The notes beneath the pieces are model-generated. The model saw only the letters and a list, made by a program, of their open reading frames with translations, did no database searches and was not told the origin of the DNA. A DNA stretch of 53,242 bases from a virus: IMG/VR virus record IMGVR_UViG_3300035682_000049, positions 1-53,242 of that record; one strand, given 5' to 3'. Positions 1 through 53,242 of the stretch are shown piece by piece (the first letter of the stretch is position 1; every line of letters begins with the position of its first letter). Position numbers and translations under genes: made by a program.

Positions 1-1540
1 CTGTCTCCTCAATAGCATGTGTCATCAAACCTGTATCTGCACCGCCCTCAAACTTAGTGCGATACCACGCAGGTACTATTTCTTCTTCTGTAAACCCTTC
101 TTTCTGATAAAGTTTAAACAACTTCTTATCCGCATTTTCTGCCTTCATCTCGTAGTCAAACAATTGGCAAGAGAAACAAGCTTGGATGTTGATTCCATAA
201 TCTAACAACCACTCTAAGTCTGCATTGAAGAAATGACCAACAACTCGTTTACGCCTAAACTTAATTTCTTTGATCTCTTCGGCATCTTTGTATTTAAAGA
301 CACCACCAAGAAAGAACATGTTTAGAAGTTTAAGAGTTTTGTCGGGTAACTGCCTTGCTCTGCTAGTAGCAAAACCGGGAGTCATCTCACCCCCAGCCTC
401 GTGAAACTTGATACCAAGTGCTTTCTTCTCGTACCAAGAAATCTGCATAGTTCGCATGTAAGCATTTTTATTAATAGGATGCTTTCCATGCCACTCTGCA
501 TCTACTGCAATCAAGCTGTCTCTCTTGTCCTCGTCCTTCTCAATGCTGATGAGTTGTTGTAATAAATCCCAATGGTTGTCCACCACTCTATGATCTATTA
601 CTTCTGAAGCTCCAATCGTTACTCCCTTAGTTAAAGCGATGAAACGAGATATTCCGTTTTCTAACTGCCTACCCGCAGATTGATCTCGAAGCACTTGTCT
701 AGGGTGAACTACAGTCATGACCTGTGCTTCTTTCCAATGCTGCTCTTGGTCTCTAGCAGTAAAGGCAACATTGTAGCGTAGTTTTTCTACTCTACCTTCC
801 ATCTCGCCTACACCCGCCGTACCTCCAAGCAAAGCTTTACTAACATCGGCACCTAGACAAAGAATGTACTTGGGCTGCACAATCTTTATCTCTTGATAGA
901 GCAGATGCATACAGTCTTTAATCCAGACTGCTTTCAATGTAGTTTTGTAATCTGGAGGACAAAATTTAACTAAATTCGTTACATAAAATTTAGTTAAATT
1001 AAAAGCTTTTAACTTACGGAATGTTTCAATCAATAAGGAACCATCTGCACCCGCCATGCACCTCCTTCTTTTGACCTCTTCACCCCAAGGATTACGACTG
1101 ATGATCATTACATCTGCGGGCACCGGCCCGCTAGGATCAATTGATCCTAACAAATGGCCTAGTACAAATTCTGCTTCTTTATACTGATGAGGTCCAACTT
1201 CTACATCTAAAGTAAAAGGAGAAACTCGTAATGATTCACGGATTAAACCCATTAATTCATTACTGTATTCCAACCTCTTTGCTTTAGTTTTTTCACCATC
1301 AGCATTTGTTATCGTTTCTTCAACCAGCTTGGATTCGATGTCCCCTAGACCTAATACATGTCTAAGAAACGCAGAGTTAGAAGGTAAAGGAGGCAAGCCG
1401 GGAGCTGCTAAAGGGAATACAGCTCCGCCTAATTGCACTTCATGCAATCGTTTTTTATACACCATCTCAACTGCTGCAGAAGAAGTTTTAACCGCTGGAG
1501 TAATTCCACCTCCTCCCGCTATCTTTATCTTTCGTGCCAT
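1..1540 (-). CDS. Family A-type DNA polymerase, N-terminal part: uracil-DNA glycosylase-like plus 3'-5' exonuclease domains (partial)
   Basis: The frame is open from an ATG at 1538-1540 (SD AGAGGT) to the left edge, giving about 513 residues; the C-terminus lies outside the window. Residues about 138-285 look like a family 4 uracil-DNA glycosylase: ISRNPWGEE, MAGADGSLL, TNLVKFCPP, ILCLGADVSKALLG and VVHPRQVLRD fall in the usual order. From about 340 a DnaQ-like exonuclease begins (AVDAEW with the DxE pair, later GHFFNADLEWLL). In phage proteins this order is usually followed by a family A polymerase core, which is inferred here because it is cut off. The first gene position of a primase-helicase operon supports a replicative role. 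The canonical UDG motif GEAPG is altered to SRNPWG, so glycosylase activity may be lost and the domain may only bind DNA or uracil. Confidence 0.82.
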   Translation of the reverse strand, partial: MARKIKIAGGGGITPAVKTSSAAVEMVYKKRLHEVQLGGAVFPLAAPGLPPLPSNSAFLRHVLGLGDIESKLVEETITNADGEKTKAKRLEYSNELMGLIRESLRVSPFTLDVEVGPHQYKEAEFVLGHLLGSIDPSGPVPADVMIISRNPWGEEVKRRRCMAGADGSLLIETFRKLKAFNLTKFYVTNLVKFCPPDYKTTLKAVWIKDCMHLLYQEIKIVQPKYILCLGADVSKALLGGTAGVGEMEGRVEKLRYNVAFTARDQEQHWKEAQVMTVVHPRQVLRDQSAGRQLENGISRFIALTKGVTIGASEVIDHRVVDNHWDLLQQLISIEKDEDKRDSLIAVDAEWHGKHPINKNAYMRTMQISWYEKKALGIKFHEAGGEMTPGFATSRARQLPDKTLKLLNMFFLGGVFKYKDAEEIKEIKFRRKRVVGHFFNADLEWLLDYGINIQACFSCQLFDYEMKAENADKKLFKLYQKEGFTEEEIVPAWYRTKFEGGADTGLMTHAIEET

Positions 1541-1542
1541 TT

Positions 1543-2625
1543 CTACCTCTTTTTCCAAGAAATAATTACACCTTTATCACCAGCTTGCTTCGTAATATAT
1601 TCACGAAGCATTGTGCGGGCTAAGGAACCAGGGTCGGTTCCCTCTGGAAGTTGCACGCTGCAAAATCCGGATTTTAACCGCTCATTTAAATCAGCTTCGA
1701 TTTCGTTAACCTTTAACGCAAGCTTGTCTTTAACATCTGGATCAAACAGCAACACTCCAGAGTAATCTTTGAAATGCTGTCTAAAGAGAGTTTGTTGTTC
1801 ATTTGTTAAAGTTGCACCTAAGGTGCATACAGCTTGAGGTCCCACTCGCCACACATCTGTTACCCCCTCGACAATAATACCTACTTCATACTGGGAAGCA
1901 TTCCCAAGGTTGTAAAGAATATTTCGTCTAGGTGTTCCAGGTGCTGTGTAATACTTAGGCAAGCTAGATTTCTTCCAATCCGTCTCGAAAGCAGCTCTAG
2001 CTTGCCACCCCACCATCTGCTTGTCATGGTAGATAGGAATGATTAAACGATTCCTACATATGTACCGGTCACTAGTGTGACACCAATGCACATTGTAAAA
2101 CCGACCAATCTTATCTGGGTCAAATCCTCGTCCGGCTAGGTACACATTGGCTTCATGTGTGCTTGGAAGCTTATCAATCCTAGTGACTTCACCGGGCCAG
2201 CTTGTCCTTATTTTTGAAACATCAACTGTTCGTCCTTCACGCAGCTGAGCTTTGCGAAGATCTACTAAATGACGGCCCACCAGCATCTGCTCTAACTCCT
2301 CATAAATATGAGCAGTTTTAAGCGACAGCGGACAACCTCCATTAAAACAAGTAGCAAGATGAAGCTGAGGTTTCCCCCATTGATTTTCAGATCCGTAGCA
2401 ATGGTTAATATAACAACGAAACCTTGTATCGTTGCAGAAGGGACAACACACTGCGTAATACTCGCCAGCATGTATAATCACTTCTTTTGGTTTACCTGTA
2501 ATTAAATCAATGCTTGTCTTTCGTATTTGCTTCTCTCCCACTTGCGAGATACGCACATTACCAAACACGGCTTTGCACCTACGAAATAAAGCTCGATTTA
2601 AAGCATTTTTCTCGTCATTGTTCAT
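1543..2625 (-). CDS. DNA primase with zinc-binding and TOPRIM domains
   Basis: A 360-residue DnaG-type primase, expected to make RNA primers on the lagging strand. The N-terminal zinc-binding region has Cys at about 60, 61, 64, 71, 76, 93 and 98 (CPFC, CYINHC, CFNGGC). A TOPRIM domain carries the conserved glutamate in IVEGVTDVW (about 251-259) and the acidic pair in LLFDPDVKD (about 292-300). No helicase domain is fused; the separate DnaB-like gene directly upstream in the operon (17 bp away) fills that role. The ATG is preceded by GAGGAG. It is shorter than bacterial DnaG, as usual for phage primases. Confidence 0.85.
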   Translation of the reverse strand: MNNDEKNALNRALFRRCKAVFGNVRISQVGEKQIRKTSIDLITGKPKEVIIHAGEYYAVCCPFCNDTRFRCYINHCYGSENQWGKPQLHLATCFNGGCPLSLKTAHIYEELEQMLVGRHLVDLRKAQLREGRTVDVSKIRTSWPGEVTRIDKLPSTHEANVYLAGRGFDPDKIGRFYNVHWCHTSDRYICRNRLIIPIYHDKQMVGWQARAAFETDWKKSSLPKYYTAPGTPRRNILYNLGNASQYEVGIIVEGVTDVWRVGPQAVCTLGATLTNEQQTLFRQHFKDYSGVLLFDPDVKDKLALKVNEIEADLNERLKSGFCSVQLPEGTDPGSLARTMLREYITKQAGDKGVIISWKKR

Positions 2626-2642
2626 TGGCTCCTCGTTAGTGT

Positions 2643-4319
2643 TTAACTTTCATCTACAATTATGTTTGAAGTATCGGACGGAGCAGGAGTAGCACTTGCG
2701 TGATCTTCGTTATCAGCAAAATGATCAAAAGAAGAATCATTTACATTTGCACCCACAGATTTCATTGTGGACTTCTCCACAATTTGCCCACGGCTATCTA
2801 TGTGATAGTTGTTAAGCCCTACCACTGAGTTGTACTCGCCATCTACACGGATAATGCTTGGAGGCACTCGCCGGAAACGACGATGCTTCGTACAGGCAAT
2901 TTGGCCCATCGAGTCTGAATTTAAATTACCTATTACAAAAGAAAAATCTAAATTCTCACCAAAGCTTTTACTGCCTTTTGCATCAGTATGATGCAAAGTT
3001 TTTGTAGGACTTAACATTGAGTTAGCTGCACCGCTAAGCTGATGTAATACAACAGTATGGCAGCTAAATGGTTTACTGATCTCTCTAACAATCCGTGCTA
3101 CTGCATTTTGATATGTTTTGTGATCTTCTTGCCGTCCGCTCTCTTGCTGTTTTAGAGTGGTATCTCTATCCACCATCAACCCAAGATAATCGATGATCAC
3201 ATTACGCACATAGCAAGAAGGGCCACGAGTACGCAACTCTAACTTAATCCGCTGCACAATCTCATCGATCCCATTACTACCCGCAGTTGGATAATCTTTG
3301 TCGCTACCTGAAAAATCTAAACACAGCGTGTGGCCGTTCAACCAAGTTATGGCATTCTCCACACGAACTCGTTCTGGTTCAAATACCCCATCTTTGATTT
3401 CTTGTGCAAATATCTTACGTTCGTAATCTAATGGGGTTTCTGGATCGTTTAACAAAGAATCTAGCCCTTCCATGCCCATCTTATCTAAGCTGGCCCGATT
3501 CACCCTTGCTGCATACATTAACGCACGATGCAGAATCTCGGGTGCCTTAGCTGCTTCGTAAGTAACCAGCACAGAAATCCCATGCCTACCTTCGCTATTC
3601 TCTAACTTCTCTTCATAGGATTGCTTTGCAGCTTCGCACCACAGCATGACTGCTAAGGTAGTTTTACAAGTACCATAAGGTGCCATGATGCCATAAACTT
3701 CGCCTTCCGCACTACCACCCCCAAGATACTTGTCTAAGAAACCAAGCCCTGTTGTGCGAATAATCCTAGGGTCACGTTTGTCCCAGCCAGTTTCAAAAGT
3801 AAGAGCCGCCTTATCTTTAATGCCCATTGTCTTGAGCATTTCTAATTCAAGCAGCGTCTTTTGCAAAACAAAAGGTAGGTCTTCTATTTCTCCGTTTTTG
3901 TGAAGAGCTAGTTTTAAATTGTCAGACTGTGCAAACATTAAAAAACGTTTGCCCGCTCTAAGTGCAAATTTCTCTAGCCACTTAGTGTGCACATCTTCCC
4001 CATCTAATGTGTCCGGATCGGCCGCATAAGACAGAAAATCCTCAAGATCTAAACGGCTAGCCTCTGAAATGATTTCAGAATCTTGCTCAAGCATAGATTC
4101 TAAGTCTGCCCATATTTCGGTAAAACTGGGTAGACAATTGTTTTCTTTATGAAAGTCTAATAAAACCCGATAAAGCAATTGATAGCTTTCATCGGCAAAA
4201 TGAGCGACAGTCAGTTTACTTTTAAAATGAGAAAATATTGTTTCATTCTGCATTAGAATTGTAACAAATAATCGCAAGTGAGCAGCTGACAGCCGACCTT
4301 GTTTTCGGTCGCTTGGCAT
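2643..4319 (-). CDS. Replicative DNA helicase, DnaB-like (RecA fold)
   Basis: A 558-residue protein with an N-terminal helical domain followed by a RecA-type ATPase. The P-loop is APYGTCKTT (about 213-221), where Cys replaces the more usual Gly or Ser, and Walker B is VIIDYLGLM (about 374-382). A downstream segment with VVLHQLSG and KTLHHTDAKGSKSFGENLDF resembles the DnaB H4 and arginine-finger region. The likely role is 5'-3' unwinding at the phage fork with the adjacent primase. Two in-frame starts lie upstream (GTG at 4335 and ATG at 4323), but the SD AAAGGA is best spaced for the ATG at 4317-4319, which I chose. Confidence 0.82.
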   Translation of the reverse strand: MPSDRKQGRLSAAHLRLFVTILMQNETIFSHFKSKLTVAHFADESYQLLYRVLLDFHKENNCLPSFTEIWADLESMLEQDSEIISEASRLDLEDFLSYAADPDTLDGEDVHTKWLEKFALRAGKRFLMFAQSDNLKLALHKNGEIEDLPFVLQKTLLELEMLKTMGIKDKAALTFETGWDKRDPRIIRTTGLGFLDKYLGGGSAEGEVYGIMAPYGTCKTTLAVMLWCEAAKQSYEEKLENSEGRHGISVLVTYEAAKAPEILHRALMYAARVNRASLDKMGMEGLDSLLNDPETPLDYERKIFAQEIKDGVFEPERVRVENAITWLNGHTLCLDFSGSDKDYPTAGSNGIDEIVQRIKLELRTRGPSCYVRNVIIDYLGLMVDRDTTLKQQESGRQEDHKTYQNAVARIVREISKPFSCHTVVLHQLSGAANSMLSPTKTLHHTDAKGSKSFGENLDFSFVIGNLNSDSMGQIACTKHRRFRRVPPSIIRVDGEYNSVVGLNNYHIDSRGQIVEKSTMKSVGANVNDSSFDHFADNEDHASATPAPSDTSNIIVDES

Positions 4320-4349
4320 GTGCATCCTTTCTCGCACAGAAGTACATCG

Positions 4350-5117
4350 TTAACACCTTGCAGCTGAAACTATCTCAGCTGCCGCTACACGAAAATCCAA
4401 CGGAACTAATTTCCCCAACACCGCTGTATACAGTTGGGGAAAGAGAGTGTAATCCATTGCCGCTAAAAATTCAAACTGCTTTGCTACTTTATTTAATTTT
4501 TCAATATGTGGATCTGTTTTTGGCAGACTTTCGCAAGTAGAAGTTGCAATGCAGTATTTAAATAAAGGAGACAATTCTAATCTAGGGTCAATCAATGCGT
4601 AATATACGGATAAACTAAGTGGATACCCATTTCCTTTTTTAAAGATAACAATTGCAGTTTTGATCCTTTGGCTTTCCGCAATGAACTGACAGCGTAAATC
4701 ATTTTCTGCTTTTTTTAAAAAATCAATAACTAGTTCTATAGTGTTAGGTGCTGCCAACTGGCCTAAAGCAGGCACAGTCAATGCACTACCACGCAATATG
4801 TAAAAAAGAACACGAACATAATGAATAGGGTTTAACTGATTCATTTGCTCAATCTTTTTGTACATAGCTTGCCATTGATTTGTGGTTTTTCTTTCTTCTG
4901 GTGTGTCAAACTTAGACTTACCATCTAAGCTTGAAGCAGGCTGATAAGAAACCGCAAATTCACCTTGGCGAAACCGGTCTAAAACTTGTCTCTCTTGTAT
5001 ATAAGTGTCTTTAAACAATTGTACTTCTGTCGTTAACCCTGTAGCCTCGTTACCCGATGAAGCTCGAGAATTTGCACCGGGGATAGGAGAGCGACTAAAT
5101 TTATATTCGTTTTCCAT
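4350..5117 (-). CDS. Unknown protein between the two helicases
   Basis: A 255-residue soluble protein with no motif that I recognise. The N-terminal 60 residues look disordered (Ser/Gly/Thr rich); the rest is mixed helical, with no Cys cluster or P-loop. The start was placed at the internal ATG (MENEYKF) because AAAGGA sits 6 bp upstream; an upstream extension to 5183 would overlap the helicase gene by 83 bp with no SD. It overlaps the end of the SF2 helicase gene by 17 bp, so the two are probably co-translated. Its position between two helicases suggests a replication or recombination accessory role such as a loader or ssDNA-binding partner, but nothing in the sequence proves this. Confidence 0.75.
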   Translation of the reverse strand: MENEYKFSRSPIPGANSRASSGNEATGLTTEVQLFKDTYIQERQVLDRFRQGEFAVSYQPASSLDGKSKFDTPEERKTTNQWQAMYKKIEQMNQLNPIHYVRVLFYILRGSALTVPALGQLAAPNTIELVIDFLKKAENDLRCQFIAESQRIKTAIVIFKKGNGYPLSLSVYYALIDPRLELSPLFKYCIATSTCESLPKTDPHIEKLNKVAKQFEFLAAMDYTLFPQLYTAVLGKLVPLDFRVAAAEIVSAARC

Positions 5118-6603
5118 TGTATTCCTTTTGTAATCCCGAAGATGGAAAAGATTGTTCCCAGTTATTAAGTGCATAAGAAGCACAGCGGTTTTTTGCTCGT
5201 GTTTTAAATGTGTAATTAAACTGATCTAGGTAATCATGGACTTGCCCATAAGGTTTGTCCGCTGAAATTCTAGATACTCTACCAGGAATTTGAATGTCGT
5301 TAATAGGGCTACCGCCACCATCTGCCCTAATTAGAACAGCCAAACTGTTAAAGGAAACCCCAACATTCCATACAGTAGTGCATATGACTTTTTTAAGTAT
5401 TCCCTTTTCAAAGTCTTGTGTCAGTTTTTGCCTTCTGTTTAAATCCATTAAAGGCTCATCTGCTTTGCAGAAACCTCCACGAGCATAGTGTGCCCGATCC
5501 ATCTGACTTAACCCATTCTCCATGTATACTAAAGTAAAGTTTGGTAACTGTTTCTTTAGGTTAAAAGCATGTTCTATCGTCTCTACTGTAATTAATACCT
5601 GCGTATCGTCGTCATAGCGTTTAGCATCTTCTGCTATTCTTCGATTACGATACTCGTTACACCAAATACCCTGCCGTTTCTTTTTTACATCTTCTGCGTC
5701 CATACATGGATCTTGATCCATCACCACAGAAGTCCATTGGACTTTAATAGGAACCACCATGCTGGCAGACTGTGCTTGTGCGTAATTTACTTTAAAAATG
5801 ACAGGACCAAACATGCCTAAGTTTCTAAAGTCTTTACCATCCCAACGAAGATCATGCGATGCAGACAACCCAAAATTACGACTGTTCTGCCACCTTGCCA
5901 ACTCACCAGAAGCTTTGTCCGCAGAAAGCTCATGACACTCATCCCCGATAAGGATATCCGCAGTAGCTGGGCTATGATGTAAGGAACCAACTGTATAACA
6001 CATCACCCGCTTGCCCCGAACATTCTTAGTTCCACCTACAATGCCAACATCTCCTACCATCTGGCACAGCTCTGGGTAAATACGATCTCGTAATACAGAT
6101 ACCCGCTTGGTAACCACATCAATTTTTGTTCTTGGCAACAAAGAGGCAACTAACCCAATCATGAAAGATTTACCGAAGCCGGGAGGGCAATCAAAACGAC
6201 CGCAGCGGTTTGCTAAAACTTTATCCAGAAATTCCTTTTGATTTGCTCTAAGCTTATATTTGTTAATGTTCTGCCATTGTGGTTCTAACTTTTTAGGATC
6301 CATAGGGGATAGATCTTTAAATTGCACATCATATCCAGCTTGGGTAAGCGTGCTACGCAGCAGTTTCCAAAACCCATAGAAAGTCACAATGCGTTGTTTG
6401 TAATCGATATCCATAAGTGTGTGTTCTTGTACTTCTAATACAGAAAGACCTTGTTGCTTTCGCTCTTTTGCCTCGTAACCAAAATAACATTTTCGTTCTG
6501 TAAAACTTAAAACTGGCTTGAGCAACTCAAGCATGCTATCTGTCGTTGGGTCTAGATAAAGTGTATTCCCAGTCTTATATAATGTGACAATTTGTTTGTC
6601 CAT
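5101..6603 (-). CDS. SF2 DNA helicase, UvsW-like
   Basis: A 500-residue superfamily 2 helicase. Visible motifs: Walker A CPPGFGKS (139-146), motif II DECH (221-224) as a DEAH-box variant, motif III-like GLSASHD (245-251), motif V-like TTVWNVGVSF (409-418), and motif VI QIPGRVSR (438-445) with two arginine-finger candidates. T4 UvsW and related proteins of this layout process branched DNA and R-loops. The N-terminal 120 residues precede the ATPase and would hold the substrate-binding domain. The SD AAGGAG lies about 10 bp from the ATG, a rather long spacing. It is the first gene after a 123-bp intergenic gap. Confidence 0.85.
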   Translation of the reverse strand: MDKQIVTLYKTGNTLYLDPTTDSMLELLKPVLSFTERKCYFGYEAKERKQQGLSVLEVQEHTLMDIDYKQRIVTFYGFWKLLRSTLTQAGYDVQFKDLSPMDPKKLEPQWQNINKYKLRANQKEFLDKVLANRCGRFDCPPGFGKSFMIGLVASLLPRTKIDVVTKRVSVLRDRIYPELCQMVGDVGIVGGTKNVRGKRVMCYTVGSLHHSPATADILIGDECHELSADKASGELARWQNSRNFGLSASHDLRWDGKDFRNLGMFGPVIFKVNYAQAQSASMVVPIKVQWTSVVMDQDPCMDAEDVKKKRQGIWCNEYRNRRIAEDAKRYDDDTQVLITVETIEHAFNLKKQLPNFTLVYMENGLSQMDRAHYARGGFCKADEPLMDLNRRQKLTQDFEKGILKKVICTTVWNVGVSFNSLAVLIRADGGGSPINDIQIPGRVSRISADKPYGQVHDYLDQFNYTFKTRAKNRCASYALNNWEQSFPSSGLQKEYNGKRI

Positions 6604-6686
6604 TTACACTGACTCCTTCTTGCATTTTTGGATTAATTGATTAGAATGCAGCTGTGGGTTGGCGAAGCATCGCACCCGCTACACTT

Positions 6687-6724
6687 ACCATCGGCTGGGC
6701 ACCGCACCTAGCCGATGGTTTTTT
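6687..6724 (+). terminator. Plus-strand intrinsic terminator candidate
   Basis: A perfect 10-bp inverted repeat (ACCATCGGCT and AGCCGATGGT, loop of 13) is followed on the plus strand by six T. The neighbouring genes are all on the minus strand, where no T tract follows, so it would stop antisense transcription entering the operon from the left. A weaker hairpin (GGGT, TG bulge, GCGA, loop AGCA, TCGCACCC) lies just left of it at about 6657-6676. Together these fill most of the 123-bp gap between 6603 and 6727. Confidence 0.6.
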
Positions 6725-6726
6725 AA

Positions 6727-7221
6727 TTAATCCATAGTATTATTTTGAGATTGTCTTCGTGGATGTATGTTCACAATTTCGTAATGTCCATATTTACCAG
6801 GCTGCCACGGAGACAACCCTTTATACTTACCTGCAATTTGCATCAATGCCCAGAAATCTTGATCGTCTATTTCAGACGGTACTACACAGTTTATTACAAC
6901 AGTTTGATTAGCCATGATTGATTCATGCAAAGACCAACGCTCTCGCCCATTAGCAGATTTCTGGTAGAAACAACGAGTTAGACATTTGTCTTTAATCTCC
7001 GCATCAAGCCCTATATCCCAACAGATATGCTTAACGGCTTCTTGATGCCTACCTAACATCTCTGCAGCTAACTTCATGTTTGCATGATGCCATGTAGCTA
7101 AAAACAAAATCTTACCATCTCGACCAGGACTTCGTTGGAACCGAAAACGACCTGTCTTCTTTTCTTTTTCATTCCCCAAACTAGGGGTGGTGAAACGAAT
7201 TCTTACAGATAATTCACGCAC
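6727..7221 (-). CDS. Unknown protein, GTG start
   Basis: A 164-residue soluble protein; I do not recognise the family. It is basic at the N-terminus and has the distinctive stretch FWALMQIAGKYKGLSPWQP near residue 125, rich in aromatic residues. The start is a GTG at 7219-7221 with GGAG 8 bp upstream; that SD overlaps the stop of the preceding gene, so the pair is probably translationally coupled. It sits between the SbcCD-type nuclease genes and the helicases, so a DNA-processing accessory role is possible but not shown. Confidence 0.8.
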   Translation of the reverse strand: MRELSVRIRFTTPSLGNEKEKKTGRFRFQRSPGRDGKILFLATWHHANMKLAAEMLGRHQEAVKHICWDIGLDAEIKDKCLTRCFYQKSANGRERWSLHESIMANQTVVINCVVPSEIDDQDFWALMQIAGKYKGLSPWQPGKYGHYEIVNIHPRRQSQNNTMD

Positions 7222-7223
7222 AG

Positions 7224-8105
7224 CTATTCTCCAAATTGCTTTAAAAAACTGTCTTTGACTAACTTATTGCTAAAAAATATTCGAGGATCAAACTCAGCAT
7301 GCTTCACGCTTCCGGATAACCAGTTACGTGCTATAAAATGCAATAACCGCTTACAAGTTCGATACACCTCTTTCTTGTCCGTAACATCGCAAGGAATGTC
7401 TAGTAAGAGAGGGCTATCCGCTGGCAGAGCTTTTACAGCTTCAACCAATAGCCGAGCCCTATCTTGTTTAGCATCAAGTTCTGCTGTCTTTTTCCTTATG
7501 CGTAAATTCCAAAACTTAGAGAACTTAGCAAAAGGCATTAAACCAAAATGACTGTTTAACCGAGTCAGCCTATTGGGATGCTTTACATTAAAGTACCAGC
7601 GAGGATCTACTATTGAAGCAAGTATATCCAGCACTAGATCGGTGTGTTGCTCTATCTTTAAAAATTGCCAGAAAGGATAAGTAATATGCTGCGGATACCA
7701 GTGCTGCAGTCTATCTTGTATTTTTGGAGAGGAGTCATAAAGCTGTTCTTGCTTTACCTCTAGTAATAAAAAATTACGATAGCTTGTGCTGTCTATGTGA
7801 TGCCAAGTATGTGGCAGATTATCATGCGGATTCAGCACAGAAATACAATTTAACAACTGCAAACTTGAATTATGATACCTACGGCATATCCGAGGAGAAC
7901 CCACTAATAAATTACCTTTTATCTCCTTGTTAATCAAAGCTAGGTACAAGGAGATAATGACTTTATAATTCTGAGGTACTGCAATCACACGATAGGTCGT
8001 TGCCAGCAGTTTACTTGGGCGATACTTTCCAATTACCTGTGTAGGTATACCTTCTGGAGTGTTTACCCAAGTAGTGCCATCGTGATCTATGTGAATACAG
8101 GTCAT
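7224..8105 (-). CDS. Unknown protein downstream of SbcC
   Basis: A 293-residue protein without recognised motifs, rich in Leu, Arg and Trp and apparently helical. Two starts compete: the ATG at 8103-8105 used here, and a tandem TTG at 8118-8120 that overlaps the SbcC stop and has GAAGGG upstream. The second would add five residues. It is co-transcribed with the recombination genes. The C-terminal half has scattered Cys but no zinc-finger spacing. Confidence 0.75.
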   Translation of the reverse strand: MTCIHIDHDGTTWVNTPEGIPTQVIGKYRPSKLLATTYRVIAVPQNYKVIISLYLALINKEIKGNLLVGSPRICRRYHNSSLQLLNCISVLNPHDNLPHTWHHIDSTSYRNFLLLEVKQEQLYDSSPKIQDRLQHWYPQHITYPFWQFLKIEQHTDLVLDILASIVDPRWYFNVKHPNRLTRLNSHFGLMPFAKFSKFWNLRIRKKTAELDAKQDRARLLVEAVKALPADSPLLLDIPCDVTDKKEVYRTCKRLLHFIARNWLSGSVKHAEFDPRIFFSNKLVKDSFLKQFGE

Positions 8106-8113
8106 AAATTGTC

Positions 8114-10258
8114 TCAACAAACTTCACCCTTCTTTATTTCAACCAGTTGATCAAAAACTTTACCGAGTTCTTGTACATGAGTAATGACAATCAATTGATG
8201 GTCTGCCCCTACCTTCTTTGCAAGTTGTTGTAATGCCTCTTGGAAGAAGCTTACATTATCTGCATCTAAGCCAGAGGTCGGCTCATCAAGAAACATCATC
8301 CCTATATTATGCCCAAAAACACGATCTAAAGCTGCACGAAAAGCGATAGAAAGTAGAACTTTCTGCCCTCCGCTTAACTGTTTTGCCTTAACTGGCTCTT
8401 GTCCGGCAAAAAATACATTAAAGGTTAGGTCTGCATCTGCCTCCACATAGAACGGATCGTTAAACATTTGAAGGTTGGCATTGATGTCTCCAACCAACAA
8501 TTGGAGGTTTGACTGTGACACGAGCTTGGGCAAGTTATTCCAATGGAATACATCTCCAGCGGAACTAACTGTGTCCAATAGCTTACGCACCTTTTCACGC
8601 TCTGCCATCTTAGCCGTAAGCTGTTCTAAGCTTTGCTTAGTACGAAGCCAAGACCTCTTAGCTTCTTGAAAAGCTCCTACAGATTTCTGCCAAACAGCAA
8701 GAGCTTCTTGATGCTGAGCTAACCTTATCTTTGCAGTCGAGACTTTATCCACAGCGGGCATCTGCTTAATTTGTTTACTTAGTTTACTTTTTTGCTCTAA
8801 CACATTTTTAAGCTCACCTTGAAAACCTGCTATGTGATGCTGTTCTTGTTTAACATCTTTCTCTAAGTAAAACTTTTGTTGCTCTATATCAAGATTTCGA
8901 GCGATCAAAGCCTTGGCTGTATCTATGTGCTCATCGTTTACCCCTGCTAGTTTCTTGGAAATTAACTCAACTTCTTTTTCTACTTCTTCTAATTCTGCTG
9001 CCGCATCCATACAAAGTTGTTGGCAAATTTTATATCCCGCTTGATACTGCTCTAACTTCTTGTCATAGCTTTCGGAGTAAGTCAAAATACGAACAACTTC
9101 TGCAAGTCTGGTTACATTCTTTAGATACTCTACTTTTACCCGCTCAACATATTCTTTTGTAACTTCTTGCTGGCATTGCGTACAAAGACGATTGTCCGAA
9201 TGTATCAACAATGTAGTTACTTGTTTTATTTGAAACTCAAGCTCATGCTTTTCTTTAGTCAGTTGTTTTTGAAGTTTTAAATCCACATAATCTTTATTAG
9301 GTTTAGGCTTACTTCGTTTCTTAAGCTCAGCCACTGCTACATGTTCATCGTGGATGTCTTTTTTAGAGAAGAGGTTAAGTCGAGCTGTCTTATGCACTTC
9401 CACTAGGTCTAACAATTCTTGAGCTACTGCTAACTTGTTTTTAAACTTAGCTTGCCAAGCTTCTCGCCTAGCCAGCTTATGCTTAGATTGGCTTTGCTGC
9501 AGCTCTTCTAAAGATAGTTCTAGCCTTTCAATTTTATGTTTTACTTCTTTTAACTGAGTTTGAGCTTCTTTACCTAACTCATACTGCGAAAGCAATAACT
9601 GCCGTGCTTCTAGCTCTTCTTCCGTTAAGATGTGTAGCTTGGCAGCTTTACCTACCTTACTGTGCTCCGTCATCGCTGTGCGAGTTTCAGTAATAGCGTC
9701 TTCTAGCTCCACGCTATTGTCCACTACCTCGATACTCTGCTGCCTTGCCACATAATCCATACATACCTTGTGAATGCTAGAAGCTGCTTCCGTGCCACAC
9801 AAGTACTGAAAGGTCTTAGCTCTCTCGCTAGCTGTCTGATCCAAGAAGCTAAACATCTCCCACTGATTGACAAACACATACTTGTCAATCACTGCTTTAC
9901 TGATGTCGAGGTAGTTAATAACTGCATCGTTTACATCCGTAGCCTTCTCAAACACAGATACACCGATCTTAAACTCGTTCTTGTTAGGTCGCAGCCACCT
10001 TGTCAAGGTAAACGATTGACCTTGGTGTTTCCCTATTACACGGATGTAACTTGGATCACTACTGCCATTTGTAATGATCTCGGCTTTAGTACCGCCAAGG
10101 CGCGTGAAGTCATTAGTCAACGCTGCATAAATTGCGTTAACTAATGTTGATTTACCCGCCCCATTGGCTCCTACAATACCCACCAAACCACGCCCAAACT
10201 TAACAGTTAAGCTTTGGTGCGGGCCTATGTTCTTTAGCTCTACTTGTTCAATATACAT
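8114..10258 (-). CDS. SbcC/Rad50-like (T4 gp46-type) nuclease ATPase subunit
   Basis: A 714-residue SMC-type ATPase. Walker A is GANGAGKS (30-37), a long coiled coil runs from about 180 to 580, and a zinc hook CTQC sits at 359-362 in the middle of it. Near the C-terminus come the ABC signature LSGGQK (about 630) and Walker B MMFLDEPTSGLD (about 660). It partners with the Mre11/SbcD-like product of the gene just upstream (8-bp gap) to process DNA ends in recombination-dependent replication, as T4 gp46/gp47 do. The zinc hook implies dimerisation through a shared zinc ion. SD GGAG precedes the ATG. Confidence 0.93.
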   Translation of the reverse strand: MYIEQVELKNIGPHQSLTVKFGRGLVGIVGANGAGKSTLVNAIYAALTNDFTRLGGTKAEIITNGSSDPSYIRVIGKHQGQSFTLTRWLRPNKNEFKIGVSVFEKATDVNDAVINYLDISKAVIDKYVFVNQWEMFSFLDQTASERAKTFQYLCGTEAASSIHKVCMDYVARQQSIEVVDNSVELEDAITETRTAMTEHSKVGKAAKLHILTEEELEARQLLLSQYELGKEAQTQLKEVKHKIERLELSLEELQQSQSKHKLARREAWQAKFKNKLAVAQELLDLVEVHKTARLNLFSKKDIHDEHVAVAELKKRSKPKPNKDYVDLKLQKQLTKEKHELEFQIKQVTTLLIHSDNRLCTQCQQEVTKEYVERVKVEYLKNVTRLAEVVRILTYSESYDKKLEQYQAGYKICQQLCMDAAAELEEVEKEVELISKKLAGVNDEHIDTAKALIARNLDIEQQKFYLEKDVKQEQHHIAGFQGELKNVLEQKSKLSKQIKQMPAVDKVSTAKIRLAQHQEALAVWQKSVGAFQEAKRSWLRTKQSLEQLTAKMAEREKVRKLLDTVSSAGDVFHWNNLPKLVSQSNLQLLVGDINANLQMFNDPFYVEADADLTFNVFFAGQEPVKAKQLSGGQKVLLSIAFRAALDRVFGHNIGMMFLDEPTSGLDADNVSFFQEALQQLAKKVGADHQLIVITHVQELGKVFDQLVEIKKGEVC

Positions 10259-10266
10259 GGTAACTC

Positions 10267-11388
10267 CTAAGCATGAGATTTAACCCACTGTTGTAATGCT
10301 TGTTCGGGGTCAGGGCTTTGTAAAAGTGTTAATACTAGATCATGGACTAAAGGTTTCTCTGATTTGCTTATGCATGCGTCCACGCATTGCATCATGCCTA
10401 TGCGATCTCCAGAGACAACTTGAACATCTTGTTCTTCGGACTCAAATTGTTTATTTTCTTTTTGCTTGAAAAACAAATGAGCTTTTGATTCAAAGTGTTG
10501 TTTGAATCTACCTACCAACTCGATGTCATTAGAGGTGTGCAACAAATGCAGCAAAGGCATTGCTATTTCTGCCGGTATTGCATTGTCTTCAGCATAGGCT
10601 GCAGCCTTAGTCAGTTCTGCTTCTGCCATTAGTTTCAACACTTCCCAAGAGCCTTTTGCTTTATCTACAGTTAAGCGAATACATCTACGAGAGTACAAAG
10701 GCAGAGCTTCTATTATAAGCTTCTCTGTCGATTTGTATTTTTTATCGTAATTCTTAATCAAAAATACTTTCTTGTTTTCTGGTTCTGCAATATTACGCAT
10801 GTGCGTGCTACCAGGACTCAGCACAGTCAAATCCCCATGGTGATGAATCAAATTCATGTGGTAATCACCGGTGATTAGATACTTCACATTCGGAGGAATG
10901 TCATTGAAACACCCTTGTGGTTTAGCCATGTCTCCCATAAAGTCTCGCCACACTTGATGGCAAACAAGTATAGAAGACTCCTTTGCTAAATCACTTTTAA
11001 GAAATTGTTTTAATTTCTCTTCATTGTTCTGGTAATCGCATCCGGCAATTTGCCAGCCATCAAAAGTTCTGTTGTGTTCATGCAGCCAAACGGCCTTAGT
11101 GGCTGCTTGTAACCAAGGGCTTTCTTGATACTCATGCTGCCCTTGGTTATAGTAGACTCCAATACCTGTATCCGTTAACTTACGAACACCGGCTAAAAGT
11201 TTATGGATGGGTTCCGAGACATTGACTTGCTTGTCAAGGATGTCCCCTGCAAGAATGACTGCCTCGACTCCATGATCGAGGGCTAGAGTTACAATCTGGT
11301 CCCACGCATAATAACTATCTCCCTCAATAGGGCGATGAGTCCAGACTCGATTACTGAGATGAAGATCACTTGTTACTAAGATATTCAT
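10267..11388 (-). CDS. SbcD/Mre11-like (T4 gp47-type) nuclease subunit
   Basis: A 373-residue calcineurin-like phosphoesterase. The metal-binding motifs are in order: DLHLSN (D8, H10), ILAGDILD (about 46-53), NQGQHE (about 77-82), VCHQVW, and GDYHMN. It forms the nuclease half of the SbcCD-type complex with the downstream gene. The start was set at the ATG 11386-11388 because AAGGAG lies 6 bp upstream and the protein then begins with the family-typical MNILVTSDLH; an upstream in-frame extension to 11469 would cross the start of the divergent plus-strand gene. Confidence 0.92.
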   Translation of the reverse strand: MNILVTSDLHLSNRVWTHRPIEGDSYYAWDQIVTLALDHGVEAVILAGDILDKQVNVSEPIHKLLAGVRKLTDTGIGVYYNQGQHEYQESPWLQAATKAVWLHEHNRTFDGWQIAGCDYQNNEEKLKQFLKSDLAKESSILVCHQVWRDFMGDMAKPQGCFNDIPPNVKYLITGDYHMNLIHHHGDLTVLSPGSTHMRNIAEPENKKVFLIKNYDKKYKSTEKLIIEALPLYSRRCIRLTVDKAKGSWEVLKLMAEAELTKAAAYAEDNAIPAEIAMPLLHLLHTSNDIELVGRFKQHFESKAHLFFKQKENKQFESEEQDVQVVSGDRIGMMQCVDACISKSEKPLVHDLVLTLLQSPDPEQALQQWVKSHA

Positions 11389-11400
11389 GAGATACTCCTT

Positions 11401-11835
11401 ATGGTTAAAAATGTACAAATAGTTGCTATGCCCATTTGTGAGCTGTGTGATCGTCTTACCATCGCACAACTAAAACTGCAACGATTGCCGTCGGATGAAC
11501 TAGACAAAGGTTTACTGCGAAAACAAATCGCATACTATGAAACTGGGATTGATTATACCGATCCTAAAATCTGTGACTTGATAGCAGCTTTGCTTGATAT
11601 CAATGGACAAATGTGGGATGCCGAACACGACATACGCAAAGGATTAGATGAAATACTAGGGCTCTCCGAAATAGGAAGACGAGCTGTTAAAATCCGGAAT
11701 TTAAACTGCATTAGAATTGCCATCAAAAATAAGATTACTATGCTGGCCGGACAACCTGAGTTTAGCGATTGCAAAATGAATCATGTTAGTCAACGTTCTA
11801 ACAACTCAGATACAACTGAATCGCCATCGTTGTAG
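11401..11835 (+). CDS. Unknown plus-strand protein with ELCDRLTIAQLK motif
   Basis: A 144-residue protein read opposite to its neighbours. Residues 13-24 (ELCDRLTIAQLK) resemble a motif that I have seen in small phage proteins of unknown function, often near glycosyltransferases; that recollection is not a proven family assignment. The sequence is charged and helical with a degenerate C-terminus. No good SD precedes either the ATG at 11401 or the internal ATG at 11428. It starts only 12 bp from the divergent SbcD gene, and its last 46 bp overlap the end of the convergent gene 11790-12113. No competing minus-strand gene covers 11401-11789, which supports it being real. Confidence 0.68.
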   Translation: MVKNVQIVAMPICELCDRLTIAQLKLQRLPSDELDKGLLRKQIAYYETGIDYTDPKICDLIAALLDINGQMWDAEHDIRKGLDEILGLSEIGRRAVKIRNLNCIRIAIKNKITMLAGQPEFSDCKMNHVSQRSNNSDTTESPSL

Positions 11836-12113
11836 AACAGTGCTACAGTCTCATAAGTTTCAATCCATATTCTAGCACCATTCTTTAATGGCTTATTCAT
11901 ACTCTGCACAATGCGTGCAACCTCGTTACCTTTTTTATCGTAGATGATCACTGAGTTGCCTCGCAAGCTACGTCCTCGCCTATGCACAGCAATCACAGGA
12001 TCATCTTTCCCGCTTCTAATGTTGTTCCGCATGTCCGCTCGGGATACATGCATCCGGCAGATGCTTGCTCTAGTCTTCTTCCCCTTGGAAGGTGTCGAAG
12101 TCAATTTCGTCAT
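11790..12113 (-). CDS. Unknown basic protein
   Basis: A 107-residue basic protein. The middle contains VIAVHRRGRSLRGNSVIIYD followed by a hydrophilic sheet-like C-terminal half. No family is recognised. GGAGG lies 7 bp before the ATG, inside the upstream gene that it overlaps by 44 bp, so translation is probably coupled. The 3' end overlaps the convergent plus-strand gene by 46 bp. Confidence 0.78.
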   Translation of the reverse strand: MTKLTSTPSKGKKTRASICRMHVSRADMRNNIRSGKDDPVIAVHRRGRSLRGNSVIIYDKKGNEVARIVQSMNKPLKNGARIWIETYETVALFYNDGDSVVSELLER

Positions 12114-12615
12114 TGTCTGTTCCTCCTTGAATATGGCTTAGCTCTCCAAGAGCACCTTTAAGCCATTTGAAAAACTCTTTCCTTGTTTTCTTTGCCAACT
12201 CCATCCCTTTAGCTTCTCGCCTCTCGAAGTCGAGAAATGCTACAGACAGCAATAGTGCAGCTGCCTTCACTGTTGTGATGCGGTGAAACACACACGCATC
12301 TGAATTCCATTCATCTTCCTCTTCGTAATTCCTTACGATGGCATCATACTTCTCTCGGATGCGTCTCAAGGCTTGCCACGACATAAACATATCGGGCACA
12401 GCCAGCCGTGTAAACTGGTTTATGGACGCATCCGTTGCCAAAGGCTCTTGACCCATCTTCCTAATAAAAGGAGTGTCGGGTGCATTTAACCGAATCGCTT
12501 CCTCATTAGCCCAGTCAAACTGTTCCGCAGCCCACTGATATAATTCTGTCAGATTAAAGAATAAGTCTCGGGGGCTGCCGCTGTTCTTAGGGTATGGGGG
12601 TGAATTAATTTCCAT
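12070..12615 (-). CDS. Unknown helical protein
   Basis: A 181-residue soluble protein with an acidic C-terminus (DNDEIDFDTFQGEED). Helix is predicted by eye from 75 to 165 (REKYDAIVRNYEEEDEW, then FLDFERREAKGMELAKK). No motif is recognised. SD GGAG precedes the ATG, and the gene overlaps the next upstream gene by 11 bp. Its position among small genes downstream of the recombination set gives no clear role. Confidence 0.8.
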   Translation of the reverse strand: MEINSPPYPKNSGSPRDLFFNLTELYQWAAEQFDWANEEAIRLNAPDTPFIRKMGQEPLATDASINQFTRLAVPDMFMSWQALRRIREKYDAIVRNYEEEDEWNSDACVFHRITTVKAAALLLSVAFLDFERREAKGMELAKKTRKEFFKWLKGALGELSHIQGGTDNDEIDFDTFQGEED

Positions 12616-13429
12616 CGATGTCTCCTCTTTGTTTGTATTTAGTAATGCGTAGTAAATGAGCGTCAGATCTAGTCAACAATGAGTAAAAACTTTGCAGATT
12701 GTCAGAAGCAAACAAGGTTGCCCAAGGAAAACGCAAAACTGTCGCCATTGCTCGAACAATGTTAGTGTTAGTTCCTCCTTCAAAAGTTGTAAAAGTTAAG
12801 CTAGGGTGTGCAGCAAGCCTAGTCAATTGTTTAGACAAATCACAATCAGCGGGCACAATCTGAATGCCAACATGCCGTAGTTGTAAGCTACCTTTTTCTG
12901 GGTCGATATAAGGAGCACACAATTGAACAGTAGCCAAAGCAGAACACCACTGATGTGGGCCATAGTCAGAACGAAAGAAAGGTAATTTTGTTAAATTCCA
13001 GTTTTTAGTTCGTTGCCAGGCCACGACCTTGCAAGGTTGTCGCACATCTTTAGGGATGCACGACAACGTTACATAGATAGGATACAACCACCTACGCACA
13101 AAACACCATGGGCACACTTTTGGATTATTGCAAAACCGAGTAATAGGTTCGACATCAAACCCAACTGGGCAACAGTTTAAAGCGTAAGTGTAAGCAAGCC
13201 GCTTTGCCGGATCTTCTCGCATTACTCGATAGTATTGCCATCGAAGATTTTTCTGCAGCAAATAAGTTCGAATTGCATCTGAGCTGTGCGTAGTAGGCAG
13301 TGTCTGCAAAACACAATGGCGTAAAAGTGCCAAAGCCGTATGCTCGGGTTTAGGTTTCAGCTTGTGCTTGACCACACCTTTAATGAACTTAACCTCTGTC
13401 TCTGTCTCAACGATTTCTATGTTGTCCAT
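12605..13429 (-). CDS. Unknown Cys-containing protein
   Basis: A 274-residue basic protein. A compact Cys cluster C-x5-C-x2-C in CNNPKVCPWCFVRRW lies near residue 120, followed by hydrophobic segments rich in Trp. The CPWC-RR signature resembles zinc-binding pieces of some replication or DNA-binding proteins, but the catalytic motifs of a Rep protein (HUH) are absent, so the function is unknown. A weak SD (GAGAG) precedes the ATG. It is part of the continuous minus-strand run from 14.5 to 11.8 kb. Confidence 0.8.
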   Translation of the reverse strand: MDNIEIVETETEVKFIKGVVKHKLKPKPEHTALALLRHCVLQTLPTTHSSDAIRTYLLQKNLRWQYYRVMREDPAKRLAYTYALNCCPVGFDVEPITRFCNNPKVCPWCFVRRWLYPIYVTLSCIPKDVRQPCKVVAWQRTKNWNLTKLPFFRSDYGPHQWCSALATVQLCAPYIDPEKGSLQLRHVGIQIVPADCDLSKQLTRLAAHPSLTFTTFEGGTNTNIVRAMATVLRFPWATLFASDNLQSFYSLLTRSDAHLLRITKYKQRGDIDGN

Positions 13430-13438
13430 AACTCTCTC

Positions 13439-13780
13439 TCACCAAGTGAACTGGGTACCTAGGTAAGGCTTACGAACTTGAACTGCGGTTACTTGATTTT
13501 GTTGCCTCTGAAACTTTAACACTTTGCTGACTTCAACTATACTTCGCCATAAGAAAGCTATTTCCTTTTGTTGAAGCACTTGTGAAGTTCCAAAAGTTAT
13601 TGCAAAGAAGTCAGGAACAAACAGCGTATAACCAATAGGAAATTTGTTATCAGTTAAGTGTTTACAAAACTGCTTTAACTCCTTATCCCAGTTACGAAGT
13701 ATGTCCGTAATCTTAGCGTGGTACCCTAGCCTATTGTTTACAGCCTTATCATCTTGTAGTAAGGCAATGTAATTATTCAT
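13439..13780 (-). CDS. Unknown protein
   Basis: A 113-residue soluble protein beginning MNNYIALLQDDK. No motif is recognised. It overlaps the upstream gene by 4 bp in an ATGA stop/start junction, so it is likely translated by coupling, in line with its poor SD. Tyr, Phe and Gln are frequent. Confidence 0.78.
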   Translation of the reverse strand: MNNYIALLQDDKAVNNRLGYHAKITDILRNWDKELKQFCKHLTDNKFPIGYTLFVPDFFAITFGTSQVLQQKEIAFLWRSIVEVSKVLKFQRQQNQVTAVQVRKPYLGTQFTW

Positions 13781-14085
13781 TTTTTATTTCTTTCTCTTTC
13801 TAGATTTTGATTGCTGCAGAAGTGCCATGACCAATGAAACCCCTGTTCAATGTGGCACCCATGCGTTTCAGCTATCTTGTCTAGTTTAGCCCATTCCTTC
13901 TTTCCAATACCGCTATTCAGTAAGTGATACAGTGTTCCTTCCGCAACAAAGACCACTTCTCCAAATGCCATTTCTCCTTCTTTTTCTTTCCATTGTTCAG
14001 CTGTGTAAGTTTTTGTGTCGATGTACTTTGACACAAACTTATCCACAGCTTTAAACAGTTTTTCTTTAGTTTTAGTTTTAAGCAT
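13777..14085 (-). CDS. Unknown protein
   Basis: A 102-residue protein, Lys/Glu-rich at the N-terminus, with WHWSWHF-like aromatic and His residues near the C-terminus (HIEQGFHWSWHFCS). No family is recognised. AAGGA precedes the ATG. It is coupled to the next gene through a 4-bp overlap. Confidence 0.78.
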   Translation of the reverse strand: MLKTKTKEKLFKAVDKFVSKYIDTKTYTAEQWKEKEGEMAFGEVVFVAEGTLYHLLNSGIGKKEWAKLDKIAETHGCHIEQGFHWSWHFCSNQNLERERNKK

Positions 14086-14096
14086 TGTTGTTATCC

Positions 14097-14327
14097 TTAG
14101 ATAGATTGTAGATAAATGCCTCTGTTCGTCTTTAACCGGTCTTTGGCTTCAACCTTAGCAGCAGCTACCGAGCTGCAGTTAAATTGATAGCCATTGATAA
14201 TCAAGGTAACTTCCGCCTTGTCATCACTTTCTAAAATAGTTGAAACTGTACCATTGGGGTAACAGCGTCTGTAAACAGCATGCTTAACCCCATTGGTCTT
14301 TCCTCGTTCCACTTGCCATCTTTTCAT
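14097..14327 (-). CDS. Unknown small basic protein
   Basis: A 76-residue protein (MKRWQVERG...) with alternating charged and hydrophobic residues that suggest a small beta fold. SD GGAG is in place. No homologue is recognised. It is nine bp from its upstream neighbour 14337-14534 and probably in the same operon behind the first operator copy. Confidence 0.78.
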   Translation of the reverse strand: MKRWQVERGKTNGVKHAVYRRCYPNGTVSTILESDDKAEVTLIINGYQFNCSSVAAAKVEAKDRLKTNRGIYLQSI

Positions 14328-14336
14328 TCATTTCTC

Positions 14337-14534
14337 CTATGCATCTACTTCATACCCTTCAAACCAATTTCCAAGCTTTGCCGTCCTAGCTTTCGCAAGC
14401 GGTAGGACAGCCGTCTTAGAACTTGTCTCAGGGTCGGAACAATGCTTCTGGGCTTGCTCAAGGGTTAAACCTCGATGAAGCGTCCTTGGTCTTCCTTTAA
14501 AGTAAAACCTTATAATTTTGTATCGTAGTTCCAT
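14337..14534 (-). CDS. Conserved small phage protein of unknown function (RFYFKGRPRTLHRGLTLEQAQ type)
   Basis: A 65-residue protein with the order YKIIRFYFKGRPR, RGLTLEQAQKHCSDPETSS, then GNWFEGYEVDA. I recognise this as a widespread small family in phages and environmental bacteria, of unknown function. Conserved positions are the RGLTLEEAQ helix, CxDPETSS, and the C-terminal WFxGY. It is the first gene after the operator at 14572-14599, 37 bp away. The SD is weak (GAAAG). Confidence 0.85.
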   Translation of the reverse strand: MELRYKIIRFYFKGRPRTLHRGLTLEQAQKHCSDPETSSKTAVLPLAKARTAKLGNWFEGYEVDA

Positions 14535-14571
14535 AGGTTAACTTTCTTTAAAATAAGGGTGTAAGTTACAA

Positions 14572-14599
14572 CACAAGTTCACAAACTTGTGACTTTGTG
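14572..14599. promoter_or_regulatory. Four-half-site palindromic operator, copy 1
   Basis: A 28-bp palindrome with the layout CACAA-2-TCACAA-2-TTGTGA-2-TTGTG. The layout and all half-site bases match copy 2 at 15297-15324; only the spacer dinucleotides differ. It lies 37 bp upstream of the gene ending at 14534 and 28 bp downstream of 14628. Conserved flanks (TATTCTA on the right side here) extend the similarity to about 46 bp. The symmetry suggests binding of a dimer of dimers, plausibly the winged-helix protein at 15368-15730. Confidence 0.75.
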
Positions 14600-14614
14600 G
14601 TATTCTAATGTAAT
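14587..14614 (+). promoter_or_regulatory. Sigma70-like promoter candidate, plus strand, inside operator copy 1
   Basis: TTGTGA (14587-14592), 16 bp, then TGTAAT (14609-14614, five of six to the -10 consensus). It points right, against the genes 14628-15228, so it would make an antisense or short RNA. It corresponds base for base to the promoter proposed at copy 2, where the gene orientation fits. It may simply be the palindrome's mirror image and inactive. Confidence 0.35.
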
Positions 14615-14627
14615 GATAGAAGAAAAG

Positions 14628-14840
14628 CTAAGAACGGCTATCGCTACTCTCCTCCACTTCTACATCACAATCTAACCCATACGCGCTCGAGATGGGGCCA
14701 TCGTCTTCTTTTCCATTTACATACACATCCACCGCCACTCCTTCATCAGTTTTGCGGATTCGCACTGCAAATCCCTTTACAGTAATCCAAGCACCATCAT
14801 CCAGTAAAATGTAATCAGGACCTTCGCCATCAATTTCCAT
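14628..14840 (-). CDS. Unknown small acidic protein
   Basis: A 70-residue acidic protein starting MEIDGEGPDYILLDDG, with AWITVKGFAVRIRKTDEGVAVDVYV in the middle, which looks like a small beta sheet (shown here as alternating hydrophobics). The type is common in phages but has no known function. SD AAGGAG is strong. It follows a nested hairpin at 14873-14936, which sits between it and 14938-15228. Confidence 0.8.
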   Translation of the reverse strand: MEIDGEGPDYILLDDGAWITVKGFAVRIRKTDEGVAVDVYVNGKEDDGPISSAYGLDCDVEVEESSDSRS

Positions 14841-14872
14841 TGGTTGTTCTCCTTGTTAAGTTTAAAGCTAAA

Positions 14873-14936
14873 GCCAGTGCCGGATCTCAAGGGGCGACAC
14901 ACATCGAAAAAGAGTCGCCTTCTTCTTAGCACTGGC
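14873..14936 (-). other. Nested RNA hairpin between two small genes
   Basis: The outer arms GCCAGTGC (14873-14880) and GCACTGGC (14929-14936) enclose an inner stem GGCGAC (14893-14898) and GTCGCC (14914-14919). There is no T tract on either strand, so it is not an ordinary terminator. It touches the stop codon of the upstream gene and ends about 30 bp before the next start, so it may protect the mRNA or set the translation ratio. Confidence 0.5.
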
Positions 14937-14937
14937 C

Positions 14938-15228
14938 TTAGTCTGCCTTTGATACTAAAAGCTCACTGTTGTGAACTTGATCTGAGATTTGGGCTGCGGG
15001 TAATCCCGTAGCTTCTGAAATTAAATTGATTATCTTCTGCTCAATAATGTTATCTAACTTATTCCTATGATTCATTACTATATCTATTATTAGCTTGAGC
15101 ATTGGTACCGCTTGTATCTTTATTGCTTGGTTCTCCCAAGTACCTTCTTCTTTATTACTCCAAGCCGTAATAAAAGCCATAAATTTTTTATGGTTTTTAC
15201 TTATTTCATTTAATTCATTTTGATTCAT
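14938..15228 (-). CDS. Unknown helical protein
   Basis: A 96-residue, mostly helical protein (NELNEISKNHKKFMAF, MLKLIIDIVMNHRNKLDNII, EQKIINLISEATGLPAAQI). No family is recognised. SD AAAGGA. It has its own promoter-operator (15282-15324) and a 5' leader hairpin (15248-15277), so it is probably regulated separately. Confidence 0.8.
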   Translation of the reverse strand: MNQNELNEISKNHKKFMAFITAWSNKEEGTWENQAIKIQAVPMLKLIIDIVMNHRNKLDNIIEQKIINLISEATGLPAAQISDQVHNSELLVSKAD

Positions 15229-15247
15229 TACATTCCTTTCGTTAGAA

Positions 15248-15277
15248 AGAAAGACAACTAGTTATGGTTGTCTTTCT
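15248..15277 (-). other. 5' leader hairpin of the 14938-15228 mRNA
   Basis: A perfect 11-bp inverted repeat, AGAAAGACAAC and GTTGTCTTTCT, with an 8-base loop. Reading along the minus strand it is followed by TTTCT, too weak for a clear terminator. The promoter proposed at 15282-15309 would start transcription almost exactly at the base of this stem, so the mRNA would begin with a hairpin, a known RNA-stabilising arrangement. Confidence 0.55.
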
Positions 15278-15281
15278 CTAT

Positions 15282-15309
15282 ACTGTAGTAGAATAACACA
15301 AGCTCACAA
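15282..15309 (-). promoter_or_regulatory. Promoter for 14938-15228
   Basis: TTGTGA (15309 down to 15304), 16 bp, TACAGT (15287 down to 15282). The -35 hexamer is one of the operator half-sites, so a protein bound to 15297-15324 would block RNA polymerase. The expected start at about 15275 falls at the base of the leader hairpin. Confidence 0.5.
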
Positions 15310-15324
15310 CTTTGTGAGTTTGTG
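15297..15324. promoter_or_regulatory. Four-half-site palindromic operator, copy 2
   Basis: Same arrangement as copy 1: CACAA-2-TCACAA-2-TTGTGA-2-TTGTG, 28 bp. It is placed between the start of 14938-15228 and the end of the winged-helix gene. The conserved TATTCTA flank is on the downstream side for the minus-strand gene, the opposite orientation to copy 1. Confidence 0.75.
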
Positions 15325-15367
15325 TTGTGATTTATGATACGTATTGTAGGACGATTTATTGCGATGT

Positions 15368-15730
15368 CTACATTTTTGAAATTGTTTTTTCGACTAATTT
15401 AAGAATTTGATGAAGCAGCTTTATACCTACTTGAATATCGGAGTTAGGTTGAGTTTGAACTTTCTTACTAACTACTGCTAACTTAGGTATACTTGCTTTC
15501 ATTCTCCATGCAGGTCTAGTTTTACCCGCTCTAATTGTAGACATATGCCTTTCAATCAACCCCGCTTGAACTAGCTGGCTTCGGTATATCAATACCGTTG
15601 CCTTGGTTAGCCCTGTTGCTTTGACAATGTCTATGTCGCAAACACCGGCATTTCTGGCTGTTTGTTGTGCGATATACAAACAAATCTTTTGTTTGCCTTT
15701 GTTGAAACCTTTCGTGTAATCTTTACGCAT
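15368..15730 (-). CDS. Winged helix-turn-helix regulator, MarR-like
   Basis: A 120-residue protein. Residues about 14-65 form a winged helix: a helix (KQKICLYIAQQTARN), then DIVKATGLTKATVLIYRSQL as helix-turn-helix, then LIERHMSTIRAGKTRPAWRM as the wing. The C-terminal 45 residues are helical and could dimerise. It is the best local candidate for binding the two palindromic operators that flank the next genes, one of which lies 44 bp from its 3' end. SD AAAGGA. DNA binding is inferred from fold pattern only. Confidence 0.75.
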   Translation of the reverse strand: MRKDYTKGFNKGKQKICLYIAQQTARNAGVCDIDIVKATGLTKATVLIYRSQLVQAGLIERHMSTIRAGKTRPAWRMKASIPKLAVVSKKVQTQPNSDIQVGIKLLHQILKLVEKTISKM

Positions 15731-15744
15731 AAAGCGTTCCTTTC

Positions 15745-16059
15745 TTATTTTTTGTTAAGACAGTGAGGTATTTGCATTTCATTTAATAGTTTGGTACAGC
15801 GTGCTATAGTAACTTCTCCCAGGTTTTGAATGCTTTCTAAATCTTCAACAGTTAATTTAGCTAAATCTCCTATAGTTAATAACCCATAGTTTTCTAGCGT
15901 GTTAGCTACACGGACGGGCAGCCCAACATCTGACAACGATATAGTCTGACATTGTTCAATTCTGTCTTTTTCTTTTTCGTCGTCAGACATGAACTGCACC
16001 CAGAGTTGATCTGGAGGTTTTCTTCGTTTACGTTTGACTGGTCCGCCATGTAGTTCCAT
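15745..16059 (-). CDS. RNA polymerase alpha subunit C-terminal domain-like protein
   Basis: A 104-residue protein. Residues about 40-100 match the alpha-CTD pattern: SLSDVGLPVRVANTLENYG, TIGDLAKLTVEDLESIQNLG, then a final helix (CTKLLNEM). In RpoA this helix-hairpin-helix domain binds UP-element DNA and activators. There is no N-terminal assembly domain; instead there is a basic KRKRRK stretch. It may act as a free DNA- or activator-binding competitor of the host alpha-CTD, or just as a small HhH DNA-binding protein. Free-standing alpha-CTD-like proteins occur in planctomycetes. It sits directly upstream of the winged-helix gene (14 bp), so the two may work together. The SD is weak (AGGTG). 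Confidence 0.78.
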   Translation of the reverse strand: MELHGGPVKRKRRKPPDQLWVQFMSDDEKEKDRIEQCQTISLSDVGLPVRVANTLENYGLLTIGDLAKLTVEDLESIQNLGEVTIARCTKLLNEMQIPHCLNKK

Positions 16060-16072
16060 TTAGCACCTATGA

Positions 16073-16121
16073 GTTAAAAAACATTTAGCCACAAGCTTAG
16101 CAATGAACTAAGCTTGTGGCT
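16073..16121 (-). terminator. Intrinsic terminator
   Basis: A perfect 14-bp inverted repeat, AGCCACAAGCTTAG and CTAAGCTTGTGGCT (16087-16100 and 16108-16121, loop of 7), followed on the minus strand by AAATGTTTTTT. It ends transcription after 16151-16555. The next gene (alpha-CTD-like) therefore needs a new promoter or read-through, but only about 15 bp separate them. Confidence 0.8.
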
Positions 16122-16150
16122 ATCTTTTGTACCTAAATTATGTAATTTAT

Positions 16151-16555
16151 TTAAGTTAAACCATCTACGATTTGTTCTCGTAGTGTTTCTTCTACAGTTT
16201 CTGCCAGCTCTTCAATACCTTCGGCTTCCATCATTGCTTTAACGATATCATCTACTAACTCTGGCTGTGCTTCGTCATCGTTGTATCTAGGATCTTCAAA
16301 GAACGATTCCATCACTTTTTGGTTTCGAGCGTAAATGCTTTCTGCCACTGGTGCATTTATTTGATCCATAGTTGCTTCAATAGTATCAAAGGTGCTACTC
16401 CAATCCATCTTGTCATCTATAAAATTACATAACCATTCCCAGTCTTTATCATCTTCTTTGTCAAATAGATCTGCTTCCCAATGTGCAAAGATGATGTTTT
16501 TAACACCTCGTTTCTTTACTTCCATTAGCGATTTAATTGCATCATCGATTTTCAT
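16151..16555 (-). CDS. Unknown acidic protein
   Basis: A 134-residue very acidic protein with Trp and Asp in the middle (DWEWLCNFIDDKMDW) and a helical acidic C-terminus. No family is recognised; the charge could point to a DNA mimic, but that is speculation. SD AAAGGAG. It overlaps the upstream gene by 14 bp and is followed by a strong terminator. Confidence 0.8.
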   Translation of the reverse strand: MKIDDAIKSLMEVKKRGVKNIIFAHWEADLFDKEDDKDWEWLCNFIDDKMDWSSTFDTIEATMDQINAPVAESIYARNQKVMESFFEDPRYNDDEAQPELVDDIVKAMMEAEGIEELAETVEETLREQIVDGLT

Positions 16556-16946
16556 TTAGTTCTCCTTTAAGTTGTTTATGTTTAGCGCAAGTTTTGCATA
16601 CCTTGGCCGAGTCGGAAAAAGTGCAAAACTTGCACATTATTTTGTTACACAGTTCGCAACGTTGTTTAGGCATGTGCTTATATAAGGTGAGCTCATCTAG
16701 TTTAGAAAATCGGATAAGACATGCATCGCAATATTCTCCTTCTAGTCTAGGGAAAAGCAGTCTAATAGTGTTTTCCCTATCAAGAACAAAAGAAGCTCCA
16801 TTAATAGTAATGGAGCAAACTGTACTAAAATTGCGAAAACCCGGAGATCCGTTAATCTCCATTGCGAGATGGATAGCACCATCACTTTCCATGACAAGAA
16901 GATTGACCCCATTACTTAATGTCATTTTGTGAATACCTTTTGTCAT
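16542..16946 (-). CDS. Zinc-binding protein, unknown function
   Basis: A 134-residue protein. The C-terminal half has clustered CxxC pairs: CDAC (about 93-96), CELCNKIMCKFC (about 116-127) and CKTC (about 137 by extension of the same spacing pattern), typical of two zinc sites. The N-terminal 80 residues look beta-rich. RNA, DNA or protein binding is possible. SD GGAG. Upstream there are 62 bp without a feature that I can name. Confidence 0.78.
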   Translation of the reverse strand: MTKGIHKMTLSNGVNLLVMESDGAIHLAMEINGSPGFRNFSTVCSITINGASFVLDRENTIRLLFPRLEGEYCDACLIRFSKLDELTLYKHMPKQRCELCNKIMCKFCTFSDSAKVCKTCAKHKQLKGELNENR

Positions 16947-17008
16947 AATTGACTCCAGTATTTAGTAAACCTCCTTGTAGTAGCTAAATTTTTAAAGTTA
17001 AAGTTTAG

Positions 17009-17224
17009 TTACACACTGGCTAACAAATTAGCTACTTCTCTTGGTGTTTCCTTTACCCAGAGAAGTCCATTAGGATAAGTAGGGCCCGACACTTCGATGC
17101 AAGTAATTGCGGTGGAGTACTTTGACTTTTCTTCCCAGAACGCTTTTACAAACGCAGGGTTGACCCAGAATTCTTGACTACCACCACCGCCGGACCCTAG
17201 ATTAAAGAATTGAACTGCTTTCAC
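17009..17224 (-). CDS. Unknown small protein, GTG start
   Basis: A 71-residue protein (LGSGGGGSQEFWVNPAFVKAFWEEKS...). No family is recognised. The GTG start at 17222-17224 has AAGGAG 7 bp upstream, overlapping the end of the preceding gene, so it is likely coupled. Confidence 0.78.
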   Translation of the reverse strand: MKAVQFFNLGSGGGGSQEFWVNPAFVKAFWEEKSKYSTAITCIEVSGPTYPNGLLWVKETPREVANLLASV

Positions 17225-17226
17225 AA

Positions 17227-17424
17227 TTATACTCCTTCAATTTTTTCTTTTTCTTTAAAATCTTTTTTAGCTTGTTCAACTACTACGCTACGAATGTAGT
17301 CTCCCCAACGCATGCCTTTGTTGGCAGCAGCAAAAGCTATGAGGGCAAAATGCTCTCGAGGAAACAAAACTTTTACTTGTCTATCCGAAGTTGTAGTTAT
17401 TTTGTCTGCTTTAATCTTTTTCAT
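17227..17424 (-). CDS. Ribbon-helix-helix-like small protein, paralogue 1
   Basis: A 65-residue protein, Lys-rich at the N-terminus, then VKVLFPREHFALIAFAAANK and GMRWGDYIRSVVVEQAKKDF. The strand-helix-helix pattern and the DYIR motif fit ribbon-helix-helix DNA-binding proteins of the MobC/CopG kind. It is clearly a tandem duplicate of 17430-17642. A more distant relative with DYIRSVVV lies at 40684-40905. SD GGAG. The DNA target is unknown. Confidence 0.75.
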   Translation of the reverse strand: MKKIKADKITTTSDRQVKVLFPREHFALIAFAAANKGMRWGDYIRSVVVEQAKKDFKEKEKIEGV

Positions 17425-17429
17425 GTTAC

Positions 17430-17642
17430 TTACTCCATTTCTTTGCTAATGATTAATTGTGCTTCTTTGAAATCTTTTTTGGCTTGTTCAAGTACTACAT
17501 TACGTATGTAGTCTCCCCAACGTATTTTTTTGTTAGCAGCAGCAAAAACTATAAGAGCATACTGCACATGCGAAAAAATAAGTTTTATTGGTTTCTCTTG
17601 GTTTTTATCTGGTTTAGCTTTAACCGATTCGTTTTTCTTCAT
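17430..17642 (-). CDS. Ribbon-helix-helix-like small protein, paralogue 2
   Basis: A 70-residue protein with the same pattern as its neighbour: KLIFSHVQYALIVFAAANKK then IRWGDYIRNVVLEQAKKDF. By eye the pair share well over half of residues in the core and differ mostly in the N-terminal tail. A recent tandem duplication with divergence is the simplest reading. SD AAAGGA. Confidence 0.75.
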   Translation of the reverse strand: MKKNESVKAKPDKNQEKPIKLIFSHVQYALIVFAAANKKIRWGDYIRNVVLEQAKKDFKEAQLIISKEME

Positions 17643-17647
17643 ACTGA

Positions 17648-17836
17648 TTATCCTTTTAATGTAAGTAAATTAATTGAAGGTAAGTCTGCAGTTGCTGTAA
17701 ACACACTTTCAAAATCTGGGCATAGCACTACACACTCATCTGTAATGCCGAGACATCTTCCATCCTTTAGATGGACTACATCTACCATGACACCGCCTCC
17801 TGTGTCTTCGCTGGTTATTTTTTCTATGTAAGTCAA
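17648..17836 (-). CDS. Unknown small protein with TTG start
   Basis: A 62-residue protein starting at the TTG 17834-17836 because a perfect AGGAGG (17843-17848) lies 6 bp upstream and overlaps the TAG stop of the preceding gene. ATG codons farther upstream would extend it into that gene without an SD. The sequence has GGGVMVDVVHLKDGRCLGI and looks beta-rich. No family is recognised. Confidence 0.72.
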   Translation of the reverse strand: MTYIEKITSEDTGGGVMVDVVHLKDGRCLGITDECVVLCPDFESVFTATADLPSINLLTLKG

Positions 17837-17846
17837 TTTGTTCCTC

Positions 17847-18188
17847 CTAAGTAAGTTGGTTAAAAATGTCATCAAAAATACCATCAGGCCCTTCCATAGC
17901 TCTTATAGCATTAGATTGGCCTCCGCTCATTTCGTTCTCGTAATTTTCCCAGTTGTAGTCTGACCTACCCCCAAAGAACGATATGTTCTGATTTACAATT
18001 TTGCCTGAGCGTAGCTCGCGGTAGCATTCAAGGCATAAATAGTGGTAACGAGACGTTCTTAATATTCTGACATCGGTTACAATGTCTTTACAACATGAGC
18101 ACTCAAAATTATCACTAGAGCGAAGCACAGGTTTAACATCCATCTTAGGCTGCTCAACTACCACTCTATCCTTTTGTGCGGCGGTCAT
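17847..18188 (-). CDS. Unknown protein with two CxxC pairs
   Basis: A 113-residue protein. CSCC near residue 31 and CLEC near 53 give a zinc-ribbon-like spacing. The C-terminus is Gly/Asn rich and acidic. No family is recognised. The stop codon TAG lies inside the SD of the next gene, a tight coupling. Confidence 0.78.
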   Translation of the reverse strand: MTAAQKDRVVVEQPKMDVKPVLRSSDNFECSCCKDIVTDVRILRTSRYHYLCLECYRELRSGKIVNQNISFFGGRSDYNWENYENEMSGGQSNAIRAMEGPDGIFDDIFNQLT

Positions 18189-18191
18189 GAT

Positions 18192-18476
18192 TCATTCTCC
18201 GTGGTACTGAAACAAAACAGCGTTACAATGACAATGCACCGCACCGATGGTCATTCCAGTGTCATGACAGTGATGCAAGTGTACAGGCCATCTAAAGAAG
18301 CCTAAAGGAAATAATTCGATGTCTATTTGTTTTTCCATTACTTTGCGAGCAGCAGCTTTATCAAGTGGCTCTTCGCAATAACTGCATTTTCCTTTTTGCT
18401 TGCTGATATACTCTTCACGCACTAATTTACGCTCTTGCCACGTAAGTTCTGCGTAGTCAACTGGGAGCTTCATCAT
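18192..18476 (-). CDS. HNH-type endonuclease (recombination endonuclease VII-like)
   Basis: A 94-residue protein with CSYCEEPLD (zinc CxxC) at about 31-39 and the conserved tail VHLHHCHDTGMTIGAVHCHC, then NAVLFQYHGE. This matches the small phage HNH family related to T4 endonuclease VII: His-His metal-binding core, Asn and the second Cys pair. It may cut branched DNA, resolving junctions before packaging, or nick host DNA. The SD AAGGAG suits either of two adjacent ATG codons. Confidence 0.82.
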   Translation of the reverse strand: MMKLPVDYAELTWQERKLVREEYISKQKGKCSYCEEPLDKAAARKVMEKQIDIELFPLGFFRWPVHLHHCHDTGMTIGAVHCHCNAVLFQYHGE

Positions 18477-18487
18477 TATTCTCCTTG

Positions 18488-18769
18488 TTAGAGTTGTGAG
18501 TCAGCTACTTCGCTGCCTCCTAAGCTTCTTAGTTTGTCTTTCCAAACTCTGCCGTTGTATGACATATACCCTACAAGTTTGTTGTTTAGAAAGAGGGGGC
18601 AATCTCCCCAATTACCCCCGCCTAGACCTTCAAGCTCTTGCCATTCTTGGACCTTTTCCCTTAGTTCTTTAATGGCATCGGCTTGCAGCTCTGTGTTTGC
18701 AATTTCTTCTTCTGGGTTTTGACCGTGGTCAATATTCCCATAAGCCGTAGCTTTAAGCTTCAACCGCAT
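18488..18769 (-). CDS. Unknown protein
   Basis: A 93-residue protein. The C-terminal part GGGNWGDCPLFLNNKLVGYM and SYNGRVW is a pattern that I have seen in small phage proteins of unknown function. The N-terminal half has a charged helix (ADAIKELREKVQEWQELE). SD AAAGGA. It overlaps the upstream gene by 17 bp. Confidence 0.78.
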   Translation of the reverse strand: MRLKLKATAYGNIDHGQNPEEEIANTELQADAIKELREKVQEWQELEGLGGGNWGDCPLFLNNKLVGYMSYNGRVWKDKLRSLGGSEVADSQL

Positions 18770-19061
18770 TTTCAGTCCTTTCTTTAATTTGTTTAAAGAT
18801 GTTCATATCGCAATCCAAGAATACTCCTTTGCAATTGTGTCCAGTGATAATGATGCACCTCATGTGCGGGGCTACGGAGTTACCCGCTGCATGCTCATGA
18901 ATCATGCTGAAGCTAACTGGGAAGATAAAATCTTCTGGAAGTTCTGCTAGCAGCTCTGGGCTAAGTATTCGGTTGTACCCTCTACTGATTGCCAACAAGT
19001 TGGCTTTTAGTAGTTCGGGTTTAGTAAAGAAAGGTATGTGACTGTACGACTTAGTTTCCAT
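18753..19061 (-). CDS. Unknown protein directly after the Trp-rich array
   Basis: A 102-residue protein. The ATG 19059-19061 was chosen because AAGGAG lies 6 bp upstream; a longer frame to 19139 would run into array unit 17. No motif is recognised; it has FIFPVSFSMIHEHAAGN and a CIIITGHNCKGVFLDCD stretch with three Cys. It is 13 bp after the array, so it is probably on the same mRNA. Confidence 0.78.
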   Translation of the reverse strand: METKSYSHIPFFTKPELLKANLLAISRGYNRILSPELLAELPEDFIFPVSFSMIHEHAAGNSVAPHMRCIIITGHNCKGVFLDCDMNIFKQIKERTENAVEA

Positions 19062-19074
19062 TAGAATCTCCTTG

Positions 19075-19263
19075 TTAAAATTGTTGTGACCAATTTTCAG
19101 TTCCAGGTCTACCGATAGACCATAAATCTGAATACGCATTGTTTACAAATCTGGATTTTGACATTGCATTGAGATTACTCAACGACCAAATCCTATTTCT
19201 ATTCCAAGCTCTAGCAGGGAGCTTAGCATCCCACCCACTTACCATATTTAGTCTTCTTATCAT
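19075..19263 (-). CDS. Trp-rich array unit 17 (last)
   Basis: 62 residues, MIRRLNMVSG start, five Trp at 11, 20, 26, 48 and 58. The start overlaps the stop of unit 16 (ATGA), with the SD in TGGAGG of that unit's last Trp codon. It ends at TAA rather than at a further ATGA junction, closing the array 13 bp before an ordinary gene. Confidence 0.75.
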   Translation of the reverse strand: MIRRLNMVSGWDAKLPARAWNRNRIWSLSNLNAMSKSRFVNNAYSDLWSIGRPGTENWSQQF

Positions 19264-19445
19264 CTGCTACGCCTCCAAACTTGAGACTGTTGCAGCATTC
19301 TACTCCAACTAAAATTCCACATACATCTATTAACCCAACTCTGCTGCTTCATTGTTGATTTAAACCAGCTTTTACTGTTTGGGCTTGTAAGTCTTTGTCC
19401 GGTCCAGTTTTGAGAAAGTGCTTGTGTTTTAATTGTCATTCTCAT
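19260..19445 (-). CDS. Trp-rich array unit 16
   Basis: 61 residues, start MRMTIK instead of MIRK, six Trp at 14, 27, 37, 43, 47 and 57, with a basic ending (WRRSR). The junction with unit 15 is an ATGA overlap, but no good SD lies at the usual distance, so it probably depends on coupling. Confidence 0.72.
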   Translation of the reverse strand: MRMTIKTQALSQNWTGQRLTSPNSKSWFKSTMKQQSWVNRCMWNFSWSRMLQQSQVWRRSR

Positions 19446-19642
19446 TTTAACCAATTAAGTCCTTTCCAATAAGTAGTCCAACAATTAGACCAACATTCTG
19501 ATCTAGTTAGATGTCCTATAGCTACAAAACCTTTCCAACTTACGGACCAAGCATGAGCATTTTGAGAAGAATAACTCCAAGTTATAGCTTTTTTAAAAGA
19601 GCTAGATTGATCCGTTGGAAATGTATTGACTCTTCTTATCAT
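19442..19642 (-). CDS. Trp-rich array unit 15
   Basis: 66 residues, MIRRVN start, seven Trp at 22, 32, 36, 51, 55, 59 and 64, including clusters WSVSW and WSNCWTTYW. The start overlaps the stop of unit 14. The SD is GGGGGG at a long distance of about 10 bp, one of the weak junctions. Confidence 0.72.
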   Translation of the reverse strand: MIRRVNTFPTDQSSSFKKAITWSYSSQNAHAWSVSWKGFVAIGHLTRSECWSNCWTTYWKGLNWLK

Positions 19643-19791
19643 TGGTAGCTTGCCCCCCGAGAAATAGTCCAACTTTTAGATCCCGATCTAAAGTTAGTCC
19701 AGCCCCAAGACCAGCCATTCCTAGGGGTCTTAGAAAGACAACTAGACTTAGTCCAATGTAAAGAGAAACCATTTATATTTTTTCTTATCAT
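19639..19791 (-). CDS. Trp-rich array unit 14 (shortest)
   Basis: 50 residues, MIRKNIN start, five Trp at 13, 27, 29, 31 and 41, all at even spacing (WSWGW core). The start shares one base with the stop of unit 13 (TAATG), behind a triple AGG run. It is the shortest member and easy to miss. Confidence 0.72.
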   Translation of the reverse strand: MIRKNINGFSLHWTKSSCLSKTPRNGWSWGWTNFRSGSKSWTISRGASYQ

Positions 19792-20006
19792 TACCTCCTC
19801 CTTCTAGGTGACGGCCAGAGTGCAACCCCATAGTCAGACCATAGGTGACGATGCGCCCAGACTTTAGAGAACGCAGGACCAGAACCCCAGCCTCCAAAGA
19901 ATGGAACACCAGGCCCTTTGGCAAGTGTTCCACCCCATGAAGACCAGACATAACTATTATCCCAAGATCCGGTCCTAGCCTGTATTCTGGCTATTTTTCT
20001 TATCAT
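19791..20006 (-). CDS. Trp-rich array unit 13
   Basis: 71 residues, the longest unit. MIRKIAR start, seven Trp at 15, 21, 24, 40, 50, 56 and 64, with a Gly/Pro-rich middle (LAKGPGVPFFGGWGSGP), ending in four Arg encoded by AGA-AGG-AGG-AGG, which also forms the SD of unit 14. ATGA junction with unit 12. Confidence 0.75.
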   Translation of the reverse strand: MIRKIARIQARTGSWDNSYVWSSWGGTLAKGPGVPFFGGWGSGPAFSKVWAHRHLWSDYGVALWPSPRRRR

Positions 20007-20215
20007 CGCTTAGTCCTCCAAAGCAAAGAGCGATGAGCGTGACAACCATTTAAAAACCAATGAGACCAACTGTACTCAAGTTGGTGTGAGTCCGTGGCAA
20101 TCTCAGACCACATCGATTCACGGCTCCAAGACTCAGAATTAGTCCTTTCGTTTTTAGGTCCGAGTTTATTTGTTACCCAAGACTTAGATCCGGGCCATGT
20201 TGCTTTCCATATCAT
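20003..20215 (-). CDS. Trp-rich array unit 12
   Basis: 70 residues, start MIWKATW, eight Trp at 3, 7, 13, 30, 36, 50, 53 and 66. The last Trp codon with the next codon gives TGGAGG, the SD for unit 13. ATGA overlap on both sides. Confidence 0.75.
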   Translation of the reverse strand: MIWKATWPGSKSWVTNKLGPKNERTNSESWSRESMWSEIATDSHQLEYSWSHWFLNGCHAHRSLLWRTKR

Positions 20216-20391
20216 CTTCGGGTTCTCCAGCTATTTGAACGAAACCAAAGATATTCAGAAAAGATGCGGCACAAACCCCAACAGCCAGCAAAACTGTTTA
20301 AAGATGTTGACCAATGACTCAAATTAGTCCTAGACCTTTGTAATGCTTCAGTCCAGTTATTAGAGTTAGCAGTTATTCTATGCATTTTCAT
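20212..20391 (-). CDS. Trp-rich array unit 11
   Basis: 59 residues, start MKMHRIT (a second ATG two codons in is possible), five Trp at 13, 27, 38, 49 and 55, ending NSWRTRR. It is a diverged N-terminus compared with the MIRK units, though the C-terminal pattern is kept. Confidence 0.72.
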   Translation of the reverse strand: MKMHRITANSNNWTEALQRSRTNLSHWSTSLNSFAGCWGLCRIFSEYLWFRSNSWRTRR

Positions 20392-20573
20392 TGAGCTGTT
20401 CTCCAAGAGTAGGAACGGTTGTACCATATGCCACTACCTACATCGCTGTGGGTGCGCTGGCGAAACCAGTTACCTGATTTTAAATCGTAATGATCCCATT
20501 GGTTGAACCATGAACATTTCTGTTCTCTGTTCCAAACAACAGATATGATTACTACATTTGCTTTTCTTATCAT
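20388..20573 (-). CDS. Trp-rich array unit 10
   Basis: 61 residues, MIRKANV start followed by a hydrophobic VVIISVV stretch, six Trp at 14, 22, 26, 36, 50 and 57, ending SWRTAQ. The SD in AAGGGG of unit 9 lies about 8 bp before the ATG. Confidence 0.75.
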   Translation of the reverse strand: MIRKANVVIISVVWNREQKCSWFNQWDHYDLKSGNWFRQRTHSDVGSGIWYNRSYSWRTAQ

Positions 20574-20746
20574 CGAGAGCCCCTTCTCCAATCTCTAGAC
20601 TTTTCCCAAGTATTAGTCCAAGACCCAGAATCATAATTAGACTTAAACCAAGACCAAGACTCACGCCATTCTTCTGCCCAATCCCAAGATCTAGCACAAC
20701 CCCGAGAAAAAGTCGTAGCAGTAGTACATTTTGTTTTTCTTATCAT
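20570..20746 (-). CDS. Trp-rich array unit 9
   Basis: 58 residues, MIRKTKC start, eight Trp at 21, 23, 27, 31, 33, 43, 47 and 53, all at even spacing. The core reads SWDWAEEWRESWSW. The end WRRGSR carries the SD for unit 10. Confidence 0.75.
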   Translation of the reverse strand: MIRKTKCTTATTFSRGCARSWDWAEEWRESWSWFKSNYDSGSWTNTWEKSRDWRRGSR

Positions 20747-20910
20747 TTGTCGGTGCTCCAAGAATAAGACCAAGGCTCAGGCCAAGACCCAGATCCAGCC
20801 CAACGCATAGACTCTGACCAAGATTCAGACCAAGGCCCAGACCAAGACCAAGACCTAGTCCAAGACACAGACCAAGACCAAGAACTAGCCTCATTTGTTT
20901 TTCTTATCAT
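20743..20910 (-). CDS. Trp-rich array unit 8 (most repetitive)
   Basis: 55 residues with eleven Trp at 11, 13, 17, 21, 23, 27, 31, 37, 43, 47 and 51, every spacing even. About 20% Trp and over 30% Ser. AAGGAG is 5 bp before the ATG. The DNA is a near-repeat of short blocks reading TGGTCT or TGGTCC, so slippage could expand or shrink it. A different frame (Leu-Gly repeats) is also open here but has no fitting start. Confidence 0.75.
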   Translation of the reverse strand: MIRKTNEASSWSWSVSWTRSWSWSGPWSESWSESMRWAGSGSWPEPWSYSWSTDK

Positions 20911-21089
20911 ATATCTCCTTTCCAAGAGGAAGACTCTATAAAGTCCTCAGTCCATGCTCCACCAATACGCCATTCTTCTGACCAAAGATTAGACCATGTA
21001 GGCCAAGGTCTATACTTAGCCAAACACCAAGACATGTTCGTGTCCAAAGACCAAGAGAAAGATTGGCCAAAAGCTTTTCTTATTATCAT
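20907..21089 (-). CDS. Trp-rich array unit 7
   Basis: 60 residues, MIIRKAF start (one codon inserted against MIRK), eight Trp at 13, 21, 29, 32, 36, 40, 46 and 56. The ending SSWKGDI is encoded so that AAAGGAG forms the SD of unit 8. ATGA junctions on both sides. Confidence 0.75.
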   Translation of the reverse strand: MIIRKAFGQSFSWSLDTNMSWCLAKYRPWPTWSNLWSEEWRIGGAWTEDFIESSSWKGDI

Positions 21090-21262
21090 CGGAAAGAACT
21101 CCAAGAATTAGATCTAATCTTTGGAAAGACCCACAGGTAAGACCAAGATTTTCCAAAAGGCGTAGCGGTAGATCTGTGCCAATGTCGTGTAAAGCAAGTT
21201 CCCCAAAAAGACAAGTCTGACCAATCTCTTGATCTGGGAATTACTAATGTTTTTCTTATCAT
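21086..21262 (-). CDS. Trp-rich array unit 6
   Basis: 58 residues, MIRKTLV start, six Trp at 14, 20, 28, 40, 44 and 54, all at even spacing, ending SNSWSSFR. The start lies one base after the TAA of unit 5, the only junction without overlap, with GGAG of unit 5's last Trp codon as SD. Confidence 0.74.
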   Translation of the reverse strand: MIRKTLVIPRSRDWSDLSFWGTCFTRHWHRSTATPFGKSWSYLWVFPKIRSNSWSSFR

Positions 21263-21263
21263 G

Positions 21264-21446
21264 TTATCTCCATGCTATTCGCAGAATAGATAGGTTCCAG
21301 TTTCGTGCTCCCCATGTAATGCTGTAATGCCAGCGTCCGGGCCAGCCTAGAGATCCGGAACCGGACAACAAAGACGCAGACCAGTACACAGACCCAGACC
21401 AGTTACGAGATAGTTTTTCAGGAGCTCTCGCTGTTCGTTTGATCAT
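21264..21446 (-). CDS. Trp-rich array unit 5
   Basis: 60 residues, start MIKRTAR, seven Trp at 16, 22, 35, 39, 45, 50 and 59. It ends AWR followed by TAA; the TGGAGATAAC context supplies the SD for unit 6. Confidence 0.75.
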   Translation of the reverse strand: MIKRTARAPEKLSRNWSGSVYWSASLLSGSGSLGWPGRWHYSITWGARNWNLSILRIAWR

Positions 21447-21643
21447 ATGTGGTGACTCCAAGATCTAGGAATGGAACCGACTACGAAGTTAGACCGAAGT
21501 CTGTTTTGAGGCCAGCACCCAGTGTAATTTTGACTAAAATGCCAGTTCCAACTCCAAGTCTTGGGAAAAGGTTTAAGACGAGACCAAGAATAACCTTGAG
21601 ACCAAGCTTCAGTTCGAGAGTATAGCAATGTTTTTCTTATCAT
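21443..21643 (-). CDS. Trp-rich array unit 4
   Basis: 66 residues, MIRKTLL start, seven Trp at 14, 20, 30, 32, 34, 44 and 62, all at even spacing, with the core TWSWNW. It ends SWSHHI; TGGAGT gives the SD of unit 5. Confidence 0.75.
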   Translation of the reverse strand: MIRKTLLYSRTEAWSQGYSWSRLKPFPKTWSWNWHFSQNYTGCWPQNRLRSNFVVGSIPRSWSHHI

Positions 21644-21849
21644 GCGTTTGTACTCCACGACTCGGACATAGGTATGTTTATATCCATCGCCACCCAAGCC
21701 CAACAATGAGACTCAAAATCAGTCCAAGACTCTGAATGTGCCTCAAAATTTGAATTTATACTATATCCCCAATTATCTAACCAAGATGATGATATATGTG
21801 CACTAACGTTCCAAGAGTTTGAACTCCTCCACGTTATTTTTCTTATCAT
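21640..21849 (-). CDS. Trp-rich array unit 3
   Basis: 69 residues, MIRKITW start, eight Trp at 7, 13, 23, 27, 42, 50, 52 and 65, with several acidic residues in the C-terminal half (FEAHSESWTDFESH), unlike the basic units. ATGA overlap on both sides. Confidence 0.75.
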   Translation of the reverse strand: MIRKITWRSSNSWNVSAHISSSWLDNWGYSINSNFEAHSESWTDFESHCWAWVAMDINIPMSESWSTNA

Positions 21850-22055
21850 AAGTTATCCCTCCAATGCCAAGACTCGTGTCTATTTTTAACCCAAGCACCA
21901 GATCTACCCTGAGACTCGGGCCAAGAATAAGATTTAGCATACTGATGAGACCAAGCCCCACCCCAGCCACCTTGAGCTACAGTTGGCTTCCACTCAGATG
22001 TATCCCAATTCCCAGACCAAGACCCAGAACTTGCAAAATCAACACTTCTTATCAT
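21846..22055 (-). CDS. Trp-rich array unit 2
   Basis: 69 residues, MIRSVDF start, nine Trp at 13, 17, 22, 31, 35, 45, 55, 63 and 65. A Gly-rich middle (AQGGWGGAW). It ends HWRDNL, where TGGAGG is the SD of unit 3. Confidence 0.75.
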   Translation of the reverse strand: MIRSVDFASSGSWSGNWDTSEWKPTVAQGGWGGAWSHQYAKSYSWPESQGRSGAWVKNRHESWHWRDNL

Positions 22056-22234
22056 CGGTATTCCCTCCATGCTGTGGTGGAAATAAATTTAGTGTGAGAC
22101 CAACTACTTGACCAAGGTCTACCTAATCTATCAGAGGAAAAAACCATACCTTCTGTTCTGTAAGTGCCGCAAGTCCAACTATTGGTCCAGAGCAAAGCTC
22201 TGGACCATGGAGGAATAGATTTTATTATTCTCAT
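22052..22234 (-). CDS. Trp-rich array unit 1 (first)
   Basis: 60 residues, start MRIIKSI at the ATG 22232-22234 with GGGGAG upstream, six Trp at 10, 16, 20, 41, 45 and 56. It follows the 22249-22566 gene by 14 bp and has the only stand-alone SD of the array, so translation of the whole series may begin here. It ends AWREYR. Confidence 0.74.
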   Translation of the reverse strand: MRIIKSIPPWSRALLWTNSWTCGTYRTEGMVFSSDRLGRPWSSSWSHTKFISTTAWREYR

Positions 22235-22248
22235 ATGCACTCCCCTTG

Positions 22249-22566
22249 TTATGCATCCAAGGGAGCGAAGCACCAGCGTGGCTGATATATGATTTCCACT
22301 GCACCTAGGGAAATCACAACAGAGGAGCCGATTGGATCCTCGGTGTTAGGTTGTTCTTGACTAGAAGCACCCGAGGTCTCCACTGCCCTAGCTTGGGCCA
22401 ACACCAAGCAGTCATCAGCTACATGGCTGAGGATGCCACGGTAGTTGTAGCGGGCACAAAGCACCGCAACGGGTTGACCCAAGAATTGCTGAGCAATACT
22501 GGCCATGTTGCCAGCAAGGGTGCCATCGATATTTACCAAAGTTACTTTGTTCTTTACTTTTGCCAT
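22249..22566 (-). CDS. Conserved phage protein, unknown function, heads the Trp-array operon
   Basis: A 105-residue protein with LVNIDGTLAGNMASIAQQF, then GQPVAVLCARYNYRGIL, SSVVISLGAVEIIYQP near the C-terminus. The pattern recurs in small conserved phage proteins that I recall, but it has no known function. SD AAGGA. A terminator at 22602-22629 separates it from upstream genes, so it and the array probably form one transcript; I see no convincing promoter in the 35 bp between. Confidence 0.8.
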   Translation of the reverse strand: MAKVKNKVTLVNIDGTLAGNMASIAQQFLGQPVAVLCARYNYRGILSHVADDCLVLAQARAVETSGASSQEQPNTEDPIGSSVVISLGAVEIIYQPRWCFAPLDA

Positions 22567-22601
22567 AATACTAATTCCTTAATATAAGATTGATTCCAAC
22601 G

Positions 22602-22629
22602 AAAAAGGGAGCAGACATTCTGCTCCCTT
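22602..22629 (-). terminator. Intrinsic terminator upstream of the array operon
   Basis: A perfect 11-bp inverted repeat, AAGGGAGCAGA and TCTGCTCCCTT, with loop CAT, followed on the minus strand by TTTTT. It ends the operon of 22664-22990 and isolates the array transcript. Confidence 0.85.
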
Positions 22630-22663
22630 AGGTAAACTAAATAACATTAATACCGACATCGAC

Positions 22664-22990
22664 CTAGTCTGCAACTTTGCGTTCACGCTCTGCGTTGAGC
22701 GGATCATACTCTCTTTGTCTAGTGACACAGACCCAGCTGTTAGCTGGCAAGCGGATGTCCGAATGCTCGTCGTGTCCGACTACTGTTTCTTCTTTAGAAA
22801 AGAGATAGATATCTCCTTTCACATTTACATAACTTTCGACCTCGGGCCCAGTCCTGATGGCATGACTGTGACCAGTCACTTCTCCGAATGCAAGAATCCT
22901 AGATTCGTGCTTTTTCATATCTTTAAGATCCTTTGGCTTAGCCACGGTCTTAAAGAAAATATCACCCTGACGACTTTGAAAATTCCGCAT
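22664..22990 (-). CDS. Conserved phage protein of the QGD-GEVTGHSH type
   Basis: A 108-residue protein. RQGDIFF near the N-terminus, LAFGEVTGHSHAI in the middle, HDEHSDIRLPANSWV and TRQREYDP at the C-terminus. I recognise this pattern in many phages and bacteria; the two His-rich motifs suggest a small cupin-like metal site, but no function is established. SD GAAGGAG. It is the last gene before the terminator. Confidence 0.83.
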   Translation of the reverse strand: MRNFQSRQGDIFFKTVAKPKDLKDMKKHESRILAFGEVTGHSHAIRTGPEVESYVNVKGDIYLFSKEETVVGHDEHSDIRLPANSWVCVTRQREYDPLNAERERKVAD

Positions 22991-23009
22991 GATAGCTCCT
23001 TCGTAAAAG

Positions 23010-23606
23010 TTAAGATTCCTGTGAAGGCTGGTACTTGTCAGCCTTCATGTAATTCGTCCATGCTACTGCTTCCAAACATGTCTTCATGGTTGGCGGTACG
23101 CATAAGAAGTAGTTCTTAAATGTACCATCGGGTTCTGCAGTCGAGTTTACTACCTTGACATACAAGGTAGGCTCGGTGAAAACCCTTGGGATTTCAAACA
23201 GAATCCTTTCTCTTCCAAACTGATCCACATCCTTGTGGATAATTTTAGTAGTAGGTAGGGCCATGATTTTGTCTAACCCTATGACCTTCATCCCTACATA
23301 TCTTACCTCCGTATTTGGGTTTCGCAAGACTTCTTCCAACAAAACCGTTTCTGGCTTGGTAAAGAAGTGCGGAGGAATGCGAACTCCTTCGTAATAATAC
23401 AGGATGCTGCCGAACTTGTCGGCATCCATTCCATGTTGTTGACCATTCTTGTACCAGATGATTCTGGTAGGGGAGATGTAGGCTGGACCATTGTCACAAT
23501 GGAGCCTACCATCCTCGTTCAAGATTCGTTTAAGTGGCCCAAACCCAAACTCTCCATTAAAGAATTTGAGTCTGGAAGTCCACGCTTCATATCCTTGGTT
23601 TTTCAT
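23010..23606 (-). CDS. DUF6745-like protein
   Basis: A 198-residue protein. The sections LHCDNGPAYIS, IIWYKNGQQHGMDADK, YYYEGVRIPPHFF and NTEVRYVGMKVIGLDKIM follow the order that I recall for the DUF6745 family (unknown function, common in actinobacteria and planctomycetes). The start ATG 23604-23606 has AAAGGAG 6 bp before it; the frame runs on to 23636 without SD. No catalytic residues are evident. Confidence 0.75.
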   Translation of the reverse strand: MKNQGYEAWTSRLKFFNGEFGFGPLKRILNEDGRLHCDNGPAYISPTRIIWYKNGQQHGMDADKFGSILYYYEGVRIPPHFFTKPETVLLEEVLRNPNTEVRYVGMKVIGLDKIMALPTTKIIHKDVDQFGRERILFEIPRVFTEPTLYVKVVNSTAEPDGTFKNYFLCVPPTMKTCLEAVAWTNYMKADKYQPSQES

Positions 23607-23617
23607 TCCAACTCCTT

Positions 23618-24331
23618 TTAGGTATGAATGCTCCACAGTGCGTTTGTCTCAAGAGTCACGCTGAAGGTTTCACCAGACCCTGGTCCATGATAGATGAGCC
23701 CACCATTGTACCCATAGGTATAATACTGGCTATATCTGTATGCGTTTTTAAATGCATACTCGGTCAACACTTGAGAGTACCCTTCATTCAAGTGAACTTT
23801 CTCGGTGATCTTGAGTTCTTCAACAACCTTCTGATGAGGGTTAATAACTCCTGCTTGGGCATGCTTGTTAAAGCAATCCCAATAGATTTCCGATCTAAGC
23901 GGGAAGTATGCAGAGAAGCTGAAACTGTGTAGACAACCATCGTCATGTAGGATGACTTTCTGCTTAGGTACACCAATAGTCACTGGGTCTTTATCTTCTG
24001 GACCAAACAACACTTGCAGCTCTATCCAGCTTGGATCGGGCAACTCTGCGTATGGTGAAGTGCTACTGTGGGTGAGATGTGCCATTTTAGTAAAGAAGCT
24101 TTCGGCTAACTTCTCTGCAGTGTCGGTTTTCCCCGCATGGTACATTGCAAGGATATACCCTGCGATAGAACCTAAGCGAGTTTCTCCATGCTGCGTGAAG
24201 TACGCCTTGCCTTTCCAGTGTTCTGCGAGTCCATGCAGATACCTATTTAATTTGGTGTTAAGTATTTCTAAGCAGTCTTGGCCATAAGTTTGCAATCCTA
24301 ATTCACTTACTGGGCTTTTTAAATCACTCAT
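23618..24331 (-). CDS. Conserved phage protein of unknown function
   Basis: A 237-residue protein. The C-terminal stretch YTYGYNGGLIYHGPGSGET with ALWSIHT at the very end recalls a conserved phage motif (NGGL-HG-WSIHT), possibly the DUF4120 family, but I am not sure. The N-terminal half is helical. SD AAAGGAG. It is 11 bp upstream of the DUF6745-like gene. Confidence 0.75.
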   Translation of the reverse strand: MSDLKSPVSELGLQTYGQDCLEILNTKLNRYLHGLAEHWKGKAYFTQHGETRLGSIAGYILAMYHAGKTDTAEKLAESFFTKMAHLTHSSTSPYAELPDPSWIELQVLFGPEDKDPVTIGVPKQKVILHDDGCLHSFSFSAYFPLRSEIYWDCFNKHAQAGVINPHQKVVEELKITEKVHLNEGYSQVLTEYAFKNAYRYSQYYTYGYNGGLIYHGPGSGETFSVTLETNALWSIHT

Positions 24332-24626
24332 CGTTATTCTCCTTTTTGAAAGGGGTTATTTCTGTAAGATGTTTTTCATAATATTTTTCATCTTCTTCAT
24401 CATCATCTTCTGGTTCATTGTGATCTTTAAACTGCATTAGCTTTTCCATCACATGCTCTTGTCTCGCCTCCCAACGCTCTATGTTACAGCCTTCCTGTGG
24501 GTTGCTTTCAAGAAAAGCTCGCATCCTATCCACATAAAATCTAATGGATGTTCTAATAAAATCTCTTTCCCAGTGTAGGAGCAAATTGGGATTGTCATAA
24601 ACTGGCTTGCTGTTATCACTCATCAT
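24324..24626 (-). CDS. Unknown charged protein
   Basis: A 100-residue protein. The ATG at 24624-24626 is preceded by GAGGAGGAAGA and directly followed by a second ATG; a longer form to 24641 has no better SD. It is acidic (EPEDDDEEDEKYYEKHLT near the end), with a helical Arg-rich middle. It overlaps both neighbours by 8 to 11 bp. No family is recognised. Confidence 0.74.
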   Translation of the reverse strand: MMSDNSKPVYDNPNLLLHWERDFIRTSIRFYVDRMRAFLESNPQEGCNIERWEARQEHVMEKLMQFKDHNEPEDDDEEDEKYYEKHLTEITPFKKENNDE

Positions 24627-25026
24627 CTTCTTCCTCCTCATTTTCGTTTTCGTTCTCAGTCTCTATTTCGATAGAAACTTCTGGGTCTGGATCAAGGTCT
24701 ACTCTTTCCATCATCCACGATGAAACAGATGCTTTCATCGTTTCTAGGTTGTAGGTAACATCGTCACCATAGTCGTTGCCGTCACCGGCACCGCTGTACT
24801 GGTAAGCATCAAATGCCCATGTCTCCACATCTGTTTCTAGTTTACTCACCCTCTGTTTTCTCTTAACAATCTTAACTAGATCGTCTGTCTTGGGTGCCAC
24901 TAAAACTACATACAGATTCCCTTCGTCATTTCCTCCACGAAACTCAAGTTCTATGGAACTTATTCCTAGTTCTTTTGCTTCATCATAAAGCTTTTTGGGT
25001 AGCGGAATAGGACTCAAATCTGACAT
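24616..25026 (-). CDS. Unknown protein with acidic tail
   Basis: A 136-residue protein that ends in a long Glu/Asn/Asp tail (TENENENEEEEDDE). The first 80 residues look like a small alpha-beta fold. No motif is recognised. Its acidic tail doubles as the GA-rich SD of the next gene. SD AAGGAG. Confidence 0.78.
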   Translation of the reverse strand: MSDLSPIPLPKKLYDEAKELGISSIELEFRGGNDEGNLYVVLVAPKTDDLVKIVKRKQRVSKLETDVETWAFDAYQYSGAGDGNDYGDDVTYNLETMKASVSSWMMERVDLDPDPEVSIEIETENENENEEEEDDE

Positions 25027-25039
25027 AGCTTCTCCTTAG

Positions 25040-25387
25040 TTAGTTATCGCAAGTTTCATGTTTGTTAGTTGCAAATTGTGCTATGACATCAACATAGCCT
25101 GCGTTTGGATCTACATCGTTATGCCAAACGGCATTAACGAACCTCAGACCGCAAGAGTGTTCAAACCAATATTTAACATGAGCAGACAAGCTTTCGCCTG
25201 AAGAAGCTTCTACTCTGTTATCGTAGTTGTTGCGAAAGAAATCTGCTTTTACCTCGTCCATAGCAAGGTAAATCTTATGGCAGCCATCCCATGCTGCTAA
25301 AATTGCGTTTTTGCAATATTCCGGAAGGGCATCATAGCCTTCATCTATGTCGTCAGAGTTGTGCACTCCATACTCATTTTGATCCAT
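25040..25387 (-). CDS. Unknown protein
   Basis: A 115-residue soluble protein starting MDQNEYGVHNSDDIDE, with a helical middle and four Cys spread without clear zinc spacing. No family is recognised. SD AAGGAG; it is 11 bp from its upstream neighbour. Confidence 0.77.
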   Translation of the reverse strand: MDQNEYGVHNSDDIDEGYDALPEYCKNAILAAWDGCHKIYLAMDEVKADFFRNNYDNRVEASSGESLSAHVKYWFEHSCGLRFVNAVWHNDVDPNAGYVDVIAQFATNKHETCDN

Positions 25388-25398
25388 GTTCGTTCTCC

Positions 25399-25758
25399 TT
25401 AGTTAATTTTTAAATCACTTTCAATACTTTTCTTAGCTACCCTAAGCATCCAGTCTTTAGGGTTTTCTAAAATAGGTTGAAGCCAATCTTGGACTGTTGG
25501 GATGAACCCACAATCTTCTTCTACATGTTGCTCTGCAAGCGACTTGATTGGTACTTTCTTTTCTTCGCTGTTGCGAAGCGTGCTGCCAAACTTCTTCACT
25601 GCCCATTCCACGCCTGCAGCATGATGGCGCAAAGCTCGATGAGTCCAGTTGCCTGTAAAGGCTTTAGTCTCATCAAACCAGTTGTGCAGTTCGAGGTAGT
25701 CTTCTGGTAAGCCACCAAATTTCTTAGCGGAGCTTACCGCATGATGGTAAGGTGTCAT
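25399..25758 (-). CDS. DUF6915-like protein
   Basis: A 119-residue protein: YHHAVSSAKKFGGLPEDYLE, then HNWFDETKAF, HRALRHHAAGVEWAVKKFG, and AEQHVEEDCGFIPTVQDWL. This order matches a conserved family that I know as DUF6915 from phages and bacteria, function unknown. The many conserved His and Asp (HNWFDE, HRALRHH, EQHV) could coordinate metals. SD GGGAG. Confidence 0.8.
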   Translation of the reverse strand: MTPYHHAVSSAKKFGGLPEDYLELHNWFDETKAFTGNWTHRALRHHAAGVEWAVKKFGSTLRNSEEKKVPIKSLAEQHVEEDCGFIPTVQDWLQPILENPKDWMLRVAKKSIESDLKIN

Positions 25759-26064
25759 TTATCTCCCATAATCAGATTGAGGTTTGAAGGGGCTGAACAG
25801 TTCACCATACTCTGTGGTGATGATTCCGTCGTCGGTGATGGTACATGGAACGACCATGTCTTCATCTCTGTCGAGACAGTCTAAAGTTTCGTCTTCGAGA
25901 AATGTCTCAATCCTATGCATCATTAGGTCTACTATCTCTAGATAGGCTTCTCGTTGCGTTGCATAGGTTACTGGAGTGCTGAAGTTGTCTTCATCACTAT
26001 CCCACCATGCGGGGATAAGATTTCCGCCTAGCTCTTCGGTGACTATTACCCAAGCTTTCTTCAT
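25759..26064 (-). CDS. Unknown protein
   Basis: A 101-residue acidic protein (MKKAWVIVTEELGG...), beta-alpha in pattern, with Trp-Trp at about 20. No motif. SD AAAGGAG. It abuts the DUF6915-like gene without a gap. Confidence 0.78.
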   Translation of the reverse strand: MKKAWVIVTEELGGNLIPAWWDSDEDNFSTPVTYATQREAYLEIVDLMMHRIETFLEDETLDCLDRDEDMVVPCTITDDGIITTEYGELFSPFKPQSDYGR

Positions 26065-26074
26065 GTTTTCTCCT

Positions 26075-26236
26075 TTACCATGTAGTTTTTAGCGTAGCAC
26101 TTACGTTTACCCGTTGAATTATATACGGGTCGTGTGGGTACACTTCTGTGCTGGTGGTAGATTCCAGCGTTTTCGTGCAGCCTATGCTGCTTAACAACAC
26201 TGCGGTTACTAATAACATTAAGCTTGTCTTTACCAT
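26075..26236 (-). CDS. Small lipoprotein
   Basis: A 53-residue protein. The N-terminus MVKTSLMLLVTAVLLSSIGC is a lipoprotein signal: Lys, a hydrophobic core, then SSIG-C as lipobox (Ser at -3 is less usual than Leu). The mature part is only about 34 residues, rich in Thr, Pro and Tyr. Size and type would fit an outer-membrane spanin (Rz1-like), but there is no partner with a transmembrane i-spanin pattern directly beside it. The ATG was chosen because AAGGA lies 7 bp upstream. An overlapping frame 26061-26270 has no such support. Confidence 0.68.
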   Translation of the reverse strand: MVKTSLMLLVTAVLLSSIGCTKTLESTTSTEVYPHDPYIIQRVNVSATLKTTW

Positions 26237-26266
26237 TGGAACTTCCTTGTAGGTGTGCAAATACAC

Positions 26267-26283
26267 ACACAATGTAATTGTGT
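26267..26283. promoter_or_regulatory. Small palindrome upstream of the lipoprotein gene
   Basis: ACACAAT, 3 bp, ATTGTGT. On the minus strand a promoter-like TTAACA, 17 bp, TATTTG overlaps it. Only the -35 is a good match. It could regulate the small lipoprotein gene; its half-site shares CACAA with the operators at 14.6 and 15.3 kb but with a different spacing. Confidence 0.35.
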
Positions 26284-26307
26284 TAAAGCGTATTTGTAGT
26301 GGTGAGG

Positions 26308-27885
26308 TTATTTAAATTTGTTGATTCGTTCGCCAATCCAACGCATCACGGGGACAGCCATGCTATTCCCTAATGCTTTGTAACGAACTCCATCTGGGCA
26401 TTGATCCGCTGGCTTTTTATTCCAAGGGATCTTAGTGTAATCGTCAGGGAATCCCTGCAATCTTTCACACTCGATGGGGGTTAATCTTCGCACTGCCATA
26501 GCTTGCATGACAGTGGGGCCGGTACCTGTTCCGTCTGATCCTCTATTTGTCATGGGTGCTGCAACATCGCCAGTGATCGCACCATTAAACATATCTGTGC
26601 CGACTATTTTTGTAGTTGTTACAGACACAAGGTCGGTAGCGTCTTTGTAGTCTCTAGCCTTCATAGAGGAAGCTGTCTGGTCGTCTGCGTATTCACCAAA
26701 GGCTTGCATTCTGAATGCGTGCATTACAGTCGGACCGCTGGCATTTACGCTGCTGCCTGATGTACCCATCGTGGCAGCAACATCTCCAGTGATCGAGCCA
26801 TTGTAGCAGTCAGTGCCAAGGACAGGCTGCATCACAGTGGGACCGGAATGGGTCGCACTGCTACCTGTACTTGAGGTTACGGTTGCGGAGACATCTCCAG
26901 TTACTGCACCATTGTAGCAGTCAGTACCAATGGCTACCGCAGTCTGGTTGTCTCCCATGTTGCGTCGTAGTGTACCCGCTACTTCCTCCGTGAATCGACT
27001 AGGATTGCCTTCTCGTGCTGCAATGCCTGGTTCGAAAGCATAGGCTACTGCTAGCCCACGACCTTCGGTAAGGTCATCATTCCCAATCCCTTTGTAGTCT
27101 CTAGCGCGCATAGCCCCTACGATGTCTTTACCATTCGGGCTTTGCCATTTGATTTCCGTTTTGCTAACGACTAGATGCTCTCCCCTAGAGGAAGGCACCC
27201 CGCCATTACCGCCACTTCTGAGGCAAGCTGCAATGGAATAATTCCCATTGGCTATTTGGTCTGCGTCAACGCCGCGTTCTCCAAAGCCGCCCGTAAGAGT
27301 GGCGGCAACTCTTTTCCCCGCTTCTCTGCTCGGCGCAGGATGCCGCTGCAGGCTTTCGGACTCAAATAGAACTTTTGCGGCACGCCCTGCGTCTCCAAGA
27401 CATCCGATAACGAACAAACGTCTCCTTCTCTGGGCCACTCCGAACCACTGAGCGTCCATGATCCTAAATGCGAACCCATACCCCAGGTTTCCCAACGCCC
27501 CGAGGAAGGTACCAAAATCCCTTCCTCCGTTGGAGGACAGAACACCGGGGACGTTTTCCCAGACCAACCACCTAGGTTGGTAACGTTGAGCGATTTTAAG
27601 ATAGGTAAGCATAAGGTTACCTCGGGGATCTTCGAGACCTTTTCTAAGGCCGGCGATGGAGAAGCTTTGGCAGGGCGTGCCACCGACGAGGAGATCGATT
27701 TTTTCATAGGGTTTCCATTCCATGTACTTAGTCATATCCCCAAGGTTAGGGACTTTGGGGTAATGATGGTTGAGGACTGCAGAAGGGAATTTATCAATTT
27801 CCGAGAAAGCGACAGGCTTCCAGTTAAGATGGTGCCAAGCTGCGGTGGCTGCTTCTATCCCCGAACACACTGATAAATACTTCAT
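26308..27885 (-). CDS. C5-cytosine DNA methyltransferase
   Basis: A 525-residue methyltransferase. Motif I SVCSGIEAATAAW (about 5-17), motif IV GGTPCQSFSIAG with the catalytic Cys (about 76-87), motif VI WENVPG, motif VIII QRRRRLFVIG, and motifs IX-X near the C-terminus (RRLTPIECERLQGFPDDYT, KALGNSMAVPVMRWI). Between motifs VIII and IX a target-recognition region of about 250 residues holds imperfect repeats (GTDCYNGA-TGDV, then TGPTVMQ). It probably methylates the phage genome to escape restriction. No companion restriction gene is seen. The start MKYLSVCSG was preferred (AAAAGGG 5 bp upstream) over an ATG 24 bp farther up. Confidence 0.9.
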   Translation of the reverse strand: MKYLSVCSGIEAATAAWHHLNWKPVAFSEIDKFPSAVLNHHYPKVPNLGDMTKYMEWKPYEKIDLLVGGTPCQSFSIAGLRKGLEDPRGNLMLTYLKIAQRYQPRWLVWENVPGVLSSNGGRDFGTFLGALGNLGYGFAFRIMDAQWFGVAQRRRRLFVIGCLGDAGRAAKVLFESESLQRHPAPSREAGKRVAATLTGGFGERGVDADQIANGNYSIAACLRSGGNGGVPSSRGEHLVVSKTEIKWQSPNGKDIVGAMRARDYKGIGNDDLTEGRGLAVAYAFEPGIAAREGNPSRFTEEVAGTLRRNMGDNQTAVAIGTDCYNGAVTGDVSATVTSSTGSSATHSGPTVMQPVLGTDCYNGSITGDVAATMGTSGSSVNASGPTVMHAFRMQAFGEYADDQTASSMKARDYKDATDLVSVTTTKIVGTDMFNGAITGDVAAPMTNRGSDGTGTGPTVMQAMAVRRLTPIECERLQGFPDDYTKIPWNKKPADQCPDGVRYKALGNSMAVPVMRWIGERINKFK

Positions 27886-27886
27886 G

Positions 27887-28096
27887 CTAACCCTTTTTAG
27901 TGCCTTCATTTAGTTGTAACAGACCCAAGTAAACAGCTTTTGCCATTTCCTCTTTGGCTGCATAGTAAAGGGGGGCACCGCCTGTTTTCACTAGGTAACC
28001 ATTTCCGATACAGCTTACCCTAAGCTGTATACTTATGTCGTTACCATCTTTACGGATAACAAACTCCGGCACAATCGGTGCTTCAGTAGTTGTCAT
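27887..28096 (-). CDS. Unknown small protein
   Basis: A 69-residue protein; VPEFVIRKDGNDISIQLRVS and GAPLYYAAKEEMAKAVYLGL suggest a short sheet followed by a helix. No family is recognised. SD AAAGGAG. It ends one base before the methyltransferase start. Confidence 0.77.
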   Translation of the reverse strand: MTTTEAPIVPEFVIRKDGNDISIQLRVSCIGNGYLVKTGGAPLYYAAKEEMAKAVYLGLLQLNEGTKKG

Positions 28097-28450
28097 TTAT
28101 ACTCCTTTATTTTTCTTTTCTAATAATTCTTTAGACATGCTTGTTAATTCGTTTAGCATTGTCTGATGTCGCTGAAACATCTCATCCAAGATGTGTGCTG
28201 CACTTTGCAGCAATGCACCAAAAGACCCAACAACGGAGTCTATTGGTTTTTCTTTACCACTTTCTGCTGACAACCACATCCCTTTGCCGATGTTTTGGAT
28301 ATCGTTTAGGTTTCTGTAGTAGTCATACACGACTATTACACTGCGTAGTTCTGGAACATCTAGAAACGCAGAGTGTATGGTTTCTCTAAACTTGTGATTC
28401 AATTTTTCGTCAAACATGTATTTAGGTTCGACTTCTGGTTCTTGACTCAT
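28097..28450 (-). CDS. Unknown helical protein
   Basis: A 117-residue protein. The C-terminal half is a long amphipathic helix (AAHILDEMFQRHQTMLNELT, then SKELLEKKNK) that could form a coiled coil. No motif is recognised. SD GGAG; it is directly joined to the next gene. Confidence 0.77.
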   Translation of the reverse strand: MSQEPEVEPKYMFDEKLNHKFRETIHSAFLDVPELRSVIVVYDYYRNLNDIQNIGKGMWLSAESGKEKPIDSVVGSFGALLQSAAHILDEMFQRHQTMLNELTSMSKELLEKKNKGV

Positions 28451-28452
28451 AA

Positions 28453-28779
28453 CTACTCCATTTCTTTAAAATTTATTCCCATTTTTGGGGTTAGACAAAA
28501 TCTTTTGAATACGTCGTTGCCCAGATTGGCTAGCCTTGATACCGCTAATGCACAGATCATCAGTGATAGTATATATCCCGCCAATCCACAGTCAGCCAAC
28601 TCTAGACCGAGCATACAAAAGAGACTTACCCAGACTGATAGGCAAAAGGGGCAACTTAGTAGCTCCCCTAGGAAGCTATCCCACATCTCGGTGCGACTTC
28701 GCAACGATGCCATCAGTTTTGAGTGTCTCCATATCTCCACGATTTGCCAAGTGGCTAACGCAGCAACGACAATATTCAT
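28453..28779 (-). CDS. DUF1360-like membrane protein
   Basis: A 108-residue membrane protein. Residues 1-15 and about 45-85 are hydrophobic (LLSCPFCLSVWVSLFCML, then GYILSLMICALAVSRLANL). The CPFCLSVW motif is the hallmark that I recall for DUF1360 (CPyClGvW), a family of phage and sporulation-related membrane proteins of unknown role. It faces the inner membrane. SD AAGGA. It lies just downstream of another small membrane protein, so the pair may act together. Confidence 0.78.
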   Translation of the reverse strand: MNIVVAALATWQIVEIWRHSKLMASLRSRTEMWDSFLGELLSCPFCLSVWVSLFCMLGLELADCGLAGYILSLMICALAVSRLANLGNDVFKRFCLTPKMGINFKEME

Positions 28780-28788
28780 AAAAATTCC

Positions 28789-28923
28789 TTAATTACCGGT
28801 AATATACATACCTGCATATAAGATTAAACCTGTTAGGAAAGCAAGAAGATATAATCCTTGCACCAAGAAAACTCCAACGGCTATGGTGTAACATAGCCCC
28901 CATACTGCAATAGTTGAATCCAT
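28789..28923 (-). CDS. Small membrane protein, 44 residues
   Basis: ATG 28921-28923 to TAA 28789-28791. It reads MDSTIAVWGLCYTIAVGVFL and then a hydrophobic second half to AGMYITGN, giving one or two transmembrane segments and almost no charge. GGAAGAGA lies upstream. It fits exactly between its neighbours (3 bp and 9 bp), which supports coding. Confidence 0.65.
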   Translation of the reverse strand: MDSTIAVWGLCYTIAVGVFLVQGLYLLAFLTGLILYAGMYITGN

Positions 28924-28926
28924 TTT

Positions 28927-29142
28927 TTACGTCTCTTCCGTGTTGGGAGGAGACCAATTAGCCAACACTACTCGGTCAGGGGACGGCGCACCTTCGCCAA
29001 TTATTAGCTCACTTAATGGTTTACCAGTCGGGTCTGGGTATTGGTGAATTAACAATTGTTTAGTAGAAAACGATGGCAACAACCCTCCGGGCGGTTTTTT
29101 TAGTTTTCTTATTTGATAGGCGATGGCGCTGCGAGATGGCAT
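28927..29142 (-). CDS. Unknown small basic protein
   Basis: A 71-residue protein with a Lys/Pro-rich N-terminal part (IRKLKKPPGGLLPSF) and no transmembrane segment. No family is recognised. SD GGGAGG. It is part of the small membrane protein cluster. Confidence 0.75.
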   Translation of the reverse strand: MPSRSAIAYQIRKLKKPPGGLLPSFSTKQLLIHQYPDPTGKPLSELIIGEGAPSPDRVVLANWSPPNTEET

Positions 29143-29163
29143 AATAGCCTCCCCTGGTTAAAG

Positions 29164-29334
29164 TTATTGGTGGTTATCTACGGGCTTGATTATCGGAGTC
29201 AACCCGCTGGCGTCTATCATCATTGAGCCCACCGATGTGAGCCCTTTTCCAGTATAATAGCAGCTGACTCCGATTACTAGAACAGGGTATGCTAAACACA
29301 TACCGATAATAGCACTGATCTCTGGCTTTGACAT
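29164..29334 (-). CDS. Small membrane protein
   Basis: A 56-residue protein from the ATG 29332-29334 (AAGGA 7 bp upstream). IIGMCLAYPVLVIGVSCYY is one transmembrane segment; the C-terminal half is soluble. The start is only 13 bp from the terminase start on the other strand. Confidence 0.74.
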   Translation of the reverse strand: MSKPEISAIIGMCLAYPVLVIGVSCYYTGKGLTSVGSMMIDASGLTPIIKPVDNHQ

Positions 29335-29347
29335 AGAAAGTTCCTTA

Positions 29348-31303
29348 ATGAGTGAAGAAATAAACATGTTACGCAAAACCTCTAGCCAAGTATTGGCAGA
29401 GGAACAAAGCTCGGGCTCCGAAATTGACTTTGGCCCAATGCTGGAATCGTCGCTGTTGGCTGATTATGTAAAGAACTCTTTAGATACTCAGCAAATCCAA
29501 CAGTTACGAATGGCTCAGCATGTAATGGCCAAGACGGGTTATCTGACATTAAAACCATTGCTTCCCCTTTTGTTATCTATTAGGGGAAAGCCATATCATT
29601 TACATGACCATTTTCCATTTGCTCCTTTCTTTAGAACAAGAATGCCTCGTACCACACTATTGAAAACAGGAAGACAGGTGTCAAAGTCCACATCGCTTGC
29701 AGCGCAAGGAGTGTTGTTTGCTAACTGTATTCCCTATTTTTCGACACTTTATATCACACCATTGTTTGAAATGGTGCGAAGGTTTTCACAAAATTATGTA
29801 GCTCCTTTTATTGAAAGCAGCCCAGTGGGTCGTCTGTTTTCGGGAGAGACTACGATTAACAATGTGCTACAGCGTTCATTCAAGAATAAGTCTCAGATGC
29901 TCTTCTCCTTTGCCTACACCGACGCAGAAAGAGTGCGTGGGGTAAGTGCAGATAAGAACTGTATTGACGAGATCCAGTACATGGATATTTCGTTTCTACC
30001 TATTATTCATGAAACGCTATCTGCGTCTAGGGACTGGGGTATTATCCAGTACGCTGGAACTCCTAAGACTCTAGACAATACCATCGAGAAGCTTTGGAAT
30101 GATTCCTCCATGGCTGAATGGGTTATCCGCTGCCCCCACCCAGGCTGCGGACATTGGAACATTCCGGCATTAGAGTACGACCTAATTAAGATGATTGGGC
30201 CAGTACACTCCGGCATTTGCGAGACTGTACCCGGTGTAATTTGTGCTAAGTGTGCAAAAGCTATAAACCCTCGACCTGCAGCACAAGGTGGCACAGGACG
30301 ATGGGTTCATCGCAATGCAAGCAAGCGTTGGTCTTTTGTTGGGTATCATGTCCCTCAGCTGATTATGCCGATGCATTACTCTGATCCAGAAAAATGGCAG
30401 AAGCTTGTAGACAAGATGAATGGGAAGGGTAATGTTCCCGTCAATGTTTTCTACAACGAAGTTTGCGGGGAGTCGTGGGACAGTGGGTCTAAGTTAGTCA
30501 CTGTTACTGACATAAAACAGGCTGCCTGTCTTCCTTGGCCTTGCCTAGTAGACGAAGCCAAAAAGCACATTGATTCTTACATTTACCGCTTTGTCTCTGT
30601 AGACTGGGGCGGCGGTGGTGTAAGTCGAGGTAAAAGCAGCATGAGTCTGCAATCCTACACCGCAATTGCAGTATGCGGATTGACTCCAGATGGGCGAGTA
30701 GACATCATTTATGGGTTCCGCAGCATGACTCCGCATGAACATGTGAGAGAAGCTAGGCTTATCCTTGGCATCATGCAGACATTCCATTGCAGCCATATAG
30801 TACACGACTACACTGGAGCTGGTACTGTTCGAGAAACCTTGCTAGTACAATCTGGATTAGATCCAGCCAACATACTAGCAGTAGCTTATGTGGGACCAGC
30901 TAAGAGTGGGTTGATCAACTTTAAACCTGCTAACGAGTTTCATCCCCGCAACCATTACACTATGGATCGTAATCGAGCATTGAACTACTGCTGCCAGTTC
31001 ATCAAATCCCATGTAGTACGCTTCTTTCAATACGATCATCGAGGTTCAGAAGATATTGGGTTGCTCCATGATTTTCTAAACCTTATTGAAGACAAAGCAG
31101 AATCTGGAAGCGGAAGGGATCATTACCGAATCTTACGAGATCCAGCTGGCCCAGATGACTTTGCACAAGCGGTTACTATGGGAACTATGATGTTGTTCCA
31201 AATGCATGGTCGATGGCCAGACTTATCCGCTTATGAGAGTATGAACATCAGTGATGAAGTGCGATCTGCAATGAAAGGTCGGGCATTAGAAGACCCCGAA
31301 TAA
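29348..31303 (+). CDS. terL: Terminase large subunit
   Basis: A 651-residue packaging ATPase-nuclease. The ATPase domain has a P-loop GRQVSKST (108-115) and Walker B with the catalytic Glu in CIDEIQYMD (205-213), followed by the motif III-like AGTPKTLDN. A zinc-like Cys set (CPHPGCGHW, CAKCAKA) sits between the domains. The nuclease domain starts near 417 with SVDWGGGG (first metal Asp) and continues with VHDYTGAG, where the second Asp lies. It translocates DNA into the capsid and cuts it. No small subunit or portal gene adjoins it, which is unusual. It is on the plus strand in a minus-strand region. The SD is weak (GAAAG). Confidence 0.92.
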   Translation: MSEEINMLRKTSSQVLAEEQSSGSEIDFGPMLESSLLADYVKNSLDTQQIQQLRMAQHVMAKTGYLTLKPLLPLLLSIRGKPYHLHDHFPFAPFFRTRMPRTTLLKTGRQVSKSTSLAAQGVLFANCIPYFSTLYITPLFEMVRRFSQNYVAPFIESSPVGRLFSGETTINNVLQRSFKNKSQMLFSFAYTDAERVRGVSADKNCIDEIQYMDISFLPIIHETLSASRDWGIIQYAGTPKTLDNTIEKLWNDSSMAEWVIRCPHPGCGHWNIPALEYDLIKMIGPVHSGICETVPGVICAKCAKAINPRPAAQGGTGRWVHRNASKRWSFVGYHVPQLIMPMHYSDPEKWQKLVDKMNGKGNVPVNVFYNEVCGESWDSGSKLVTVTDIKQAACLPWPCLVDEAKKHIDSYIYRFVSVDWGGGGVSRGKSSMSLQSYTAIAVCGLTPDGRVDIIYGFRSMTPHEHVREARLILGIMQTFHCSHIVHDYTGAGTVRETLLVQSGLDPANILAVAYVGPAKSGLINFKPANEFHPRNHYTMDRNRALNYCCQFIKSHVVRFFQYDHRGSEDIGLLHDFLNLIEDKAESGSGRDHYRILRDPAGPDDFAQAVTMGTMMLFQMHGRWPDLSAYESMNISDEVRSAMKGRALEDPE

Positions 31304-31304
31304 G

Positions 31305-31550
31305 TTATTCTTGCGGGATACCTACAATGCTGACGAACTCGTGTTTAGCGTAGCTATACACCTTAGTCTTTGTGATGTCTTCACTTAGCACCTCAGTAGG
31401 CCCGTGTAGACCTACTGGGTGATTGTTTTGATATCTTGTGTAAAATGGATGCGTTTTGCTATTCCACTTTTTGTAGGATAGCACAGGCATGCGACCCTTA
31501 CGGTCTACGTAAATTCGAAAGTTTTGAAAATCTAACGACATATTGTTCAT
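31305..31550 (-). CDS. Unknown basic protein
   Basis: An 81-residue protein rich in Tyr, Lys and His (RIYVDRKGRMPVLSYKKW). AGGGG lies 4-5 bp before the ATG, inside the regulator gene that it overlaps by 53 bp. It ends one base from the stop of the terminase gene on the other strand. No family is recognised. Confidence 0.65.
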   Translation of the reverse strand: MNNMSLDFQNFRIYVDRKGRMPVLSYKKWNSKTHPFYTRYQNNHPVGLHGPTEVLSEDITKTKVYSYAKHEFVSIVGIPQE

Positions 31551-31740
31551 TAACCCCTTTCGGTTTTAAAGAAATTTCTATTTTTTTAATATCTTCTTTT
31601 GTGAACAGTCGTCTTCCTGCCACACGAGAGGAAGCCTCCGACAAATCGCCTTTTTCAATAAGATAAAGCAATTTTGCTCTAGGAATTTGGAGTTGTTTAG
31701 CTACTTGCCCGCTTGTAAAAAAAGCTAATTCCTTATCCAT
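31498..31740 (-). CDS. MerR-like helix-turn-helix protein
   Basis: An 80-residue protein. Residues 8-50 (FTSGQVAKQLQIPRAKLLYL, then GDLSEASSRVAGRRLFTKED) show the MerR/excisionase winged-helix pattern. The rest is too short for an effector domain, so it may act as a small regulator or DNA-bending factor. A 27-bp direct repeat lies 42 bp upstream (31783-31836) and may be its target. SD GGAG. Confidence 0.8.
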   Translation of the reverse strand: MDKELAFFTSGQVAKQLQIPRAKLLYLIEKGDLSEASSRVAGRRLFTKEDIKKIEISLKPKGVNEQYVVRFSKLSNLRRP

Positions 31741-31782
31741 ATCTATTTCTCCTTTTGATTTTATACGCTAGCTGTTGTCCGC

Positions 31783-31836
31783 CACTAACATACTGGGGAA
31801 AACCGACACCACTAATAGTCTGGGGAAAACCCACAC
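31783..31836. repeat. Two 27-bp direct repeats, operator candidate
   Basis: 31783-31809 and 31810-31836 are tandem copies sharing CACTAA, CTGGGGAAAACC and ACAC, differing at only four or five bases. They lie between the stop of 31840-34074 and the start of the MerR-like gene. An AT-rich -10 candidate GTATAAAAT is found about 20 bp before that gene's SD. The arrangement fits autoregulation. Confidence 0.6.
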
Positions 31837-31839
31837 TCC

Positions 31840-34074
31840 TTAGGTTATGTGCAGATGGCTTGGAGCATTGTTTAAAGCTTTAGATTTAATAAAGCCAAAC
31901 AACTGCTGCATTTGCCTTACTGTATAATCTTTCCACGCTTCCCAGCTGGCTGGTATCTCATGGTCAGACTTACTGAAATGTTTTAAATACTGCAGCACAA
32001 TTTTGTCACAGCTATGGGTTACCTTTCGAGGTTGTAACCCTTCGGGAATGTTTGTGACTTTTATCAAATTAGAGGTATCACTTTTACACTGGTTTGCTGC
32101 GAAGCTAGTTACAAAGAATCCAGTGTCATCTTGGGTCAATGCAGTGACAAACCGCTGAATTCTGCGAGGCCATTTATGTACCCATCCACGAGGTTGCCCA
32201 CATCTTATTTCAAACCTATGGTACAGTTCTTGTAAGAATAAACTGCAAGTGGGATGGTCTACCCATATACCATAAGCTGGGAAACCTACAGCAGGGGCTG
32301 TGACCTGTGCGCACATTGCTATAGCAAATGCCCATATTATTTCTAACTCGGGACTCTCGTCACTGATTGCAAGAATCACATCATCTCGCAACCGGCAAAG
32401 CAATTGCTTAGGTCCGGGAGCATCTTCTGGAAATGTAAATTCCGGATTTGAAGAAAACTCACCACGACACAGCCTGGAGTTACGGAATTGAAAGCCACTG
32501 CCATCCCAACCGATAGACTGCAGCCCATTGACAACCTCGGGTAATTCAATCTGACAAGCTGCTGTGAATGGGTTAAACTTCTCCAGCCATCGATTACCCC
32601 ATATGTTACAGAAGCAGTCGGATTGCAAAACTATACCATGGCTCAATCCGAATTCGGTTATCCAAGCTAGGTTAGCTTTTTCAACCGGCACTCTAAATGG
32701 ATACTTGCCTTTGTTGGTTTGCAGATACCCGACGTATTCCTTAGATGCATCTGGGCGAATCACTATCTTGTCTACACGCACAATGCCTGAAAACCTTACA
32801 TTCCCCGCATCGTCATACCACTTGTTATTCTTCTCCACCATTACCATATAGGTGGTTCCACCTACTGTTGGTAACTTCTGGTTAATTGGAACTCGTATTC
32901 TTCTCCCAACTTCTGTGAGCAAGTTTGGAGCAACATAAGAGCGAACAAGCTTAGCTACTTCCGAACTATGCTGTTCCGCATCTTGAAGTAACTTAGTCTT
33001 GTCAGCGGGTGCGGCATATAATGCCCAATTAGAAAGAGCTCGCTCATAAGGCTTAGCCGTGCGTACTATCTGCTGGTAGACTTCTGTTACTGGCATGTCG
33101 GACATCCAGCGATTCCAGCGAGGTCCACTAACTTCTTTAGGTTGCTGTCGCACAATCTCTGGACCAGTAAAAGTCATAGAAGCATTTGACAGCATGGCTT
33201 GATGCAATATTGCTGCAGTAGGATGACATTCCCAGAAGATGAGTTGTCTACCTCCCAGCATGGGCCATTGCTTTTTCCTCTCCGTGATCATGAACTGTCG
33301 CCACGCTAAGATAGGCAAGGGTATCTCGCTGCTGTTGAAGTTACGCAGCTGCAGCCTAACCATGTTGGTAAGCATTGAGGTAAGTACAAGACTGTCAGAC
33401 TGTATTTGCCATAGGTAGGGCAAGCCAGCAAACCCAACCTCACCGCCAGTATTGGAATTAACTATCGTTTCAGTTCCGTTGTTAAAGCACGCTAGCGCAC
33501 CTATCTGAGTAGGTGAGCGGTAATAAGGCACTACCACGGTAGGGTCTTTCTTTTTAAGTAAACGGAATCTTCCATACTTAGCGACTTGTGTTGGGGTTAA
33601 AATACCCAAGAGTTGCCCAGGACCTGCCTGATGTCGTTCTTTACTCATGGGTGAAGATATATTCCAACCCAATCGTAACAAGGCTTGATAATGCTCTCTG
33701 CCTTCGTTCTTCATGGAAAGCTGAGATTGTTTCCATAATTCTTGTAATTTTGCAGAAAATCCTAGCCCACGTAGGTATAATCGCATATTGCTCGGACTTA
33801 TGGTTCGGTTTAACTGCTCGGCCAAATAGTACATAGCTTCTTCTTGAAGCATATTTAATCGTGCAGCTGCCATTGCCAAAATCGTCCCTGTGGCCTTACA
33901 CTGGGAGCAATAATACCATTCTTCCAAAGTTTTGGTATCTTGATAAATGGCCCAAGCTTGTGCTTCACAGTAAGGGCACTTAGCTGAGACTGGGTAAGAT
34001 GCGATTGGCTCCATCCCGATTAGTGGAGCGATGGCTGCAAATGATAACCCTGCATGAATATCTAGGAGAGACAC
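31840..34074 (-). CDS. Large protein with primase-type zinc ribbon, unknown function
   Basis: A 744-residue protein. An N-terminal zinc ribbon is clear: CPYC (about 32-35) and CSQC (about 55-58), followed by ATGTILAMAAARL, as in primase zinc domains. There is no P-loop or TOPRIM that I can see, although the length and layout (zinc domain, then LYLRGLGFSAKLQEL, later a C-terminal half with CDKIVLQYLKHF) recall phage primase-helicase-like proteins that have lost ATPase motifs. I started it at the GTG 34072-34074 (AAGG upstream); an upstream TTG at 34116 would overlap the divergent gene. The two starts are 1 bp apart. Confidence 0.72.
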   Translation of the reverse strand: MSLLDIHAGLSFAAIAPLIGMEPIASYPVSAKCPYCEAQAWAIYQDTKTLEEWYYCSQCKATGTILAMAAARLNMLQEEAMYYLAEQLNRTISPSNMRLYLRGLGFSAKLQELWKQSQLSMKNEGREHYQALLRLGWNISSPMSKERHQAGPGQLLGILTPTQVAKYGRFRLLKKKDPTVVVPYYRSPTQIGALACFNNGTETIVNSNTGGEVGFAGLPYLWQIQSDSLVLTSMLTNMVRLQLRNFNSSEIPLPILAWRQFMITERKKQWPMLGGRQLIFWECHPTAAILHQAMLSNASMTFTGPEIVRQQPKEVSGPRWNRWMSDMPVTEVYQQIVRTAKPYERALSNWALYAAPADKTKLLQDAEQHSSEVAKLVRSYVAPNLLTEVGRRIRVPINQKLPTVGGTTYMVMVEKNNKWYDDAGNVRFSGIVRVDKIVIRPDASKEYVGYLQTNKGKYPFRVPVEKANLAWITEFGLSHGIVLQSDCFCNIWGNRWLEKFNPFTAACQIELPEVVNGLQSIGWDGSGFQFRNSRLCRGEFSSNPEFTFPEDAPGPKQLLCRLRDDVILAISDESPELEIIWAFAIAMCAQVTAPAVGFPAYGIWVDHPTCSLFLQELYHRFEIRCGQPRGWVHKWPRRIQRFVTALTQDDTGFFVTSFAANQCKSDTSNLIKVTNIPEGLQPRKVTHSCDKIVLQYLKHFSKSDHEIPASWEAWKDYTVRQMQQLFGFIKSKALNNAPSHLHIT

Positions 34075-34075
34075 A

Positions 34076-35254
34076 ATGCCTTCGCCTTCTATAGTTTTAG
34101 ATCCTGCAAGTGACAAAAATAAAACCGAGCTGGTTAAGATTGCTCAGCGTTATGATTTCCCGCAATTCGTGAAGGATGCCGATCTGGAAACCACAATGGC
34201 TCCAGCAACTATCGCAGTCACCGCTTATGCCGATCCTATCCATAAGAAGTACGCATGTCATTCTGCCGCTGCTACTTGGCTGTCTGCAGCGTACTTCCAT
34301 GAAAAGTCAGCTGAGTACCATCCTAACGACCAAAACAAAATTTGTGAACGCTTTAAAAGGTTTTCTGATTATTTTGGTATTCGCCCAGCTTACGATGCAA
34401 TAGTCAAGCGTGCCACCGATTTAAAGGGCAGCGATCAACTTCCAGACAGCAGCTATGCTTATGTATGGCAAAGCAAGGATGGAGTTAAGGAACGCTATTA
34501 CCCCATGACCAATTCTTTGCAAGTCAAAACTGCAGCTGAGTGGTTGCAGTCAAACTGTGACCGAATACCATTTATTGATCGTAATAAAATTGCCGATAAG
34601 ATTCTAGAGAAAGCTGCTCGCTATGGTGCAAACATGGGCGAAGCTATTACCGACTTCATCGAGAAGCAAGCAGGGCGAGGTATACCCGATCCTCTAGAAG
34701 TATGTAGCATGCTAGAGAACAGAGCCAAGCTTGCGAACAAGCACGAACAGCGTGAGGCGATTACAAAGCTTGCTGCAGCTGTTAGGACTACTCCTCGCAC
34801 TGCATTGCAACCTAGAGAGCTAATCAAGTTGGCTGCGATAGTCGATCTGATTGACCATAACATTGGGCTTAAGGGCAAGTACACGGAACTAATCCCAAGG
34901 GCTGAAGATGTCCTTTTCAAAGTCAGTTACACGAAAGCTGCTGCAGATATCACAAAGCTGTGCACACTGCAAACAGGGAACGCATACGATAAGTCACAGT
35001 TCTCCAAGCTTGCGCGTGAAGATGTAGTCAGCTTATTCGGTAACGACTTTGCTGATGAGGTATGCCGTGGGTTTGACATAGACCCCGAAAAGATTGCAGA
35101 AGTAGCACATACCCTGCCTAGGCCAGATGCGGAGCTGCTCGAACGCTTGATGAGCGAAGCTGGACAGCATCCGCAACTTAGCAAGTCAGCAGAGTTTCGT
35201 GAGATCGATGATGCGACATTGGAAGAACTAGCCAAGGCTTATGGCCAAGGCTAG
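34076..35254 (+). CDS. Unknown plus-strand protein, possibly virion-associated
   Basis: A 392-residue, mostly helical protein. KYACHSAAATWLSAAYFHEK and the following stretch NKICERFKRFSDYFGI recall a family that I have seen in phages next to structural genes, but I cannot name it. No transmembrane segment or catalytic motif. SD GGAGAG is good (5 bp). It starts 1 bp from a divergent GTG start. The protein is rich in Ala, Asp and Lys, and ends 12 bp from the convergent gene 35267-35770. Confidence 0.78.
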   Translation: MPSPSIVLDPASDKNKTELVKIAQRYDFPQFVKDADLETTMAPATIAVTAYADPIHKKYACHSAAATWLSAAYFHEKSAEYHPNDQNKICERFKRFSDYFGIRPAYDAIVKRATDLKGSDQLPDSSYAYVWQSKDGVKERYYPMTNSLQVKTAAEWLQSNCDRIPFIDRNKIADKILEKAARYGANMGEAITDFIEKQAGRGIPDPLEVCSMLENRAKLANKHEQREAITKLAAAVRTTPRTALQPRELIKLAAIVDLIDHNIGLKGKYTELIPRAEDVLFKVSYTKAAADITKLCTLQTGNAYDKSQFSKLAREDVVSLFGNDFADEVCRGFDIDPEKIAEVAHTLPRPDAELLERLMSEAGQHPQLSKSAEFREIDDATLEELAKAYGQG

Positions 35255-35266
35255 TCCTAAATAATG

Positions 35267-35770
35267 TTACTTCTTCTTAGCTGACCTTACGATCTTAGGC
35301 ATTTTTACCGGTTCTACTATCTTTTCCAAACCACCGACCACGATGGTTTGTCCAGCCCTATCTGCCTTCTCGGCAACTGACTGAAATTTTTCTTTTGCAC
35401 TAGCCTCTGCTGCTGCCCACAACGCAGTAAACGCTGGGTCAATCGACTGCATCACTGAGTCTGCACCCAGCTGAATGACAGCCCCTAACGCAGCTTGTAC
35501 GCTCATCAAGTTCTGCAACCATTGCTTACCTTCTTCTTTGCCTAGCCCCATCGCATACTTCAACAGCAAGGGCTTTAGGAACCCCGCAATTGCAAAGGGA
35601 GGGGTAGCCTTGGTATCCTCCCCTCTAGACAGACTTCCGTCCAAATGAACATCAAAATTGAAGGTATGGTTGCCGGGTGCAACTGTTTCCCCTGCATCTT
35701 TAAGCTGCTTGAGCTGCTTCTCAACTAATTTACCCAAAGCAGTTACTTCCACGATATTCAAATCACTCAT
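35267..35770 (-). CDS. Unknown protein
   Basis: A 167-residue protein, basic at the C-terminus (VRSAKKK). It has an Ala-rich helical middle and no motif. SD AGGAG. It is the last gene of the operon running from 42984, followed directly by the convergent plus-strand gene; I see no terminator between the two stops. Confidence 0.78.
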   Translation of the reverse strand: MSDLNIVEVTALGKLVEKQLKQLKDAGETVAPGNHTFNFDVHLDGSLSRGEDTKATPPFAIAGFLKPLLLKYAMGLGKEEGKQWLQNLMSVQAALGAVIQLGADSVMQSIDPAFTALWAAAEASAKEKFQSVAEKADRAGQTIVVGGLEKIVEPVKMPKIVRSAKKK

Positions 35771-35772
35771 GA

Positions 35773-36078
35773 TTATTCTCCTAGTGTAAAATTAATCCAA
35801 ACAATTTCCGCTGCTATAGCCTCTTTACGCCTTTTGAATGGGCCAAGGATAGGCCCACCAATAATGTTTGCCCGCCACTGGCAAGGCCAATAGCGGGTGA
35901 ATGCTGCGAGATAAGAGGTGTCCTTGACCCGACACCGAATGAGGTGGAACAACCACCGCAATACGGAGTTAACAGGTTCAATGTGACTAACCCTCTTGAT
36001 GTTACCCAGCTGTAGTAGCTGGGTAACTGGGCTGACTAGCCCTTGTGTTGTTCCATCTTTTTTGATGAAGATGATCAT
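35773..36078 (-). CDS. Unknown small protein
   Basis: A 101-residue basic protein with TRYWPCQWRANIIGGPILGP and FKRRKEAIAAEIVWINFTLGE. No family is recognised. It overlaps the upstream gene by 4 bp (ATGA). Confidence 0.75.
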   Translation of the reverse strand: MIIFIKKDGTTQGLVSPVTQLLQLGNIKRVSHIEPVNSVLRWLFHLIRCRVKDTSYLAAFTRYWPCQWRANIIGGPILGPFKRRKEAIAAEIVWINFTLGE

Positions 36079-37367
36079 TCATCACCCCCACCTACCTTAA
36101 TCTTACGACGAGCTACCTTGCTCTTAGTTTTGATCTCGATGTCTTGAGCTACAAGACGATCAAAGAACTTATTGAATGTTTGCTTGGTTGTAGTCCTAGC
36201 AAAGCTTGAGTTCTTAAGCTGCTTGGTAATCTCAGCAGCAGAACCGCCTAGGGTGCCTAAAGTTGCAGAGATCTCATCTGCAAGGCTGGTTAGGTTACTA
36301 ACTTCTGGGTTAGTTCCCAGCATGGTTTTGACTGCGGAGATCTTCTGGGCTAGCCATTGAAGATTCTCAAACGCAGACTGAGTGAGAGCACGATGCTCTT
36401 CAGTCTCGTAGGGCTGTAGTTCCTTGTACTCTGCCTCGGTGAGAAGCATGGTAGTTGGCTTGCCTGTTTGGATGAAGGCATCGGATGACCCGCCTTTAGG
36501 ACTTGCTGTCTGTACTGTTACCAGAAGCTTACCCGCTGGTACTTCCTCATCGTCAGTGTGACGGAGGATTTGCTGAACTTCGGCATACCTTAGCTCTTGC
36601 CGTTTGGACTCTAGCCCAGGCAATAGGCGGATACGCTTACCGCAGTTCTTAGCGACTGCTTCGACCATTTCCTTGAACTCAGCAATAAGCTCAGAGGTAG
36701 CACCTTCCACAGAAGCATTGAGTCGTGCTTCTGCTTGTTCTCGTAGGAACTTGGCCGTTGCTGGTGCGACATCTGCCATGGTGAATGAGGCATCAAAAGG
36801 CTCGATGCGAGGCATATCGCAAGTCACTGCGTCCGCAAGTGCATGAGCACTTGGGTACTTGGAACTGATGATATCCCAGTCCTTTGCTAGGGATATACGA
36901 TCCGCCTCCTTAATCCGCTCGTAGTTATCTGGCTCGGATACCCGCTTCCCCCATGTAAGGTACTGCAGTCGTGCTGCATTGAACCTTTCCATGAACTCAT
37001 CCACTTTGCAGGACTCGATCAAGTAGCTACCCTTGATCTTCTCTGGGCGAAGAGTCGAGATATCTTGGGCTGCGGATGCAACTAAGGTATATTCGGGGAT
37101 CGTGTAACTGTCACGGATAAGAGTCAACAGCCTACGAAGGGCAGCTCCCTCTTGGATTAGACTGTCTCTAGATGCACCGAGGATCGCATAGGATCCTCGG
37201 ATGACTTTGCTGTCTGTGCCAAGACCAGAGGCCAGAACGGCCTTGGCTTGTTCTGTGAAGCCTATGCTTCCGGGCAACCAGCCTACAGTGAACTTCACTG
37301 TGCAATAGGTTACCGTCTTGTTAGTTGCCAATGCTTTGCCTTCTGTACTGAATAATTCCTTCTGCAT
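36075..37367 (-). CDS. Unknown protein in the AAA+ operon
   Basis: A 430-residue helical protein with many Lys/Glu and Ala (TSELIAEFKEMVEAVAKNCG and similar). It lies two genes after the Ycf46-like ATPase, so it may be a substrate or partner of it. I thought of DUF3150-type proteins, which also accompany AAA ATPases, but could not confirm a motif. SD AAGGAG. Confidence 0.78.
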   Translation of the reverse strand: MQKELFSTEGKALATNKTVTYCTVKFTVGWLPGSIGFTEQAKAVLASGLGTDSKVIRGSYAILGASRDSLIQEGAALRRLLTLIRDSYTIPEYTLVASAAQDISTLRPEKIKGSYLIESCKVDEFMERFNAARLQYLTWGKRVSEPDNYERIKEADRISLAKDWDIISSKYPSAHALADAVTCDMPRIEPFDASFTMADVAPATAKFLREQAEARLNASVEGATSELIAEFKEMVEAVAKNCGKRIRLLPGLESKRQELRYAEVQQILRHTDDEEVPAGKLLVTVQTASPKGGSSDAFIQTGKPTTMLLTEAEYKELQPYETEEHRALTQSAFENLQWLAQKISAVKTMLGTNPEVSNLTSLADEISATLGTLGGSAAEITKQLKNSSFARTTTKQTFNKFFDRLVAQDIEIKTKSKVARRKIKVGGGDE

Positions 37368-37380
37368 ACTATTCTCCTTA

Positions 37381-37899
37381 TTATTTGGAAACTTTTTCTT
37401 TGAGAGTTGCTAGTAATTTAATTGTGGACATTAATGAGATCGCTAGTTGTTCGTAGTCGATCTTAGACATGTCTATGTCCTTCATTCTCTTTTCCGTGAT
37501 CTTGTCAGCAAGCTCATCGAGATCAATGGAGCCAGCTAGATCATCTAGATTGACATTCTCTGCCACTTCCGAGGCACCAATCTCGTAGGCAACATCACCT
37601 GCATCTATTTCGCTGGCAATTTCGGATGCAGTAAACCGCTCCGCTACCTCTTCTGCCAATAAGCCCTTATCGAGTGCATCCGCAACCGAAGCTGCTATTT
37701 CCTTGAGGCTCCACTTGGAAGAAACCGCTTCTTCCAACTCTAACTCGTTTATCTCTGTGTGTGCAATTGCCCGTATGGACAACTGGATCTGCTCTTGCAT
37801 TAACACATTGCTGAACTTCTCCTCGATAACCTCTTTGATGAGGCTATCGATTTTTTCTTGAGGCACTAACTTAACTAGCATTCTTGTAATGATTCCCAT
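37381..37899 (-). CDS. Unknown acidic helical protein
   Basis: A 172-residue acidic protein made of repeated short helices; residues 90-140 alternate in the form ASEIASEIDAGDVAYEIGAS then EVAENVNLDDLAGSIDLDEL, a loose 9- to 10-residue repeat. It looks like a scaffold or interaction protein. SD AAAGGAG. It lies between the AAA+ ATPase and 36075-37367. Confidence 0.77.
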   Translation of the reverse strand: MGIITRMLVKLVPQEKIDSLIKEVIEEKFSNVLMQEQIQLSIRAIAHTEINELELEEAVSSKWSLKEIAASVADALDKGLLAEEVAERFTASEIASEIDAGDVAYEIGASEVAENVNLDDLAGSIDLDELADKITEKRMKDIDMSKIDYEQLAISLMSTIKLLATLKEKVSK

Positions 37900-37912
37900 G
37901 TTCTTTCTCCTT

Positions 37913-39760
37913 TTAGAGTTCTCGACTAGTTTTTACTTTTCTAGTCACTTTCTTTGGTGCATCCGTTACAGAGGACTTCCCTGCACTTTTTGGATGTTTA
38001 AAACGCTCTCCGCTTTCAGAGCAGATACAACCAGCGGACTCTGCCCACTCCATTAAACTATCCATCTGTTTCTGATTCTTTTCGTAGGATGGAGTTATCC
38101 ACCTACTTGCGTACTTGATGGTTACGCCCTGTAACTCCGCAAGACGGCAGCACGACATGATGTCAGCTGGAGTCCAATAGTTGTCTTCTGGTCGTTCTTG
38201 TTCAACCAATTCGTGACGCTTCATGTACATAGCCCATGCAGCATCCTTGGCTTCTCTGCCTGGGAAACCTACGAACATTAGGGCATCCACACGACCAGAG
38301 CGAGTGATCTCGTCGGGTAGATTGCTAATGTTATTAGCTGCCGATAACACCAGATTGCTCTGCTGATTGTTAAACCAGCCAAGCAGCGTACCCAGCAGAC
38401 GGCTTTCCACCCCACCGCTTTCGCCACCACCACCTTGAGGAAGGAACCGCTGAAACTCGTCGATAGCAAGGATGCCACCGATCATCTCAACTGTGGATAG
38501 CATCCTCGCTAGGATCTTGTCGGTATCGCCCAGCCACTTGCTGTATAAGTTAGAAGCCTGCATGCTGGACAGCGGAGTGTTGAACTCACCAGAGCAGCAC
38601 TGCATGGTGAAGGACTTACCCGTACCCGGGACACCTAGCATAAGGACATGCTTCATACGAGCACGATCTGGCACCTCTGGTCTGAAACCTTTCCTTAGAA
38701 AGTTTTTCAAACCATTAAGCCCAACTACCGACTTGAGCGAGAAGAAGTCACGCTCGGGTCTACAAGTGTGCTCAAAGTAACTGGATAGCATGGGGTCTAG
38801 CCATTTCTCTATCTTCTTGCCGTTCTGAATGAACTTGACCCTAACACGGATTTCCCCTTCTTTGAGCTGTTTGTTCTGGACATGAGTCTCCTCTTGGATC
38901 ATCGTCACATCTGTAGCATCTTGCAACTCAAGACAGTTGGGGGTTGGCCACAGCTTGATCTGGGTGACGAACTCGGGGCTCCAGACATCCAGCTTAGATG
39001 CCCTAGACAAGTGGCTTGCCTTCTTCTGGAAGATGGCAGCTGGGTTGAGGTACCCAAAGTTTGCCATCGTCTCTGCTACATACTGGGCCGTCTTGGCCCT
39101 AGATAGGCCCGCAGTTGCGTTTAGCAGGGCTTGGCTGACCTCGGACACTCCTAGGTCTGTAATGATGGTGCTACGCTCTTCCCCAGTAGGAAGCTCATGC
39201 ACGACATATTCACAATGGACCATGAGCTCCATCGGAAGCTCGAACTCTGGGGTGGTCTGCATGATCAAGAACACCTGCGTTGCTTGACCTTCATTGATCA
39301 ACTTTTGTGCTTGGGCTAGCAGCACCGAGTCTAGTGCACCTTGCTGGCCTTGTGGCATTAGATGCCTATCAAAGTTTCTTACGACTAGCACACGCATGTG
39401 CTTGTCATCCGCACTAACTTCGTCTGCTGCTGCTCGGTAAGCACGACCACGGATCATGCCTAGCACGATCTCGAAGCAGTCATGCAGCCCGATTTTCTTA
39501 GACGAGCTGCTAATACCCAATGCTGCGATGTCGTCATCCTGCGAGGCATCTGCTGCCCCGAGGTTGACAGGGTTACCATGTGCGTCGGTAACTCCGTCTG
39601 CCACATCCCAGAACAATAGGTCAAGTCTGTCTTCCGTACCTTGGGAAGCCCTTGCCGCTTCTGCCAATTCCCTAAGACACTCCTCTGGCTCGACTGAGGT
39701 AAGCACTAGTCCAGACTGGCCGGCTGCGAAATACCCATTCAATTTTTCTACAATGTTCAT
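37913..39760 (-). CDS. AAA+ ATPase, Ycf46-like
   Basis: A 615-residue protein. Residues 1-190 resemble the Ycf46 N-terminal domain (YFAAGQSGLVLTSVEPEECL, LLFWDVADGV). The AAA+ module begins near 330 (VVGLNGLKNFLRKG) with Walker A GVPGTGKS (about 371-378), Walker B GGILAIDEFQ (about 424-433), sensor and arginine-finger region (RSGRVDALMFVGFPGREAKD). Ycf46 homologues are found in cyanobacteria, chloroplast genomes and some phages, mostly of unknown role. It is encoded with a DUF2997 gene and a DUF1257-like gene, the usual companions. SD AAAGGAG. Confidence 0.88.
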   Translation of the reverse strand: MNIVEKLNGYFAAGQSGLVLTSVEPEECLRELAEAARASQGTEDRLDLLFWDVADGVTDAHGNPVNLGAADASQDDDIAALGISSSSKKIGLHDCFEIVLGMIRGRAYRAAADEVSADDKHMRVLVVRNFDRHLMPQGQQGALDSVLLAQAQKLINEGQATQVFLIMQTTPEFELPMELMVHCEYVVHELPTGEERSTIITDLGVSEVSQALLNATAGLSRAKTAQYVAETMANFGYLNPAAIFQKKASHLSRASKLDVWSPEFVTQIKLWPTPNCLELQDATDVTMIQEETHVQNKQLKEGEIRVRVKFIQNGKKIEKWLDPMLSSYFEHTCRPERDFFSLKSVVGLNGLKNFLRKGFRPEVPDRARMKHVLMLGVPGTGKSFTMQCCSGEFNTPLSSMQASNLYSKWLGDTDKILARMLSTVEMIGGILAIDEFQRFLPQGGGGESGGVESRLLGTLLGWFNNQQSNLVLSAANNISNLPDEITRSGRVDALMFVGFPGREAKDAAWAMYMKRHELVEQERPEDNYWTPADIMSCCRLAELQGVTIKYASRWITPSYEKNQKQMDSLMEWAESAGCICSESGERFKHPKSAGKSSVTDAPKKVTRKVKTSREL

Positions 39761-39774
39761 ACTGACTCCTTTAG

Positions 39775-39972
39775 TTATTCGAATTCATGCACTTTTATTG
39801 ACACATCATTTTGATAGAATTCGGGTTTTTTCCGATCTTCTATCACTCCGCCGATTAACGCTTTGGTCAGTGGATCCGTTGCCTTGGTGCAACTTCCGCC
39901 CTTATGCCCAAAGGCTTCTACTTGCACTTCGCCTTTGTCATCGATCATGATGACGATCTTCTTGTTGTTCAT
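39775..39972 (-). CDS. DUF2997 family protein
   Basis: A 65-residue protein: KKIVIMIDDKGEVQVEAFGH, then KGGSCTKATDPLTKALIGG. It matches the pattern I know for DUF2997 (a small protein with I-x-DG-V, G-KG-SC, then a helix and KKPE-Y). The invariant Cys is present. Its function is unknown; it travels with Ycf46-like ATPase genes. SD AAGGAG. Confidence 0.83.
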   Translation of the reverse strand: MNNKKIVIMIDDKGEVQVEAFGHKGGSCTKATDPLTKALIGGVIEDRKKPEFYQNDVSIKVHEFE

Positions 39973-39974
39973 GC

Positions 39975-40673
39975 TTAACTCCTTGGAAAGACTTCTATTT
40001 TGATTTTGCCGTCGGGAAGTACAGTCTTCTCATACCGACCATACTCAGGGTTTCCAGCTTTGATCTGAGAGACGATGGCCCTTTCTGCAGCCATCCCTGC
40101 ATAGGCTTGCTTAAGTTCTCCACCCCAGCTGCCGTCTTTGTACTTGTACTGGCCTACCCCTTGGGCATTAAGCAGCCCATTCCCTTGGGCATAGAAGTCC
40201 GTCATCATTAAGTACTCACCTTTCCTTATTGGGTGAGGGATCAAGCCTATCTCGTAGGCTTTGTTGTTATTACTCGATTGTTTGTATCGAATAACGAACT
40301 CGGCATCTTGACCTACTGTCTCACTGCATATCTTTTCATACGCAGCTTTGAACTCTGCATCTTGCAGCAGCAACTTTTGCTGGGCTAGGTCCCAAGACTT
40401 TAGCTCCAACTCTGCGAGGTTAGCTGGGAGCTTAACTCCCTGTGATTCTGCCTTGGCATGCACATCAATGCCTTGTCGCTTCAGTACCGCCATCATTTTT
40501 AACTGATACAAGCCTGGTAGGGGATAATCCCCCACAAGCCTACCACCATGATCGGTGGTCCAAGTTCTATAATGCTTTTGCTTTACTAGCTCTAGCTCCG
40601 GACACTTTTCCTTCACAGTCAAGGCGAGTGCCTCAATATCTGTGACACAAAATCCGCTTGCGAGATGACTCAT
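39975..40673 (-). CDS. DUF1257 (Ycf35)-like protein
   Basis: A 232-residue protein beginning MSHLASGFCVTDIEALALTV, the MSH- start typical of DUF1257. Later it has NKAYEIGLIPHPIRKGEYLM, GGELKQAYAGMAAERAIV, and PDGKIKIEVFPRS, corresponding to the KQ-YA and DG-I elements of that family. A central section of about 70 residues (LAELELKSWDLAQQKLLLQD) seems inserted. Role unknown; it belongs to the Ycf46/DUF2997 module. SD AAAGGAG. Confidence 0.78.
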   Translation of the reverse strand: MSHLASGFCVTDIEALALTVKEKCPELELVKQKHYRTWTTDHGGRLVGDYPLPGLYQLKMMAVLKRQGIDVHAKAESQGVKLPANLAELELKSWDLAQQKLLLQDAEFKAAYEKICSETVGQDAEFVIRYKQSSNNNKAYEIGLIPHPIRKGEYLMMTDFYAQGNGLLNAQGVGQYKYKDGSWGGELKQAYAGMAAERAIVSQIKAGNPEYGRYEKTVLPDGKIKIEVFPRS

Positions 40674-40683
40674 GATTTCTCCT

Positions 40684-40905
40684 TTATAATGTGTCGAGAA
40701 TTTCGTTTATTTTCTTTGCATCTTGCGCTGCCTTCGGTACAACTACCGACCTTATGTAATCTGACATAGTCATTTCTTTTATACCCGCTGCCAACTTCAC
40801 GACGATTTTCTCGTTGTTAGTAAATGGGTAGCGTTTTCTGAGTGGGTGATACGCTCCTCTAGACCGAGCCCGACCCCGCTCATTAAAGACTAAATTGACT
40901 ATCAT
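40684..40905 (-). CDS. Small basic protein with DYIRSVVV motif
   Basis: A 73-residue basic protein: RGRARSRGAYHPLRKRY at the N-terminus, then NNEKIVVKLAAGIKEMTMSDYIRSVVVPKA. The motif MSDYIRSVVV is shared with the two tandem RHH-like proteins at 17.2-17.6 kb, so it is probably another ribbon-helix-helix DNA binder. It may autoregulate the Ycf46 operon. SD AAGGAG. Confidence 0.7.
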   Translation of the reverse strand: MIVNLVFNERGRARSRGAYHPLRKRYPFTNNEKIVVKLAAGIKEMTMSDYIRSVVVPKAAQDAKKINEILDTL

Positions 40906-40914
40906 TCTTTCTCC

Positions 40915-41175
40915 TTATTTAAATAGTCCAATACGCTTCGCTGTCTTCAGATTCAGCTGCACCTTTTTTCCGATATTAGCTCCATCCATGAAGTGCCAAG
41001 CTTCCTGCCAAGACAACGCATATGGGATGTCTTTGCCGTCCTCTTCTATTCTTGTATCCAAGGCATCCTTGTCGTACACTCTTGGGCCTTCGTGCCCAGT
41101 CACTATGTGGACAAATCCCTTGTCTAAGTTCTCTTGGGTGGATGCCCATACCACTACGACTTTTACTGGTTCCAT
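40915..41175 (-). CDS. Unknown protein
   Basis: An 86-residue protein with a beta-alpha pattern (PVKVVVVWASTQENL, then SWQEAWHFMDGANIG). No family. SD AGGAG. First gene after a terminator, so it may begin the Ycf46 operon. Confidence 0.76.
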   Translation of the reverse strand: MEPVKVVVVWASTQENLDKGFVHIVTGHEGPRVYDKDALDTRIEEDGKDIPYALSWQEAWHFMDGANIGKKVQLNLKTAKRIGLFK

Positions 41176-41189
41176 TTTGTGCTCCTATA

Positions 41190-41226
41190 AAAGAAAAAGG
41201 ACCAGCACTTTCATGCTAGTCCTTTG
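41190..41226 (-). terminator. Intrinsic terminator
   Basis: On the minus strand AAAGGAC, T bulge, AGCA, loop, TGCT, G, GTCCTTT is followed by TTTTC. It ends the transcript of 41249-41497 and the genes before it, and separates them from the Ycf46 operon. Confidence 0.7.
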
Positions 41227-41248
41227 GTTTATTATTTAACGCTAGTGC

Positions 41249-41497
41249 TTAACGGCAGCAGCGTTTTTTGTGATTAAATCTTTTAATATCAGTACTGTTT
41301 GGTTTCCAAGGAAACCACGCATCCGGAACTGGTACTTTACCATTGTACTCTTGTTCAAACTGGATGCGGCTGTGCGTCCGAGTTCTGCTTCGGCTTACTT
41401 CTACTTTTCGAGTAGCAGAGCAATTAGCTCCCGCACACTGTGCAGGTTCGCCCGCACTTGTTATCGATAACAATCCTACCGCAATCAAACTCATCAT
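41249..41497 (-). CDS. Small secreted protein
   Basis: An 82-residue protein with a short hydrophobic N-terminus (MMSLIAVGLLSITSAGEPAQ) that looks like a signal peptide with a probable cleavage after SAG. The mature part is basic, Arg/Ser rich, and holds four to five Cys (CAGANC at the start, RCC at the end), so a disulfide is possible. SD AAGGAG. It overlaps the previous gene by 4 bp. Export in a phage is uncommon and may mean an envelope-directed function. Confidence 0.68.
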   Translation of the reverse strand: MMSLIAVGLLSITSAGEPAQCAGANCSATRKVEVSRSRTRTHSRIQFEQEYNGKVPVPDAWFPWKPNSTDIKRFNHKKRCCR

Positions 41498-42273
41498 AAC
41501 GCTTCTCCTTGAGAAGATCCCAGCCCAGCCTTTTGTACAATATCCTGTAGTTGTTTAACCATAGGTTCTGTGCTGCCGTTTTGCAAAGACAACGCAGATA
41601 ATTGTTTAGCCAACGCTGAGACATTATCCAGATATATAGCCCGCGTCTCGTTTGTCTTCCCCTGCTGTACTTGATAAATGGCAGAATACATCTCTGGATC
41701 ATCGGCGTAATCTGCGTCCACATTTATCGATTGGTCGGCGGGAAACGCCAATCGCAGGACATCGAAGGGGTGAAGTATACCCTCTACCTTTAACATTTGT
41801 GAAATGTATTCTCGGATTTCTTCACAAAATTCTGAGTCATTCTTATCTTCATCCGGAGGCCATAAAAGCATGGCTTCCGTAATTCCAAGAAGCATTTCGT
41901 CTGTGTCTGCAGGGTCAAAGACTTCGGGATTGAAGTCGTCCCCTGCGAGTATGTTGCAGATAGATATGAACCTACCTACATCCTTGTAGAAGAAGTTTGT
42001 GGTTACAATTGTAATTGCAGCCATGATTTTATCGAGGGAGAACGAAGGCAGCTCACATTGGAAATCCGCTTCTAACTCCATGCGTATCGTCTCTGGTGCC
42101 CATTGCATAGCTTCTGGGCCATACTTATCCATGACTAGTAAGAATAGCGGTGTAGCAAATGCGTCCTCAGACATCAGCAGTGTGCGCTGAATCATCTTCG
42201 GAGCTACTGGTTTGCTCAGTTGGCTTGTTGCTGCTTGCTTGAGCAGGTTCTTTAGTAGCTGGTTGTGGACCAT
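41494..42273 (-). CDS. Unknown protein
   Basis: A 259-residue acidic protein. Helices are likely (AFATPLFLLVMDKYG, IMAAITIVTTNFFY, EFCEEIREYISQMLKVEG); the C-terminus has Gln-rich coil (LSLQNGSTEPMVKQLQDIV). No motif is recognised. SD GAGGAA. It overlaps the upstream gene by 107 bp. Confidence 0.75.
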   Translation of the reverse strand: MVHNQLLKNLLKQAATSQLSKPVAPKMIQRTLLMSEDAFATPLFLLVMDKYGPEAMQWAPETIRMELEADFQCELPSFSLDKIMAAITIVTTNFFYKDVGRFISICNILAGDDFNPEVFDPADTDEMLLGITEAMLLWPPDEDKNDSEFCEEIREYISQMLKVEGILHPFDVLRLAFPADQSINVDADYADDPEMYSAIYQVQQGKTNETRAIYLDNVSALAKQLSALSLQNGSTEPMVKQLQDIVQKAGLGSSQGEAL

Positions 42274-42658
42274 TGAACTTCCTCTTTCGGTGTTCCATGC
42301 GTAGCTGTAGTGCAGCTAGGTCGCAAAAGATATGCGTTACCGCTGCTTGTGGTAATTGTTCTACCACTTCCGAGGTTTGCGTATCTAGAAAAGAAGCAGC
42401 ACCCGAGATGGAAACCCAGCGGGAATCACATACACAGACAGTGGTAACTTGTGGAGTGTCAGTCTTTACTGATACTGCAAAAGCTTCAATTCCAGATTTT
42501 ACAAAGTTCAATGTATCATAGACTTGTGCATCTGAAAATACATTCAGATGCAGCAACCAGTCCGCCAGCCATAAGATTTGCTCTAAATCAGTACCTACTG
42601 CTTTGATGAGACGCTTTGTTGCTGCCTCATCAAGCATGATCATCTCATGTTGGGTCAT
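42167..42658 (-). CDS. Unknown protein
   Basis: A 163-residue protein; the C-terminal 40 residues are low complexity (Thr, Ser, Glu, Gln). The N-terminal part has VCVCDSRWVSISGAASFLD. The 107-bp overlap with the next gene covers this tail, so the tail may be a by-product of the overlapping frame. The SD is poor. It overlaps 42655-42984 by 4 bp. Confidence 0.68.
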   Translation of the reverse strand: MTQHEMIMLDEAATKRLIKAVGTDLEQILWLADWLLHLNVFSDAQVYDTLNFVKSGIEAFAVSVKTDTPQVTTVCVCDSRWVSISGAASFLDTQTSEVVEQLPQAAVTHIFCDLAALQLRMEHRKRKFNGPQPATKEPAQASSNKPTEQTSSSEDDSAHTADV

Positions 42659-42984
42659 TGACGGGCAGTGACCTCGTAGCGAGCTCTGTAGCTCTTGGGG
42701 GTTGCCCTAGGGTCGGTCAGAGGGATTGGCAAACCCTTCTCATCCTTAAGAGTTTCAAGAGGTTCACCCTCTGCTGTTACAGGATAAGGGCTATCCACTG
42801 TCCGGCTAATGCCAGGCAGACCCTTGATGCCCGCCTTTACAGTTGCTTGCAAGACAAAGTCCCTTGCTTTGGCAGACTGAAGTTCTTCAATCTGCATTAC
42901 GAAGTCAGGCAGATCACTCTCGATAGTGACTATGCCTCGGCTACCATCTCCCAAGATTTCTACTACCAATGCTTTTACGGCCAT
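42655..42984 (-). CDS. Unknown protein
   Basis: A 109-residue protein (MAVKALVVEILGDGSRGIVT...), beta-rich N-terminal half, with PLTDPRATPKSYRARYEVTA at the end. No family is recognised. SD AAAGGA. It begins the operon behind about 65 bp that carry no clear promoter. Confidence 0.77.
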   Translation of the reverse strand: MAVKALVVEILGDGSRGIVTIESDLPDFVMQIEELQSAKARDFVLQATVKAGIKGLPGISRTVDSPYPVTAEGEPLETLKDEKGLPIPLTDPRATPKSYRARYEVTARQ

Positions 42985-43051
42985 GTTTAGTTCCTTTCGT
43001 TTGTTGAACTAAGTTTAGTTTAGTATGTTGCCCCTCAAAAAGAAATCAAAA

Positions 43052-43249
43052 TTACTTATCTGAGGGTTTTTGTTTTCGTAGTACTCGCTTGACATGCCTA
43101 CATGCTTTACGGAACTTTTGGAAGTCTTCCACGACTTCCGCAATGATATCCAGCTTAGCCTTTGGTGCTAGGTTAGCTTCCAGCGTGGACTGCACCTGCA
43201 GCATGAAGCTCTGGTACACATCCGACATGTTATCTCGTTCGGCTTCCAT
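43052..43249 (-). CDS. Unknown small helical protein downstream of csrA
   Basis: A 65-residue charged helical protein (MEAERDNMSDVYQSFMLQVQ ... HVKRVLRKQK). The start at 43247-43249 is supported by AAGGAG 6 bp upstream; a longer frame runs through the terminator and is rejected. The initiation region reads ACAAGGAGATG, close to the CsrA target ACARGGA, so CsrA could repress its translation. Confidence 0.72.
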   Translation of the reverse strand: MEAERDNMSDVYQSFMLQVQSTLEANLAPKAKLDIIAEVVEDFQKFRKACRHVKRVLRKQKPSDK

Positions 43250-43273
43250 ATCATCTCCTTGTCCAATAGCTAA

Positions 43274-43312
43274 GAAAAAAACCTTCCCATTGCGTTGTAG
43301 CAATAGGAAGGT
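43274..43312 (-). terminator. Intrinsic terminator after csrA
   Basis: Stem ACCTTCC-ATTGC with GCAAT-GGAAGGT (one mismatch in the middle), loop of 6, and seven T on the minus strand. It lies between csrA and the next gene, 25 bp before its start, so read-through or a hidden promoter is needed for that gene. Confidence 0.85.
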
Positions 43313-43318
43313 AACGGC

Positions 43319-43376
43319 CGCAGTATGAGATTCATTATTATTGCAATAAAGCAACAATAACAAATCGCATACTGCG
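43319..43376 (-). other. Long structured RNA element after csrA
   Basis: Outer stem CGCAGTATG and CATACTGCG (9 bp, perfect) enclose an inner near-perfect 10-bp stem TTATTATTGC / GCAACAATAA with a 6-base loop. The csrA stop itself sits beside a small hairpin (ATTGGGT, ACCCAAT). It could be a protein-binding or stability element; I see no coding there. Confidence 0.5.
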
Positions 43377-43386
43377 ACCATTGGGT

Positions 43387-43575
43387 TTACCCAATTGTTC
43401 CTACCATCTTGGTAGGATTTGTAGCGAGTTCTCCTCGCCTTACCTTGATGTCTCTCGGGGCATCAACCCCAAGGGAAACTCTGCCTGTGGAAGTGTGCAA
43501 GATATGCACACTAACTTCTCGACCATCAAGGTCGAGAATAATTATTTCACCGGGTTTTCTAGTAAGTACCAACAT
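43387..43575 (-). CDS. csrA: CsrA/RsmA-type RNA-binding translational regulator
   Basis: A 62-residue protein starting MLVLTRKPGEIIIL, then REVSVHIL, GRVSLGVDAPRDIKVRRGEL. It keeps the CsrA signature: MLxLTRKxGE, V-LG--AP--I-V-R-E, including the Arg corresponding to E. coli R44 (VHREEI there, VRRGEL here). CsrA dimers bind GGA in RNA hairpin loops and block or help ribosome access. A phage copy could redirect host mRNAs or time phage genes. SD GGAGG is strong. The upstream gene's stop overlaps the spacer. Confidence 0.9.
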   Translation of the reverse strand: MLVLTRKPGEIIILDLDGREVSVHILHTSTGRVSLGVDAPRDIKVRRGELATNPTKMVGTIG

Positions 43576-43576
43576 A

Positions 43577-43864
43577 TTACTCGCCCTCCCAGAAATAATT
43601 TACGGAATCCAATTGGTCCCAGTCTACTGTCTTTGCCGGATGGGCAAAAAGTTCGACTAGTGCCTCAGGGCTGAAGGCATCGGATGCTTGCTCCGACATC
43701 CCCACCTTTTGCGGGTCAGCTGCCTCTAGTTGAAAACCCCTTGGCAATTTCTTGCCTTTTCCCTTCAATCTTTTGGCCTTTTGGGCCAACTGTGCCAGCC
43801 GAAACTGGCTACCCATTGTTTCGCCGATTGTTTCCGACATTTTCTCAAACATCACCTCGGTCAT
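43577..43864 (-). CDS. Unknown protein upstream of csrA
   Basis: A 95-residue protein; basic N-terminal half (QKAKRLKGKGKKLPRGFQL), acidic/aromatic end (VDWDQLDSVNYFWEGE). No family is recognised. SD GGAG. Its stop lies inside the csrA ribosome-binding region, so the two are coupled. A hairpin (CCCCTTG, CAAGGGG) lies in its leader at about 43890-43920. Confidence 0.77.
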   Translation of the reverse strand: MTEVMFEKMSETIGETMGSQFRLAQLAQKAKRLKGKGKKLPRGFQLEAADPQKVGMSEQASDAFSPEALVELFAHPAKTVDWDQLDSVNYFWEGE

Positions 43865-43928
43865 TGTCTATCTCCATGGCACTAGATTGCCCCCTTGCGC
43901 TTGTGCCTCACACAAGGGGTTTAAAAGT

Positions 43929-44126
43929 TTAAACTAAACACACTACCGACACCACCACCGCCACCACCACCGCCACCGCTATTGCACCAAGAACAATTAA
44001 ACGCTCGATACGTTTGATTGTTCTTATCATGCGGACATGACTGAAGCTTGTGCCGTGTGGCACTTTTAGCAACTCATATTCCTCTCGGCTTAGTTCCCCA
44101 TAAAAGGGGCAAGTGTAAGGGCTCAT
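43929..44126 (-). CDS. Small membrane protein
   Basis: A 65-residue protein: a charged N-terminal half, then a C-terminal transmembrane segment of Ala, Val and Ile (AIAVAVVVAVVVSVV). The DNA here is a CCACCGCCA repeat. SD GGGAGG. It is preceded by a terminator-like leader hairpin. Confidence 0.74.
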   Translation of the reverse strand: MSPYTCPFYGELSREEYELLKVPHGTSFSHVRMIRTIKRIERLIVLGAIAVAVVVAVVVSVVCLV

Positions 44127-44529
44127 AACAAAAACCTCCCTGCTAAAAACTTGCTACAAATAAAAAACCCTCACTTGCTGTAGCAGGCAAGCGAGGGGTA
44201 ACGATGAAGCCTGACCTTTTAACGCCTTGTCGAGGGCGATTAGAATTTTCATCTAATTCCCATTTTCGCTAGGTGGGTTACCTCTCCCGAAGTCTGTCGG
44301 GACCAGCCGGAGGGCTTGTCATGCCTCCAGTGCGCAAGTTAGCAATAGCTACTGGCTTTGCTATTGCTAACTAGTCGTTTCCGCTTGAAGAGTAGCGCAA
44401 GGTGACTAACCTTAAACTCCAGAGTGAATCCCCCACTCCATAAGGTCCTTTGCGATTTAGGCCGTATTTTCAGGCAACGCTAACGGGTAAGAATACCGAA
44501 GCCTTTTAACGTCTTGCTTAGGACGTTGG
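44127..44529 (-). ncRNA. Gene-free structured region, possible small RNA
   Basis: About 400 bp with no convincing gene. Besides the leader terminator at 44162-44197 it holds a perfect 12-bp hairpin (GTTAGCAATAGC and GCTATTGCTAAC, 44338-44371), the hairpin TCCCGA/TCGGGA near 44285, ATTAGA/TCTAAT near 44240-44257, and two AACGYC stems (near 44220 and 44508) that also appear after the gene at 45762. The dense stems and lack of coding suggest a structured RNA or the remnant of a gene cassette. No match to tRNA, tmRNA or group I intron motifs was seen by eye. Confidence 0.4.
44162..44197 (-). terminator. Leader terminator, CCCTCGC family, copy 1
   Basis: Stem CCCTCGCTTGC/GCAAGTGAGGG with T6 on the minus strand. 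It lies upstream of 43929-44126, between any leader promoter and the SD. Confidence 0.8.
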
Positions 44530-44700
44530 TTAAAACTTAATTATGGTGGCTAGCCACCATGTTGCTAAAAACATTATTACTGCCCCTAGCAACGAGTTTT
44601 CGATCTGTCTCCAGATAGACTCTGGAGGTGTAGGCCGATCCGCTTGGAGGCGGATCACCTTTGCCAAATCCGACAAAGTTTCTTTTTCAAACTCACTCAT
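44530..44700 (-). CDS. Small membrane-anchored protein
   Basis: A 56-residue protein from the ATG 44698-44700 (AAAGGAG 7 bp upstream). Charged helix, then a C-terminal transmembrane segment (LGAVIMFLATWWLATII). A longer frame to 44808 would read through a terminator and has no SD. Confidence 0.74.
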   Translation of the reverse strand: MSEFEKETLSDLAKVIRLQADRPTPPESIWRQIENSLLGAVIMFLATWWLATIIKF

Positions 44701-44721
44701 CTCTGACTCCTTTAAGTAGGT

Positions 44722-44760
44722 AAAAGAAAACCCTCGCTTACCAAAATTGGCAAGCGAGGG
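44722..44760 (-). terminator. Leader terminator, CCCTCGC family, copy 2
   Basis: Stem CCCTCGCTTGCC with GGTAAGCGAGGG, loop of six, followed by TTTTCTTTT on the minus strand. It lies between the promoter-like element at 44778-44818 and the start of 44530-44700. Confidence 0.8.
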
Positions 44761-44777
44761 CGTAATAGTTAAGGTTG

Positions 44778-44818
44778 CCCTCATATAATAATGACACCGA
44801 ATTGCCATTTATTTAGCT
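44778..44818 (-). promoter_or_regulatory. Repeated promoter-like element, copy A
   Basis: On the minus strand it reads TAAATAAATGGCAATTCGGT then GTCATTATTATATGAG. Copy B at 46477-46519 is almost the same. The -10 is TATTAT or TTATAT; no -35 of the TTGACA type is present. Its ends (GCCCTCA, TGAGGGC) can pair, giving a hairpin. Confidence 0.5.
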
Positions 44819-44834
44819 GAGGGCTTTTCAAAGA

Positions 44835-45188
44835 CTAACCTTCAAAGACTAACAACGATGCAGCTGCCCAGCTAACAGCTGAGCATCCATCGTTTTTTGG
44901 TATCTTAGTTGGTTTTCCGTTTTTAGGGTCGTAAACCTTAGTGATGGGAATCAACTTACTGTAAGGCATATGCCTAACCCCCAAACGTTTAACTAGCCCA
45001 CCAAAAAAGGCAGCTTCTCTACTAACTTTTTGATAATAGTTAGCAGCAGCTTTTGCGGTGGTGTATGCCCTAAATACCGTCACCAACTTCTTCTTATCGG
45101 CTAAGTACCAATCCCAAACCACATATCTGTTGCCTGTGTACTTAGCTCCAGCTGGTAACCAGTCAACTTGTTCCCACTCCCGTTTCAT
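44835..45188 (-). CDS. Unknown protein
   Basis: A 117-residue basic protein from the ATG 45186-45188 (TAGGAGG 5 bp upstream). It has FRAYTTAKAAANYYQKVSRE and CSAVSWAAASLLVF at the end. No family is recognised. Confidence 0.77.
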   Translation of the reverse strand: MKREWEQVDWLPAGAKYTGNRYVVWDWYLADKKKLVTVFRAYTTAKAAANYYQKVSREAAFFGGLVKRLGVRHMPYSKLIPITKVYDPKNGKPTKIPKNDGCSAVSWAAASLLVFEG

Positions 45189-45196
45189 AGCACCTC

Positions 45197-45346
45197 CTAA
45201 AACTTGTAATAGGCACAAGCAATTAACATGGACACTAGAAAAACCAAGGTGGGAACAAGCGTCTCCCACCTTGGCTCTTTGGTGAAGTGATATTTTGTCC
45301 GTCTTATTACGGAGAACAAGGATTTTTTAACTGTCACAGTTTCCAC
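45197..45346 (-). CDS. Small membrane protein, GTG start
   Basis: A 49-residue protein from the GTG 45344-45346 to TAG at 45197-45199. GGAGG lies 5 bp upstream and overlaps the end of the preceding gene (TAGTG). The second half is a transmembrane segment (LVPTLVFLVSMLIACAYY). The DNA for residues 25-36 also forms a terminator-like hairpin. I think that it is a real gene, but it is short. Confidence 0.62.
   Translation of the reverse strand: METVTVKKSLFSVIRRTKYHFTKEPRWETLVPTLVFLVSMLIACAYYKF
45239..45274 (-). terminator. Terminator-like hairpin inside a small gene
   Basis: Stem CCAAGGTGGGA with TCCCACCTTGG, followed on the minus strand by TTTTTC. It is a textbook terminator sequence but lies inside 45197-45346. 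It may end transcription part-way, or be an accident of the coding sequence. Confidence 0.55.
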
Positions 45347-45651
45347 TAATACCTCCGAGCAAGTACAATGGGGGTTTTTACCGACTCTTCGAGGAGAGCT
45401 TTTATACTCTCCTCACTGAATCCCTTATATGAGGAGTAGGTGATGCGACACCTTATCTCCCTTTCGTCTTCAAAGAACTGGCAATAGAAGCCACCGCCAT
45501 TCGGTTCCTCTGGGCCCCCTATAAATAGGGCTGCACCGCTGTTCGCCCATTTCTCCTCTTCGGAGTCATGCCAACGGGCGGCAGGGTCCATTTTGGAAAG
45601 GCGGTCTATACATGACAGCCCTTCTGACTCATTGCATTCAAACTTGGCCAT
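45346..45651 (-). CDS. Unknown protein
   Basis: A 101-residue protein; beta-rich with GGPEEPNGGGFYCQFF and charged helices. No family is recognised. SD GGAG. Its promoter (45719-45727) and leader terminator (45671-45712) lie just upstream. Confidence 0.77.
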   Translation of the reverse strand: MAKFECNESEGLSCIDRLSKMDPAARWHDSEEEKWANSGAALFIGGPEEPNGGGFYCQFFEDEREIRCRITYSSYKGFSEESIKALLEESVKTPIVLARRY

Positions 45652-45670
45652 AACTTGTTCTCCGATAGTT

Positions 45671-45712
45671 AAAAAAGAAAACCCTCACTTACCATTAGCT
45701 GGTAAGCGAGGG
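45671..45712 (-). terminator. Leader terminator, CCCTCGC family, copy 3
   Basis: Stem CCCTCGCTTACC with GGTAAGTGAGGG, loop of seven, then TTTTCTTTTTT on the minus strand. It would sit at the very 5' end of the mRNA starting from the promoter at 45719-45727. Confidence 0.82.
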
Positions 45713-45718
45713 CGGGGA

Positions 45719-45727
45719 ATTATAACA
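45719..45727 (-). promoter_or_regulatory. Extended -10 promoter
   Basis: TG-T-TATAAT on the minus strand, a complete extended -10. No clear -35 lies upstream. Transcription would begin at the base of the terminator hairpin, before 45346-45651. Confidence 0.5.
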
Positions 45728-45761
45728 ATGAGCCCTTTAACGTCGGCTCAGGACGGTTTTA

Positions 45762-46388
45762 TTAATCGACTATGGCGGGGGCCCGCACAGTACCAGAAGT
45801 TGGTCGCTGGGCGGGCATCCCAGCTGCCAGCTCAGCAGCTTCCGTCTCATCCGTCAGTTCTTTACGGATCTTCGAACAGAATGCTGGGTTCTTAATGAAC
45901 CCCAAAAACCACTCCACTTCGGCCTCATCGGCCTTGTTAAAGAGAGCAACCGTGATTGCTCGGATATGCCTAAGGTGTACAAGATCTTCCATTAGCTCGA
46001 TATCGTCAAGTTCCCATATCAACTCAAGCCCTGCTGGGTGATTGAAGCAAATTGCCTCCAATCTCAGCACCACCGAGGTGCTGCCAGTAAGCCCCACACC
46101 GGGCCTATTCACTGACATACTGATCCGGCCAGACTCGCCCTGGTAGCAGAACCAGCTTAACCGACCACTGCCGGTTGTGTGGGCGATGTCTGCGGAGATC
46201 CCACCAGGCAGCGACAAATTTTCTTTCTGTCTTTCTGCCATTAACCGCTCCACTCCGTCATTCGCAGCCATCGATGCCATAGCCCACCCAACATCTTGAA
46301 GTTGCTGTAACGAAGTGTGATTTGTCCACTCATGCCCATGATTGCGAGCTAAAACGAAAAGAGCCATACCGTTTGTGTTGCTTATCAT
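45762..46388 (-). CDS. Unknown protein
   Basis: A 208-residue protein from the ATG 46386-46388 (GGGAG 7 bp upstream; an upstream ATG at 46409 is possible). The middle is beta-rich (RLSWFCYQGESGRISMSVNR, LEAICFNHPAGLELIWELDD) and the end Ala/Glu/Pro rich. No family is recognised. It is under promoter-like copy B, with a leader hairpin. Confidence 0.75.
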   Translation of the reverse strand: MISNTNGMALFVLARNHGHEWTNHTSLQQLQDVGWAMASMAANDGVERLMAERQKENLSLPGGISADIAHTTGSGRLSWFCYQGESGRISMSVNRPGVGLTGSTSVVLRLEAICFNHPAGLELIWELDDIELMEDLVHLRHIRAITVALFNKADEAEVEWFLGFIKNPAFCSKIRKELTDETEAAELAAGMPAQRPTSGTVRAPAIVD

Positions 46389-46432
46389 AACTTGTCTCCC
46401 TACATACATACCTAGAAACAGAACTCCTAACT

Positions 46433-46450
46433 CTTGCTAGCACTAGCAAG
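46433..46450 (-). other. Leader hairpin of the 45762-46388 mRNA
   Basis: Perfect palindrome CTTGCTAG-CA-CTAGCAAG, about 30 bp downstream of promoter-like copy B and without a T tract. It would lie in the 5' UTR. Confidence 0.5.
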
Positions 46451-46476
46451 TAGATAAAAGAGTTCAAGAGCTAATC

Positions 46477-46519
46477 GCTCTCATATAATAATGACACGAA
46501 TTTGCCTATTATTTAGGCT
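46477..46519 (-). promoter_or_regulatory. Repeated promoter-like element, copy B
   Basis: Minus strand: TAAATAATAGGCAAATTCGT then GTCATTATTATATGAGAGC. Compared with copy A it has single-base shifts only. It lies just after the stop of 46518-46823 and upstream of 45762-46388. Confidence 0.5.
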
Positions 46520-46823
46520 AGAAAGTGTACTCGGTAACCTTACCGCCGGCGGAGATTAGAACACGGACTTTTTCTGCATTTACCATTTGTTTAAGCTTCA
46601 GTTTCTTCTCAACACTCATGGAAACAATTGATTGCTTAATGCCATTGAGTGCTTGGATTCGTCTTCCCGCTTTCTGATTGCAGCGACCACATCCAGAAGG
46701 TTTGGCGTTTATAACACCATCGGCCCCAGCCATGAATGGAAACTCTTGTACAAAGGTTGGATTACCAATCATACCTAGTAGCACAGATTCTTCTAGGATT
46801 AACATTTTGTTTAGTTCAGCCAT
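46518..46823 (-). CDS. Unknown protein
   Basis: A 101-residue protein with FMAGADGVINAKPSGCGRCN and a Lys-rich C-terminal half (SVEKKLKLKQMVNAEKVRVL). The CGRC pair could bind a metal. It lies among probable structural genes. SD AAGGA. Confidence 0.76.
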   Translation of the reverse strand: MAELNKMLILEESVLLGMIGNPTFVQEFPFMAGADGVINAKPSGCGRCNQKAGRRIQALNGIKQSIVSMSVEKKLKLKQMVNAEKVRVLISAGGKVTEYTF

Positions 46824-46852
46824 GGTTTGTTTTCCTTGTAGTTAATAGCTTC

Positions 46853-47275
46853 TTATGGGGTAGGTGGTGCAGAAGGAAACCACACAGTTTGAATTACTTG
46901 AAGTTGAGACAGCCGCTCTAGCGCGTCAAGCAGTTCTTTAGTCTCCGCTTGAATCTCTGCCCAGATTCCATCTGCTTCTGCTGTAGAGGCCACATCTAGC
47001 TCAATATAGTTTAAACGAAAGTAAGGCCAGCTCAAATCCGGATTTGAAGCCCCTGCAGGTATGTTAGCAAGTTGAGGCGGTCCCGCAACGGCTTCAAATG
47101 TATCTGTGGATAGTGTTGTGTAAGGACTTGGCGGATTGTTTCGGTACACAAAAATATTGGCATCTAGGTCTGGACCTTCTACTGCAACGACATCAACCCG
47201 CAGACGGTAAGTACCGTAATTTGTATTTGAAGTAGTCGTAGTCGCAGATCGTGTAAGACATATACGCCGAGTCAT
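46853..47275 (-). CDS. Unknown protein, probably virion-associated
   Basis: A 140-residue protein. N-terminal 100 residues beta-rich (YRLRVDVVAVEGPDLDANIF, YFRLNYIELDVAS), then a helix (AEIQAETKELLDALERLSQL). No motif is recognised. Such layouts occur in head or tail proteins. SD AGGAAG. Confidence 0.72.
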   Translation of the reverse strand: MTRRICLTRSATTTTSNTNYGTYRLRVDVVAVEGPDLDANIFVYRNNPPSPYTTLSTDTFEAVAGPPQLANIPAGASNPDLSWPYFRLNYIELDVASTAEADGIWAEIQAETKELLDALERLSQLQVIQTVWFPSAPPTP

Positions 47276-47279
47276 GTAA

Positions 47280-47603
47280 TTACTTCCTAAAAATAAACAC
47301 TTGATCTTTTTGCCCTAGCATAAGCGGTAGGGCTATATCTTCTGCACAATGCGGACGCTTCTGTTGAATGTAGTCTACTAGCTGTCCTACCTTAGCGGGC
47401 TGCTCTTTTGCCCACTCGTGCAGTAGTTGCAGCCATTGAGTATACAACGAACTGTGTTTTACTTTTAGACTACTTTGTGCAATATTTGCTTGCACAGCTA
47501 CTTGCTCTGCTTCTTCTCGGTAGTTTTCAAGGCAGGGTACGCATTCCCAGAATAGAGGATCTTGCCACAATTCGTGCATTATGGTGTGGTCTAAAACCAG
47601 CAT
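47280..47603 (-). CDS. Unknown protein
   Basis: A 107-residue protein from the ATG 47601-47603, which overlaps the stop of the glycosyltransferase gene. GAAGG lies upstream; a TTG one codon earlier is possible. Helical, Trp/Gln rich. No family is recognised. Confidence 0.75.
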   Translation of the reverse strand: MLVLDHTIMHELWQDPLFWECVPCLENYREEAEQVAVQANIAQSSLKVKHSSLYTQWLQLLHEWAKEQPAKVGQLVDYIQQKRPHCAEDIALPLMLGQKDQVFIFRK

Positions 47604-48706
47604 CAAATCTTACCTTCAAAATAGATTAGGTTTTGTTTCACTCTATCTAAATGTTTCTCTGGTATCTTTTTCAATAGCTCTTTAGTAACTTTTAAACCGT
47701 CTGCGTAATGCCCTGACCAATAAGCACTTACACTAACTTCATCTTCTATGCCATAATCCCAGATCCAAGCTTCTACAAACAACCCATCTTTTTGTACCGG
47801 AAGGCTTTGCCCCCATTTGCTTAAGAGATAAGCTTGATGGTATTTTGAGCTTGTGCGACAAAACTTTGCTGCTCCGTGTATAGCTTCAATCCTATGGGGG
47901 ATGACTTCATGTGCTTGCATGTAGCTTTGGATGATATCTTCATCTTTATACTTTAGCTTTTCTTTAAGCCTAGCTGCGTTTAAAAGAGCCATATATACTT
48001 CTTCAGACCAAAAACCTTGTGTAGATCTTTGAAGATAGAATTTTAATGCTTTGGCATCTTGATTCAGATCTCGGAATGACTGCGCAAGGTAAAATGTGTA
48101 CCTTGCTATTAGAAATGGATCTGTTTCCGTCAAAAGAGCATTCTCAAAAATGGCCACATCATTCTCAAACTTATTAACTTGGCTTCTTGCTCCGTCATGT
48201 GGCGTGGTGTTGCGAACACCAAGTAACACAGCTCTAGTTTCTATTGGGTCTTCGCAGTCTAAGTATTCGTGCAGCACTCCTTTGTACACATAGGGCTTTT
48301 TATTCTTCGTAATGGATAGTCGATCAAACACGATGTTGTCGTGATGACATTTAATCATGTAAAGATCTTTGTCCATACTTTGTTTAAACTTGTTCGCATC
48401 AAAATCATTGTCATACACTAAGGTTTCATCTGCATCAATCATCAGCACATAATCAATGTCAGTTTGTTTTCGGATGTGAGCAAGAGCAGACGTTCGGTTA
48501 TGAGCAAAATCTTTCCAAGGTTCTGTTATTACCTTACCCAACATATTATTTTTATTAAGCCAAGCTAGAATTACTTCAATCGTATTGTCTGTTGATCCGG
48601 TGTCTACGATGCAGACATACTCTATTAAGGGTTTAACGCTATCAAGACATCTTGTTATTATTTTGCTTTCGTTTTTAACAATCATGCACAAGCCAATTTT
48701 ATTCAT
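47603..48706 (-). CDS. Glycosyltransferase family 2 with TPR-like tail
   Basis: A 367-residue protein. MNKIGLCMIVKNESKIITRCL, the nucleotide-binding CIVDTGSTDNT (about 33-43), and YVLMIDADET (about 87-96) with DxD give a GT-A fold. The C-terminal half (RYTFYLAQSFRDLNQDAKAL, AAKFCRTSSKYHQAYLLSKW) is a helical repeat region typical of the TPR-type tail in this enzyme class. Phage copies probably modify virion proteins, DNA bases or host surface sugars. The SD is poor. Follows the bifunctional transferase gene. Confidence 0.85.
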   Translation of the reverse strand: MNKIGLCMIVKNESKIITRCLDSVKPLIEYVCIVDTGSTDNTIEVILAWLNKNNMLGKVITEPWKDFAHNRTSALAHIRKQTDIDYVLMIDADETLVYDNDFDANKFKQSMDKDLYMIKCHHDNIVFDRLSITKNKKPYVYKGVLHEYLDCEDPIETRAVLLGVRNTTPHDGARSQVNKFENDVAIFENALLTETDPFLIARYTFYLAQSFRDLNQDAKALKFYLQRSTQGFWSEEVYMALLNAARLKEKLKYKDEDIIQSYMQAHEVIPHRIEAIHGAAKFCRTSSKYHQAYLLSKWGQSLPVQKDGLFVEAWIWDYGIEDEVSVSAYWSGHYADGLKVTKELLKKIPEKHLDRVKQNLIYFEGKI

Positions 48707-48710
48707 TTTA

Positions 48711-50672
48711 TTACTCGTTTGCCCATGGGAATTTCTCAGAATAACCTCGTCGCCCGCCGTTAGCCATACTTGGGCAGGCCACTAGCGATTTGCCCATATT
48801 CCATTGCTTGATGTCAAAGCCAGCTTGGTGCAATGCTTCGCCACATGTAATGTCTCCGCCATTGTGCCCAAGCCTTACATCTGGGATATTCGCTTTGCGA
48901 ATAGCTTCCGTAGCTATAGCCCAACACCACCCTACTGCAAAGTCTATCACACTTCCATTTGTTTGTTCTTTTTGACTGCCACGCATTCGAAAATTACGCC
49001 CACGATACCAGTCTGCAGTCTTAAACCAAGCGGTAGGGTCGTTGCCATTTTTAGCATACATTGTTAAATCATGGTACATTAAAGAACCAAACATACGATA
49101 ATTTTTAGGATGATTATCTATGATGGTCTGGCATAAATCATTGATCCAGTTTGGATTAACTACCCAAGTATCATCGTCAAACCATACTACATAGTTCGTG
49201 GTAATAGGTCTTTGCTCATCCCAGAACATATCTCGCATGACAGGATACTTATAACGGTTAAGACTGTTTGCGTAGATCTTTGTAACCGGTAATGTTTTCA
49301 CATAAGCAAAAGTATCGGGATGCACTTCATTAAGCCCAATACGCAAGTCTAATCGTTCGGGTGGGATAGTAGCTAGAATGCTGGATAGACAAGTCTTGGC
49401 GAGTTGCGGGTGAGGTCCATAACAAAGAACGCAGATAGTAATCTTACCTCCGATTATTGGGTTATCCATGAGAGGTAACTGCCGCTGTATCTGCCCTACC
49501 CCTACACTTGTGAGTTCTTGTGGATGAACCTTTTGAAAAGGTTTCTGTTCTTTGATAGCGGTGGAGGGCTCTCGCACAATCTTTATAGGCATTTCTGTTG
49601 TTATAGGGTTACCCTCTTGCACTCGTACTATGCTTACAGTTGGAGCAGGGTTGTCTACAATTTTAATAGGGGGTAACACCGACTTATCGTAATAGTCCAT
49701 AACTGCCTCTACTACATGATCGGATGAAATTAAGTCTTGGCATTTCGGTACTGGATGAGGAGCGGTGCGAAGCGGCTGCCGACAGAGCGTGTGTGCTTTG
49801 CGTGTTAGATCTTGTGGGTCTAAAGCTACTGTTCTGTTCTTCCAGCACCCTTGAGTTGCACAGCATTCTAGTAATCCAATAGTGTGTAAAAACTTGTGTT
49901 CTACTTTCACAGGTTCAGCAGTTGGCCCAAAAGCTTGAAAACCATTTACATAGGCTTCAAACCAAGGATCTTCTCGCCCGCCTGCGTAAACCACGCAAGG
50001 TCTTTCAAAGGCTGCTGCGATATGCATTGCACCAGTTACCCCGCAAATCACACCATCAGCATAGCGAATGATATTCCATAAATCTCTTACATTCTCAGTT
50101 TTACCAAGCATGTTTGTAGTGTTCTGCAATGGCGGGTGTATATGGTTAGTATGGGTTGCCCCAGCTTGTACGCAGTGAATACCTTTTGCCAACAGCTTAT
50201 CTACCACCTCTTGTGCTCGATGTGCGTGCCAGTGCTTGGCAGTTAGGTCTAGTTTACCTCCGGATAAGATAACCCAATAGCGTCCTTCAATTCTGGAATT
50301 TAACTCTTGTTCAGACATGTGAAGATCTGGGCGAGGTTTCGTCACTGGGACATGGATGCCGGTTTTGCGTTCGAAGTCGTAGTGATACCAAGCTAGGATA
50401 TGTTTCATCTCACGCCGGTCATTATACTTAGCATAAGAGTTCCAGCGAATAGCATCGCCCCAGCTTACCTCTACATGCGTTGCTTTACTTGAGGCCGCTG
50501 CGTCAGCCCTTACGACATGGGGGTTATTCCACCAGACATTACTCCAGTTGGTGTTTACTACGATTTGATACTGATTGGGGTAGGCTAGTTGAATATCACG
50601 AACAAGAGCGGTTAGCAACACAGTGTCACCTAGTGCCCATTTGTGCTTGATGACAAGCTGAGTCTTACTCAC
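48711..50672 (-). CDS. Fusion: GT9 heptosyltransferase-like plus GT2 glycosyltransferase
   Basis: A 653-residue, two-domain enzyme with a GTG start (50670-50672, AAAGG upstream). Residues 1-300 look like an ADP-heptose:LPS transferase (GDTVLLTALVRDIQLAYPNQ, then DGVICGVTGAMHIAAAF and VVYAGGREDPW). After a linker, a second domain from about 405 is a GT2-type transferase (ITICVLCYGPHPQLAKTCLS, NYVVWFDDDTWVVNPNWIND). The fusion suggests that a sugar is built in two steps on one carrier. With its neighbour it forms a glycosylation island, perhaps for virion or receptor modification. Confidence 0.83.
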   Translation of the reverse strand: MSKTQLVIKHKWALGDTVLLTALVRDIQLAYPNQYQIVVNTNWSNVWWNNPHVVRADAAASSKATHVEVSWGDAIRWNSYAKYNDRREMKHILAWYHYDFERKTGIHVPVTKPRPDLHMSEQELNSRIEGRYWVILSGGKLDLTAKHWHAHRAQEVVDKLLAKGIHCVQAGATHTNHIHPPLQNTTNMLGKTENVRDLWNIIRYADGVICGVTGAMHIAAAFERPCVVYAGGREDPWFEAYVNGFQAFGPTAEPVKVEHKFLHTIGLLECCATQGCWKNRTVALDPQDLTRKAHTLCRQPLRTAPHPVPKCQDLISSDHVVEAVMDYYDKSVLPPIKIVDNPAPTVSIVRVQEGNPITTEMPIKIVREPSTAIKEQKPFQKVHPQELTSVGVGQIQRQLPLMDNPIIGGKITICVLCYGPHPQLAKTCLSSILATIPPERLDLRIGLNEVHPDTFAYVKTLPVTKIYANSLNRYKYPVMRDMFWDEQRPITTNYVVWFDDDTWVVNPNWINDLCQTIIDNHPKNYRMFGSLMYHDLTMYAKNGNDPTAWFKTADWYRGRNFRMRGSQKEQTNGSVIDFAVGWCWAIATEAIRKANIPDVRLGHNGGDITCGEALHQAGFDIKQWNMGKSLVACPSMANGGRRGYSEKFPWANE

Positions 50673-51006
50673 TTACGACCTTTGCTTGTGCTAGAGATGG
50701 ATGGAGTAAACAATGATTTCGCAGATGTGTGCTTAAAATTACGCTTGCTGCGTCTGTGTTCCACTTTTCAAAGAATTCTTTACCGCCCTCTTCTGGGGGG
50801 AAAGGAATTTCAATAGTATGAAATGCTTTGCGGTCAGACAGAAATGCTTGTTCACTCTTCCAGCACTTAAACACAGCAACCATAGCTTCAAGTTCAAAGT
50901 TCATATGAACTTCAACGAGTACGCAGTAAGCTTGTTTGATAGGTTCTAAATCGTGGGGATCTTCTACACTGAGCTGAACTGCCACTCGAGTTTTAAAAGG
51001 TATCAT
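50665..51006 (-). CDS. Unknown protein
   Basis: A 113-residue protein (RVAVQLSVEDPHDLEPIKQA, SDRKAFHTIEIPFPPEEGGK). Overlaps the GT fusion by 8 bp. Weak SD. Its place next to tail genes suggests a virion or assembly role, but there is no motif. Confidence 0.73.
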   Translation of the reverse strand: MIPFKTRVAVQLSVEDPHDLEPIKQAYCVLVEVHMNFELEAMVAVFKCWKSEQAFLSDRKAFHTIEIPFPPEEGGKEFFEKWNTDAASVILSTHLRNHCLLHPSLAQAKVVSE

Positions 51007-51018
51007 ACTTGTTCTTTC

Positions 51019-51573
51019 TTAAATTGTAGGTATCTCTTCAATCATAGTAGCATTTTCTACCGCCTTTCGTCTAGCAGCAAAAGCATTAGCCATATCAGAT
51101 CTAGCCTTACCATAGTACATAAGCAATACAGTCATATCTTGTATGGTTTCAAATTCAACTGGGTTTCCTTCTAAACTAATTAATCCTGGCAAAGGTAAGC
51201 CCATAGCTGAAGCCTCTCTAGCCAAAGAGAACACTCCTACGATAAGGGCAACATCAGAAGGGGTGATACCAAGGTGGTAGCCGTTACCCGAGTCCCATCC
51301 GGTTTTCTCTAGTGCAATCCATTCATTGTTTATGGATTGTAGTTTTCTAGCTTTAGCTTGAGATAGCTCGTCTGGTTCTGCACTCGGTATGAAATTTGAA
51401 ACTTGATTAATTAAAGTTGTCAAATAAGCCCCAAGGTCTGAGCTTAAAGGAACTGGCATAGTAGAGTTCTTAACAACATTAGACTCATCTTTTTGATCTA
51501 ATGTTAAATTATAGATATCCTCGTATTGGTCTGCTACTAACCTCTGTGTTTTAAATATTCCTAAATGAAGCAT
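51019..51573 (-). CDS. Unknown protein, tail-region, DUF4376-like pattern
   Basis: A 184-residue protein. The C-terminal part ITPSDVALIVGVFSLAREAS, AMGLPLPGLISLEG, FETIQDMTVLLMYYGKARS resembles the ending of phage tail-region proteins that I loosely link to DUF4376. SD AGGAGG. It directly follows the tail-collar gene. Confidence 0.7.
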   Translation of the reverse strand: MLHLGIFKTQRLVADQYEDIYNLTLDQKDESNVVKNSTMPVPLSSDLGAYLTTLINQVSNFIPSAEPDELSQAKARKLQSINNEWIALEKTGWDSGNGYHLGITPSDVALIVGVFSLAREASAMGLPLPGLISLEGNPVEFETIQDMTVLLMYYGKARSDMANAFAARRKAVENATMIEEIPTI

Positions 51574-51581
51574 ATAACCTC

Positions 51582-52292
51582 CTATGTTTTGATTATAAAG
51601 TTTATGGCAATAGCTGGCTGCATTATACTTGTAGCTGTTAGACTATTGTTAGTATAAGTGTGGCTATGGTTTGCACTTTCGTTACCTGTCGTTACTGTAT
51701 GGGTATGATCTCCTGAGACATAGCCAGTATAAGAAGTAGAATATCCATTTGCACCACTTCCTACGATAATCTGCCCTGCATACCCTCCACCAAGAGCACT
51801 AAATCCGTACTGTGCTCTTCCCATGTTTCCGCTGCCCACACCATCGGAGTAATTCTGATGGTAATGGTTTGCAGAGATTCCACTAGTAGTCCCAGAGTGA
51901 GTATGATTAGCACTTTGAGTTCCAGTTGTAATTGAAGGAATATTGGAAGCAGTCAGAGTAACAGTCTCTGCTCCCGTAGTTGAGGCTAATGTTCTAGCTG
52001 TTAAACCGGAACCAGTACCTACGCCAATTGGACACCTACCGCGCATATCTGGTAAAGTAAATGTATCGTTAGAATTTCCAGCACCATAAGTAGTGCCAAT
52101 GACTTTAAAAAGATCGCTATAAGTCTTTCTGCTTACAGTTCTTCCGTCACAAACTAGCCATCCATTAGGGGCGGTAGAACCAGCAAACATTTCGATAACA
52201 CCAACAGGAATTACAGAAGGCTGAACTGCTTGGAATGCAGAACCCTTTGGAGAGTTAGCCGGAGTCATTCCGTAACTAAATGCTCCTGGCAT
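51582..52292 (-). CDS. Phage tail-collar domain protein
   Basis: A 236-residue protein from the ATG 52290-52292 (GGAG 8 bp upstream; the ATG overlaps the TAA of the previous gene). PVGVIEMFAGSTAPNGWLVC, DGRTVSRKTYSDLFKVIG and TFTLPDMRGRCPIGVG are the tail-collar (MdpB/gp12-like) signature. The C-terminal part repeats SANHTHSGT, SANHYHQN, SGDHTHTV, SANHSHTYT, a His-rich pattern that binds metals in short-tail-fibre trimers. It probably forms a host-binding fibre. Confidence 0.88.
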   Translation of the reverse strand: MPGAFSYGMTPANSPKGSAFQAVQPSVIPVGVIEMFAGSTAPNGWLVCDGRTVSRKTYSDLFKVIGTTYGAGNSNDTFTLPDMRGRCPIGVGTGSGLTARTLASTTGAETVTLTASNIPSITTGTQSANHTHSGTTSGISANHYHQNYSDGVGSGNMGRAQYGFSALGGGYAGQIIVGSGANGYSTSYTGYVSGDHTHTVTTGNESANHSHTYTNNSLTATSIMQPAIAINFIIKT

Positions 52293-52738
52293 TAATATGC
52301 TCCCCCCATCACGCAAACTTGCAAAGCTGTAGTACTAGCTGTAGTAGTAACGCTAACGGAAGCAAAAAGCTTAAATGTAGGGGGTAATACAAGAGGGTTT
52401 ACGAAAGTCAAAGTAGTAGTAAACCCAGCAACAGTAGTGGAAGGAGTTACAGCGGTCACAAGTATTTCTGTAAACAAGAAAGCAGTAGTACCATCCCATA
52501 CCCATATGCCTACGATATTACCAGCAGTGGCTGAAGTAAAAGAAGTAGAGCAAGAGTTGACTTGAATACTATCAATCCTTAACCCATTAGTTGAAGCTGG
52601 TACAACCTCTACAATATTTGCTGCTGCTAGTGATGCTGTTGCAGTAGGAGCTCTAGTAGTACAAGCTGTTTGTGCTGCAAGTGTCTTTGCGACAAAGTAT
52701 GGTGCTTGCGGAAAAATAGGTGTCGATGTAACTGGCAT
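52292..52738 (-). CDS. Unknown virion-type protein
   Basis: A 148-residue protein very rich in Thr, Ala, Val and Ser, all beta in pattern (TASLAAANIVEVVPASTNGL, ILVTAVTPSTTVAGFTTT). It resembles small decoration or fibre-associated proteins. SD AAGGAG. Upstream of the tail-collar gene and downstream of the collagen-like gene. Confidence 0.75.
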   Translation of the reverse strand: MPVTSTPIFPQAPYFVAKTLAAQTACTTRAPTATASLAAANIVEVVPASTNGLRIDSIQVNSCSTSFTSATAGNIVGIWVWDGTTAFLFTEILVTAVTPSTTVAGFTTTLTFVNPLVLPPTFKLFASVSVTTTASTTALQVCVMGGAY

Positions 52739-52770
52739 ATGTGCTCCTTTTTAGTATAGACAATTATAAC

Positions 52771-53242
52771 TACAACCCGCCAAAACTACTAGCGATTATA
52801 GTGTTAGAGGCTCCGGCAGCTCCAGCAGCTCCGGTAGGTCCAGTGGCTCCGGTAGGTCCAGTGGCTCCGGTTGCTCCAGTAGGTCCAGTGGCTCCGGTTG
52901 CTCCGGCTGTTCCGCTAGCTCCGGATGCACCGGGATCTCCGGTTGGTCCGGGTGGTCCTTGATCTCCAGTAGCTCCGGTTGCTCCGGCTGTTCCGCTAGC
53001 TCCGGATGCACCGGGATCTCCGGTTGGTCCGGGTGGTCCTTGATCTCCAGTAGCTCCGGTTGCTCCGGCTGTTCCGCTAGCTCCAGGTGCACCGGGATCT
53101 CCGGTTGGTCCGGGTGGTCCTTGATCTCCAGTAGCTCCGGTTGCTCCGGCTGTTCCGCTAGCTCCGGATGCACCGGGATCTCCGGTTGGTCCGGGTGGTC
53201 CTTGATCTCCAGTAGCTCCGGTTGCTCCGGCTGTTCCGCTAG
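52771..53242 (-). CDS. Collagen-like Gly-X-Y repeat protein (partial)
   Basis: Open to the right edge; the stop is TAG at 52771-52773. Reading on the minus strand the frame is Gly-X-Y throughout ([20 protein letters not shown], then PGASGAS) until a short ending [12 protein letters not shown]. Collagen-like triple helices occur in phage tail fibres. The frames that read Pro-Glu-Gln or similar in the same DNA are shadows. The start lies outside the window. Confidence 0.85.
52918..53242 (-). repeat. 81-bp tandem repeat in the collagen-like gene
   Basis: Four copies with starts at 52918, 52999, 53080 and 53161, period exactly 81 bp (27 residues, nine triplets). Copies are nearly identical; the third has a small change (CCAGGTGC for CCGGATGC). 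The last continues to the edge. Shorter 18-bp variants lie at 52830-52910. Recent expansion is likely. Confidence 0.85.

What the first reader, a model, noticed from the sequence alone, without database searches (positions are those of the whole stretch)
19075..22234. Array of 17 translationally coupled, tryptophan-rich mini-genes with no known counterpart
Seen: 17 consecutive frames of 50-71 codons, most starting MIRK-like and each with 5-11 Trp, in one block. Every stop/start junction is an overlap or a 1-base gap, and the reading frame shifts at nearly every junction yet stays open. Outside the ends the units are very different from each other. I know no family that fits. Inference: a multi-gene family of small proteins made in one polycistronic mRNA, perhaps diversified for binding many partners (host surface, immunity proteins, or one another).
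Basis: partly seen in the sequence, partly recalled or inferred. Interest (0 to 1): 0.95.

Follow-up and report, generated by a model that had tools for sequence, protein, structure and literature searches.

The report
Shuffling array of tryptophan-rich phage mini-genes
A group of large uncultured phages carries rows of up to 18 tiny overlapping genes for tryptophan-rich proteins of no known family; the tryptophans are kept by selection while whole genes are gained, lost and replaced between relatives, which looks like a changing toolkit whose purpose is still unknown.

Summary
On the minus strand 17 ATG frames of 50-71 codons tile 22234-19075, with overlapping or near-touching junctions; 1000 shuffles chain at most 4. 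The window is a fragment of a virus of at least 179 kb. Six more distinct relatives hold such an array at the same place (100 units); two hold a second one. The units behave as genes: TCTTGG lies in frame 224:0:1; in 23 orthologous pairs 151 of 159 tryptophans are kept (neutral mean 71%), and omega is 0.49 (neutral mean 0.78). Only 13 of 17 units have an ortholog in a relative with 88-94% identical flanks; alignment breaks cluster at the shared start/stop junction. Repeats of 6, 12, 30 and 215 bp suggest how units arise. No significant match in family libraries or PDB, nor, for four units tried, in named phages; AlphaFold gave no fold. Best reading: a cassette array of co-translated small proteins with a fixed Trp scaffold, perhaps host-directed effectors. 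Coding is strongly supported, junction-bounded turnover moderately, function only inferred.

The parts
22052..22234 (-). unit 1, MRIIKSIPPWSR..., 60 aa, 6 W; starts 14 nt after the upstream gene
21846..22055 (-). unit 2, 69 aa, 9 W
21640..21849 (-). unit 3, 69 aa, 8 W
21443..21643 (-). unit 4, 66 aa, 7 W
21264..21446 (-). unit 5, 60 aa, 7 W
21086..21262 (-). unit 6, 58 aa, 6 W; 1-base gap before it
20907..21089 (-). unit 7, 60 aa, 8 W; relatives in five other genomes (six sequences)
20743..20910 (-). unit 8, 55 aa, 11 W; SWSWS type, still a visible 6/12/30-bp repeat
20570..20746 (-). unit 9, 58 aa, 8 W
20388..20573 (-). unit 10, 61 aa, 6 W; lowest omega of the pairs tested (0.04 against G004)
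20212..20391 (-). unit 11, 59 aa, 5 W
20003..20215 (-). unit 12, 70 aa, 8 W
19791..20006 (-). unit 13, 71 aa, 7 W; 92 and 94% identical in two relatives
19639..19791 (-). unit 14, 50 aa, 5 W; 1-base overlap with unit 13; no ortholog in the other six arrays at the threshold used
19442..19642 (-). unit 15, 66 aa, 7 W; no Shine-Dalgarno-like match
19260..19445 (-). unit 16, 61 aa from ATG 19445 (the chain caller took a TTG at 19454), 6 W; no ortholog in the other six arrays at the threshold used
19075..19263 (-). unit 17, 62 aa, 5 W; last unit; its 3' end overlaps a longer start of the downstream frame
22249..22566 (-). 105-aa gene directly upstream of the array in all seven distinct genomes (DUF6897 match below its cut-off)
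22605..22629 (-). terminator-like hairpin (11 pairs, then T-rich tail) upstream of the 105-aa gene; the operon may begin after it
   Evidence: consensus match only; 9 sites found, 5.4 expected
18753..19139 (-). 128-aa frame downstream of the array (102 aa from the ATG with a Shine-Dalgarno at 19061); whole in G004, only the shorter form open in G005

Best explanation
It is a cassette array of real small genes. (1) SHOWN from sequence: each unit has its own start and, in 89 of 100 units, a Shine-Dalgarno-like match of 4 bases or more; the usual start ATGATAAG overlaps the previous stop and gives it a tandem TGA-TAA stop. INFERRED: ribosomes reinitiate from unit to unit, so the proteins are made together from one mRNA. 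(2) SHOWN: the Trp residues are kept more often than neutral change allows and, in 9 of 23 pairs tested, so is the rest of the protein. (3) SHOWN: units are gained, lost and replaced, with alignment breaks concentrated at the junctions. INFERRED: the shared 25-30 bp junction (Shine-Dalgarno plus ATGATAAGAAAA) serves as recombination homology, so swaps rarely break a reading frame; new units arise by slippage of GGTCTN hexamers and by tandem duplication. (4) INFERRED, least certain: the proteins are early, host-directed effectors (takeover or counter-defence) that use a common Trp/Ser surface with variable residues between, and the array is kept as a changing repertoire.
For: Chain of 17 against at most 4 in 1000 shuffles. 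Frame-locked TGG 706:38:180 and TCTTGG 224:0:1 in 100 units although the frame changes at nearly all junctions. Trp kept 151 of 159 against a neutral mean of 71% (maximum 80% in 300 simulations), omega 0.49 against 0.59-1.00; Trp is the most conserved residue, 95% against 75% overall. 72 of 100 unit starts lie at gap -4, and 58 of those 72 junctions read TGATAA. 92 of 134 alignment ends lie within 30 nt of a unit ATG, 31% expected. Copy number in the first array 17, 17, 18, 8, 9, 15, 16; second arrays; a lone unit-like frame (weak profile match, E 0.0099, 3 Trp) overlapping another gene by 4 bases at 77.5 kb of G006. Repeat periods 6, 12, 30 and 215 bp in L040. A phage precedent for amplification of a counter-defence gene: tifA in T4 (PMC9391042, abstract and outline seen).
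Against: No expression or host data. Codon usage of the units differs from the long genes of the window (AGA+AGG 0.68 against 0.33, ATA 0.55 against 0.25), which may mean low expression or repeat origin. 14 of 23 pairs do not differ from neutral on amino-acid change, and the neighbouring genes tested are far more constrained (omega 0.01-0.14 in four comparisons, a fifth saturated). 11 of 100 starts have no Shine-Dalgarno-like match. Breakpoints are not independent, and the shared junction itself extends alignments. No RecA or ERF family match in 4 genomes, so the recombinase is unnamed. Nothing links the units to host or defence proteins; PADLOC finds none.
Confidence: 0.5

Rival explanations
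1. The units act together by composition: Trp 'stickers' and Ser/Gly 'spacers' in alternating order assemble into a condensate, fibre or coat, and copy number sets the dose; individual sequences hardly matter.
For: S 17.9%, W 11.3%, R 9.1%; in 52 representatives W-W distances of 3 or more are even in 209 of 261 cases, Ser lies at odd and Lys/Arg more often at even distances from Trp; AlphaFold finds no fold.
Against: Several units are held position by position (omega 0.04-0.26 for units 5, 6, 7, 10, 13 against G004; 84-97% identity for units 6, 7, 10, 13 in G004 and G005), which bulk composition does not need. The even spacing may be inherited from hexamer repeats.
Confidence: 0.2
2. Membrane-active, cationic Trp-rich peptides (lysis, superinfection control or killing of competitors), working like Trp-rich antimicrobial peptides.
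For: Mean net charge +5, high Trp and Arg. The likeness to Trp-rich antimicrobial peptides is recalled.
Against: 12 of 100 units have net charge of 0 or below; the window's units are 50-71 aa; no signal peptide or transmembrane stretch was seen by eye (not computed); the neighbours with a known family are replication or modification genes, no lysis gene was recognised.
Confidence: 0.1
3. The function is at DNA or RNA level (a repeat, or a ladder of ribosome-binding sites) and the proteins are by-products.
For: Conserved junction motif; hexamer repeats; Ser codon TCT 0.60 against 0.26 in long genes.
Against: TGG is locked to the unit frame; Trp conservation and omega depart from neutral simulation; third-position excess in the tight orthologs.
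Confidence: 0.05
4. Selfish or nearly neutral expansion: slippage and duplication produce units that the phage tolerates, with only a few functional.
For: 14 of 23 pairs do not differ from neutral on amino-acid change; very fast turnover.
Against: Even in the 8 high-omega pairs (chosen after the fact) Trp is kept in 49 of 55 cases against 65% expected, maximum 80%; broken units are rare; an array is present in all seven distinct genomes in which the 105-aa flanking gene was found.
Confidence: 0.15

Closest known systems
Phage genomic accordion: segmental amplification of tifA in T4 (PMC9391042) and SegB-driven amplification of anti-defence loci (PMC13096335); abstract and outline seen of both
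   Same: Copy number of a gene or segment changes by recombination; near-identical neighbouring units as in G006.
   Different: There, by the abstracts, one segment is amplified; here most units have diverged (22-53% identity to unit 8), share a residue scaffold and overlap start to stop.
Diversity-generating retroelements (definition recalled)
   Same: A means of making variant proteins that phages can carry.
   Different: 0 of 8 virus records match the reverse transcriptase family PF00078 (some are fragments); whole genes vary, not one variable region.
Trp-rich multigene antigen families of Plasmodium (recalled; papers seen only in the listing)
   Same: A multigene family with Trp at conserved positions.
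   Different: Eukaryotic parasite, no operon; no sequence relation was tested.
Poxvirus gene accordions (recalled; PMC3953438 seen only in the listing)
   Same: Gene amplification as an answer to host defence.
   Different: Repeated copies of one gene in a eukaryotic virus.

Membership tests
Phage genomic accordion | copy number differs between close relatives | tested here: met
   17, 17, 18, 8, 9, 15, 16 units
Phage genomic accordion | copies are near-identical tandem repeats | tested here: inconclusive
   met in part for G006 (215-bp period, 2.6 copies, 84% matches; five units with near-identical ends); not met for the window's 17 units
Phage genomic accordion | dosage of an anti-defence gene is what is selected | not testable with these tools
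   no expression, host or defence data
Diversity-generating retroelement | reverse transcriptase gene | tested here: not met
   0 of 8 records match PF00078, control rings in 3 of 14
Diversity-generating retroelement | template/variable repeat pair with A-specific changes | not tested
   no reverse transcriptase found
Integron-like cassette array | whole genes exchanged at conserved boundaries | tested here: met
   92 of 134 alignment ends within 30 nt of a unit start, 31% expected; ends not independent
Integron-like cassette array | integrase and attC sites | not tested
   the junction is a Shine-Dalgarno plus start codon; it was not examined as an attC site
Any described protein family | profile match | tested here: not met
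   52 representatives against NCBIfam, Pfam, PHROGs and PADLOC: only single members at E 0.021-0.089; PDB profile search 0 at E up to 1
Anti-defence or host-takeover protein | binds and inhibits a host protein | not testable with these tools
   inference from gene size, turnover and neighbourhood only

The most novel reading that the evidence does not exclude
A phage protein repertoire made without a reverse transcriptase: a coupled array in which each cassette is a small protein with a fixed tryptophan lattice and free residues between, new cassettes are born by hexamer slippage and duplication, and the translation junction doubles as the recombination site, so that the phage population carries a shuffling library of binding proteins.
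Probability: 0.3. Interest if true: 0.93.

Novelty: categorically new. Interest (0 to 1): 0.82.

Why it matters
If the units are made, this is a clade-specific gene family with an extreme composition (11.3% Trp, against 1.8% in 13 long genes of the window) and an architecture in which the start/stop overlap may also be the crossover point. It gives a testable case of how a phage can keep and renew a library of small proteins, and about 100 natural variants with which to ask what a Trp lattice does. The next experiment is simple: express units in a laboratory strain and look for partners and phenotypes.

Tried and rejected
tblastn of units 7, 8, 10 and 13 (4 of 17) against 50,697 phage records: none for 8, 10 and 13, and for unit 7 only 11 records at E 0.3-0.8, part of the unit, in DNA polymerase or hypothetical genes; BLAST's low-complexity filter was on and may have masked unit 8. 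AlphaFold on a 7-row and on a 30-row alignment: pLDDT 49.5 and 55.2, pTM 0.32 and 0.13, so no fold search was made. Rfam: no family at gathering score in the window. No tRNA in the window or in L040-L042. Diversity-generating retroelement not supported. Promoter scan: 8 sites against 13.4 expected; terminators 9 against 5.4. ERF and RecA families not found in 4 genomes. HNH (PF01844) matches exist in 4 of 4 genomes but tens of kilobases from the array.

Spread: the unit profile matched 5 of 20 virus records, all 5 from the clade with arrays; the other 15, more distant terminase relatives (54-79% aa identity in the best segment), gave none, but many are fragments. Pattern scans of viral contigs and genome contigs each returned 95 stretches, perhaps a cap; of these 190 loci screened with the unit profile, 13 matched, all from contigs already known. 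A search with a G006 unit found only the two records that hold that array. Absence elsewhere is therefore not proved; no scan of metagenome contigs was available. That no paper describes this rests on the nine searches in an open-access library; two papers were opened, abstract and outline only.

Choices that shape the counts: of the chain members, flanking genes, the duplicate array of L051 and one member with 1 Trp (L050, at the frameshifted place) were left out to give the 100. Orthologs are clusters at E below 1e-12 with 70% coverage, so fast-diverging units are under-represented; unit 8 clusters with SWSG-type units of G004, G005 and G006 by composition and was not counted as an ortholog. 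The split into low- and high-omega pairs was made after seeing omega. The gap count runs over overlapping pairs.
Full report
WHAT IS THERE. On the minus strand of 19075-22234 lie 17 reading frames of 50-71 codons, each with 5-11 tryptophans. The frame changes at all 16 junctions: 14 overlaps of four bases (ATGA), one of one base, one gap of one base. A chain caller that ignores tryptophan finds the same 17 (for unit 16 it takes a TTG start nine bases upstream). With frames of at least 50 codons and junctions within 10 bases the real sequence chains 17; 1000 dinucleotide shuffles reach at most 4; the other strand reaches 1. Composition and chance do not explain it.

WHERE IT LIES. The window is a virus record of 53,242 bases. 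Its large terminase (29348-31303, PHROG 675) finds three records identical to it over 21,953 bases (window 19348-41300), the longest 178,753 bases long, and relatives of 156,975 and 172,719 bases. Named phages are distant: terminase identity below 30% in the 20 rows listed of 88 records. Genes on the same strand include SbcC-like and metallophosphoesterase proteins, a helicase and a cytosine methyltransferase; that the array belongs to an early, replication-side region is inference. A terminator-like hairpin at 22629-22605 precedes the 105-aa gene that stands directly before the array (consensus match only).

RELATIVES. The 105-aa gene and the terminase led to seven distinct genomes with an array at the same place: the window (and its identical copies), G004 (L005), G005 (L006), G006 (L007; L051 has the same array), L048, L049 and L050. 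They hold 17, 17, 18, 8, 9, 15 and 16 units, 100 in all after leaving out flanking genes and one member with a single Trp. L048 and L050 have a second array upstream and single units between ordinary genes. In G006 a unit-like frame (E 0.0099, 3 Trp) overlaps an unrelated 328-aa gene by four bases at 77.5 kb. Fifteen more distant terminase relatives, many of them fragments, gave no profile match.

THE UNITS BEHAVE AS GENES. In the 100 units TGG lies in the unit's frame 706 times, in the others 38 and 180; TCTTGG 224, 0 and 1. As the frame changes at nearly all junctions, a DNA repeat alone does not explain this. In 23 orthologous pairs (one per group, first four codons left out) pooled dN/dS is 0.49; 300 neutral simulations of the same sequences, with the same number and type of changes and no stops, give a mean of 0.78 and a range of 0.59-1.00. 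Nine of 23 pairs are below neutral at 2.5%, 14 do not differ, none is above, though two reach P of about 0.04. Tryptophan has one codon and should be poorly conserved under neutrality; it is the most conserved residue (95% against 75% overall): 151 of 159 kept against a neutral mean of 71%, maximum 80%. In the 8 pairs with high omega, grouped after the fact, Trp is still kept in 49 of 55. The 35 gaps in nucleotide alignments of orthologous units are all multiples of three, although intact frames force this in part and the pairs overlap. The neighbouring genes tested are much more constrained (omega 0.01-0.14 in four comparisons, a fifth saturated), so the units are a fast-evolving class with a well-kept tryptophan pattern.

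ANATOMY. Of 100 starts 95 are ATG; 39 units begin ATGATAAGAAAA and 14 ATGATAAGAAGA. ATA is the second codon in 76 units though it is a quarter of isoleucine codons in 13 long genes; 58 of 72 four-base junctions read TGATAA, a tandem stop for the unit before. 89 of 100 starts have a Shine-Dalgarno-like match of four bases or more, 11 none; it often lies in the codons of the last Trp (60 of 100 units end four residues after their last Trp). Distances between successive tryptophans are mostly even, with an excess at 10; Ser lies at odd and Lys/Arg more often at even distances. This two-residue alternation fits a beta-strand, but L040 (G006) shows a simpler source: repeats of 6, 12, 30 and 215 bp, and unit 8 of the window still shows the 6-, 12- and 30-bp periods. 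Thirty bases are ten residues.

TURNOVER. Between the window and G004 (88 and 94% identical in the two long flanking blocks) 13 of 17 window units have an ortholog; between the window and G005, 12 of 17. Between units 7 and 9 of the window lies one unit; the same place in G005 holds four. Of 134 ends of alignment blocks inside six arrays 92 lie within 30 nt of a unit start, against 31% for random places; the median distance is 12 against 49 nt. The ends are counted in both partners and are not independent, and the shared junction lengthens alignments; 42 of 134 lie elsewhere. I infer that the junction acts as recombination homology. No RecA or ERF match was found in 4 genomes, so the enzyme is unnamed.

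WHAT IT IS NOT. No Pfam, NCBIfam, PHROG or PADLOC family above chance among 52 representatives (single members at E 0.021-0.089), no PDB relative, no convincing tblastn hit in named phages for the four units tried, no reverse transcriptase in 8 records, no Rfam family in the window. Structure prediction failed: the units may be disordered, or the alignments too shallow.

HOW IT MOST LIKELY WORKS. The units are translated one after another by reinitiation (inferred from anatomy), giving a mixture of small, mostly basic proteins (mean net charge +5; 12 of 100 at 0 or below). Selection holds most tryptophans in the pairs tested and the whole sequence in some. Whole units come and go. Among phage biology that I could find, this pattern fits host-directed small proteins best: T4 amplifies tifA, the gene of an inhibitor of a defence toxin (PMC9391042, abstract), and SegB drives amplification of anti-defence loci (PMC13096335, abstract). 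Here most copies have diverged, so I propose a repertoire rather than a dose. That step is inference (one in two or less). The main rivals are a composition-driven assembly protein and a partly neutral expansion.

NOVELTY. I found no described family or array of this kind; the searches and their limits are named under Tried and rejected. The evolutionary mode (expansion and contraction of a gene array) is known; the protein family, the coupled 17-unit architecture and the junction-bounded exchange of diverged units are not, as far as these searches reach.

Noticed in passing
L048 about 11597-11806, L050 about 10795-11236: Low-complexity stretch rich in Arg/Gly/Ala codons (frames such as RRGEAGVAGPDGAARSRARRG), in L050 open in several frames, downstream of the array in two relatives; another repeat-like region of unknown nature.
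   Followed up: no
L278 1241-2059 (G006 about 77.7 kb): A 272-aa frame made of two near-identical copies of a segment with YNAGNKEGYRSGSESG repeats, next to the lone Trp-rich unit-like frame.
   Followed up: no
window 18192-18476: Protein of PHROG 14729 with a weak endonuclease VII match, about 600 bp downstream of the array; the only part of 18000-24000 with DNA similarity to named phages. A nuclease near an unstable array may be relevant.
   Followed up: partly
window 26308-27909: Cytosine methyltransferase that matches phage relatives in two pieces, as if a long stretch lies between its conserved N- and C-terminal parts.
   Followed up: no
G005:C1:142445-142821 (in L039): The longer form of the gene downstream of the array is interrupted by a stop in G005, while the shorter form from METKS is open (97 aa), which suggests that the shorter start is the real one.
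   Followed up: partly
L050 8170-8374: One unit with an apparent frameshift, the only one of this kind seen among 95 MI[RK]-type starts in nine arrays.
   Followed up: partly
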